Source of the DNA: Zetaproteobacteria bacterium CG06_land_8_20_14_3_00_59_53
GTDB taxonomy: Bacteria > Pseudomonadota > Zetaproteobacteria > Mariprofundales > Mariprofundaceae
Assembly (NCBI GenBank): GCA_002779605.1
Contig: PEWE01000022.1
Span: 12,861 to 47,670, forward strand
Direction: 5' to 3'
Length of the DNA: 34,810 nt
Below the pieces are notes generated by a model that searched no databases, was not told the origin of the DNA, and saw only the letters and a program-made list of their open reading frames with translations. Shown in pieces: positions 1 through 34,810 of this stretch; position 1 is the stretch's first letter, and each line of letters opens with the position of its first letter. The position numbers were made by a program, and so were the translations under genes.

Positions 1-30
1 ACGGTGGCGATTCATATATAGGGGGTAGTT

Positions 31-432
31 ATGATTCAACTTCGCATTACCATGGTGATGGTTCTTTCACTGTTATTTATTCCAGGCTGTTCGGTATATA
101 TGGCTGCTCATCAGCCAGATAAAAAGGATGTCGGACTATTTGCGGTAGGCACACCTAAAAATTTGCTCATCTCTGAATTTGGGAACCCGACTGCGACTAC
201 AACAAAGGATGGAAAAACCGTTGATATATTCTCGTTTGTGCAGGGATATAGCACGGGGGCAAAGGTAGGACGCGGTTTAGCTCATGGGGCTGCCGATGTT
301 CTAACCTTAGGTCTGTGGGAAGTGGTAGGTACGCCAACCGAGTCTGCTTTCGACGGTGACAAGATGGTATATCAGGTCACTTATAATGATGATGACATTG
401 TAGAGAATGTCGTGGTACTGAAGAGAAAGTAA
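31..432 (+). CDS. small lipoprotein, possibly BamE/SmpA-like
   Basis: Predicted 133-residue lipoprotein of unknown function. A hydrophobic segment (about residues 8-19) ends in a lipobox-like IPGC with Cys20, so the mature protein should be lipid-anchored. The body has a GTPKNLLISEFGNP segment followed by a KDGKTVDIFSF strand; this resembles the 'G-T-x-x-x-V-x-x-x-x-G-x-P ... G' layout of BamE/SmpA-type small lipoproteins, but I infer that only from pattern. A GGGGG-rich Shine-Dalgarno lies just before the ATG. G+C is about 42-45% in the rows I counted, clearly below the GC-rich genes that follow, so recent acquisition is possible. It converges on dgt and has no operon partner inside the window. 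Confidence 0.75.
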   Translation: MIQLRITMVMVLSLLFIPGCSVYMAAHQPDKKDVGLFAVGTPKNLLISEFGNPTATTTKDGKTVDIFSFVQGYSTGAKVGRGLAHGAADVLTLGLWEVVGTPTESAFDGDKMVYQVTYNDDDIVENVVVLKRK

Positions 433-646
433 TTCTTTCTTTATCAATACCTTTGTTCTGTTTCTAGTCGCCTTCGATTCTGGAGGTAAGAAACATTGCC
501 GCCAAACTGGAAGACAGCCATCAGAGGATTTTTTGGCCGCTAGTCGTCTTAGGAGCAACTTTGCTCAGGTCCTACTAACTCAAACTTGGCCCTTATTTAG
601 GAATATCCGAATGCCGTATGTCGGCCGTAATAGGCCAATCAGAGAA

Positions 647-1813
647 TCAGGTGCTGGCGTGGATGTCGAACAGGCGGCTGTATTCTTCCAGAGCGTAGCG
701 GTCGGTCATGCCGGCGATATAGTCGGCGATCACGCGGGCCTGCTTGACCTCACCTTCCACGGCGGCGAGGCGCTCGGCGGGGCCGGGCGGCAGCATGGCG
801 GGGTTGGCGTGGTAGGCGCTGAACAACTCCTGCACCACGCGGGTGGCCTTGGCTGCCATGCGGGCCACGCGGTAGTGCTGGTACATATGCTTTAAGAGGT
901 AGCGCTTCAGTTCGGCATTCATATGGCGAACCGGGCGGGAGAATGCGACCAGCGGGGTGTTGCAGGCGCGCACATCATCCAGCGATCGGATGCTGTTCTG
1001 CCGGATGCGCAGCGTGGTTTCCTCGACGGCATCGACCACCATAAAATTGATCATGCGACGCACGGTTTCCAGCACCAGCATGCGTTCCTCGATATCCCCG
1101 AGTGCGGCTTTCACGGCCTCGAAATGCATGGCGAACAGCGGCACTTCACTAAGCCCGGCCAGACTTAGAATCCCGGCGCGGAAGCCGTCGTCCACATCGT
1201 GATTGTTGTAGGCGATCTCGTCGGCCAGATTGCCTAGCTGCGCTTCCAGTGTGGCCTGCTCGGACAGGTTGTACATGGCCAGATCGGCATTCTTCGGCAG
1301 ATCGTGCGGCGAGGTGTGCTTCACGATTCCCTCGCGCATCTCGTAGCTCAGGTTCAGGCCGGGGAAGGCGGCATAGCGTTTCTCCAGCGCCTCGACCACG
1401 CGCAGCGACTGCCTGTTATGTTCAAACCCGCCGAAGGGCTTCATCACCTCATCCAGTGCGTCCTGTCCGGAGTGGCCGAACGGGGTGTGCCCCAGATCGT
1501 GGGCCAGCGCCACGCCCTCGGCCAGATCCTCGTGCAGATGCATGGTGCGGCAGATCGAGCGGGCGATCTGTGCCACCTCGATGGAATGCGTCAGGCGGGT
1601 GCGGTAGTGGTCGCCTTCGTGGTTAACAAACACCTGCGTTTTGTATTCCAGACGGCGGAAGGCCGTGGAATGGATGATGCGGTCGCGGTCGCGCTGGAAG
1701 ATGTTGCGGGTGCCCGATTCTTCTTCCGCATACTGCCGGCCGCGGGATTGCGAGGAGCGGCAGGCATAGGGTGCGAGGGAGTCTTCGTAATCGGGCAGTT
1801 TGTTGGCGGGCAA
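647..1813 (-). CDS. dgt: dGTPase-like HD-domain dNTP triphosphohydrolase
   Basis: Deoxynucleoside triphosphate triphosphohydrolase of the 'type 2 dGTPase-like' family, cleaving dNTPs to the nucleoside and tripolyphosphate in the cytoplasm. The 388-residue product has the HD metal site: His76 in RLTHS, His105-Asp106 in ALAHDLGHTPFGH, and Asp198 in LADEIAYNNHD. The segment FQRDRDRIIHSTAFRRL (39-55) is typical of the family. The start chosen is TTG at 1813, two bases after the pyrF stop, with GAGG about 12 bases upstream; no ATG or GTG is available in frame before it, and the LAPYA motif shortly after the start fits the family's N-terminus. It is the last gene of the long minus-strand train. No convincing terminator follows it. 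Confidence 0.93.
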   Translation of the reverse strand: MPANKLPDYEDSLAPYACRSSQSRGRQYAEEESGTRNIFQRDRDRIIHSTAFRRLEYKTQVFVNHEGDHYRTRLTHSIEVAQIARSICRTMHLHEDLAEGVALAHDLGHTPFGHSGQDALDEVMKPFGGFEHNRQSLRVVEALEKRYAAFPGLNLSYEMREGIVKHTSPHDLPKNADLAMYNLSEQATLEAQLGNLADEIAYNNHDVDDGFRAGILSLAGLSEVPLFAMHFEAVKAALGDIEERMLVLETVRRMINFMVVDAVEETTLRIRQNSIRSLDDVRACNTPLVAFSRPVRHMNAELKRYLLKHMYQHYRVARMAAKATRVVQELFSAYHANPAMLPPGPAERLAAVEGEVKQARVIADYIAGMTDRYALEEYSRLFDIHAST

Positions 1814-1815
1814 GA

Positions 1816-2499
1816 TTATGCGCCGCCTCTGGCAGCCGCCTGCATCAGTTCGACAGCCTCGCGCGCCGCAGCCTTGCGGTCAGGCGCTTGCAGGATGGGG
1901 CGACCGACCACCAGATAATCGGCGCCCTGACTGATGGCATAACCCGGATCGGCGATGCGCTGCTGATCGTTGGCGCTCTGTCCGCCCCAGCGGATGCCGG
2001 GCGTGACGGTGAGGAAATCATGGCCGCAGGCAGCCTTGATGGCTTCCACTTCATGCACACTGCACACCACGCCGTGAAGCCCTGCCTCTCTCGCCGCTTC
2101 GGCGCGACGCACGGCTTCCACGCGTGCCTGCTCCGGCGGCATGGGGTCGCTGGTCAGCACAGTGACGGCGATCAGCTGCATACGCGGAAAGGATTTCGCG
2201 GCATCGGCTGCGGCACGCATCATCTCATGTCCGCCGGCGGCATGGATATTGGTCATCTGCACACCGAGCTGCCCTGCACTGCCGATGGCCTCGGCCACGG
2301 TGTTCGGGATGTCGTGGAATTTCAGATCGAGGAACACGCGATGCGTCTGCAGGATGCTCTTCACCAGTTCGGGACCGGCGGCGACAAACAGGCGCAGGCC
2401 GATCTTGAACCAGCCGATATCACCGGCGAGTTCCTTCGCCATGGCCTCGGCCTTGTCGCGGTCGGGCAGATCGAGTGCAAGCATCAAACGGTTTTTCAT
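1816..2499 (-). CDS. pyrF: orotidine 5'-phosphate decarboxylase
   Basis: Catalyses the last step of de novo UMP synthesis (OMP to UMP plus CO2) in the cytoplasm. The 227-residue product begins MKNRLMLALDL and carries the signature FLDLKFHDIPNTV, which holds the catalytic Asp-Lys-x-x-Asp array, and a C-terminal VTPGIRW ... YLVVGRPI phosphate-binding region. I chose the ATG at 2499 rather than an in-frame start 39 bases upstream: it forms an ATGA overlap with the lapB stop, has AAGGA just upstream, and gives the normal family N-terminus. The lapA-lapB-pyrF order is the one seen in gammaproteobacteria, and pyrF should be translationally coupled to lapB. Confidence 0.96.
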   Translation of the reverse strand: MKNRLMLALDLPDRDKAEAMAKELAGDIGWFKIGLRLFVAAGPELVKSILQTHRVFLDLKFHDIPNTVAEAIGSAGQLGVQMTNIHAAGGHEMMRAAADAAKSFPRMQLIAVTVLTSDPMPPEQARVEAVRRAEAAREAGLHGVVCSVHEVEAIKAACGHDFLTVTPGIRWGGQSANDQQRIADPGYAISQGADYLVVGRPILQAPDRKAAAREAVELMQAAARGGA

Positions 2500-3641
2500 G
2501 CGGAATCCTTGTCCTTGATCGGGCGGATACTGCCCCATTCATGGCATTGCGGGCACTGCCAGCGCATATCGACGAACTTCGCGCCGCATTCGCTGCAGGC
2601 ATAGTTCTTCTGCGCGCTCTGCCACTGCCGGCTGGCGAGGGTGAGCGGTTCTTCCTTGCCCAGCATGGCGGTCATGTGCAGGCAGGCAGGAAGCGAACGC
2701 GGCTCGAACGCGATCTCTCTGGCTGTCTTGCGCGCCTCCTCGGCGCCGCGGGCGGTATGCACAGCCCTGATCCATGCAATGGCCAGCTGTTCATCGTGCT
2801 TCTCCTGCCAGCACTGACAGAGGAAGGCATGGCCATGCGAGTCGTAGGCCTCGCCATGTGACAGTAGCACCGGAATCAGCAACGGCAGGTAGTATGGTGC
2901 TGCGGCATGCAACTGGCGCATGCTGTTCACCGCGGATTCGACATCGCCGCGCTTCAGATCGATCTCGGCCAGCAGCAGATGCGCAGCCGCACAGCCGGGA
3001 GCCTGCTCGACAACCTGCTGCACGATGGCCAGTGCGCCGTCCTCGTCTTTCCGGGACAGCTTCTGTCTCGCCATTTCGGTTTGCAGATAGGCATGATGCA
3101 ACGCCGAATTGCTGCCGCGCACGCGGTCGAGTCGTTGCAGCAGTTCCTCGGCCAGCTCCCATTCGCGGCTTTGCTCGCGGATACGCAGGCTGGCCTCCAG
3201 TGCCGCGATATGCCCCGGCTGACGGTCCAGCACGCGAGCGTATTGTTGCAGGGCGCGGCCGAGCAGGCCGCCGGCCTGAAAGTCCACGGCCAGTGCGAAT
3301 TGTGCCTGCATGTGCAGATGCTGCGGCAGGTCAGGGCGGGCCAGCAGGTTCTGGTGGATGCGCACGGCGCGACCGAATTCGCCCTTGTTGCGGAACATAT
3401 CGCCCAGCGCCAGATATACCTCGGCTGTTTCCGTTTGCAGCTTGGCGACATGCACCAGCTCTTTCATTGCACGGTCGGGCTCGTCGGAAAGCAGGAAGTT
3501 GATGCCGCGCAGCAGCGGCGGGATACGTGCGTCCTCCTGCTCGGCAGGCTTGGATGGCTGTGTATCCTGTTGCCGCCAGAGCACCCAGATGACGACACCG
3601 CATGCCGCCAGAATGGCGGCGAGAAGAATGGCGTTGGTCAT
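2496..3641 (-). CDS. lapB: LapB (YciM) lipopolysaccharide assembly regulator
   Basis: Inner-membrane anchored TPR protein that in E. coli controls LPS synthesis by promoting FtsH degradation of LpxC. The 381-residue product has one N-terminal transmembrane helix (about 4-22), then tetratricopeptide helices from about residue 40 to 320, and a C-terminal rubredoxin-like zinc ribbon with Cys349-x2-Cys352 and Cys363-x2-Cys366, which is diagnostic of the family. Length matches E. coli LapB (389 residues). The ATG overlaps the lapA stop as ATGA, and its own stop overlaps pyrF. Function is taken from the family; the domains are seen directly. Confidence 0.95.
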   Translation of the reverse strand: MTNAILLAAILAACGVVIWVLWRQQDTQPSKPAEQEDARIPPLLRGINFLLSDEPDRAMKELVHVAKLQTETAEVYLALGDMFRNKGEFGRAVRIHQNLLARPDLPQHLHMQAQFALAVDFQAGGLLGRALQQYARVLDRQPGHIAALEASLRIREQSREWELAEELLQRLDRVRGSNSALHHAYLQTEMARQKLSRKDEDGALAIVQQVVEQAPGCAAAHLLLAEIDLKRGDVESAVNSMRQLHAAAPYYLPLLIPVLLSHGEAYDSHGHAFLCQCWQEKHDEQLAIAWIRAVHTARGAEEARKTAREIAFEPRSLPACLHMTAMLGKEEPLTLASRQWQSAQKNYACSECGAKFVDMRWQCPQCHEWGSIRPIKDKDSA

Positions 3642-3931
3642 GTTTCGTCTTGCAGCGGCAGGTTGCGCAGATTGTTCACTTCGGTTTGCAGCAGACTGTT
3701 TTCCTGTCGCAGGTGCTCGATCTCCATCTTGTGTTTACGCCGCGAGAAGCTCAGTGAAAGCATGCCGCCGGCGAAGCCGACCAGAAAAGCGGTGAATATC
3801 GGCAGATAAAGGGGTACTGCGCCCGATGTCAGATTGGCGAAACCGATCATGACCTTGGCTTCGTTGGCCGCAGCAAACATGGTGGCCAGCGTGGTCAGAA
3901 TGACCACCAGCAGGGCGTTGATCCAGTTCAT
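3638..3931 (-). CDS. lapA: LapA (YciS) membrane protein, DUF1049
   Basis: Small inner-membrane partner of LapB in lipopolysaccharide assembly. The 97-residue protein has two transmembrane helices (about 4-22 and 41-61) followed by a basic stop-transfer SRRKHK and a short coiled-coil-like tail (HLRQENSLLQTEVNNL). This is the LapA/DUF1049 layout. A strong GAGGAGG precedes the ATG. Its stop overlaps the lapB ATG by four bases. The 65-base gap to ihfB upstream is one of the larger gaps in this gene train; I found no confident promoter in it. Confidence 0.93.
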   Translation of the reverse strand: MNWINALLVVILTTLATMFAAANEAKVMIGFANLTSGAVPLYLPIFTAFLVGFAGGMLSLSFSRRKHKMEIEHLRQENSLLQTEVNNLRNLPLQDET

Positions 3932-3996
3932 GTCATTCCTCCTCTGGTTGCCTGATCATCTCAGTGTAGCCCACGCGGAGGATGGGCAGGGTGCAA

Positions 3997-4281
3997 TCAG
4001 GCGGCGCCGTCAACCCGGTCGCGCAATTCCTTGCCCGGCTTGAACTGCGGCACGACCTTGGACGGCACATGCACGCTTTCTCCGGTTTTCGGATTGCGAC
4101 CGACACGGGCATCGCGCTCCTTGGTGTAGAAGCTGCCGAAACCGCGCAGTTCCACGCGTTCACCACGGCCCAGCGCATCACCGATGGCGGTGAGGACGTT
4201 ATTCACCACCACCTCGGCTTCGCGTCGGGTGATCTGCCCTTCCAGTTCGACAATGGCATCGATCAACTCTGATTTGGTCAT
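3997..4281 (-). CDS. ihfB: integration host factor beta subunit
   Basis: DNA-bending nucleoid protein of the HU/IHF family; the beta subunit pairs with IhfA and acts in recombination, transcription and replication. The 94-residue protein has the family's helix pair, the RGFGSF turn, and the DNA-contacting arm RVGRNPKTGESVHVPSK with the intercalating proline in NPKTGE. The VELRGFGSF and FKPGKELRDRV segments favour IHF-beta over HU. Its ATG overlaps the rpsA stop (ATGA), and a GGGGGG-rich ribosome site sits in the end of rpsA. The rpsA-ihfB order is conserved in many Proteobacteria. Confidence 0.95.
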   Translation of the reverse strand: MTKSELIDAIVELEGQITRREAEVVVNNVLTAIGDALGRGERVELRGFGSFYTKERDARVGRNPKTGESVHVPSKVVPQFKPGKELRDRVDGAA

Positions 4282-6308
4282 GCTTTCCCCCCCTTCTTGC
4301 TGCCGGCATCCGCTTTGGCTGCGGATTCCTCGACCGGCTTCTCAACAGCCTTGGCTGCAGGCTTTGCTTCTGCCTTAGCTGCAGGTTTGGCCTCGGGTTT
4401 CGCAGCTGCCTTGGCCGGGGTCTTCTCCTGCTTGCTCAGCAGCTTGCGCTGCAGTTCCAGAGCCAGGGCGGACATGGTGGCGCCACCGGCATTTTTCTGC
4501 GAATAGTTGCGCACAGCATCCTTTTCCTCGTCGCGCAGCAACTGGCTGACGGAGAGGTCGATGCGACGACGCTTCTTGTCCAGCTCGATGATCTTGGCCT
4601 CGATATGATCGCCGACCTTCGGCTCATCCTGCTCGCGCGGCACTTCGCGGAACGCCAGACGACCAACCACGCCTTCCATCAGTTCGACATTGGCTGCGCC
4701 CTTGCCGACGAACACGACCTTGCCTTCGACCTTGCGGCCACGGCTGGCGCCGTTCATGAATACATCGAACGGATCGCTCTCCATCTGCTTGATGCCGAGC
4801 GAGATGCGCTGACGGTCGATATCCACGCCGAGTACGACGCATTCGACTTCCTGGCCCTTGCTGTAGTTGCTGAGCACCTTGTCGCCGGTCTCGGTCCATG
4901 ACAGGTCACCGATATGCACCAGGCCATCAAGATCGTCGTTCAGTTTCACGAACATGCCGAACTCGGTGATACTGCGCACCGGACCGCTGACATGTGAACC
5001 GGCAGGGTGACCGGACAACCATGCCTGCCAGGGATTTTCGGAGACCTCTTTCAGGCTCAGCGCGATACGGCGCTTGGCGGGATCCACCTCGATGACGGCC
5101 ACATCCACGACATCGCCTTCGACAAGCATCTGCGACGGGTTGATGTCGCGACGTGTCCAGCTCATTTCGGAGCGATGGATCATGCCTTCAACGCCCGGCT
5201 CCAGCTCCACCATCGCGCCGAAATCCAGCAGACGGCGCACGGTGCCGGTGATGCGCATGCCGGCCTGATAATTGTGCTCGGCGCTTTCCCACGGATCGGA
5301 CTGCAGAGCGCGCATGGACAGCGACACCTTGCCGCTGGGTTCGTTCAGCTTGATGATTTCTGCGGTGACCTTCTGGCCGATCTGCAGTGCCTCGGACGGG
5401 TGCTTCAGGCGACGCCATGCGATATCGGAGATATGCAGCAGTGCATCCACGCCGCCGAGATCGACGAAGGCACCGAAATCGGTCAGACGCTTGACCTCGC
5501 CGCTGACCTTGTCGCCGATCTTCTTGTCCGCGAAGAACTCGGCACGCTTGGCCAGCTCCACCTTTTCCAGCGGACGCTTGCGCGACACCACCACGTTTTC
5601 CGGTCGGCGCTCGGCGGTGATGACCACCACTTCGACGTCCTGCCCGACCAGTTCGCCGACCTGGCGTGACAGGCTGGTATCGCACTCGGAGCGCGGCATG
5701 AAGGCTTCGATGCCGCCGAGCTGCACGCGCAAGCCGCCCTTCACTTCCTTGGTCACGCGACCCTGCAGGATGCTCTGCTCGTTGAACGACGCCTCGATGT
5801 GCTCCCACAGTGAGTTGCGGCGTGCGGCGATCACGGAGTAGGTGGAACCACCGCGCTCGCCACCGTGCTGCACCATGATCTCGATCTCGTCGCCGACGGA
5901 AGGCAGTGCCTCACCGAGCTGTTCGAACTCGGAGGCGGGGACGCGGCCTTCATTCTTGCCACCGACGTCGATCATCACGACCTCGCGGTCTGCACCGACC
6001 ACGATGCCCTTGATGATTTCGCCACTGGAGGCGACCGGCTGCTGACGCAGGGACTCCTCGAGCATCTGGCGGAACAGCTCATCCTCATCCGATACGGCGG
6101 CTGCCTCGTCTGCTGCCTCGATCACAGTCGGGGCTTCAACGGCCGGGCTCTGAACCTCTTTGCTTACCTCGGCTTCGGCGGTAACCGGGGCTTCCGGTGT
6201 TGCGGGCGTAGCAGCGGCGGCCTCGGACGGAGCGGGGCTTGTCGTAGTATCGGCAGGCGCGTTCGTTTCAGGCACGGGGGCTGTGGTGGGTTCAGTAGTA
6301 GGGCTCAT
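4278..6308 (-). CDS. rpsA: 30S ribosomal protein S1 with extended acidic N-terminus
   Basis: Ribosomal protein S1 binds mRNA leaders and helps 30S initiation. The 676-residue form has six S1 (OB-fold) repeats at about 96-164, 180-244, 265-333, 350-420, 437-507 and 524-587. The third to fifth repeats show the classic DFGAFVDL / EFGMFVKL type strands. Two features are unusual: about 95 residues before the first repeat rich in Pro, Ala, Thr and Glu, and a lysine/alanine-rich tail (about 628-676) built of AAKPEAKPAAKAEAKP-type repeats. E. coli S1 is 557 residues with no such N-terminal part. I chose the ATG at 6308 because AGAGGA lies about 11 bases upstream; an in-frame start 66 bases earlier is weaker. 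The S1 domain starts well after either choice. Confidence 0.94.
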   Translation of the reverse strand: MSPTTEPTTAPVPETNAPADTTTSPAPSEAAAATPATPEAPVTAEAEVSKEVQSPAVEAPTVIEAADEAAAVSDEDELFRQMLEESLRQQPVASSGEIIKGIVVGADREVVMIDVGGKNEGRVPASEFEQLGEALPSVGDEIEIMVQHGGERGGSTYSVIAARRNSLWEHIEASFNEQSILQGRVTKEVKGGLRVQLGGIEAFMPRSECDTSLSRQVGELVGQDVEVVVITAERRPENVVVSRKRPLEKVELAKRAEFFADKKIGDKVSGEVKRLTDFGAFVDLGGVDALLHISDIAWRRLKHPSEALQIGQKVTAEIIKLNEPSGKVSLSMRALQSDPWESAEHNYQAGMRITGTVRRLLDFGAMVELEPGVEGMIHRSEMSWTRRDINPSQMLVEGDVVDVAVIEVDPAKRRIALSLKEVSENPWQAWLSGHPAGSHVSGPVRSITEFGMFVKLNDDLDGLVHIGDLSWTETGDKVLSNYSKGQEVECVVLGVDIDRQRISLGIKQMESDPFDVFMNGASRGRKVEGKVVFVGKGAANVELMEGVVGRLAFREVPREQDEPKVGDHIEAKIIELDKKRRRIDLSVSQLLRDEEKDAVRNYSQKNAGGATMSALALELQRKLLSKQEKTPAKAAAKPEAKPAAKAEAKPAAKAVEKPVEESAAKADAGSKKGGKA

Positions 6309-6387
6309 TGGTGGGTTATTCCTCTGGTTGGCTATCTTCGTTTTGTGTTGTTCGCTTAAAATTCGGAGCGACATCCTATCGCGTCTG

Positions 6388-7074
6388 TCAGGCCTTTGAT
6401 ATCAGTTCTCTGCGCTCCATGATGGACAGCATGCGATCCACTACCTCATCGATGCGCATGGTGGTGGAATCGATGCTAAGCGCATCCCCAGCCTGTTGCA
6501 GCGGGGAATGGGTACGTTCGGCGTCCTGCGTGTCGCGATCTCTGATTTCATTCAGGATGGCATCAAGGCTAGCCTCGGCCCCTAACCCCTGCAACTGCGA
6601 CCAGCGACGCCTGGCCCGTTCGCGCAGCGATGCAGTGAGAAAAAACTTGGCCTGTGCGCCGGGCAATACCACGCTGCCGATATCGCGGCCGTCCATCACG
6701 CAACCATTGGCGGCGATGTCCTGCTGCACATGCAGCAGACGGCTGCGCACGCCGGGCATGGCGGCCACGCGGGAAGCTGCGGCGGCGACATCCTGCTGAC
6801 GCAGCCGGTTACCGATATTCTCGCCGTTCACAAAGATCCCGCCGGGCTTCCACTGCATATCGCCCAGGCTCGCATCCATACATGCCAGCACGGCGGCTTC
6901 ATCGTCCGCGCCCTGCTGCATGCTGCAATAGCCGATAAAGCGGTACAGCAGACCGGTATCGAGCACCGGCAGACCGACAGCCTCGGCCAGCATTTTGGCA
7001 ATCGTCCCCTTGCCGGAACCGGAAGGCCCGTCGATGGCGATCTGTAATCCGCTGATGGCCTTCCAGGCACTCAT
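6388..7074 (-). CDS. cmk: cytidylate kinase
   Basis: Phosphorylates CMP and dCMP to the diphosphates using ATP. The 228-residue product has the P-loop GPSGSGKGT (16-24), the NMP-binding YRFIG region, and the MDGRDIGSVV motif that contacts the base and phosphate; the LID-type arginines are in RARRRW. I chose ATG 7074, which follows the aroA stop after one base; an alternative ATG at 7098 would overlap aroA by 23 bases and add eight residues not typical of the family. It lies between aroA and rpsA, as in Pseudomonas and E. coli. Confidence 0.94.
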   Translation of the reverse strand: MSAWKAISGLQIAIDGPSGSGKGTIAKMLAEAVGLPVLDTGLLYRFIGYCSMQQGADDEAAVLACMDASLGDMQWKPGGIFVNGENIGNRLRQQDVAAAASRVAAMPGVRSRLLHVQQDIAANGCVMDGRDIGSVVLPGAQAKFFLTASLRERARRRWSQLQGLGAEASLDAILNEIRDRDTQDAERTHSPLQQAGDALSIDSTTMRIDEVVDRMLSIMERRELISKA

Positions 7075-7075
7075 C

Positions 7076-8413
7076 TCATTCACCGTCCCAGCGCACATTC
7101 ATGCCGATGCTCTGTGCCAGCGGTACGAAATCCGGGAAGGAGGTGGCTATCGCAGCCGCGTTGTCGATGACGATCTCCGCATTACTGCATTGCGCCGCTA
7201 CCGCCATGGCCATAGCGATACGGTGATCGCCTTCGGCATCCACCCGGCAGGCGCCCTTGAGCCTGCCGCCGGTGATGCGCGCGCCGTCCGGGTATTCCTC
7301 GATATCCGCACCGGCGGCCAGTAGTGCCCTGGCCATCACGGCGATGCGGTCGGATTCCTTGACGCGCAACTCTTCGGCCTCGCTGAGCAGGAACTCGCCG
7401 TCGGCCAGCGAGGCCGCGGCAAACAATGCCGGAAACTCGTCGATGGCATCCGGCACATCGGCCGGATTCACCTGCAGGCCATGCAGCGGCGCATACTCGG
7501 CATGGATATCGGCGACACTTTCCTCGCCCACCTTGCCTTCGCTACGCAGCTCAAGCGCCCCGCCCATGCCGGCAAGGATCCGGCTCCAGCCGTTGCGCAG
7601 CGGGTTCGTGCCGACCTGCGCGAGCATTACATCGGAGCCCTTCACAAGGCTGGCCGCCACGGCAAAAAAGGTGGCCGAGGACGGATCGGCCGGGATATGG
7701 ATCGGGGCTTCGGGCGCGGTCAGCCTGCCGGTCGGCTTGAGATGGATCACGCCGTCGGCATCCACATGCACGGGCTGACCGAACAGCGGCAGCATGCGCT
7801 CGGTATGGTCGCGCGTCGGACGCGGTTCGCTGACCGTGGTTTCCCCGTCGGCATACAGACCGGCCAGCAGCACGCATGATTTCACCTGCGCGCTGGCTAC
7901 CTCGGAGACATGATGGATGGCCTTGAGCCTGCCGCCCCTGATGGTCAGGGGAAGAAGGTTGCCACCATCCTGTCCCTCAACGCTCGCACCCATACGGCGC
8001 ACCGGATCGGCCACGCGTTTCATCGGCCGCTTGCATAGCGAGGCGTCGCCGCTCACCGTCGAGGCAAAGCTTTGACCCGCCAGCACGCCGGTCATCAGGC
8101 GCACGCAGGTGCCGGAGTTGCCGGCATCCAGCACCTTGGTTGTCGGCTTCAGGCCGTGCAGACCGACGCCATGCACGCGCAGCGAGGTCTTGTCCTCGCT
8201 CAGCCAGTCGATCCTGACCCCCATGTCCACGAACATCTGCGCCGTGGCGAGGTTGTCTTCGCCGGGCAGGAAGCCGTGGATCTCGGTCACGCCATCGGCC
8301 AGAGATGCCAGCATCACCGCACGGTGCGACATGGATTTATCGCCGGGTACGTTCACGCGACCGCGCAGCGGTCCTTTTGCAGGCCCTGCCAGCAATCTTC
8401 CGCCAATATTCAC
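7076..8413 (-). CDS. aroA: 3-phosphoshikimate 1-carboxyvinyltransferase (class II EPSP synthase)
   Basis: Shikimate-pathway enzyme joining shikimate 3-phosphate and phosphoenolpyruvate to EPSP. With the GTG start at 8413 the protein has 445 residues. Seen directly are GDKSMSHR (24-31; active-site Lys26 and Arg31), DAGNSGT, SGDASL..RPM, SAQVKS and RDHTE. GDKx, SAQxK and RxHxE are motifs described for class II, often glyphosate-tolerant, EPSP synthases. I prefer GTG 8413 because it forms a GTGA overlap with the tyrA stop and has GGAGG six bases upstream; ATG 8440 is possible but its only purine-rich site touches the start codon. It is coupled to tyrA upstream and followed by cmk. Confidence 0.94.
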   Translation of the reverse strand: MNIGGRLLAGPAKGPLRGRVNVPGDKSMSHRAVMLASLADGVTEIHGFLPGEDNLATAQMFVDMGVRIDWLSEDKTSLRVHGVGLHGLKPTTKVLDAGNSGTCVRLMTGVLAGQSFASTVSGDASLCKRPMKRVADPVRRMGASVEGQDGGNLLPLTIRGGRLKAIHHVSEVASAQVKSCVLLAGLYADGETTVSEPRPTRDHTERMLPLFGQPVHVDADGVIHLKPTGRLTAPEAPIHIPADPSSATFFAVAASLVKGSDVMLAQVGTNPLRNGWSRILAGMGGALELRSEGKVGEESVADIHAEYAPLHGLQVNPADVPDAIDEFPALFAAASLADGEFLLSEAEELRVKESDRIAVMARALLAAGADIEEYPDGARITGGRLKGACRVDAEGDHRIAMAMAVAAQCSNAEIVIDNAAAIATSFPDFVPLAQSIGMNVRWDGE

Positions 8414-9333
8414 AATCCGCCTCCGTGTTTGCCGAGCCATGCCTCGCGGGCCTGCCTGGCTGCGTCGAATTCCTTGAGCAGGGTTTCCCCGTCACCCAGC
8501 TCAAGCGCATCGCTCAGTCTTTTCAGTTCCGCCTGCAGGGCGGCGATCTTTTTCAGTACCGGTTCGCGGTTGCACAGCGCGATATCGCGCCACATGGCAG
8601 GCGAGGAGGAGGCGATGCGCGTGAAATCGCGGAAGCCGCCCGCGGCAAAGGCGAAGGGATCGTGGATACCGCTATCCTGTCTGCGCACGGCATTGACCAG
8701 CGCAAAGGCAGCGACATGCGGCAGATGGCTGACCCCTGCCAGCAGATCGTCATGGCTGGCCGCATCCATCAGTTCCACACGGCTGCCGGCAACCTGCCAG
8801 ACCTGCTCCACCAGTTTCAATGCGTTGGCGTCGGTGTCTGCCACCGGGGTGATGATGCAGCTGCGCCCGATATACAGATCGGCAAAGGAAGCCTCCACGC
8901 CAGACTGTTCGGTGCCGGCGATCGGGTGGGCAGCGACAAACATGGACGGGTTCGCCATATGCCGTATGGCCGCTTCGATGGCGTGCTGTTTGGTGCTTCC
9001 TGCGTCGGTGACGATGGCGGTAGAACCCAGTGAGCCTGCCATGGCGGCGAACACCTGATCGTACATGCCCATCGGCACGGCAACGACCACCATGTCGGCA
9101 CCCTTCACGCCCGCGGCGACATCCTGTGTCCAGGCATCCACCACGCCGAGTTCCTTGGCACGCTCGAGATTCGTGCGACCGCGACCGATGCCGGTGATGT
9201 GCTCAACAGCGCCCATTCGACGCAGAGCCCGGGCCAGCGAACCACCGATCAGACCGACACCGATGATGCTCAGGCGCTTCACCAGTATGCCGTGCGCATG
9301 CCCGATCCCTTCGCTAATTCCACCTACACTCAT
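8410..9333 (-). CDS. tyrA: prephenate (or arogenate) dehydrogenase
   Basis: Oxidative decarboxylation of prephenate, or of arogenate, in tyrosine synthesis with NAD(P)+. The 307-residue protein has an N-terminal Rossmann fold with GVGLIGGS close to the start, the conserved VTDAGSTK and HPIAGTEQSGVE segments, and the helical C-terminal domain with SHLPHVAAFAL and GGFRDFTRIASSSP. This monofunctional form lacks a chorismate mutase domain; that activity is in the adjacent pheA product. The ATG shares one base with the hisC stop (TGATG), with GGAGAGG just upstream. Substrate preference cannot be read from sequence alone. Confidence 0.93.
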   Translation of the reverse strand: MSVGGISEGIGHAHGILVKRLSIIGVGLIGGSLARALRRMGAVEHITGIGRGRTNLERAKELGVVDAWTQDVAAGVKGADMVVVAVPMGMYDQVFAAMAGSLGSTAIVTDAGSTKQHAIEAAIRHMANPSMFVAAHPIAGTEQSGVEASFADLYIGRSCIITPVADTDANALKLVEQVWQVAGSRVELMDAASHDDLLAGVSHLPHVAAFALVNAVRRQDSGIHDPFAFAAGGFRDFTRIASSSPAMWRDIALCNREPVLKKIAALQAELKRLSDALELGDGETLLKEFDAARQAREAWLGKHGGGL

Positions 9334-10448
9334 CAGGCCTCTCCAATGTCAGTCATGATGGGGTTCAGTGTGCTGATGAAGCTGTCGTTCTCATCCGGTG
9401 AACCGACGGAGATGCGCAGCCAGTCGGGCATGCCGTAAGGACCGAGCGGACGCGGGATGACACCGTGGTTCTCCAGTTCGGATGCGATACGGCTTGCTTT
9501 GGCGTGGCGTAGCAGCACGAAGTTGCCGTGCGAGGCGGCACCGAGCAGTCCGGCGTCAGCCAGAAAGCTCTCCAGCCTGGCACGTTCGCTGAGTGATTCG
9601 GCAACGGTGTCGGCAAGCCATCGGGTATCCGAAAGCGCGGCCAGCGCTGCGGCCTGCGCCAGCAGGCTGACGTTGAAGGGTTCGCGGAAGCGGTTGATCA
9701 GCGCCAGCAGGTCGGCATCGCCGACGGCATAGCCGATGCGCAGGCCGGCCAGTCCGTAGGCCTTGGAGAAGGTGCGACAGGTGATGAGTCCCGGATGGTT
9801 CAGCCTGCCGATGGAATCTCCAGCGACCGCCTGCACATATTCGAAATAGGCCTCATCGAGGATCACCACCACATCGCGCGGCAGGGCATCGAGGAAGGCT
9901 TGCAGTTCGGCCTCGCCCAGCAGGCTGCCGGTCGGGTTGTTCGGATTGGCGATACACACCAGCTTGGTGCGCTCATTGACCGCAGCCAGCATGCCGTCGA
10001 GATCATGGGTCAGGCCGTCCTTTTCCGCTACGGCAATACCTGTGGCGCCCGCCGCCGTGGTGGCCAGCGCATACACGATGAAGCCGCGCGCCGCATACAC
10101 CACCTCATCCCCCGCACCGGCAAAGCTGCGGATGATCAGCTCCAGCACTTCATTGGAGCCGTTGCCGGGCAGGATGTTGGCAGGTGTCACGCCGTGGCGT
10201 TCCGCCAGTGCCTTCTTCAGCTGCGTGCAGTCGCCGTTCGGATAGCGGTGCACCTCGGCGGCGGCATCACGGATGGCCTTGATGGCGGCGGGTGCCGGAC
10301 CGTAAGGGTTCTCGTTGGAGGCCAGTTTAACTGCCTTCGTCAGCCCCTTTTCGCGCAGCAGCTGCTCCACCGGCTTGCCCGGAATATAGGGGTGCAGATG
10401 CGCGCTCTGCCGCACGGAGCGGCGATTCCAATCGACAGTGTTCGTCAT
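9333..10448 (-). CDS. hisC: HisC-type histidinol-phosphate / aromatic aminotransferase
   Basis: Class I/II PLP-dependent aminotransferase of the HisC family, 371 residues. Lys229 in TFSKAYGLAGLRIGY should hold PLP; the ANPNNPTG motif, ILDEAYFEY and Arg237 are also present. HisC acts on histidinol phosphate, but in the pheA-hisC-tyrA-aroA context homologues usually transaminate prephenate, phenylpyruvate or hydroxyphenylpyruvate, so an aromatic role is likely (inference). No other his genes except the tRNA synthetase gene hisS occur here. The start is two bases after the pheA stop, and the stop overlaps the tyrA ATG. Confidence 0.92.
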   Translation of the reverse strand: MTNTVDWNRRSVRQSAHLHPYIPGKPVEQLLREKGLTKAVKLASNENPYGPAPAAIKAIRDAAAEVHRYPNGDCTQLKKALAERHGVTPANILPGNGSNEVLELIIRSFAGAGDEVVYAARGFIVYALATTAAGATGIAVAEKDGLTHDLDGMLAAVNERTKLVCIANPNNPTGSLLGEAELQAFLDALPRDVVVILDEAYFEYVQAVAGDSIGRLNHPGLITCRTFSKAYGLAGLRIGYAVGDADLLALINRFREPFNVSLLAQAAALAALSDTRWLADTVAESLSERARLESFLADAGLLGAASHGNFVLLRHAKASRIASELENHGVIPRPLGPYGMPDWLRISVGSPDENDSFISTLNPIMTDIGEA

Positions 10449-10450
10449 GT

Positions 10451-11545
10451 TTACAGCCTCTCGGCGACGGGGAATGAGCCCAGAATCTTCAGGAATCCGT
10501 CCGGCAGCTTGCGGATGTCATTCAGCGCGGCAGACACATCGTCATCCAGACGATGCCCCTGCAGATCGATGAAAAACACATACTCCCACAGGTTCTTGCG
10601 CGACGGGCGCGATTCGATGCGGGTTAAGCCAATACCGCGATCGTGGAAAGGCTCCAGCAGATCGTGCAGCGCGCCGGGGCGATCCGTGGTGGACATCACC
10701 AACGCGGTCTTGTCTTTGCCGGATGGCGGCGAGTCGTGCTGGCCGATCACCAGAAAGCGGGTGGTGTTGCCATGATGGTCTTCGATATTGGAGGCCAGGA
10801 TGGGCAGATCGTTGCGCTCGGCTACTTCCTTGGAAGCGATGGCGGCGGCCTTCGGTTCTTTGGTGATGCGTGCTGCGGCAGCGGCGGTCGATTCGGCTTC
10901 TTCAAGCCGCGCGTTCGGCAGATGCGCCTGCAACCACTTGCGGCACTGTGAAAGCACCTCGGACTTGGTATACACCACCTCGATCTGATCCATCGGGCAA
11001 TGCCCCAGCAGATGATGGTGGATGCCCAGCAGCACCTCGGCACAGATGGACACCTTGCGGTCGATGAACAGATCGAGGGTATGCGTCACCGCGCCCTCGA
11101 AGGCGTTCTCCACCGGCACCACGCCGTAGGTCATCCGGCCGGCTTCCACCTCGTCGAAGATCTCGTCGAAATTGCGGCAGCCCTGATAATTGGCCGTGGA
11201 GCCGAACTGTTTGCGTGCGGCGGTGTGTGTGAAGGTGCCTTCAGGGCCGAGATAGGCGATGCACAAGGGTTGTTCGAGCGACAGGCAGGCACCGATGATC
11301 TCGCGGTAGATGCCGTGCAGTGCGGCATCCGGGATGCGGCCTGCATTCAGTGTCTTCAGCCGGCGGATGATCTGCGCTTCGCGACTGGGGACATAATAGG
11401 CTTTTTCGCCGTCGAGCTTTTTGCGACGCCCGACCTCACCGGCCAGATCGGCGCGCTGGTGAATCAGGGCCAGCAGTTGTTCGTCGACGTTGTCGATCTG
11501 CTGGCGCAAGCTGTCCAGCGAGGCGGTGTCCTGCATGTCTTTCAT
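10451..11545 (-). CDS. pheA: bifunctional chorismate mutase / prephenate dehydratase (P-protein)
   Basis: Makes phenylpyruvate from chorismate through prephenate. The 364-residue product has an AroQ-type chorismate mutase (about 8-92; LRQQIDNVDEQLLALI), a prephenate dehydratase (about 95-270; YLGPEGTFTHTAA and the catalytic TTRF at 261-264), and a C-terminal ACT domain (about 280-360) with GALHDLL and ESRPSR, the phenylalanine-binding motifs for feedback inhibition. I chose ATG 11545; an in-frame TTG 36 bases upstream and an ATG nine bases downstream are alternatives, and none has a strong Shine-Dalgarno. A 66-base gap upstream holds an inverted repeat that could be regulatory. Confidence 0.94.
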   Translation of the reverse strand: MKDMQDTASLDSLRQQIDNVDEQLLALIHQRADLAGEVGRRKKLDGEKAYYVPSREAQIIRRLKTLNAGRIPDAALHGIYREIIGACLSLEQPLCIAYLGPEGTFTHTAARKQFGSTANYQGCRNFDEIFDEVEAGRMTYGVVPVENAFEGAVTHTLDLFIDRKVSICAEVLLGIHHHLLGHCPMDQIEVVYTKSEVLSQCRKWLQAHLPNARLEEAESTAAAAARITKEPKAAAIASKEVAERNDLPILASNIEDHHGNTTRFLVIGQHDSPPSGKDKTALVMSTTDRPGALHDLLEPFHDRGIGLTRIESRPSRKNLWEYVFFIDLQGHRLDDDVSAALNDIRKLPDGFLKILGSFPVAERL

Positions 11546-11553
11546 GACGCAGG

Positions 11554-11600
11554 AAGCTACCAAGCCGGGGCCGGAACTCAATGCACGGCAAGGCCCCGCA
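11554..11600 (-). other. GC-rich inverted repeat upstream of pheA
   Basis: Between the CBS-protein stop and pheA the minus strand reads GCGGGGCC, about 19 bases, then GGCCCCGGC, able to form a 7-bp stem. There is no T-run after it, so it is not a standard intrinsic terminator. It could be a transcription or translation control element for pheA, but no leader peptide with phenylalanine codons was seen. Weak call. Confidence 0.2.
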
Positions 11601-11611
11601 GGTTGGTGCCC

Positions 11612-12019
11612 TCAGTACAGCTGCATCAGGCCCTTGAGTACCATATCGGTATGGCTGACGATGCCGATGATCTCGCCTTCGCCGTTGACCACCGGGGCGC
11701 GCGACAGGCCGAGGCGGGCGAACAGGGCGCTGGCGTGGCGGATGTTCATGTTCGGGCTGACCGTGACCGCCGGCTTGGTCATCACCTCGTAGATACTCAC
11801 CCTGTCCGGCGATTTGTTTGCGGCCAGCACATGGCGGGCGATATCGGCCAGCACCACGATGCCGTATTCGTCATCCTCATGCCGCTTGTCCACGATCACG
11901 CATTTGGTTTCCACATGCTGCATCATGTCCAGCACCTGGCGCACGGTGGACAGGCCATCCACCAGATCGTATTTGTGCTTCATCACATCGCGCACACGGA
12001 TCAGTTTCTTCTCGCTCAT
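11612..12019 (-). CDS. CBS-domain pair protein
   Basis: Stand-alone protein of 135 residues made of two CBS motifs (about 8-65 and 76-133), the second with SRAPVVNGEGEIIGIVSHTDM. Such pairs bind adenosyl ligands (AMP, ATP, SAM or c-di-AMP) and gate partner proteins, often transporters. The ligand here is unknown. Its ATG shares a base with the stop of the PII-like gene (TAATG), and its Shine-Dalgarno GAGGAGG is embedded in the Glu-rich C-terminal codons of that gene. Together with the PII-like and two DUF1538 genes it forms a four-gene block, which suggests a cytosolic nucleotide sensor for that membrane system (inference). Confidence 0.9.
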   Translation of the reverse strand: MSEKKLIRVRDVMKHKYDLVDGLSTVRQVLDMMQHVETKCVIVDKRHEDDEYGIVVLADIARHVLAANKSPDRVSIYEVMTKPAVTVSPNMNIRHASALFARLGLSRAPVVNGEGEIIGIVSHTDMVLKGLMQLY

Positions 12020-12369
12020 TATATTTCCTCCTCCACTTCCTCGGAAATCACCTCGATCTGGCTGCGCAGGCCGATGGTGTCCTGCACATCCAGCATGAAC
12101 ACCAGCCCGCTGCCGGGATTGTCCTCGAAGCGGCAGGTTTCGGCGATATTCTCCAGCACCTGGCGGCTCAGATGCTCCTCGACGAGGAACATCAGCATAT
12201 CGCGCTGCGCCTCCAGATTCAGCCCGAAGAAGGTCTTCTTCGGTGCCAGTCCTTCGCCGCGCGCGGCTCCTACCACGGTGGCGCCGGTGGCGCCGGCCTC
12301 GCGTGCCGCACGCATGGCTTCCTTGGTCTGCTGCTCGTCCACCAGAGCAATGATCAGTTTAAAGTGCAT
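12019..12369 (-). CDS. PII-like signalling protein (GlnB superfamily)
   Basis: A 116-residue trimer-type PII-fold protein. The N-terminal KLIIALVDEQQTKEAMRAA strand-helix, GATGATVVGAARGEG before the T-loop, and the C-terminal FMLDVQDTIGLRSQ follow the PII pattern. The T-loop region is short and lacks the uridylylated tyrosine of GlnB/GlnK, so this is a PII-like paralogue rather than a classic nitrogen regulator. A strong AAGGAGG precedes the ATG, which overlaps the upstream DUF1538 stop by 11 bases. PII-like proteins commonly bind adenine nucleotides and regulate the membrane protein encoded beside them; here that would be the DUF1538 pair. The Glu-rich C-terminus (EEVEEEI) is odd and may reflect the downstream ribosome site. 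Confidence 0.88.
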   Translation of the reverse strand: MHFKLIIALVDEQQTKEAMRAAREAGATGATVVGAARGEGLAPKKTFFGLNLEAQRDMLMFLVEEHLSRQVLENIAETCRFEDNPGSGLVFMLDVQDTIGLRSQIEVISEEVEEEI

Positions 12370-13180
12370 TTCCTTCCTCCTTGGATGGCTTGCTTGGCCG
12401 CCTGTTCAACCATGCCGAGAGCTGGGCATAGGCGAGGACGGACATGATCGGGAACACGCTGGCGAAGGCGATCAGTCCGAAACCGTCGAGCACCGGGCTG
12501 CGTCCCGGGATGGTGCTGGCCAGACCCAGTCCGAGAGCGGCCAGTAGCGGTACGGTCACGGTCGAAGTGGTCACCCCGCCGGAATCGAAGGCCAGCGGGA
12601 TGATGGCTTTCGGGGCGCGCATCGTTTGCAGCAGAACCACCACATATGCCACCACAATATACACCCACAATGAGGTTCCGCTAACGATGCGGAAGCAGCC
12701 GATGGTCACGCCGGTGGATACCCCGACCGCCACTGCCATACGCAGCCCGAAGGCGGAGATCGCGCCGCCGGAGATATCCTGCGCCTTCAGGGATACGGCG
12801 ATCAGCGCTGGCTCGGCCACGGTGGTGGCAAAGCCGATGGCAAAGGCGAACACGTACACCCAGAGATAGTCCTGCCAGAGATAGGTCGGGGTCTGCCCTG
12901 CCGGATACAGGAAGGCCGGATCGGTGAGCTGGCGTGCCATGGCATCGCCCAGTGGAAAGATCGCATCCTCCAGTCCGACCAGAAAAAGCGTAAGCCCGAG
13001 CATCACCATGAACAGGCCGAACAGGATGCGGTCGAGATTGACCAGCGGTCTTTTCAGTACGACGTACTGGAAGAAGAACAGCGTGCCGATGATCGGTGCG
13101 ACATCTTCCAGCGTGGCTTGGAATGTGTCGGAGATATCGAACAGCAGGCCCATTGCGCCACTTGCCATCATGCCGCTCAT
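12359..13180 (-). CDS. DUF1538 membrane protein, second of pair
   Basis: Polytopic inner-membrane protein of 273 residues and the DUF1538 family, with about six to seven hydrophobic segments. Key conserved blocks are GFATTVAEPALIAVSLKAQDI (about 116-136) and FDSGGVTTSTVTVPLLAALG followed by GRSPVLDGFGLIAFAS. Both recur with few changes in the adjacent paralogue. From memory, a homologous pair named UmpAB in a Halomonas species was reported as a two-component Na+(Li+,K+)/H+ antiporter; that would fit, but is not shown here. The ATG at 13180 overlaps the stop of the first gene (ATGA); a longer open frame upstream is Arg/Asp-rich out-of-frame translation of that gene. Confidence 0.88.
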   Translation of the reverse strand: MSGMMASGAMGLLFDISDTFQATLEDVAPIIGTLFFFQYVVLKRPLVNLDRILFGLFMVMLGLTLFLVGLEDAIFPLGDAMARQLTDPAFLYPAGQTPTYLWQDYLWVYVFAFAIGFATTVAEPALIAVSLKAQDISGGAISAFGLRMAVAVGVSTGVTIGCFRIVSGTSLWVYIVVAYVVVLLQTMRAPKAIIPLAFDSGGVTTSTVTVPLLAALGLGLASTIPGRSPVLDGFGLIAFASVFPIMSVLAYAQLSAWLNRRPSKPSKEEGNAL

Positions 13181-13944
13181 CCCAGCACCAGCAGGCCGTA
13201 GATCATCACGAATACCATCGGCAGCAGCGAAGCCAGTGCAATCAGGCCGAAGCCGTCGAGCACCGGGTTGCGCCCCTGAATGGAGGAGGCCAGGCCGATG
13301 CCGAGGGCGGCGACCAGCGGTACGGTGATCGTCGAAGTGGTCACGCCGCCGGCATCGTAGGCGATGCCGATGATCTCTTTCGGGGCAAAAGGGGTCATCA
13401 GCTCGACCAGCAGATAGCCGCCGACGATCAGCCACGGCAGCGGCCAGCCTTTTAATATGCGGATCACGCCGATCAGGATGGCCAGCCCGACGGACACCGC
13501 CACGCTCAGGCGCAGGCCGTTGGCATAGGCTTCTCTGGCTGCGGCATCATTGCCGATCAGCGAGGCTTCGGCGGCGATATCCGCAGCCTTGGCGACAATG
13601 GCGATCAGCGCAGGCTCGGCGATGGTGGTGCCGAAGCCGAGCAGGAAGGCGAACAGTAGCAGCCAGAGCAGGCTGCCCTTGTAGGCGAAGGCATGCGCCA
13701 GATTCTCGCCGATGGGGAACAGGGCGGATTCCAGCCCCTGCACGAACAGCGCCAGACCGACCAGCACACACAGAAAGCCGACGATCATGCTGCCCAGATT
13801 GGGGATCGGCTGTTGCAGTACGAGGGTCTGGAAGACCACGATGACGATCAGGATCGGTGCCAGATCGCGCAGCGCGCCGAGCAGCGGACGGATCATACCG
13901 TGCAGCGATGACAGAAGGTTGTTCATCTGTATGTGCTTATCCAT
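13177..13944 (-). CDS. DUF1538 membrane protein, first of pair
   Basis: Paralogue of the downstream gene, 255 residues, about six to seven transmembrane helices. It carries GFGTTIAEPALIAIVAKAADI (about 103-123) and YDAGGVTTSTITVPLVAALG (about 196-215), then GRNPVLDGFGLIALAS. The buried Glu-Pro and Thr/Ser-rich GGVTTST turns in both proteins could line an ion path (inference). The two products probably assemble together, since they are translationally coupled and share the same core. Start chosen at ATG 13944, after a 52-base gap from hisS; ATG 13926 is an alternative. Ribosome sites at both are weak. Confidence 0.87.
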   Translation of the reverse strand: MDKHIQMNNLLSSLHGMIRPLLGALRDLAPILIVIVVFQTLVLQQPIPNLGSMIVGFLCVLVGLALFVQGLESALFPIGENLAHAFAYKGSLLWLLLFAFLLGFGTTIAEPALIAIVAKAADIAAEASLIGNDAAAREAYANGLRLSVAVSVGLAILIGVIRILKGWPLPWLIVGGYLLVELMTPFAPKEIIGIAYDAGGVTTSTITVPLVAALGIGLASSIQGRNPVLDGFGLIALASLLPMVFVMIYGLLVLG

Positions 13945-13972
13945 GCAGTGTGCTTCGGCCTCGCGGCCGCCG

Positions 13973-13986
13973 GTGCATGCATGCAC
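13973..13986. promoter_or_regulatory. perfect 14-bp palindrome between hisS and DUF1538 pair
   Basis: GTGCATGCATGCAC is a perfect palindrome lying in the 52-base gap between the hisS stop and the first DUF1538 start, 29 bases before the start codon. A palindrome at this place could be an operator that gives the DUF1538-PII-CBS block its own control. No -10 or -35 of quality was found, and the ATGC repeat could arise by chance. Confidence 0.25.
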
Positions 13987-13996
13987 AAGCTGGCGA

Positions 13997-15244
13997 TCAG
14001 CTGCGCTCCTGGCGGATGGCGGCGATCGCGGCATCGATACCCAGCGCTTGCTGGCTGCCGCTCTGCATATCCTTGACCTGCATCAGGCCCTGTTGCATCT
14101 CATCCTCGCCGAGCACGGCGACAAAGCGCGCCTGCTCGCGGTCGGCCACCTTGAACTGGCGCTTGGCGGCCCCGCCGCCGCAGTGGATCACATGGCAGCC
14201 GGCGCGGCGCAGGCGGTCGGCGATGCCCAGTGCATAGGCGGCAACGCTATCCCCGATAGCCACCACGGCCACATCCACAGACCCTGCGGCTATGTCGGGC
14301 AGCAGCATGGCCAGGCGCTCCATACCCATGGCGAAACCGATGGCCGGTGTAGCCGGTCCGCCGAGTTCTTCGACCAGCCCGTCGTAGCGACCGCCTGCCA
14401 GCACCGTGCCTTGTGCGCCGAGCTTGTTGGTGACGATCTCGAAGGCCGTGCGGTTGTAATAATCCAGACCGCGCACGATGCGCGGATTCACGACATACGG
14501 GATGGCGAGCGCATCCAGGCCTGACTTCACGCCATCGAAATGCGACTGGCAGTCGCCGCACAGGTGAGAAGCCATTTCAGGAGCATCGGCAAGCTGTGCC
14601 TGACAGCTCCCCACCTTGCAGTCGAGCACGCGCATCGGGTTGCTGTCGATGCGCGTGTTGCAGGTTTCGCAGAGGGATACCCGGCGTGCATCGAGGAAAG
14701 CGACCAGCTTGTCGCGGTAGGCCGGGCGGCAGACGGGGCAGCCCAGCGAATTGATCTCCATGGCCAGTTCCGGAATGCCGAGCTCTTCAAGAAAGGCATG
14801 CGCCATGGCCAGCACTTCCACATCCTCGACGGGGCCGGATACACCGAACCATTCCGCGCCGATCTGCTGGAACTGGCGAAGCCTGCCCTTCTGCGGCCGC
14901 TCGCGGCGGAACATCGGACCGATATAGAACCAGCGCTGCGCGCCGCTGCGCGTCAGTCCGGCCTGCAGGTAGGCGCGCACCGCGCCCGCCGTCCCCTCCG
15001 GGCGCAGGCAGATATCATCGCCGCCGCGATCCTCGAAGCGGTACATCTCCTTGGCCACGATGTCGGTGTCGCTGCCGATGGAGCGCACGAACATCGCGGT
15101 CGGCTCCAATACAGGCAGACGCACCTCTGAGAACACGTAGCGGGAGAACACACGGCGCGCGGTCTCCTCGATATGGCGGAAGCTGCGGACCTCTTCGGGC
15201 AGTCCGTCGTGGATGCCGCGGATACTGCGGAACTGGGTACTCAA
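13997..15244 (-). CDS. hisS: histidyl-tRNA synthetase
   Basis: Class II aminoacyl-tRNA synthetase charging tRNA-His, 415 residues. Motif 2 is in [21 protein letters not shown] (105-125), the histidine-binding loops are [13 protein letters not shown] (257-269) and GGRYDGL (284-290), and motif 3 is [12 protein letters not shown] (300-311). The C-terminal anticodon-binding domain covers about 323-412. Between about 167 and 233 there are paired cysteines (CPVC, CETC, CGDC), a layout found in one group of bacterial HisRS. The start is TTG at 15244, overlapping the ispG stop as TTGA, with AGGAG about ten bases upstream; the protein then begins with the usual FRSIRGIHD. The ispG-hisS order is widespread. 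Confidence 0.96.
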
Positions 15245-16365
15245 GCCTTGTTCTCCTCTGCGCTACTGGCGGCCTCGCGGGCGGCTGCGATCTTGGCGGC
15301 GCGCGCCTCGACCTCCTGCACCAGCTGATCGATCATATCTCCCGACTTGACCTTGCCGGAGGGTTTGCCGTCCTTGTACATCAGGTGCACCGGATAGCCG
15401 CCGGTGATGCCGAGGCCCGCCTCGCGCGCCTCGCCGGGGCCATTGACCACGCAGCCGATCACCGCCACATCCATCGGCTCGTGGATGTGTGCCAGACGTT
15501 TCTCCAGCATCTCGACGGTGCGGATGACATCGAATTTCTGCCGCGCACAGGACGGGCAGGCGATCAGGTTCACACCGCGATGTCTGAGGTTCAGGCATTT
15601 GAGGATCTCGAAACCGGCGCGGATCTCTTCCTCGGGTTCGGCAGCCAGCGAGATGCGGATGGTGTCGCCGATGCCGTCAGCCAGCAGCAGGCCGAGGCCG
15701 ATGGAGGACTTCACCGTACCGCTGAACTTGCTGCCTGCTTCAGTGATACCGAGGTGGAAGGGATAGTCCACCTGCCCGGCGAGTTTGCGGTAGGCGGCCA
15801 CGGTCATCGGGATGTTGCTGGCCTTCAGTGACACCTTGATGTCGTGGAAGTCCATGTCCTCGAGGATGCGGATATGACCGAGAGCGGATTCTACCATGGC
15901 ATCGGCGCAGGGCTCACCGTACTTCTCCAGCAGCGGCTTTTCCAGCGAGCCGGCGTTCACCCCGATACGGATGGAGATGCCGCGTTCCTGCGCGGCCTTC
16001 ACCACGGCCTCCACACGGTCGCGCGTGCCGATGTTGCCCGGATTCAGGCGCAGGCCGTGCACCCCGGCCTCGATGGCGGCCAGCGCCATCTTGTGGCTGA
16101 AATGGATGTCGGCGATGATCGGAACATCGGTCTGCCTGAGGATCTCCGGCATGGCGGCGGCCGATTCGGGATCGGGTACCGAGATGCGTACGATATCCGC
16201 ACCGGCCTCGCTCAGGCGCTGTGTCTGTGCGACGGTGGCATCGATATCGGTGGTCGGGGTGTTGGTCATCGACTGCACGGCAATCGGTGCACCACCACCG
16301 ATCAGTACATGGCCGACGCGCAGCTGCCGGGTTTTGCGTCTGGGTTGGACGATCTGATCACGCAT
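15241..16365 (-). CDS. ispG: 4-hydroxy-3-methylbut-2-enyl diphosphate synthase (flavodoxin)
   Basis: Penultimate enzyme of the MEP isoprenoid pathway, converting MEcPP to HMBPP with a [4Fe-4S] cluster. The 374-residue two-domain form has an N-terminal TIM barrel (about 15-245) and a C-terminal cluster domain with Cys270, Cys273, Cys305 and Glu312 (CPSCAR and GCVVNGPGE). This is the form typical of Proteobacteria. AAGGAT precedes the ATG. The C-terminus ends in an Ala/Glu-rich tail. Its stop is overlapped by hisS. The upstream TPR lipoprotein stops 14 bases before this start, so cotranscription is likely. Confidence 0.97.
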
Positions 16366-16379
16366 GCTTTGTGTATCCT

Positions 16380-17540
16380 TTAGTTATCCGCATTGGTGTT
16401 GCCCTGCAAAATCCGGAAGCGCTCCTGCAGCTCGGTGGCACGGCGCAGGCTGTCGGTGTAGTCGCGATTCTCGGGTTGCAGCAATGCCGCCTGAGTCCAT
16501 GCCTCGACTGCTGTGTCCAACTTCTCCTGCTGGAAAGCCATCTGGCCGGTTCTGAAGGCCTCTTCTGCCTGCTTCTTCAGAGTCTTGTCGATACTCTGCA
16601 GCAGTGTATCGGCATCGTCGCCGCCGTCGCGGCGATACATCATGGCGTAATCATGTGCTTCAAGCCACTTGCCCTCGGCCATCAGTTGCTGAATCTGCTC
16701 GGCGGTCACGTTTGCCGGAGGTTTGTTGCGGCTGGAGCTGGTGGAACGAACAGTGCGCCTGGAGCTTTTCGCTTCCGACGGGATACGCAAGCTCTTGGGC
16801 AGAGCCTCGCGAACATCCTGCATCAGTCTGTCGCCGAGCCGCGATCCGGGACGCAGCCGCTGGTAGGATTCTGCCTCGACATAAGCCACTTCCGGGTGTC
16901 CTTCGCGCAATTCACGCTTGGCGGCATTCAAGGCATTGCGTCCGCGTGCCAGAACCCTGTCCTGGGCTCGTTCGAGTTCGCGGGCGAAAGGCGTGTCTTG
17001 CGGATCAAGTCCTTTTGGCGGGTCGTAGCGATCAAGTGCTTCGAGCAGCTGGGCATCTTCCTTGCGACGCTGTTCGGCCAGGGCGTCCAGGCGTTTCTGG
17101 CGCAGGATCAGATCGATGCGATCCGCTTCTTTCTGCATCTTGTCATCACCGATCCATACGGCGGCGGTTTTGAGATAGAAATCCTTGGCAAGGTAGAGTT
17201 TACCCTGTCTTTCGGCCCGTTCGGCTGAATCGCGATAGTGGCGCAACAGCTTCAGGCGTGCTGGTTCGATCTTTTCTTTCAGCAGTGCTTGCGCATCCGC
17301 ATAATCAGGGCGGTTGGGGTCGGTTCGCAGGGCTGCGCGCCGGGCCAGGATGATATCGCCGCTTTCGTAGTAATATTTGGCCGATTTATAGCTGCTGACC
17401 GCGCTCATCGCCTGTTCCTGGATGTTGTTCAGGCCTTTGCTCAGCGAGCCGCCGCCACAGCCGTTCATCAGCCATGGCAATGCGATCAGCATCGCGAACA
17501 GGCGGCACTTCCGGGGGTCAGGCAGCTTCAGTTGTAGCAA
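16380..17540 (-). CDS. TPR-containing lipoprotein of unknown role
   Basis: A 386-residue exported protein: basic n-region RKCR, hydrophobic core MLIALPWLM and a lipobox-like NGC with Cys28, then Gly/Ser and long charged helices. TPR-like repeats are clearest near the C-terminus (about 325-375; [20 protein letters not shown] ... [10 protein letters not shown]). A Ser/Arg-rich linker sits near 255-275. The TTG start at 17540 is chosen because GGAGG lies ten bases upstream; it overlaps the cyclase gene by 23 bases. ATG 17492 would give a shorter signal peptide without a good ribosome site. It occupies the place of pilF/rodZ before ispG in other genomes, but I see no PilF or RodZ signature. Confidence 0.8.
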
Positions 17541-19056
17541 GGCTTGATTCCTCCATGTGCTTTTCTTCCTTCTTCACCGTGAGGTCGAAAGCGAGCGATA
17601 CGGCGTGCTGCAGGTTGACGGCGACCCTGGCATCGTCGGCGACAAGCCTACCGCAGTTGATGGTCTTTTGAATGCCTTTGATGGTTTTGCGTCCTATATC
17701 ATCGAAGCTGAAGCCTTTGCCGATCTCCCGGAAGGTGTTCTGCGAAAGCACCACTTCGCCGCCTTCGCCAAGCCCTGTCATGCGCGAGGCCACATTCACC
17801 GCATCACCGATGACCGTGTACTCGAGTCGTTCGGCGGCGCCGATATTGCCGACGATCGCCTCGCCGTGGTTGATGCCGACACGGAATACGATTTCCGGCG
17901 CATCAGGGTTCGCTTTGTTCAGTTGCGTGCAGGCCAGTGTGATGGCCAGGCCTGCCATGGCCGCGTGGCGCACATGTGCCTCGTCTTCATGCGGGTGATT
18001 GAACACCGCCATCACTGCATCTCCGATGTACTTGTCCACATGTCCGCCGTAGTAGTCGATGATGCGATGGAACATCTCGAAATGGCGGTTCAGTACGCGC
18101 ACCACCTCTTCACTGGGGTTGCTCTCCGAGAAGGCGGTGAAGCCGACCATATCGGCAAACAGGACAGCCACCGGCTGGCGGCGGCTGACGGGCGCCGAGG
18201 CGTTCTCGTCGAACATGTCGTTGACCAGTTCGGGATTGAGATAGCGGCCGAAGGCATCGCGCAGTTTTTCCTTATGCGCCAGTTCGCTGACCATGTGGTT
18301 GAACTGTTCGCCGGCATCACTGATCTCGTCGTTGCCGCGGATATGGATACGGGTGGAGAAATCGCCGTCGGCCACATGCCGGGCCGCCATCGCCAGCGCC
18401 TCCAGCGGTCGGCTCATGCGTGTGGCAACCCAGTAGGCCGCGATGCTGGAAAGCAGGATGACGATCACCGCCACCATCAGGGTGCTCGCAATAAAACGGT
18501 TGGCCAGCGAACGCCATTCATCGCCCGAGAAACGCACGGCGATGCTGCCCACCCGGGCCGAGGCATAGCTGACGGGCTGGACGTACCAAAGGTCGTCGGA
18601 CAGCAGCAGATGTTTCGCGGATTCCGCCTTGTTGTCCTTTGACAACGGCACGGTTTCGCCCACTTCGGCGTAATTGTGCAACTCCCCGTCGGCATACTGC
18701 ACCTGAATGCCGAGCACGGTGGGTACCTTCTCGCGGAAACCGGTGACGATGATGTCCACCTGGGTCTTATCGAGCTTTCGACCGGCGAGCATGTAGCTTT
18801 TCACCTCGTCGCCGAGGCGCTCGACCATCACGCGGGCCTGCGCCTGCTGGCTCTTAAGCCAGGCATCGCGCTCCATATTCAGCAGGATCAGGGAAACAAT
18901 CAGCACAGCCAGCGCCACGGTGGTGCTGACCAGAGCCATCCAGCGCCAGCGGATGGGGAAACGCACGCTGGACAGGTTCGCCTGCCAGATAGACAGGTTG
19001 TTTTTCCAGTTGGCTTGGGATTTTTCCCAGATGGAAATGAGCTCCGGCAAGGTCAT
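17518..19056 (-). CDS. membrane class III adenylate/guanylate cyclase with HAMP
   Basis: Signal-responsive nucleotide cyclase of 512 residues. Transmembrane helices at about 40-60 and 188-212 flank a periplasmic sensor region of about 125 residues. A HAMP domain follows (about 211-262), then a class III catalytic domain (about 293-470). Catalytic residues appear intact: metal-binding Asp302 (LFADMVGFT) and Asp346 (KYIGDAVMAVF), base-selecting Lys342 and Thr414 (EYTVIGDAVN), and the transition-state pair Asn421/Arg425. The Lys/Thr pair favours ATP, so cAMP is the expected product. It is the first gene of the long minus-strand train, just downstream of a terminator, so a promoter should lie in 19057-19118; none is obvious. 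The signal sensed is unknown. Confidence 0.92.
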   Translation of the reverse strand: MTLPELISIWEKSQANWKNNLSIWQANLSSVRFPIRWRWMALVSTTVALAVLIVSLILLNMERDAWLKSQQAQARVMVERLGDEVKSYMLAGRKLDKTQVDIIVTGFREKVPTVLGIQVQYADGELHNYAEVGETVPLSKDNKAESAKHLLLSDDLWYVQPVSYASARVGSIAVRFSGDEWRSLANRFIASTLMVAVIVILLSSIAAYWVATRMSRPLEALAMAARHVADGDFSTRIHIRGNDEISDAGEQFNHMVSELAHKEKLRDAFGRYLNPELVNDMFDENASAPVSRRQPVAVLFADMVGFTAFSESNPSEEVVRVLNRHFEMFHRIIDYYGGHVDKYIGDAVMAVFNHPHEDEAHVRHAAMAGLAITLACTQLNKANPDAPEIVFRVGINHGEAIVGNIGAAERLEYTVIGDAVNVASRMTGLGEGGEVVLSQNTFREIGKGFSFDDIGRKTIKGIQKTINCGRLVADDARVAVNLQHAVSLAFDLTVKKEEKHMEESSLATTEAA

Positions 19057-19118
19057 GCCGGCAGTCTATCCCGTTTTCAGGATGAGAACAGGGCATATGG
19101 GTCACATTTCTCAGGAGT

Positions 19119-19152
19119 AAAAAAATGGCGGAAGCCTGAACTTCCGCCATTT
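19119..19152 (-). terminator. rho-independent terminator of the cytochrome/two-component operon
   Basis: A perfect 12-bp stem (AAATGGCGGAAG with CTTCCGCCATTT) and a 6-base loop, followed on the minus strand by a run of T that begins in the stem and continues to 19119. It lies after the decayed outer-membrane gene and before the cyclase gene, so it separates the two minus-strand transcription units. On the plus strand no T-run follows. Confidence 0.9.
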
Positions 19153-19221
19153 CCGGGACCGCTGCGACCTTAGAGGGGAGGGAGAGGAGGGAGCGGCCCC
19201 GAGAGGGTTGAACGATGAGTA

Positions 19222-19598
19222 AAAGTAGTACTTCATGCCGAGGGTGAAGACACTGGACTCAACACCCTTGAAGCCGGTCTTGATCAGCGTGGCATCGGTC
19301 TTCGGCTTGAGCAGGTCCGCTGCGAACCAGTCCACACGGGCTCTGGCCTGTGCGGCACCGCCCTGCTTGGAGTTGCCGGTGGTGCCGATGCGAAGCTCAC
19401 CGCCCAGATACTCGGAGAAGTCGTCGCCCAGCTGTACAAAACCACCGGTCACGGCTTTTTTGGAAGCACCGGTACTGATATTGAAGGCACCGAGGCTGGC
19501 CCCGACTTACGGGTCGAAAGCGAATGCATTGCCGGCGGAGGCCAGCGTCAGCCGGCCATCAGAAAGGCTGCCGAGGCGATGTTCATGCTGCGGACCAT
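19222..19598 (-). pseudogene. decayed outer-membrane beta-barrel protein gene
   Basis: AAGGAG and ATG 19598 begin MVRSMNIASAAFLMAG and then hit TGA; a one-base shift restores a fitting signal peptide LTLASAGNAFA, FDP, then an in-frame TAA. After that the frame stays open (VGASLGAFNIS..., GGFVQLGDDFSEYLGGELRIG) and ends in FTLGMKYYF, a typical beta-barrel C-terminus with terminal Phe. No stop follows that Phe; the frame runs on through the terminator hairpin to 19111. Thus three lesions are visible: a frameshift, a nonsense codon and loss of the natural stop. The remnant, about 125 residues, is also short for an eight-strand barrel, so an internal deletion near LLKPKTDATL is possible. It follows the sensor kinase gene and shares its operator with the cytochrome operon. 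A sequencing error could explain one lesion but hardly all. Confidence 0.75.
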
Positions 19599-19622
19599 GT
19601 GTGTGCTCCTTAAAATAAATGT

Positions 19623-19662
19623 TGGGCGAAGCGTGGGAGCGGGAGCTGAAACGAACCTGAAA
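19623..19662 (-). promoter_or_regulatory. copy A of the shared TTCAGGTT operator block
   Basis: On the minus strand this reads TTTCAGGTTCGTTTCAG, 13 bases, then GCTTCGCCCA, in the 74 bases between the sensor kinase stop and the decayed outer-membrane gene. About 30 of 40 bases match copy B in front of the cytochrome b gene with no gaps. Two TTCAG half-sites lie 10 bases apart, the arrangement bound by dimers of OmpR-family regulators. The neighbouring OmpR-type regulator is the obvious candidate (inference). Confidence 0.6.
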
Positions 19663-19672
19663 GATTGCAGAT

Positions 19673-20998
19673 CTAGGGGATCCTGATGTTGACCCGTAGT
19701 CCGTGCATGTCATCAGAGCGGGACAGCGTGATCTCGCCTTCATAGGCGGCGACCATTTCCGATACGATGGACAGGCCGAGGCCATGGCCGGGTGTCGACT
19801 CATCGGCGCGGGTACCGCGATACAGCAGCTCTGCATAGTCCTCTTCTTCGATGCCGGGACCGTCGTCCTCGATGCAGATGCACACCCCTCCCTGTGCGCC
19901 CCAGATGCGGCAGCGGACCCGGGATTCGGCCCATTTGCACGCGTTCTCCAGCAGGTTGCCGAAGATCTCCAGCATGTCTTCACGGTCTGCGGGTATTTTC
20001 AGCCCGGTGTCGATCTGCACATCGAAGTCGATGCGCGGGAACACCTGATTCAACATGCTCGCCAAGTCCCGGATGTCGCGGTCGGCGTCGCTCCACTGGC
20101 CCCCGGGCATGCGCCCGGCCGTTCTGGCTCTGACCAGTTCCCGCTCGACGCGTTGTTCGATACGTTCAAGCTGTTCGGACAGCTGGCTGATATCTGATGC
20201 TTCGATGCCGCAGTCGGATGTTCCGGATGAGGCTGACTGCCTGCGGATGATCTGACGGGTCACGGCCAGCGGTGTTTTCAGGCTGTGTGCCAGGTCGCCG
20301 AGTGCATGTCGCGAGCGTTGCAGTCGCTGCTGCATCATCTGCATCAGGTGATTGATCTCCTCGACCAGCGGCATGATCTCATCCGGGGCCGGTGCATCGA
20401 TGATTTCCTGCTCGCCTTTCTTCAGGCGGTTGATCTGCATGCGGATGCGTTGCAGGGGCTTCAGGCTGTACCCGATCAGCCAGCCTTGCAGCAGCATCAA
20501 TACCAGCACGGCACACAGCGCGAAGAGCAGCAGATGGCGCTGAAAATCCCCGGTGGAGTGTTCGATCGGAAGGATGTTCTCAGCCGTGCGAATGGTGACC
20601 GGTTGACCTTTGAACTGCACGGTTTCCTCTACCACCAGCAGGCGCTGGTCGTCGGGGCCTGGGACATCGCGTACAATCGCGCCGGCTTGTGCAGGAAGCT
20701 TCTCGTCCCACAGCGAGCGGGAGCGCAGGATGGTTCCGCCGATGTCCAGCTGGAAATAATGTCCGGAGAAGGGTCGCTCGTAGATGCCGGGAATCAGGGA
20801 CCTGCGCAACTCCGGTGTTGCAGGCGGAAGCCATTCCAGAGCGGCGATGATCTGTTCCTGATCGTGTTGCAGACGGGACAGCAGATTGCGTTCGCCGAGT
20901 GATTCCACCTCGTTGCCGATCATCCAGGTCTGGATGATGAAAAACAGCGCCAGGCTTGCAGCCAGACTGAGGGTCAGACGTTGCCGCAGCGAGCTCAT
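19673..20998 (-). CDS. sensor histidine kinase (PhoQ/QseC-like)
   Basis: Membrane sensor kinase of 441 residues. Transmembrane helices lie at about 8-27 and 155-178, with a periplasmic domain of about 125 residues between them. A HAMP-like linker follows, then the dimerisation/phosphoacceptor helix with His238 (ALGDLAHSLKTPLAV), and a HATPase domain with N box GNLLENACKWA (347-357), G1 EDDGPGIE and G2 GHGLGLS. The HSLKTPL form is typical of PhoQ-like kinases. The ATG shares one base with the regulator stop (TGATG), so the pair is coupled and cognate. Its signal is unknown; the cytochromes encoded in the same operon suggest a redox, haem or gas (NO/O2) cue. Confidence 0.93.
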   Translation of the reverse strand: MSSLRQRLTLSLAASLALFFIIQTWMIGNEVESLGERNLLSRLQHDQEQIIAALEWLPPATPELRRSLIPGIYERPFSGHYFQLDIGGTILRSRSLWDEKLPAQAGAIVRDVPGPDDQRLLVVEETVQFKGQPVTIRTAENILPIEHSTGDFQRHLLLFALCAVLVLMLLQGWLIGYSLKPLQRIRMQINRLKKGEQEIIDAPAPDEIMPLVEEINHLMQMMQQRLQRSRHALGDLAHSLKTPLAVTRQIIRRQSASSGTSDCGIEASDISQLSEQLERIEQRVERELVRARTAGRMPGGQWSDADRDIRDLASMLNQVFPRIDFDVQIDTGLKIPADREDMLEIFGNLLENACKWAESRVRCRIWGAQGGVCICIEDDGPGIEEEDYAELLYRGTRADESTPGHGLGLSIVSEMVAAYEGEITLSRSDDMHGLRVNIRIP

Positions 20999-21687
20999 CA
21001 GGTGCCGGTTTGCAGCAGGTCCGGATCGAGGTAGTAACCCTGCCCTCGCCGGGTGCAGATCACATCCTTGTCGATCTTGCGGCGCAGGCGGCTGATATAC
21101 ACTTCGATCACATTGCTTTCCTTTTCCGCGTCGAAATCATAGACGTGTTCGAGGAGATGAGAATTCGAGCAGACCTTTTTCGGATGCAGCATCAGGTAGC
21201 GCAGCAGGCGGAATTCGATACCGGTAAGCTCGATATCACTCCAGCTGTCGCCCGTTTTCCACTGCGCGGATTGGCGACCCTCATCGAGCTTCAGGCGACC
21301 GATCTCCAGGCTTGCCGCCACCACGCCGGCCGAGCGTTTGACCAGCGTTTGCAGGCGCACAGCCAGTTCCTCGATATGAAAGGGTTTGGTCAGGTAGTCG
21401 TCGGCGCCCTTGCGGAAGCCATTCACTTTTTCGTGCCATGCACCGCGTGCCGTCAGGATCAGTACGGGGGTTGTGATGCCCTTGCCGCGCCAGCGCTCAA
21501 GAATATCCAGTCCCGGAAGGTCGGGCAGGCCGAGATCGAGAACGATGATGTCGTAGGGCTCGGTCTCACCCATGAAGGCACCGTCTTCACCCTCCCGGCA
21601 GCTGTCCACTGCAAAGCCTCGACGCCCGAGCTCATTGCTCAGTTCGCGGTTCAGGGCGGGCTCGTCCTCGATCAGCAGCAGCCGCAT
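20998..21687 (-). CDS. OmpR/PhoP-family response regulator
   Basis: Two-component transcription regulator of 229 residues. The receiver domain (1-115) has the acidic pocket Glu7-Asp8, phosphoacceptor Asp51 (IIVLDLGLPD), Thr79 and Lys101 (LTKPF). The winged-helix DNA-binding domain (about 130-222) ends with VYISRLRRKID and RGQGYYL. ATG 21687 shares one base with the PepSY gene stop (TGATG); a TTG immediately before it would add one residue. It probably binds the TTCAGGTT repeats at 23654-23693 and 19623-19662, giving autoregulation of its own operon (inference). Confidence 0.94.
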   Translation of the reverse strand: MRLLLIEDEPALNRELSNELGRRGFAVDSCREGEDGAFMGETEPYDIIVLDLGLPDLPGLDILERWRGKGITTPVLILTARGAWHEKVNGFRKGADDYLTKPFHIEELAVRLQTLVKRSAGVVAASLEIGRLKLDEGRQSAQWKTGDSWSDIELTGIEFRLLRYLMLHPKKVCSNSHLLEHVYDFDAEKESNVIEVYISRLRRKIDKDVICTRRGQGYYLDPDLLQTGT

Positions 21688-22028
21688 CAATGATCCTTGT
21701 CCGTGGACAGGATGTGTCCGTCCCTGGCATCGATCTTCAGGTAATGCACCACCTTGTCGCTGCCCAGTAACTGCATTTCATATACCACCTGTTCGCCCTC
21801 TTCTTCGAGTTCGACTTCAAGCAGGGTGCCCGGATAGTTTTTTTCAACGCTTTGCAGGATATGCGAGAGCGGCATGATGCTGGCCGTGCTGCGCAGCTCG
21901 CGCACCCGGTCCACATCGTCCGCCAGCGCGCTTGCCAGAGCAAGTCCCGAGATGCACACGAACAGGGCAAGGCACGCCGCAAGAAAGGGAGCAGTGGTGT
22001 CTCGTGTCAGGTCTTCAGCCTGCTTCAT
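21687..22028 (-). CDS. PepSY-domain periplasmic protein
   Basis: A 113-residue protein with an N-terminal signal or anchor helix (about 14-36) and one PepSY domain: ILQSVEKNYPGTLLEVELEEEG ... YEMQLLGSDKVVHYLKIDARDGHIL. PepSY proteins of this size are often encoded between redox genes and an OmpR-type two-component system and may modulate the sensor's periplasmic domain. I chose ATG 22028, which has GGGG at good spacing; ATG 22034 is six bases upstream. It ends overlapping the response regulator start. Confidence 0.85.
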   Translation of the reverse strand: MKQAEDLTRDTTAPFLAACLALFVCISGLALASALADDVDRVRELRSTASIMPLSHILQSVEKNYPGTLLEVELEEEGEQVVYEMQLLGSDKVVHYLKIDARDGHILSTDKDH

Positions 22029-22047
22029 GTGCATCCCCGGATGCCTG

Positions 22048-22650
22048 TTATTCCCAGCTGCCGAAGCCGGGGATGACTACGCCATCCTCGTCGAATGAGC
22101 CCTTCTCGGCACCGCTGTGGCAGGTGGCGCAATTGGCAAAGGAGCGCACCTTGGGGTTGTCGCGCACCATGCGGGCCGGAACCTCGTCGTGCTTGCGTTC
22201 GAAATAGGCGGTTTCCGAGATGCGCATCGGGGTGGCATCGTCACGGATCGAGCGCAGGAAGCTGCGGCTGTAGCGGTTGGGTATGCGATCCGCTGCATTG
22301 CCGCGCAGATAGTTCTCGATGGATACACGGATGGCTTCGTCCAGCTTGGCATTTTCGCCGAAATGATCGGACAGTCCGCCCATGATCTTCACCCAGGAGC
22401 GCTCCGGCAGGAAGCTCGGCTGATAGGCGAAATGGCAGGCCGAGCACTCGGTCTGATACTGCTTGTTGGTCACCAGAGCCACACCTGTCGTGCGGCCCCA
22501 GCCGCCCTCGGCCTTGCCTTCACCGGCGTATTTGGAACCGGCCTTGTTGTAGTCATCGCTATCACTCCAGGCCAGCGTGCCCATCGAAAGCGTGATGCAG
22601 CCGGCAAACAGCAGCATACCCCAGAAGCGATTCAGTTTCATATTTTTCAT
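22048..22650 (-). CDS. dihaem cytochrome c (DHC)
   Basis: Periplasmic dihaem cytochrome c of 200 residues. A signal peptide (about 5-28) precedes two haem-binding sites, CSACH (Cys69, Cys72, His73) and CATCH (Cys174, Cys177, His178), about 105 residues apart. The SACHFAYQPSFLP stretch is typical of DHC of the SHP/DHC system, where DHC passes electrons from a membrane cytochrome b to SHP. That partner gene lies 21 bases upstream and the b-type cytochrome before that, so the complete chain is encoded together. The early FAGC is not a canonical lipobox. Confidence 0.9.
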   Translation of the reverse strand: MKNMKLNRFWGMLLFAGCITLSMGTLAWSDSDDYNKAGSKYAGEGKAEGGWGRTTGVALVTNKQYQTECSACHFAYQPSFLPERSWVKIMGGLSDHFGENAKLDEAIRVSIENYLRGNAADRIPNRYSRSFLRSIRDDATPMRISETAYFERKHDEVPARMVRDNPKVRSFANCATCHSGAEKGSFDEDGVVIPGFGSWE

Positions 22651-22671
22651 GTGTATCTCTTTTTGTCGGTT

Positions 22672-23073
22672 TTATTTGGATTGGATGAAGGCAAGGAAAT
22701 CCGCCTTCTCCTGTGCGGTACAATCGCGGCCGATGGTCCATTCGCAATTGCGGCCGAACCATTTCTCGATCTTGGCCGGGTCGGTCAGGCGCTCTGGATT
22801 CACACTCGGTGCCATCGGCTCGATGCGCTTGGCGGTGCGCATGTGTTCGCCGGCCTGTGTCAGGTCGGTGCTGTGGCAGGAGGCGCAGCTCACCATCTTG
22901 CCCAGATCGGGCTGCATGTGCTGCTCGTTCCAGGAGGCCTGTCCACGCGCCGCATCGGCGCCGCTTGCGCCCTGCTGCTCGTAGCCGACGATCTGGGCCT
23001 GAACGACAGCTTCCGAGGCATGTACGGCTCCGGCCTGCAGAAGCATCGGGATGATCCATAGATATTTCTTCAT
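22672..23073 (-). CDS. SHP-like monohaem cytochrome c (DUF1924)
   Basis: Periplasmic high-spin type cytochrome related to Rhodobacter SHP ('sphaeroides haem protein'), 133 residues. It has a signal peptide (1-19, ...HAS), haem site CASCH (Cys63, Cys66, His67), and late Asn109-Cys110 with Cys118 (GRNCEWTIGRDC). In SHP the sixth haem ligand is an Asn next to a disulfide-forming Cys and is displaced by O2 or NO; the Asn-Cys and second Cys here match that arrangement, which I infer from family knowledge. The ATG overlaps the cytochrome b stop (ATGA). Likely role: reduction or oxidation of a small ligand at the haem, fed by DHC. Confidence 0.88.
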   Translation of the reverse strand: MKKYLWIIPMLLQAGAVHASEAVVQAQIVGYEQQGASGADAARGQASWNEQHMQPDLGKMVSCASCHSTDLTQAGEHMRTAKRIEPMAPSVNPERLTDPAKIEKWFGRNCEWTIGRDCTAQEKADFLAFIQSK

Positions 23074-23654
23074 GCTTGTTGCTCCTTCAGGTTTTTCCTG
23101 CCGGTGATCATGGCAAGAGTCAGGTTGCAGCGTTGCAGCACACTTTCCGCTGCCACGCCGGCAAGATGGATGGCAACAAGGACCTGCAGGGCATCAAAGC
23201 ACCAGCCATGCAGCTGCATCACCAGCCATTCGGTTTGCATATCCGCCTGCGCTGCCCAGCCGGCAAAAGGACCGAGGCCCATTTGCAGGGCGGCCAGTAG
23301 CATGCCGCTGATACCCAGAACAAGCAGCACGATAAGCAGGATGTAGATCATCAGGCTGCCGATCGGCGTATGACCCTTGTAGCGGTCGGCCTGCAAGTGC
23401 AGCAGTTCGATAACATGCTGCCGGATAGCAGCAAGCGAGGGACGGAGCGAGGCGAACAGCGCATGCTGCTCACCAGCCACACCCCAGATCAGGCGGAAGA
23501 AAAGCAGGCCGGGGATCACGCTGCCGGCCAGCATGTGGATGCGGATGTCGCTGCCCTCGCTCCACCATGCGATACCGAAGGCCACGACCAGCAGCCAGTG
23601 AAAGCTGCGCAGCAGGGGGTCCCAGACCATGATGGATGTGTTTTGCCCGTTCAT
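23070..23654 (-). CDS. cytochrome b561-family membrane protein
   Basis: Four-helix dihaem b-type cytochrome of 194 residues, expected to take electrons from quinol and pass them to periplasmic DHC. Candidate haem ligands on the helices are His19 (SFHWLL), His40 (IRIHMLAG), His149 (MQLHG) and His163 (AIHLAG). It is the first gene of the operon. The ATG at 23654 has no clear Shine-Dalgarno and lies at the edge of operator block B; an internal ATG at 23630 (MVWDPLLR) is a possible alternative. Its stop overlaps the SHP start. Confidence 0.91.
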   Translation of the reverse strand: MNGQNTSIMVWDPLLRSFHWLLVVAFGIAWWSEGSDIRIHMLAGSVIPGLLFFRLIWGVAGEQHALFASLRPSLAAIRQHVIELLHLQADRYKGHTPIGSLMIYILLIVLLVLGISGMLLAALQMGLGPFAGWAAQADMQTEWLVMQLHGWCFDALQVLVAIHLAGVAAESVLQRCNLTLAMITGRKNLKEQQA

Positions 23655-23693
23655 GGGCGAAGCTTAGAAAAGTGAACTGAAATAAACCTGAAC
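23654..23693 (-). promoter_or_regulatory. copy B of the shared TTCAGGTT operator block
   Basis: The minus strand reads GTTCAGGTTTATTTCAG, 13 bases, then GCTTCGCCCA running into the cytochrome b start. It matches copy A ungapped at about 30 of 40 positions. GTTCA occurs three times in this area (tgaac on the plus strand at 23673, 23689 and 23704), spaced 16 and 15 bases. This looks like tandem half-sites for an OmpR-type regulator and would place the operon encoding the regulator under its own control. The closeness to the start codon implies a very short leader. Confidence 0.6.
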
Positions 23694-23754
23694 AAAATAA
23701 GGTTGAACAGATCACGCTGCGGCTTCTGTTCTTGCATAGCCCTGGATCAGTCGC

Positions 23755-24633
23755 TCAGGCCTCGCCGCAGACTCTGCCTCTACCCTTGTTCTTGGCTTCA
23801 TAGAGCCGTTGGTCGGCCTGATGCAACAGCACCTCGATTCGTTCAGACATGGGGGTTTTATCGGCGGGGGGATTATAGCTGGCGATACCTGCGGAGAAGC
23901 TGATGGGGATCTCCTGCCCGTCGGGCAGGCATACAGGCCGGCGCTTTACACGCTCCAGCCACTGCCCGGCAGCCCTGATGGCATCGGCATTGGCGGTATG
24001 CGGCAACAGCACGAGGAATTCCTCGCCGCCCCAGCGGCCGATGATGTCGGCATCACGGATGCAGATATTCAATGTGTCGACAACGCCTTTGAGAACAGCA
24101 TCGCCTGCCGGATGTCCGTAGGTGTCGTTGACCTGTTTGAAGTGATCCAGATCGAGCAGGGCGATGGAATAGGGATGCCCATAACGCGAGGCCTGCGACA
24201 GGGCCTCGCCGAGCAGGGTCTGCATATGGCGGCGATTGTAGATGCCGGTCAGGGCATCGTGGGTGGCCTCATAGCGCAGCTGCTCGCGGGTTTCCTTGAT
24301 CTGGCTGACCATGCGCACGATCAGTCGTGCCTCCAGGCCGCCGATCACACCGCCCACGCCAAGCGATTCTCCGACTACATCCTCGACCATCTCGTTGCCG
24401 GTCAGATTGAATGCCACGCAGGGCTTGCAGGCCTCGATGGCGGTCTCGATATCCGAGAAAACCGTAATGCCCAGATCGCTGGCCATGTGCATGCCTTTGG
24501 CATCGGGATTCTTGTCGGCCATGCCTACGATTTCCACCAGCGGTTCATCGCGCAGCATCTCAAGCACGGCAGTGCCGCCTTCACCTGCGCCCAGAATCAG
24601 CACGCGGCGCGGATCCTCCATGAATCGCTTCAT
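23755..24633 (-). CDS. Rossmann-domain diguanylate cyclase (GGDEF)
   Basis: Soluble 292-residue fusion. The N-terminal part (about 9-105) looks like an NAD(P)-binding Rossmann fold: RRVLILGAGEGG at the start, then MADKNPDAKG and VFSDIETAIEACKP, ending in a Gly-rich GVGGVIGG. A helix (about 103-122) links to a GGDEF domain (about 123-290) with DLDHFKQVNDTYGH, the active-site GGEEF (202-206) and an intact inhibitory RxxD site (Arg193-Asp196). It should make c-di-GMP, possibly gated by a dinucleotide or redox cue; that gating is inferred. There are no membrane segments. It is divergent from yhbY and upstream of the cytochrome operon in the same direction. Confidence 0.9.
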   Translation of the reverse strand: MKRFMEDPRRVLILGAGEGGTAVLEMLRDEPLVEIVGMADKNPDAKGMHMASDLGITVFSDIETAIEACKPCVAFNLTGNEMVEDVVGESLGVGGVIGGLEARLIVRMVSQIKETREQLRYEATHDALTGIYNRRHMQTLLGEALSQASRYGHPYSIALLDLDHFKQVNDTYGHPAGDAVLKGVVDTLNICIRDADIIGRWGGEEFLVLLPHTANADAIRAAGQWLERVKRRPVCLPDGQEIPISFSAGIASYNPPADKTPMSERIEVLLHQADQRLYEAKNKGRGRVCGEA

Positions 24634-24757
24634 CGCAGTCTCTTCTGCAAAACAAGTTCCTCCGTCACGGATGATGCTATCCGCATGGTCGCTATATTAG
24701 CCGCTTCATCGCCAGCCTGCATATCGCTAGACTCTGGCACGAACAAAGGAGAAATGC

Positions 24758-25030
24758 ATGTCGCTCGATGCCACACAGAAAAAGAAGCTGAAGCAGGATG
24801 CCCACCACCTCAAGCCGGTGATCCGCATCGGCCAGAAGGGGATGACCGATGCCCTGGTTGCAGAAACCGATGCCTGTCTTGAACGCCATGAACTGATCAA
24901 GGTGCATGTCGCCGCAGGCGAGCGGGATGACCGCAGTGCTCTGGCCATGCAGCTCGTCGAGCGCACGGGTGCGGAACTGGTGCACAGCATTGGCAAGGTA
25001 TTCATTCTCTACCTCAGGAAAAAAGACTGA
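24758..25030 (+). CDS. yhbY: YhbY-family ribosome-associated RNA-binding protein
   Basis: A 90-residue CRM-domain protein that binds pre-50S ribosomal RNA. The family core is present: LKQDAHHLKPVIRIGQKGMTD, then LERHELIKVHV and a C-terminal GKVFILYLRK. AAGGAG precedes the ATG. A weak promoter pair (TTCATC, 17 bases, TAGACT) ends about 30 bases before the start, in the 124-base divergent gap shared with the diguanylate cyclase gene. The stop shares one base with the bolA start, so both genes are coupled. Confidence 0.94.
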   Translation: MSLDATQKKKLKQDAHHLKPVIRIGQKGMTDALVAETDACLERHELIKVHVAAGERDDRSALAMQLVERTGAELVHSIGKVFILYLRKKD

Positions 25031-25308
25031 TGGATTCGCGGGTCGCGACCATCCGTCGCACCCTTGAGGCGGTACTTTCCCCCGTGCGTCTGGAGATCGA
25101 AGACCAGTCCGCGCAGCACGCCGGGCATGCCGGGGTGCGCGGCCATGGCGGCGGGCATTTTGCCGTGCTTATCGTGGCCGGCTGCTTTGCCGGCAAGAGC
25201 CGTATCGCGCGGCATCGCATGGTGCATGATGCGCTGGGCGATGCCTTCCGGCACGAAATTCACGCCCTGTCCATTCGTGCAGAGGCCCCGGAGGAATGTT
25301 CCGGCTGA
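25030..25308 (+). CDS. bolA: BolA-family protein
   Basis: A 92-residue BolA/IbaG-type protein; such proteins partner monothiol glutaredoxins in [2Fe-2S] handling and stress control. The class II KH-like core is visible: GGGHFAVLIVAGCFAGKSRIARHRMVHDALGDAF, with the conserved RHR and the C-terminal HALSIRA strand. A His and Cys in the middle (HF...GC) could ligate a cluster. It starts within the yhbY stop (TGATG) and converges on the Na+/H+ antiporter gene with only 15 bases between the stops, so no room for a separate terminator is seen. Confidence 0.92.
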   Translation: MDSRVATIRRTLEAVLSPVRLEIEDQSAQHAGHAGVRGHGGGHFAVLIVAGCFAGKSRIARHRMVHDALGDAFRHEIHALSIRAEAPEECSG

Positions 25309-25323
25309 GCATACGGGCATTGC

Positions 25324-26706
25324 CTAGGAGTGATGTTCGGCTTCCTTTTCCTGTCTGAAAATCTCCGCATTGCGACCGATGATGTACAGCAGAACCAGCG
25401 AATAGATGAAGGTGGAAAGCAGGATTACCCCGACCACCACGGCCTTAAACATATCCAGATGCTCGAAGCTGGCCGGGATCATCATCAGCATCACCACCGA
25501 TAACCCGCCCTTGATGCCGGCGAAGGTCAGCACACCCCACCAGCGGAAATTCACATTGGTCATCTTGTCCGTCTGATTGGTGATCAGCGCGAACTTGGCC
25601 ATCATGATCGCACGGATCACCGTGGTGGCCAGGAACATGATCAGGATTTCCTTCTTGTACTGCAGCAGCAGATCGATATCGACGATCTCGGCCATGGCCA
25701 CGAACAGCATGGTGTTGGCCACCAGCGCCAGCAGCTGGATATCCTCCTTGGTACGGTAGTGCCGCTGCTGCTCGTCGATGGTCACACGGATCTTGGCGAC
25801 GGCATTGGCAATCAGGTTGCGCGAGGACTGGCTCTTGCCGGACTCCTTGAGCAGCACATCCTCCTGTTGCTGCAATTGCACATCTTCAGCATCGGTTTCC
25901 TTGGTCATCTGATGATGCAGGGTCACGGTGGCGAAGATGCAGGCGAGGATGCCGGAAAGATGCAGGTGAGAATGCGCCCCGAACAGGTTGAGCAGGGAGT
26001 AGAAATGCTCGGCCAGCGTGAAGGCCCCATAGCCGGTGAGAATCAGTACCATCAATTCTGCGAAACGGTTTTCGGTGGTCTTCAGCATCACCAGCCCCAG
26101 ATAGGCGAAGCTGATGCCCAGTGCCGCCGAGCCCAGCACCACCAGCAGGCTGATCTCTCCGACATAGGTTGCAGTGATCTCCCCGCCTTCCAGGGCGTAC
26201 AGGCCGATGAATACGAACACGATCAGCGCGGTGGCATCGTTGAACAGGCTCTCACCCTCAGCGAGGATCTTCAGGCGGTGCGGCAGTTCGAATTTGGAAA
26301 AGATGCTGACCACGGAAACCGGGTCGGTCGCCAGCACCATGGCAAACAGCACGATGATGGCCGCCATGCTCAGGTTGTATTGATCGAACAGCCAGCCGCC
26401 CAGGAAGATCGCGGTCACCACCGACAGAGCCACGGCGACCACCGCCAGATAAAACAGGCTCAAGGCGTGCTCCCTGAGATCGGCGACGCGCAGCTCAAGC
26501 GAGTCTGCGATCAGCAGGATGGGCAGCAGCAGCAGCACCAGTGCGGCAAATTGTTCCGCATCGTGCGTCAGCACGATATCGGGCAACAGGAAATACAGCC
26601 CGTAGGACAGGGCGATCAGCGAAAGCGGCGATGGAACGCTTAGTTTATCCTCGATCTGCAATGCCAGATAAAGAATGGCGGCGACTGCGAGCACGGTTTC
26701 AATCAT
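25324..26706 (-). CDS. CPA1-family Na+/H+ (or K+/H+) antiporter
   Basis: Polytopic inner-membrane cation/proton antiporter of 460 residues with about 12 hydrophobic segments. Hallmarks of CPA1 transporters are ATDPVSVVSIF (Asp128) and EGESLFNDATALIVF (Asn156-Asp157, the ion site). A hydrophilic loop of about 55 residues rich in Gln, Glu and Lys splits the later helices, and the tail is charged (RQEKEAEHHS). I chose ATG 26706, seven bases after AGGGAG; a GTG directly before it would add one residue. It follows the Na+/Ca2+ exchanger gene after about 98 bases. Na+ versus K+ preference cannot be told. Confidence 0.93.
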   Translation of the reverse strand: MIETVLAVAAILYLALQIEDKLSVPSPLSLIALSYGLYFLLPDIVLTHDAEQFAALVLLLLPILLIADSLELRVADLREHALSLFYLAVVAVALSVVTAIFLGGWLFDQYNLSMAAIIVLFAMVLATDPVSVVSIFSKFELPHRLKILAEGESLFNDATALIVFVFIGLYALEGGEITATYVGEISLLVVLGSAALGISFAYLGLVMLKTTENRFAELMVLILTGYGAFTLAEHFYSLLNLFGAHSHLHLSGILACIFATVTLHHQMTKETDAEDVQLQQQEDVLLKESGKSQSSRNLIANAVAKIRVTIDEQQRHYRTKEDIQLLALVANTMLFVAMAEIVDIDLLLQYKKEILIMFLATTVIRAIMMAKFALITNQTDKMTNVNFRWWGVLTFAGIKGGLSVVMLMMIPASFEHLDMFKAVVVGVILLSTFIYSLVLLYIIGRNAEIFRQEKEAEHHS

Positions 26707-26804
26707 CACAAGGCTCCCTGGTCCGATCCGGTTTCAACTACTTCAAGCACTGCCCACAAGCAATTTACAGGCCATATAAGGGGTCCTTTATCGCTTCCCT
26801 GCTG

Positions 26805-27824
26805 TCAGGAGAGGCTTGCCCACACATAGGCGCCAAAGGTCAGGTACAGGGCGGCATTGATCAACAGCAGGCGTGGCTGGAGTCTGCCCGTGGCGTGCAT
26901 GATGCTCAGTCCGACGGCTCCGATCAGGGTGAGGATGATGGATATACCGGCCGCCGAGGACAGATCGATATGCCACGGCATGATCAGCATGCCGATCGCC
27001 GGGATCACCGTGCCCTGAAACACCATCGCACCGGTCATGTTGCCGAAGGCCAGGGTGTCTTTGCGGCGACGGATCCAGATCACGGAGTTGACCTTCTCCG
27101 GCAGTTCGGTGGCCACGGGAACGATGAGCAGCGAGACGATGAAGGCGGAAACGCCGATCAGCGCGCTGACCTCTTCAGCCCCGCTGACAAACATGCGTGC
27201 GCCGCCGATCAGCATGAACAGGGCGACGAGAAGCTGAGCGATGGCGCTCCAGTTTTCGGCAGGCAGGAAACGCCCGGCATACAGTTCCTGATGCGCCTCG
27301 GTGGCATGGCCGTCTTCGACCAGAGCCTTGCTGGCCTGCACTGTACGCAGCACATAAAAGAAATAGCCGAGAATCAGCAGACTGGCGATGCCACCGCGTG
27401 CTGCATCCCAGTTCTCCGGCAGCAGGCCGGAAACGACGACCAACACGAAGCCCGGCAGGAAGATGCGCAAGTCACGGCTCAGGCCGCTGGGTTCGGGATT
27501 CAACGGGATGTGCCAGCCGCGCGCCATGCCGGCCGCCAGCGCCATGATGCCGATGCCCAGCGTGGCCAGCATAAAGGGGGCCCCGAGAATGGCGCCCATA
27601 CCGACCGCGTGATTCACTTCCATGGATGCGCCGCCGGCCAGGATGGCGACGATGGGTACGATGGTTTCCGGCATGGCCGTCCCGACAGCGGCAAACAGCG
27701 AGCCGGTGACGCCCTCGGAGACGCCCATGCGCTCGCCGATGAATTCAAGGGCATTGGTAAACAGCTCGGCAGCAACAAATACCAGCACGAGAGCGACGGC
27801 AAGCAGCAGCAGCGATTCAGTCAT
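26805..27824 (-). CDS. Na+/Ca2+ exchanger (CaCA) family protein
   Basis: Ten- to eleven-helix inner-membrane exchanger of 339 residues. The two inverted alpha repeats are visible: GSLFAAVGTAMPETIVPI (about 41-58) and SLLIVPVATELPEKVNSVIW later, each with the acidic Glu that binds the cation; the second is followed by AFGNMTGA. The central loop is cytoplasmic and charged. Substrate is probably Ca2+ or another divalent in exchange for Na+ or H+ (family inference). Start at ATG 27824 is supported by AGGAGA nine bases upstream; the longer open frame is rejected. A candidate promoter lies 70-95 bases upstream. Confidence 0.9.
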   Translation of the reverse strand: MTESLLLLAVALVLVFVAAELFTNALEFIGERMGVSEGVTGSLFAAVGTAMPETIVPIVAILAGGASMEVNHAVGMGAILGAPFMLATLGIGIMALAAGMARGWHIPLNPEPSGLSRDLRIFLPGFVLVVVSGLLPENWDAARGGIASLLILGYFFYVLRTVQASKALVEDGHATEAHQELYAGRFLPAENWSAIAQLLVALFMLIGGARMFVSGAEEVSALIGVSAFIVSLLIVPVATELPEKVNSVIWIRRRKDTLAFGNMTGAMVFQGTVIPAIGMLIMPWHIDLSSAAGISIILTLIGAVGLSIMHATGRLQPRLLLINAALYLTFGAYVWASLS

Positions 27825-27892
27825 GATTGAGGTTCTCCTGAATGATGAGCGCGTGCATACCCGCCTTGCAGAGGGATTGACGCCATCATGCA

Positions 27893-27920
27893 ATGATAGC
27901 CGTGAGGCGTTGAAATGCAA
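27893..27920 (-). promoter_or_regulatory. candidate sigma70-type promoter for the Na+/Ca2+ exchanger gene
   Basis: On the minus strand TTGCAT, 16 bases, TATCAT. The -10 matches the consensus at five of six positions and the -35 at three. The predicted leader would be about 60 bases to ATG 27824. The position in the divergent gap is sensible, but the -35 is weak. Confidence 0.35.
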
Positions 27921-27988
27921 GCAAACGGCGAGCCAGAGACGGGGTGCCGGTTGACGCATAGCATCCCTGCTCCTACCGTGACAACACC

Positions 27989-28375
27989 ATGCTGAGCATC
28001 TATCCCGTCGTTAAAATCACCCATGCATGTTGCGCCCTGCTGACCCTGCTGCTGTTCGTCTGGCGCGGGAGTCTGGCTGTCGATCGCCCCCCGATCTCGC
28101 GCCGCTGGTTGCGTTGGGTGCCTGATTCTGTGGATACACTGCTGCTCGCCACAGGCGTGGCTCTGGTGCTGATCAGCGGGCAGTACCCGTTTGTTGCCGG
28201 ATGGGTGACGCTGAAGCTTGCGGCCGTGCTGGTTTATATCGCTCTGGGTTTCGTGGTGTTCCGCTTCGGGCGGACCCGGGGACAGCGGAAGCTCGCCTGG
28301 CTGTCCGCCATGGGGGTGTTTTTTGCGATTGTATGGCTGGCCCACTTCCGCCAAGTTCCTGCGTGGTTCGGTTGA
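27989..28375 (+). CDS. SirB2-family membrane protein
   Basis: A 128-residue protein with four transmembrane helices (about 7-24, 47-63, 70-91, 103-120) and the SirB2 layout: VKITHACCALLTLLLFVWRG near the start, a WVPDSVDTLLLATG second helix and WVTLKLAAVLVYIALG third helix. The family's function is not established. No Shine-Dalgarno is visible before the ATG. A TTGACG with a weak TACCGT 17 bases later ends ten bases before the ATG, so a leaderless or near-leaderless transcript is possible. The next gene follows after 19 bases. Confidence 0.85.
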   Translation: MLSIYPVVKITHACCALLTLLLFVWRGSLAVDRPPISRRWLRWVPDSVDTLLLATGVALVLISGQYPFVAGWVTLKLAAVLVYIALGFVVFRFGRTRGQRKLAWLSAMGVFFAIVWLAHFRQVPAWFG

Positions 28376-28394
28376 TCGACGATAAGGAGAAGGC

Positions 28395-28793
28395 ATGAAA
28401 CAGATCGAGGATAAGCAGGAAGGCTTTCGTACAACAATCGGCTCCATTCATCTTGAAAGCTATCTGCATCAGGGGCTGTACAGGGACAATCCTGAGCTGA
28501 AACGTTTCGGCATGCTGCTGATGCATGAGAATGACAGTATGACCTTTTATCGTACCGACAACGGCATAGTCATCGACATCAAGCCGTCGAACAGACATCT
28601 GCTCCTGGGTACGGCGAATTATGGCGACCCGATCAGCAAGGCCTGCTGGTTGTGTATCGCCCGGGCTGTGGCTATAGAGCTCGATGGCGAGTTCATGCCG
28701 GGCGAGTTCGAACCGAGTTCGGCTCTTGAGAATGAATGCGGCGAATATATCACCGTGTTTGTATCCCACCTCAGCAAGCATTACGAGGTTTGA
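28395..28793 (+). CDS. unrecognised 132-residue cytoplasmic protein
   Basis: I do not recognise this family. The protein is soluble, without signal peptide or membrane helix, mixed alpha/beta in look, with a Trp-Leu-Cys patch (KACWLCIARAVAIELDG, about 82-98) and an acidic stretch PGEFEPSS following it. AAGGAGAAGG precedes the ATG, so translation should be strong. It is 19 bases after the sirB2-like gene on the same strand and probably cotranscribed with it. Codon use looks like the neighbours, so it is likely a native gene. Confidence 0.75.
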   Translation: MKQIEDKQEGFRTTIGSIHLESYLHQGLYRDNPELKRFGMLLMHENDSMTFYRTDNGIVIDIKPSNRHLLLGTANYGDPISKACWLCIARAVAIELDGEFMPGEFEPSSALENECGEYITVFVSHLSKHYEV

Positions 28794-28888
28794 GTCAGGC
28801 CATCGGGGTAAGGGCGGACCGCACATATGGATTCGCCGGGCATGCAGGCTAATCTTGCGCGATCATTTCATGCTATAGGAGGATGTTC

Positions 28889-29440
28889 ATGGCGCTGGTC
28901 GCTTCGATTCATGTGAATCCCGGTTGGGCCCTGCCCGATATGGAGTTGCAAACCGCTGCGGGGGAGAACGTCCGCCTGCCGGATATAATGGGTGAAAACG
29001 GACTGCTGGTGGCCTTTACCTGCAATCACTGTCCGTATGCGATCGCCGTCTGGCCGCGCCTGATCAGGCAGTCTGCCACCCTGCGCGGTATGGGCGTGAA
29101 TACAGTTGCCGTGAACCCGAACATCCATCCCGATTATCCCGAGGATTCGATGCCGGCAATGCAGGAGAAGATCGCCGAGTGGGGCATCGATTTCCCCTAT
29201 CTGGCCGATGTGTCGCAGGATGTGGCGCGGCGCTTCGATGCACAGTGCACACCCGATCTCTACCTGTTCGATAAGCACGGCAAGCTTTACTACCACGGGC
29301 GCATCGACGACTCTTGGAAGGACGAAGCCGGGGTGAAGCAGCAGGAATTGCTGCCCGCCGCCGAGGCGATGGCCGCAGGCCGTCCCGCCCCGCAACCGCA
29401 ACATCCGACCATCGGTTGTTCGATCAAGTGGAAAGACTAG
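28889..29440 (+). CDS. thioredoxin-like (redoxin) protein with CxxC
   Basis: Thioredoxin-fold protein of 183 residues of the TlpA/AhpC-like group. Active site TCNHCPYA has Cys45 and Cys48; cis-proline Pro122 is in CTPDLYLFD, preceded by Cys120; a last Cys177 is in the conserved TIGCSIKWK tail. No signal peptide is evident, so it is probably cytoplasmic. ATG 28889 is chosen because AGGAGG lies six bases upstream; ATG 28883 directly abuts AGGAGG and is unsuitable. It ends just before an intrinsic terminator. Partner and substrate are unknown. Confidence 0.88.
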   Translation: MALVASIHVNPGWALPDMELQTAAGENVRLPDIMGENGLLVAFTCNHCPYAIAVWPRLIRQSATLRGMGVNTVAVNPNIHPDYPEDSMPAMQEKIAEWGIDFPYLADVSQDVARRFDAQCTPDLYLFDKHGKLYYHGRIDDSWKDEAGVKQQELLPAAEAMAAGRPAPQPQHPTIGCSIKWKD

Positions 29441-29459
29441 TCGTACGCTGATGCATGAT

Positions 29460-29497
29460 CGGGCAGATCTGCATTTGCAGCTGCCCGCTATCTTTTA
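29460..29497 (+). terminator. intrinsic terminator after the thioredoxin-like gene
   Basis: CGGGCAG, a two-base bulge, CTGC, loop ATTT, GCAG, CTGCCCG forms an 11-bp stem about 20 bases after the stop, followed by CTATCTTTTA. The T-run is short, so efficiency is uncertain. It overlaps the last codon of the convergent gene at 29495. Confidence 0.65.
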
Positions 29498-30193
29498 TGA
29501 AGGGCTGTTTGCCAGAACCTGCTGCATATCGAGCACCAGGGTGTGAGCTTCCTTGCTCAGTCCGATCAGTGCTTCTCCCTTGCCTGCCTGCTGCATGCGC
29601 TCGATCAGCTGGTCGCCGCGCATGACCAGCGTCTTGTTGCGGAAATCCTTGATCATCTCTTCGCGCACCCGCTTCCATGGTTCGGCAAGTTCGCTTCTGC
29701 GCAGATCGATGGCCTGTTGATTGCCCTGCATATCCTCGATGCTCAGCAGCATCACATCGCGGCCGAGATAATCCATCCACGCCACATCGCGCAGGGTCAG
29801 GTTGGCAAAGTCGGTGAAACGGACGGTCTCGCCGCTCATCTGGTTGGCGGCAATAGCGGCTCCCGTCCATGCGCCTGCCTGCATATCGATGGAAATCAGC
29901 CGCACACACGAATAGGCGGTGAACTGTTCACGTGTACGCCGCTCGCTGAAATCCAGCTTCGCCGACATCGCATGTAAGCCGTCCAGTTCGGCTTTCAGAA
30001 GATTGTAGTGCTGCCCGGCAAGTTTCTTATCCCTGATAATCAGGGCATCCACCAGCGCCTCGCTGTGCATTCCCATTTCCCGGATGGTGTCCGTCTTGCT
30101 CGTATTGGAGGCCGCAGCCGGTTGACTGAACGTGACGGAAATCAGCAGCAACAAGGTCAGGCAGATTCTTTCGAGTATCGTCATGTCCTCCAT
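29495..30193 (-). CDS. unrecognised exported protein
   Basis: A 232-residue protein with a clear signal peptide (hydrophobic 9-22, then PAAAS) and an otherwise soluble, mostly helical body; I do not recognise a family. Helices rich in Met, Arg and Leu (HSEALVDALIIRDKKLAGQHYNLLKAELDGL) suggest a periplasmic helical bundle of the kind found in sensory input domains, which is only a guess. Start 30193 is kept, though an ATG at 30184 is possible. It lies 90 bases after the hemerythrin hybrid kinase gene in the same direction, so it may be its periplasmic accessory, but promoter signals between them are unclear. Confidence 0.75.
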   Translation of the reverse strand: MEDMTILERICLTLLLLISVTFSQPAAASNTSKTDTIREMGMHSEALVDALIIRDKKLAGQHYNLLKAELDGLHAMSAKLDFSERRTREQFTAYSCVRLISIDMQAGAWTGAAIAANQMSGETVRFTDFANLTLRDVAWMDYLGRDVMLLSIEDMQGNQQAIDLRRSELAEPWKRVREEMIKDFRNKTLVMRGDQLIERMQQAGKGEALIGLSKEAHTLVLDMQQVLANSPS

Positions 30194-30283
30194 ACAAGCT
30201 ATTTTCCGTCAGGGCCGGGGCAAACTTGGACGGCATATATGAAGCCACCCTGAAATATGCTCTTTACTCGCGCTGTTTGCCTT

Positions 30284-32776
30284 TCATGGCGCTGATGCAT
30301 GCAACAGCTTCTGGATGGCCCTGCTTAGTTCGACGATATTATATGGTTTGGAGAAAACCTCGCTGCCCTGCGGGATATTGTCCGGAACCGTCGCGTCTTT
30401 GTCGTAACCTGTGCAGTAGATGATGTTGATGTCGGGGTCGATCTGCCGGATAGCCCAGGCGGCTTTCACGCCGCCCATGGAGGGCATGACGACATCCATC
30501 AGGATCAGACCGATGTCCTGTTTGTGCGCAGTGAATACGTCGATGGCCTCTTGCCCGTTGGCCGCAGTCAGCACCCGGTATTGCATGCTTTCCAGCAACT
30601 CCCGGCCGATGTTGATGATGCTCGGGTCGTCGTCCACCAGAAGGATGGTTTCGCCGTTTCCGCTGATGGCCTTTTCTTCCTCTTGCGGCGGTGTCACTGC
30701 GCTGCGGTTGTCTTCGCGCAGGGGAAGATAGAGGTGGAATATCGACCCCTCGCCCTTGATGCTTTCCACCTCTATATATCCGTGATGGTTCTTGATGGCG
30801 CCGAACGTCATGGTCAGCCCCAGTCCGGTTCCCTTGCCCTGCTCCTTGGTGGTGAAGAATGGCTCGAAGATGTGTTCGATGTGATGCGCCGGGATACCGC
30901 AGCCGTTATCCGATACACTCAGTTGGGCATAGCGCCCGGTCTTGAAATAGCTATGTGACTTCCTGAAGTCATCATCGGCCACAAGGGTTCTCAGCCGGAT
31001 GCCGATGCATGGCTCCGACGAGTCTTGCAGTGCATCGCGGGCGTTGTTGGTCAGATTCAGCAGTACCTGATGGAGTTGTGTGCTGTCACCGTTGACCGAC
31101 AGTGCATCGCTGCATATGTCCTGACGCAGTTCGATATTCTCCGAGATCGAGCTACGCAGGAATTTGACGGTTTCCTTGATGAAGGAGGTGAGCGGCAGGG
31201 GTTTGATGTTGACCTGATCCTTGCGCGCGAAGGTCAGTAGCTGCTGGATCATGTCCGCCGCGCGGAACGAAAGCTGCTCGATCCCCTTCAGCTTGAGCGC
31301 CACGTCGGGCATGTCCGTGACCCGCAACTGAACCAGATACAGATTCCCCATGATGCCGGCCAGCATATTGTTGAAATCGTGCGCGATGCCGCCGACCAAG
31401 GTGCCGATGGCCTCCATCTTCTGCGCCTGGTGGAACTGCTGCTCGAGATCCTCGTAGGCGCTCAGGTCCTGCTGGATGCCCACGAAACTTTCGATATCGC
31501 CGGCATGGTTCCTGATCGGGGAGATGGTCAGCATGGCGGGATAGAAGGTGCCGTCCTTTCTCCGGTCCACGACTCTGCCCTGCCAGGGCGTGCCCTCGCT
31601 GATGGCGTTCCACATCTCCTTGTAGAACATCTCGTCCTGCCTGTCGCTGTTCAACATGCGCGGGTTTTTGCCGACTACCTCGTCTTCCGTGTAACCCGTC
31701 AGACGACTGAAGGCCGGATTGACGTACTTGATGGCGCCTTTCCTGTCGGTGATCAGGATGGCCTCGTTGGCCTGCTCGATGGAAGAGGACAGCATACGCA
31801 AGCGCTGTTCGGCCAGTCGGCGTTTGGAGATGTCCATGCCGACGCCGATGAAGTAATCCCTGCCATCGATGCTCAGCGGTACGGAGGTGAAAAGCAGGGG
31901 GGTGCGTGTGCCATCCTTGCACAGCAGGCGTCCTTCGACTTCGGCATAGCCGCCGTGGTAAAAAGTTTCGAGGTTTGCGCGGATGGCCGGGTGGTAGCTC
32001 TCCTCGAAGAAATCCAGCAGATGCATGCGTGCCAGTTCGTCCGGGCTGTAGCCGGTGAACTCGCAGAAACGGTTGTTCCAGCGCACCAGCCGGTGGTCGT
32101 CGTCGAACAGATATAACAGGCCCGGGACCGAGCTCATCAGGGTGTCGGAGAAGGCCTTTTCACGCTGCTGGCTTTGTTTCAGCGCCTGCTCGATCTTCAG
32201 GCGCTCGTTCTTTTCGCGCATCAGTTCGAGCGTGCGTGAAGAAAGATGGTCGTACATCGACAGCACGGTTTCGATCAGCACCTGCATCGAGCCGCTCATC
32301 TCTATCTCAGCCTGCGCCTTTGCCTGTTCGAGCGGAAGACCGGCGTTCACGGCCAGTACGGTCTTGGCCATGCGCTTGTCGCTGTCCAGGATATGAAAAG
32401 CCAGCCAGTGCGTCAGGAACTTGAGGATGTCTTCCACGACCACGTCGAGCGGCTTGTCGCCCTCCTCCGCCTTCAGGGCGCTCACCTGACCCATGAAGGA
32501 GTCGTGGGTCTGTTTGTGATTGAGATATTCGGGATCGTTGCCGAAGCAGGGTTCCCAGATACCTTCCTCGGTCTTGAAATGGTGATCCGCATAGGCGGCC
32601 AGATCATCAAACACCTGATTCAGCCGGATCGCGCCGGACTGGTTGCCCAGATGATTGGCTAGCAGGTTGAGGATGCGGACAAGCTGCTTGTGCTGCTCGT
32701 CGACCAGCGGGATGCCTGATTCGAAGTTCTGGTTCCATGGGAAGATGTCGAAAGCCTCGATTTCCTGATCGTTCAT
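30284..32776 (-). CDS. hemerythrin-PAS-PAS hybrid histidine kinase with receiver
   Basis: Soluble hybrid sensor kinase of 830 residues. The N-terminal hemerythrin domain (about 10-145) has a full di-iron ligand set: His29 (DEQH), His66 and Glu70 (HHFKTEE), His87 and His91 (HKQTH), His128 and Asp133 (HILDSD). Two PAS/PAC modules follow (about 207-325 and 328-443), then the phosphoacceptor helix with His466 (GGIAHDFNNMLAG), a HATPase domain (about 560-687) and a C-terminal receiver with Asp761 (LILMDVVMP). Likely senses O2 or a redox change through the di-iron site. No DNA-binding output is encoded nearby. I chose ATG 32776 with AAGGA six bases upstream; ATG 32782 abuts that site. It follows polA by 33 bases. 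Confidence 0.93.
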   Translation of the reverse strand: MNDQEIEAFDIFPWNQNFESGIPLVDEQHKQLVRILNLLANHLGNQSGAIRLNQVFDDLAAYADHHFKTEEGIWEPCFGNDPEYLNHKQTHDSFMGQVSALKAEEGDKPLDVVVEDILKFLTHWLAFHILDSDKRMAKTVLAVNAGLPLEQAKAQAEIEMSGSMQVLIETVLSMYDHLSSRTLELMREKNERLKIEQALKQSQQREKAFSDTLMSSVPGLLYLFDDDHRLVRWNNRFCEFTGYSPDELARMHLLDFFEESYHPAIRANLETFYHGGYAEVEGRLLCKDGTRTPLLFTSVPLSIDGRDYFIGVGMDISKRRLAEQRLRMLSSSIEQANEAILITDRKGAIKYVNPAFSRLTGYTEDEVVGKNPRMLNSDRQDEMFYKEMWNAISEGTPWQGRVVDRRKDGTFYPAMLTISPIRNHAGDIESFVGIQQDLSAYEDLEQQFHQAQKMEAIGTLVGGIAHDFNNMLAGIMGNLYLVQLRVTDMPDVALKLKGIEQLSFRAADMIQQLLTFARKDQVNIKPLPLTSFIKETVKFLRSSISENIELRQDICSDALSVNGDSTQLHQVLLNLTNNARDALQDSSEPCIGIRLRTLVADDDFRKSHSYFKTGRYAQLSVSDNGCGIPAHHIEHIFEPFFTTKEQGKGTGLGLTMTFGAIKNHHGYIEVESIKGEGSIFHLYLPLREDNRSAVTPPQEEEKAISGNGETILLVDDDPSIINIGRELLESMQYRVLTAANGQEAIDVFTAHKQDIGLILMDVVMPSMGGVKAAWAIRQIDPDINIIYCTGYDKDATVPDNIPQGSEVFSKPYNIVELSRAIQKLLHASAP

Positions 32777-32809
32777 ATGCATTCCTTGCTCACCATGATG
32801 ATACCGGGA

Positions 32810-34639
32810 TCAAAGCCTGTGCGCCTCGAACCAGCTCGGTCCCGTACCGATATCGACGGTCAGCGGGACGTTCAGGCTGACTGCAGATTCCATCTCGGCG
32901 CGCATGATTCGTGCCACTGCGTCGGATTGCTCTGCGGGGCATTCGACGACCAGTTCGTCATGTACCTGCAGGATCATCCGGGCATCCGGGGCATCCGCCT
33001 TCAAGCGGGCATGCAGGCGGATCATCGCCACCTTGATGATATCGGCGGCGGAGCCCTGCAGCGGGGCGTTGATGGCGGTGCGTTCGGCATACTGCCGGCG
33101 CATGCCGTTCTTGTCGTTGATCTCCGGCAGCATCACGCGATGCCCGAGCAGGGTTTCGACATAGCCTTTAACACGCGCTGCTTCGAGCGTGGCATCCATG
33201 AAATCGCGCACCTTCGGGTACTGCGCGAAATAGCCGGCGATGAAGACCTGCGCCTCGCCGCGCTCCACGCCGAGCTGTTTGGCCAGGCCGAAGGCACTCA
33301 TACCGTACAGGATGCCGAAATTGACGATCTTCGCAGCGCGGCGCATGTCACCTGTCACATCCTTCAAGTCCACCTGATTGACCGCTGCGGCGGTCGCGGC
33401 ATGGATGTCCTCACCGTTGGCAAATGCCTGCTGCAGTGCGGCATCGCCGGAAAAGTGCGCCATCAGGCGCAACTCGATCTGCGAATAGTCGGCGGCGAGC
33501 AGGATGTTGCCGGACTCGGCGATGAATGCCTTGCGGATCTCCCGACCTTCCTGACTTCTGATCGGGATGTTCTGCAGATTCGGGTCGGTGGAGGATAAGC
33601 GCCCGGTAGTGGTCACCGCCTGATTGTAGGATGTGTGCACGCGGCCGGTCTGCGGATGGATCAGTTTCGGCAGGGAGTCGGTGTAGGTGGATTTCAGCTT
33701 GGCAAGCTGGCGGGCCTCAAGGATCAGGCGCGGTACCTCATGCTCATCGGCCAGCTTCTCAAGCTCTTCCTGCCCCGTGGCCCACTGGCCGGACTTGGTC
33801 TTTTTGCCGCCGGCGATGCCGAGCTTGTCGAACAGCAACTCTCCGAGCTGTTTCGGTGACTGGATGTTGAAGGCCTGGCCTGCCGCCGCGTGGATGCGCT
33901 GTTCGAGATCGGCGATGCTCTCGCCGAAACGTCTGGATAAAGCAGCCAGTTGACCGGCATCGATATGCGCTCCGTTCCACTCCATATCGGCCAGCACCAG
34001 CGAGAGCGGCAGTTCGATGTCGTCGTGCCGGCTCAGCCGCTTTCCCAGGCGGCCGGCAAGGCGGCCTGCAAGGCGCAGCGCGACCTCCGCATCCTCGGCG
34101 GCATAGGGCAGTGCCGCCGCCACGGGGACATGCGCGAAATTGATCTGCTTCGCACCCTTGCCGGCCACTTCTTCGTAAGCGATGCATGTATGGCCAAGAT
34201 ATTTCTCCGATACATTGTCCATCTTGGCCGATTGTCCGGGCTCGTCCACGTAGGCCAGCAGCATCGAATCAAAGCGCACGCCCTGCAACTCAATCCCTGC
34301 GCGGCGGAATACCTGCGTATCGTATTTCAGATTATGCCCGCACTTCGGGCGGGCGGGGTCTTCGAGAACGGGCTTGAGGGCAGCAAGTACATCCTCGCGC
34401 GGCAGCTGCTGCGGGGTTTCATCGAGCAGATCGCGGGCACGGTGCCCGACCGGAACGTAAAACCCTTCGCCGTTTTTCACGGCGAACGACAGGCCGACGA
34501 TCTCCGCATCGTGGCAGTTCAGTGAGGTGGTTTCCGTGTCCACAGCGATCAGTTCGGCCTTGTGCAGTGCGTCGAGCAATCCGGCCAATCCGGCCTCATT
34601 GTTCACGAGGATGTCGCTGCGTGGTCCTGCATCGGCCAT
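32810..34639 (-). CDS. polA: DNA polymerase I lacking the 5' nuclease domain (Klenow-like, probably truncated)
   Basis: From ATG 34639 the product has 609 residues and begins where the E. coli Klenow fragment begins. The 3'-5' exonuclease appears active: Asp34/Glu36 (VDTETTSL), Asp107 (NLKYD), Tyr179/Asp183 (YAAED). The polymerase has motif A (Asp384, DYSQIELR), motif B (RRAAKIVNFGILYG) and motif C (VHDE, 559-562). The N-terminal 5' nuclease is absent. The frame stays open upstream of the ATG through a Ser/Pro/Ala-rich linker-like stretch to a TAA at 34781-34783, and the ATG has only a poor ribosome site. I therefore suspect the gene is 5'-truncated, by an insertion or an assembly break at about 34740, rather than a natural Klenow-only protein. 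Confidence 0.85.
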   Translation of the reverse strand: MADAGPRSDILVNNEAGLAGLLDALHKAELIAVDTETTSLNCHDAEIVGLSFAVKNGEGFYVPVGHRARDLLDETPQQLPREDVLAALKPVLEDPARPKCGHNLKYDTQVFRRAGIELQGVRFDSMLLAYVDEPGQSAKMDNVSEKYLGHTCIAYEEVAGKGAKQINFAHVPVAAALPYAAEDAEVALRLAGRLAGRLGKRLSRHDDIELPLSLVLADMEWNGAHIDAGQLAALSRRFGESIADLEQRIHAAAGQAFNIQSPKQLGELLFDKLGIAGGKKTKSGQWATGQEELEKLADEHEVPRLILEARQLAKLKSTYTDSLPKLIHPQTGRVHTSYNQAVTTTGRLSSTDPNLQNIPIRSQEGREIRKAFIAESGNILLAADYSQIELRLMAHFSGDAALQQAFANGEDIHAATAAAVNQVDLKDVTGDMRRAAKIVNFGILYGMSAFGLAKQLGVERGEAQVFIAGYFAQYPKVRDFMDATLEAARVKGYVETLLGHRVMLPEINDKNGMRRQYAERTAINAPLQGSAADIIKVAMIRLHARLKADAPDARMILQVHDELVVECPAEQSDAVARIMRAEMESAVSLNVPLTVDIGTGPSWFEAHRL

Positions 34640-34740
34640 GACTTCGATCCCGACAGGGTGGGCTTCAACTGGGTCCGGTCGGGCGGCGGAATCGGCAGGG
34701 GAGGATGAGGTGCCGTTGCCCAGGTCGCCGACCTGAATCA

Positions 34741-34810
34741 GTGAGTTTACATTGGTAATTTTCTGTTTCTTCTTTTGTAATTAGCTGATTTTATTTATGT
34801 TTTATGTTAC
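34741..34810. other. AT-rich segment at window edge abutting polA linker
   Basis: These 70 bases contain 17 G or C (24%), against GC-rich coding DNA on the other side. The polA reading frame enters it without interruption and ends in a TAA at 34781-34783. No gene, promoter or complete inverted repeat can be recognised before the window ends. It may be foreign DNA or a contig end. Confidence 0.5.

Follow-up and report, generated by a model that had tools for sequence, protein, structure and literature searches.

Introduction

The 34,810-nucleotide stretch of zetaproteobacterial DNA analyzed here (hereafter, the window) encodes a 292-amino acid protein at positions 23755–24633 whose GGDEF domain lies at the C-terminal end. 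The N-terminus of the protein opens with MKRFMEDPRRVLILGAGEGGTAVLEMLRDEPLVEIVGMADKNPDAKG. A preliminary description of the gene proposed that this region is an NAD(P)-type Rossmann domain. Our analysis leads to the view that the protein is probably a soluble diguanylate cyclase with a single Rossmann input whose ligand is a nicotinamide dinucleotide, in all likelihood the NAD+/NADH pair. Bacterial proteins that sense NAD(H) directly are mostly known from the example of Rex.

Results

Coding sequence and GGDEF domain

The open reading frame begins with an ATG codon on the minus strand, on which the features of the protein described below and the HAMP/class III nucleotide cyclase gene also lie. 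It is a genuine gene: orthologues with 47–67% identity adjoin YhbY and BolA in related genomes. Scans for promoters, terminators, and Rfam families returned nothing useful. The GGDEF catalytic domain (residues 123–286; positions 23776–24267) matches PF00990 with an E-value of 3.9e-45, and the alignment spans model positions 1–160 of 161, which indicates a complete domain. The active-site motif reads GGEEF (residues 202–206; 24016–24030). Exactly 5 residues separate it from the upstream I-site RDAD (residues 193–196; 24046–24057), an RxxD site for product inhibition that is not obligatory in GGDEF cyclases. This spacing is canonical; of the 51 relatives inspected in Zetaproteobacteria, 48 have the pattern RxxD-5-GG(D/E)EF. 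The complete GGDEF domain with GGEEF and RxxD motifs that had been described previously is thus present, and the cyclase half, with its intact I-site, is predicted to synthesize c-di-GMP from GTP.

Predicted structure of the N-terminal domain

A structure was predicted with AlphaFold from a 71-sequence alignment that contained full-length relatives, N-terminal relatives, and GGDEF-only homologues. The resulting model has a mean pLDDT of 94.9 and a pTM of 0.83; from residue 11 onward, pLDDT values in the Rossmann domain range from 88 to 98. DSSP assigned strand 10–14, helix 18–28, strand 34–39, helix 46–53, helix 62–69, strand 73–76, helix 81–91, and a helix (residues 99–124) that enters the GGDEF domain. 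We place the Rossmann input domain at residues ~8–105 (24319–24612) on the basis of model confidence and the structural and profile matches described below. The sequence GAGEGG (residues 15–20; 24574–24591), predicted to form the dinucleotide-binding loop, provides the GxGxxG loop of a classical NAD(P)-binding beta-alpha-beta unit. It lies directly after the first strand and leads into helix 18–28, as the preliminary description had placed it. MADKNPDAKG, which that description took as the end of the second strand, indeed follows strand 34–39, with D40 (24514–24516) at the strand end. A glycine loop between strand 1 and helix 1 together with an acidic residue that closes strand 2 is the arrangement found in NAD enzymes, in which this acidic residue is the usual ligand of the NAD ribose; D40 is accordingly the predicted adenosine-ribose ligand. 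Two further motifs were located by alignment and model: NLTGN (residues 76–80; 24394–24408) at the end of strand 4, which includes the conserved T78, and GGLEA (residues 98–102; 24328–24342), where strand 5 ends and the output helix starts. The output helix (24262–24339) runs unbroken from the Rossmann domain into the GGDEF domain.

Foldseek searches with the alignment-based model returned mostly matches to the GGDEF half, and the best PDB matches were the receiver-GGDEF proteins PleD and DgcR. Taken at face value, these matches would suggest that the N-terminus is a divergent CheY-like receiver domain, as in PleD or DgcR. However, they are carried by the GGDEF domain, with an rmsd of 10–17 Å over the whole chain, and the glycine loop occupies the place of the receiver's acidic pair. 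A PleD-type receiver domain with its phospho-acceptor aspartate was not recovered: Pfam matched Response_reg neither to the window protein nor to any member of the family in the N-terminal domain, and a control comparison of the N-terminal profile with the window's own receiver domain revealed no similarity. We therefore regard a receiver domain as scarcely credible. A single-sequence prediction was poor overall (pLDDT 44), yet its N-terminal third still served for Foldseek; in this low-confidence model only residues ~10–78 were trusted, with moderate confidence. The solved structures that it retrieved were DapB, Gfo/Idh/MocA-type enzymes, biliverdin reductase, and other NAD(P) oxidoreductases. 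The model, the Foldseek matches, and the profile matches together support the prediction of a Rossmann fold, and the structure prediction and Rossmann family search suggested in the preliminary description have thus returned the fold that it anticipated.

Profile searches point to NAD-binding families

A profile of the N-terminal domain was built from 45 sequences (alignment A2). Against the PDB, it matched acetaldehyde dehydrogenases (2e-6), Rex (5zz5, E 0.003), and DapB. When the 45 members were searched individually in Pfam, GFO_IDH_MocA was found in 28 and DapB_N in 23; in NCBIfam, acetaldehyde dehydrogenases were matched and Rex was recovered by 3 members. The window domain itself falls below the Pfam cut-offs, scoring 20.5 bits against DapB_N (cut-off 25.6) and 19.0 bits against GFO_IDH_MocA (cut-off 24.0). 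Six relatives (L198, L165, L122, L254, L239, and L161) exceed the Pfam gathering cut-offs for NAD-binding families, and the first of two Rossmann domains in L198 does so for both NAD_binding_3 and GFO_IDH_MocA. The genome's own DapB aligns weakly but in register with the domain profile across residues 7–82 (E 0.003, probability 9.7%). Neither Pfam nor NCBIfam contains a model specific to the N-terminal domain.

CoA and nucleotide sugars are bound by the same fold. A sensor of another nucleotide (CoA, ADP-ribose, a nucleotide sugar, or an S-adenosyl compound) would fit the CoA_binding matches obtained by 8 of the 45 members with E ≤ 0.01, the relative (L234) that barely exceeds the CoA_binding cut-off, and the weak scores of PglD/NeuD-type Rossmann domains. 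Pfam's CoA_binding family, however, also takes in the NADH-binding domain of Rex; NAD(P) oxidoreductases consistently score best, and GxGxxG with an invariant acidic residue is an NAD signature. Such a ligand appears improbable.

Conserved residues of the predicted binding site

Conservation was counted in 106 distinct domains from several phyla. Position 40 is acidic in all 106 (aspartate in 100, glutamate in 6), the glycine loop is kept as GxGxx[GASC] in 102 and as strict GxGxxG in 80, A51 is conserved in 99%, and T78 in 87%. From Zetaproteobacteria to Desulfobacterota, the glycine loop and the acidic residue rank among the best-conserved positions, while the remainder diverges down to 22–30% identity. 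Residues 80–100, where nicotinamide contacts are expected, form the least conserved stretch across phyla. When the 120-residue N-terminus was shuffled 200,000 times, a fingerprint of three hydrophobic residues, GxGxxG, and the acidic end of strand 2, written as a regular expression, appeared in 291 of the shuffled sequences (p ~0.0015). The fingerprint is therefore only suggestive when taken alone, and the case for a Rossmann domain is built on homology and structure; family conservation and structure constitute the stronger evidence.

These counts bear on two further alternatives. Many Rossmann-like domains have become structural, and the window protein lacks the second domain with which the related enzymes bind substrate or carry out catalysis, as would be expected if ligand binding had been lost and the domain served only in dimerization or partner docking. 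Because a purely structural domain has no need of the glycine loop and acidic residue, their conservation amid wider divergence argues against this explanation, which we consider highly improbable. Were NADP(H) the ligand instead of NAD(H), the domain would sense anabolic reducing power. DapB enzymes take both cofactors, and a basic residue after strand 2, such as K41 of the window protein, can hold the 2′-phosphate. Position 41 is not conserved, however, being K or R in 21 of 106 domains, and the acidic residue invariant at position 40 would repel the 2′-phosphate. This residue favors NAD(H), and we judge NADP(H) to be an unlikely ligand. We infer that one of the two nucleotides, and preferentially NAD(H), controls the cyclase.

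Zetaproteobacterial relatives, helix spacing, and gene order

The domain is present in 60 of 74 genomes of the window's own family (Zetaproteobacteria). The window genome contains one Rossmann-GGDEF protein together with seven other GGDEF matches that do not share its N-terminus. Most matches in a contig scan of genomes were likewise unrelated GGDEF proteins; the N-terminus was common only to a protein of Mariprofundus sp. KV (L009), and one candidate full-length relative (L052) was rejected as a receiver-GGDEF protein.

Among the 51 zetaproteobacterial relatives, the distance between the end of the Rossmann domain and the start of GGDEF could be measured in 27 single-input cyclases and is exactly 30 residues in all 27. 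A helix that relays a signal would be expected to keep such a constant length.

The protein family and its gene order are kept in 22 zetaproteobacterial loci, in which the Rossmann-GGDEF gene stands divergently beside YhbY; BolA adjoins in nearly all of them. In 15 of the 22, a gene for a protein with HAMP and class III nucleotide cyclase domains comes directly after it on the same strand, usually with a TPR-like gene and IspG beyond. The corresponding gene in the window occupies positions 17518–19056 (PF00211, E = 3.6e-32; PF00672). Two second-messenger cyclases are thus conserved neighbors across the family; any functional coupling between them is putative. The two are separated in the window and in its two closest relatives (L213 and L215) by a block, at window positions 19673–23654, that encodes cytochrome b561, DUF1924, a dihaem cytochrome, PepSY, a response regulator, and a histidine kinase. 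This block is absent in other genera. Elsewhere in the window, positions 30284–32785 encode a hybrid kinase with the architecture Hemerythrin-PAS-PAS-HisKA-HATPase-REC.

The domain is joined to other signaling outputs

The same domain serves as an N-terminal input elsewhere in Pseudomonadota and in Desulfobacterota, Nitrospirota, Synergistota, and Acidobacteriota. It is thus widespread in at least five bacterial phyla, joined to several different outputs: beyond plain GGDEF, these comprise PAS/GAF-GGDEF, HisKA, HisKA_3, sigma-54 activators, and MCP. GGDEF-type architectures include PAS-GGDEF and longer GGDEF proteins, of which several also contain GAF. In Desulfobacterota, the domain occurs in 65 of 247 genomes, with histidine kinases that contain PAS among its carriers; in Nitrospirota, it occurs in 42 of 118 genomes on HisKA_3 kinases and GAF-PAS-HisKA kinases. 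Acidobacteriota yielded matches in 6 of 119 genomes, three of them weak, and here the outputs are sigma-54 activators. Short soluble Rossmann-MCP signaling proteins of 215–340 amino acids without transmembrane input are found in Magnetococcia-like genomes and Synergistota (L160–L161, L163–L164, L168–L171, L173–L178, L181, and L244–L253). No oxidoreductase catalytic domain was visible in any Rossmann-input protein read.

Some architectures are more elaborate. Three hybrids of ~1020 amino acids (L122, L126, and L132) have the order Rossmann-GAF-HisKA-REC-REC followed by a degenerate GGDEF in which HRVDEFA replaces the GGDEF motif. Tandem N-terminal Rossmann domains are found on PAS proteins of Desulfobacterota (L196, L197, L198, L205, and L206), with histidine kinase domains seen in L198.

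A quick tree of the domain, which is poorly resolved owing to the few columns available, requires 17 changes of output; for the GGDEF label alone, at least 4 changes are forced by well-supported (starred) branches. The domain is always the input, and the outputs have been swapped. Whether it constitutes an uncatalogued pan-bacterial cytosolic module, comparable to PAS or GAF, that reads NAD(H) on behalf of c-di-GMP, kinase, sigma-54, and chemoreceptor outputs is, in our estimation, an evenly balanced question.

Discussion

The analysis establishes the Rossmann fold, the intact glycine loop and acidic residue, the complete cyclase, the fixed spacing along one helix, and the reuse of the domain in front of unrelated outputs. 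If the Rossmann domain binds NAD(H) as we propose, a plausible mechanism would be the following. The Rossmann domains of a dimer would repack when oxidized or reduced nucleotide binds, and the unbroken helix would pass this repacking to the pair of GGDEF domains, setting the production of c-di-GMP; the I-site would cap cyclase output. An iron-oxidizing Zetaproteobacterium must make NADH through reverse electron flow. It is tempting to speculate that an attachment or stalk lifestyle is in this way tied to energy and redox supply.

Confirmation of this proposal would mean that NAD(H) state is coupled directly, through a modular domain, to signaling by c-di-GMP, two-component systems, sigma-54 activators, and chemotaxis. 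A modular dinucleotide sensor would explain the inputs of many proteins that are annotated only by their output, and a single small, soluble protein would allow a direct test of the link between energy state and lifestyle. The open-access literature that we searched contains no prior description of a Rossmann domain with GGDEF or histidine-kinase sensors. A census of the input domains of c-di-GMP proteins from 2022 (PMC8846402) nowhere contains the word "Rossmann", and in the passages retrieved NADH figures solely as acting indirectly on the sensing of flavin or phenazine.

Three known systems invite comparison. PleD, WspR, and DgcR have the same overall layout, with an alpha/beta input, a helix, and GGDEF with an I-site. 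Their input is a phosphorylated receiver, whereas that of the window protein is a Rossmann domain of dinucleotide type. DapB_N and GFO_IDH_MocA (PF01113, PF01408) share the fold, the glycine loop, the acidic end of strand 2, and the threonine after strand 4, but the window protein is without the catalytic or substrate-binding C-terminal half. Rex, to which the profile is weakly similar, also employs a Rossmann domain purely as a sensor with dimeric control of output. In Rex, however, a DNA-binding domain precedes the Rossmann domain, whereas the Rossmann domains of the present family stand at the N-terminus and act on an output that is a cyclase, kinase, chemoreceptor, or AAA+ protein.
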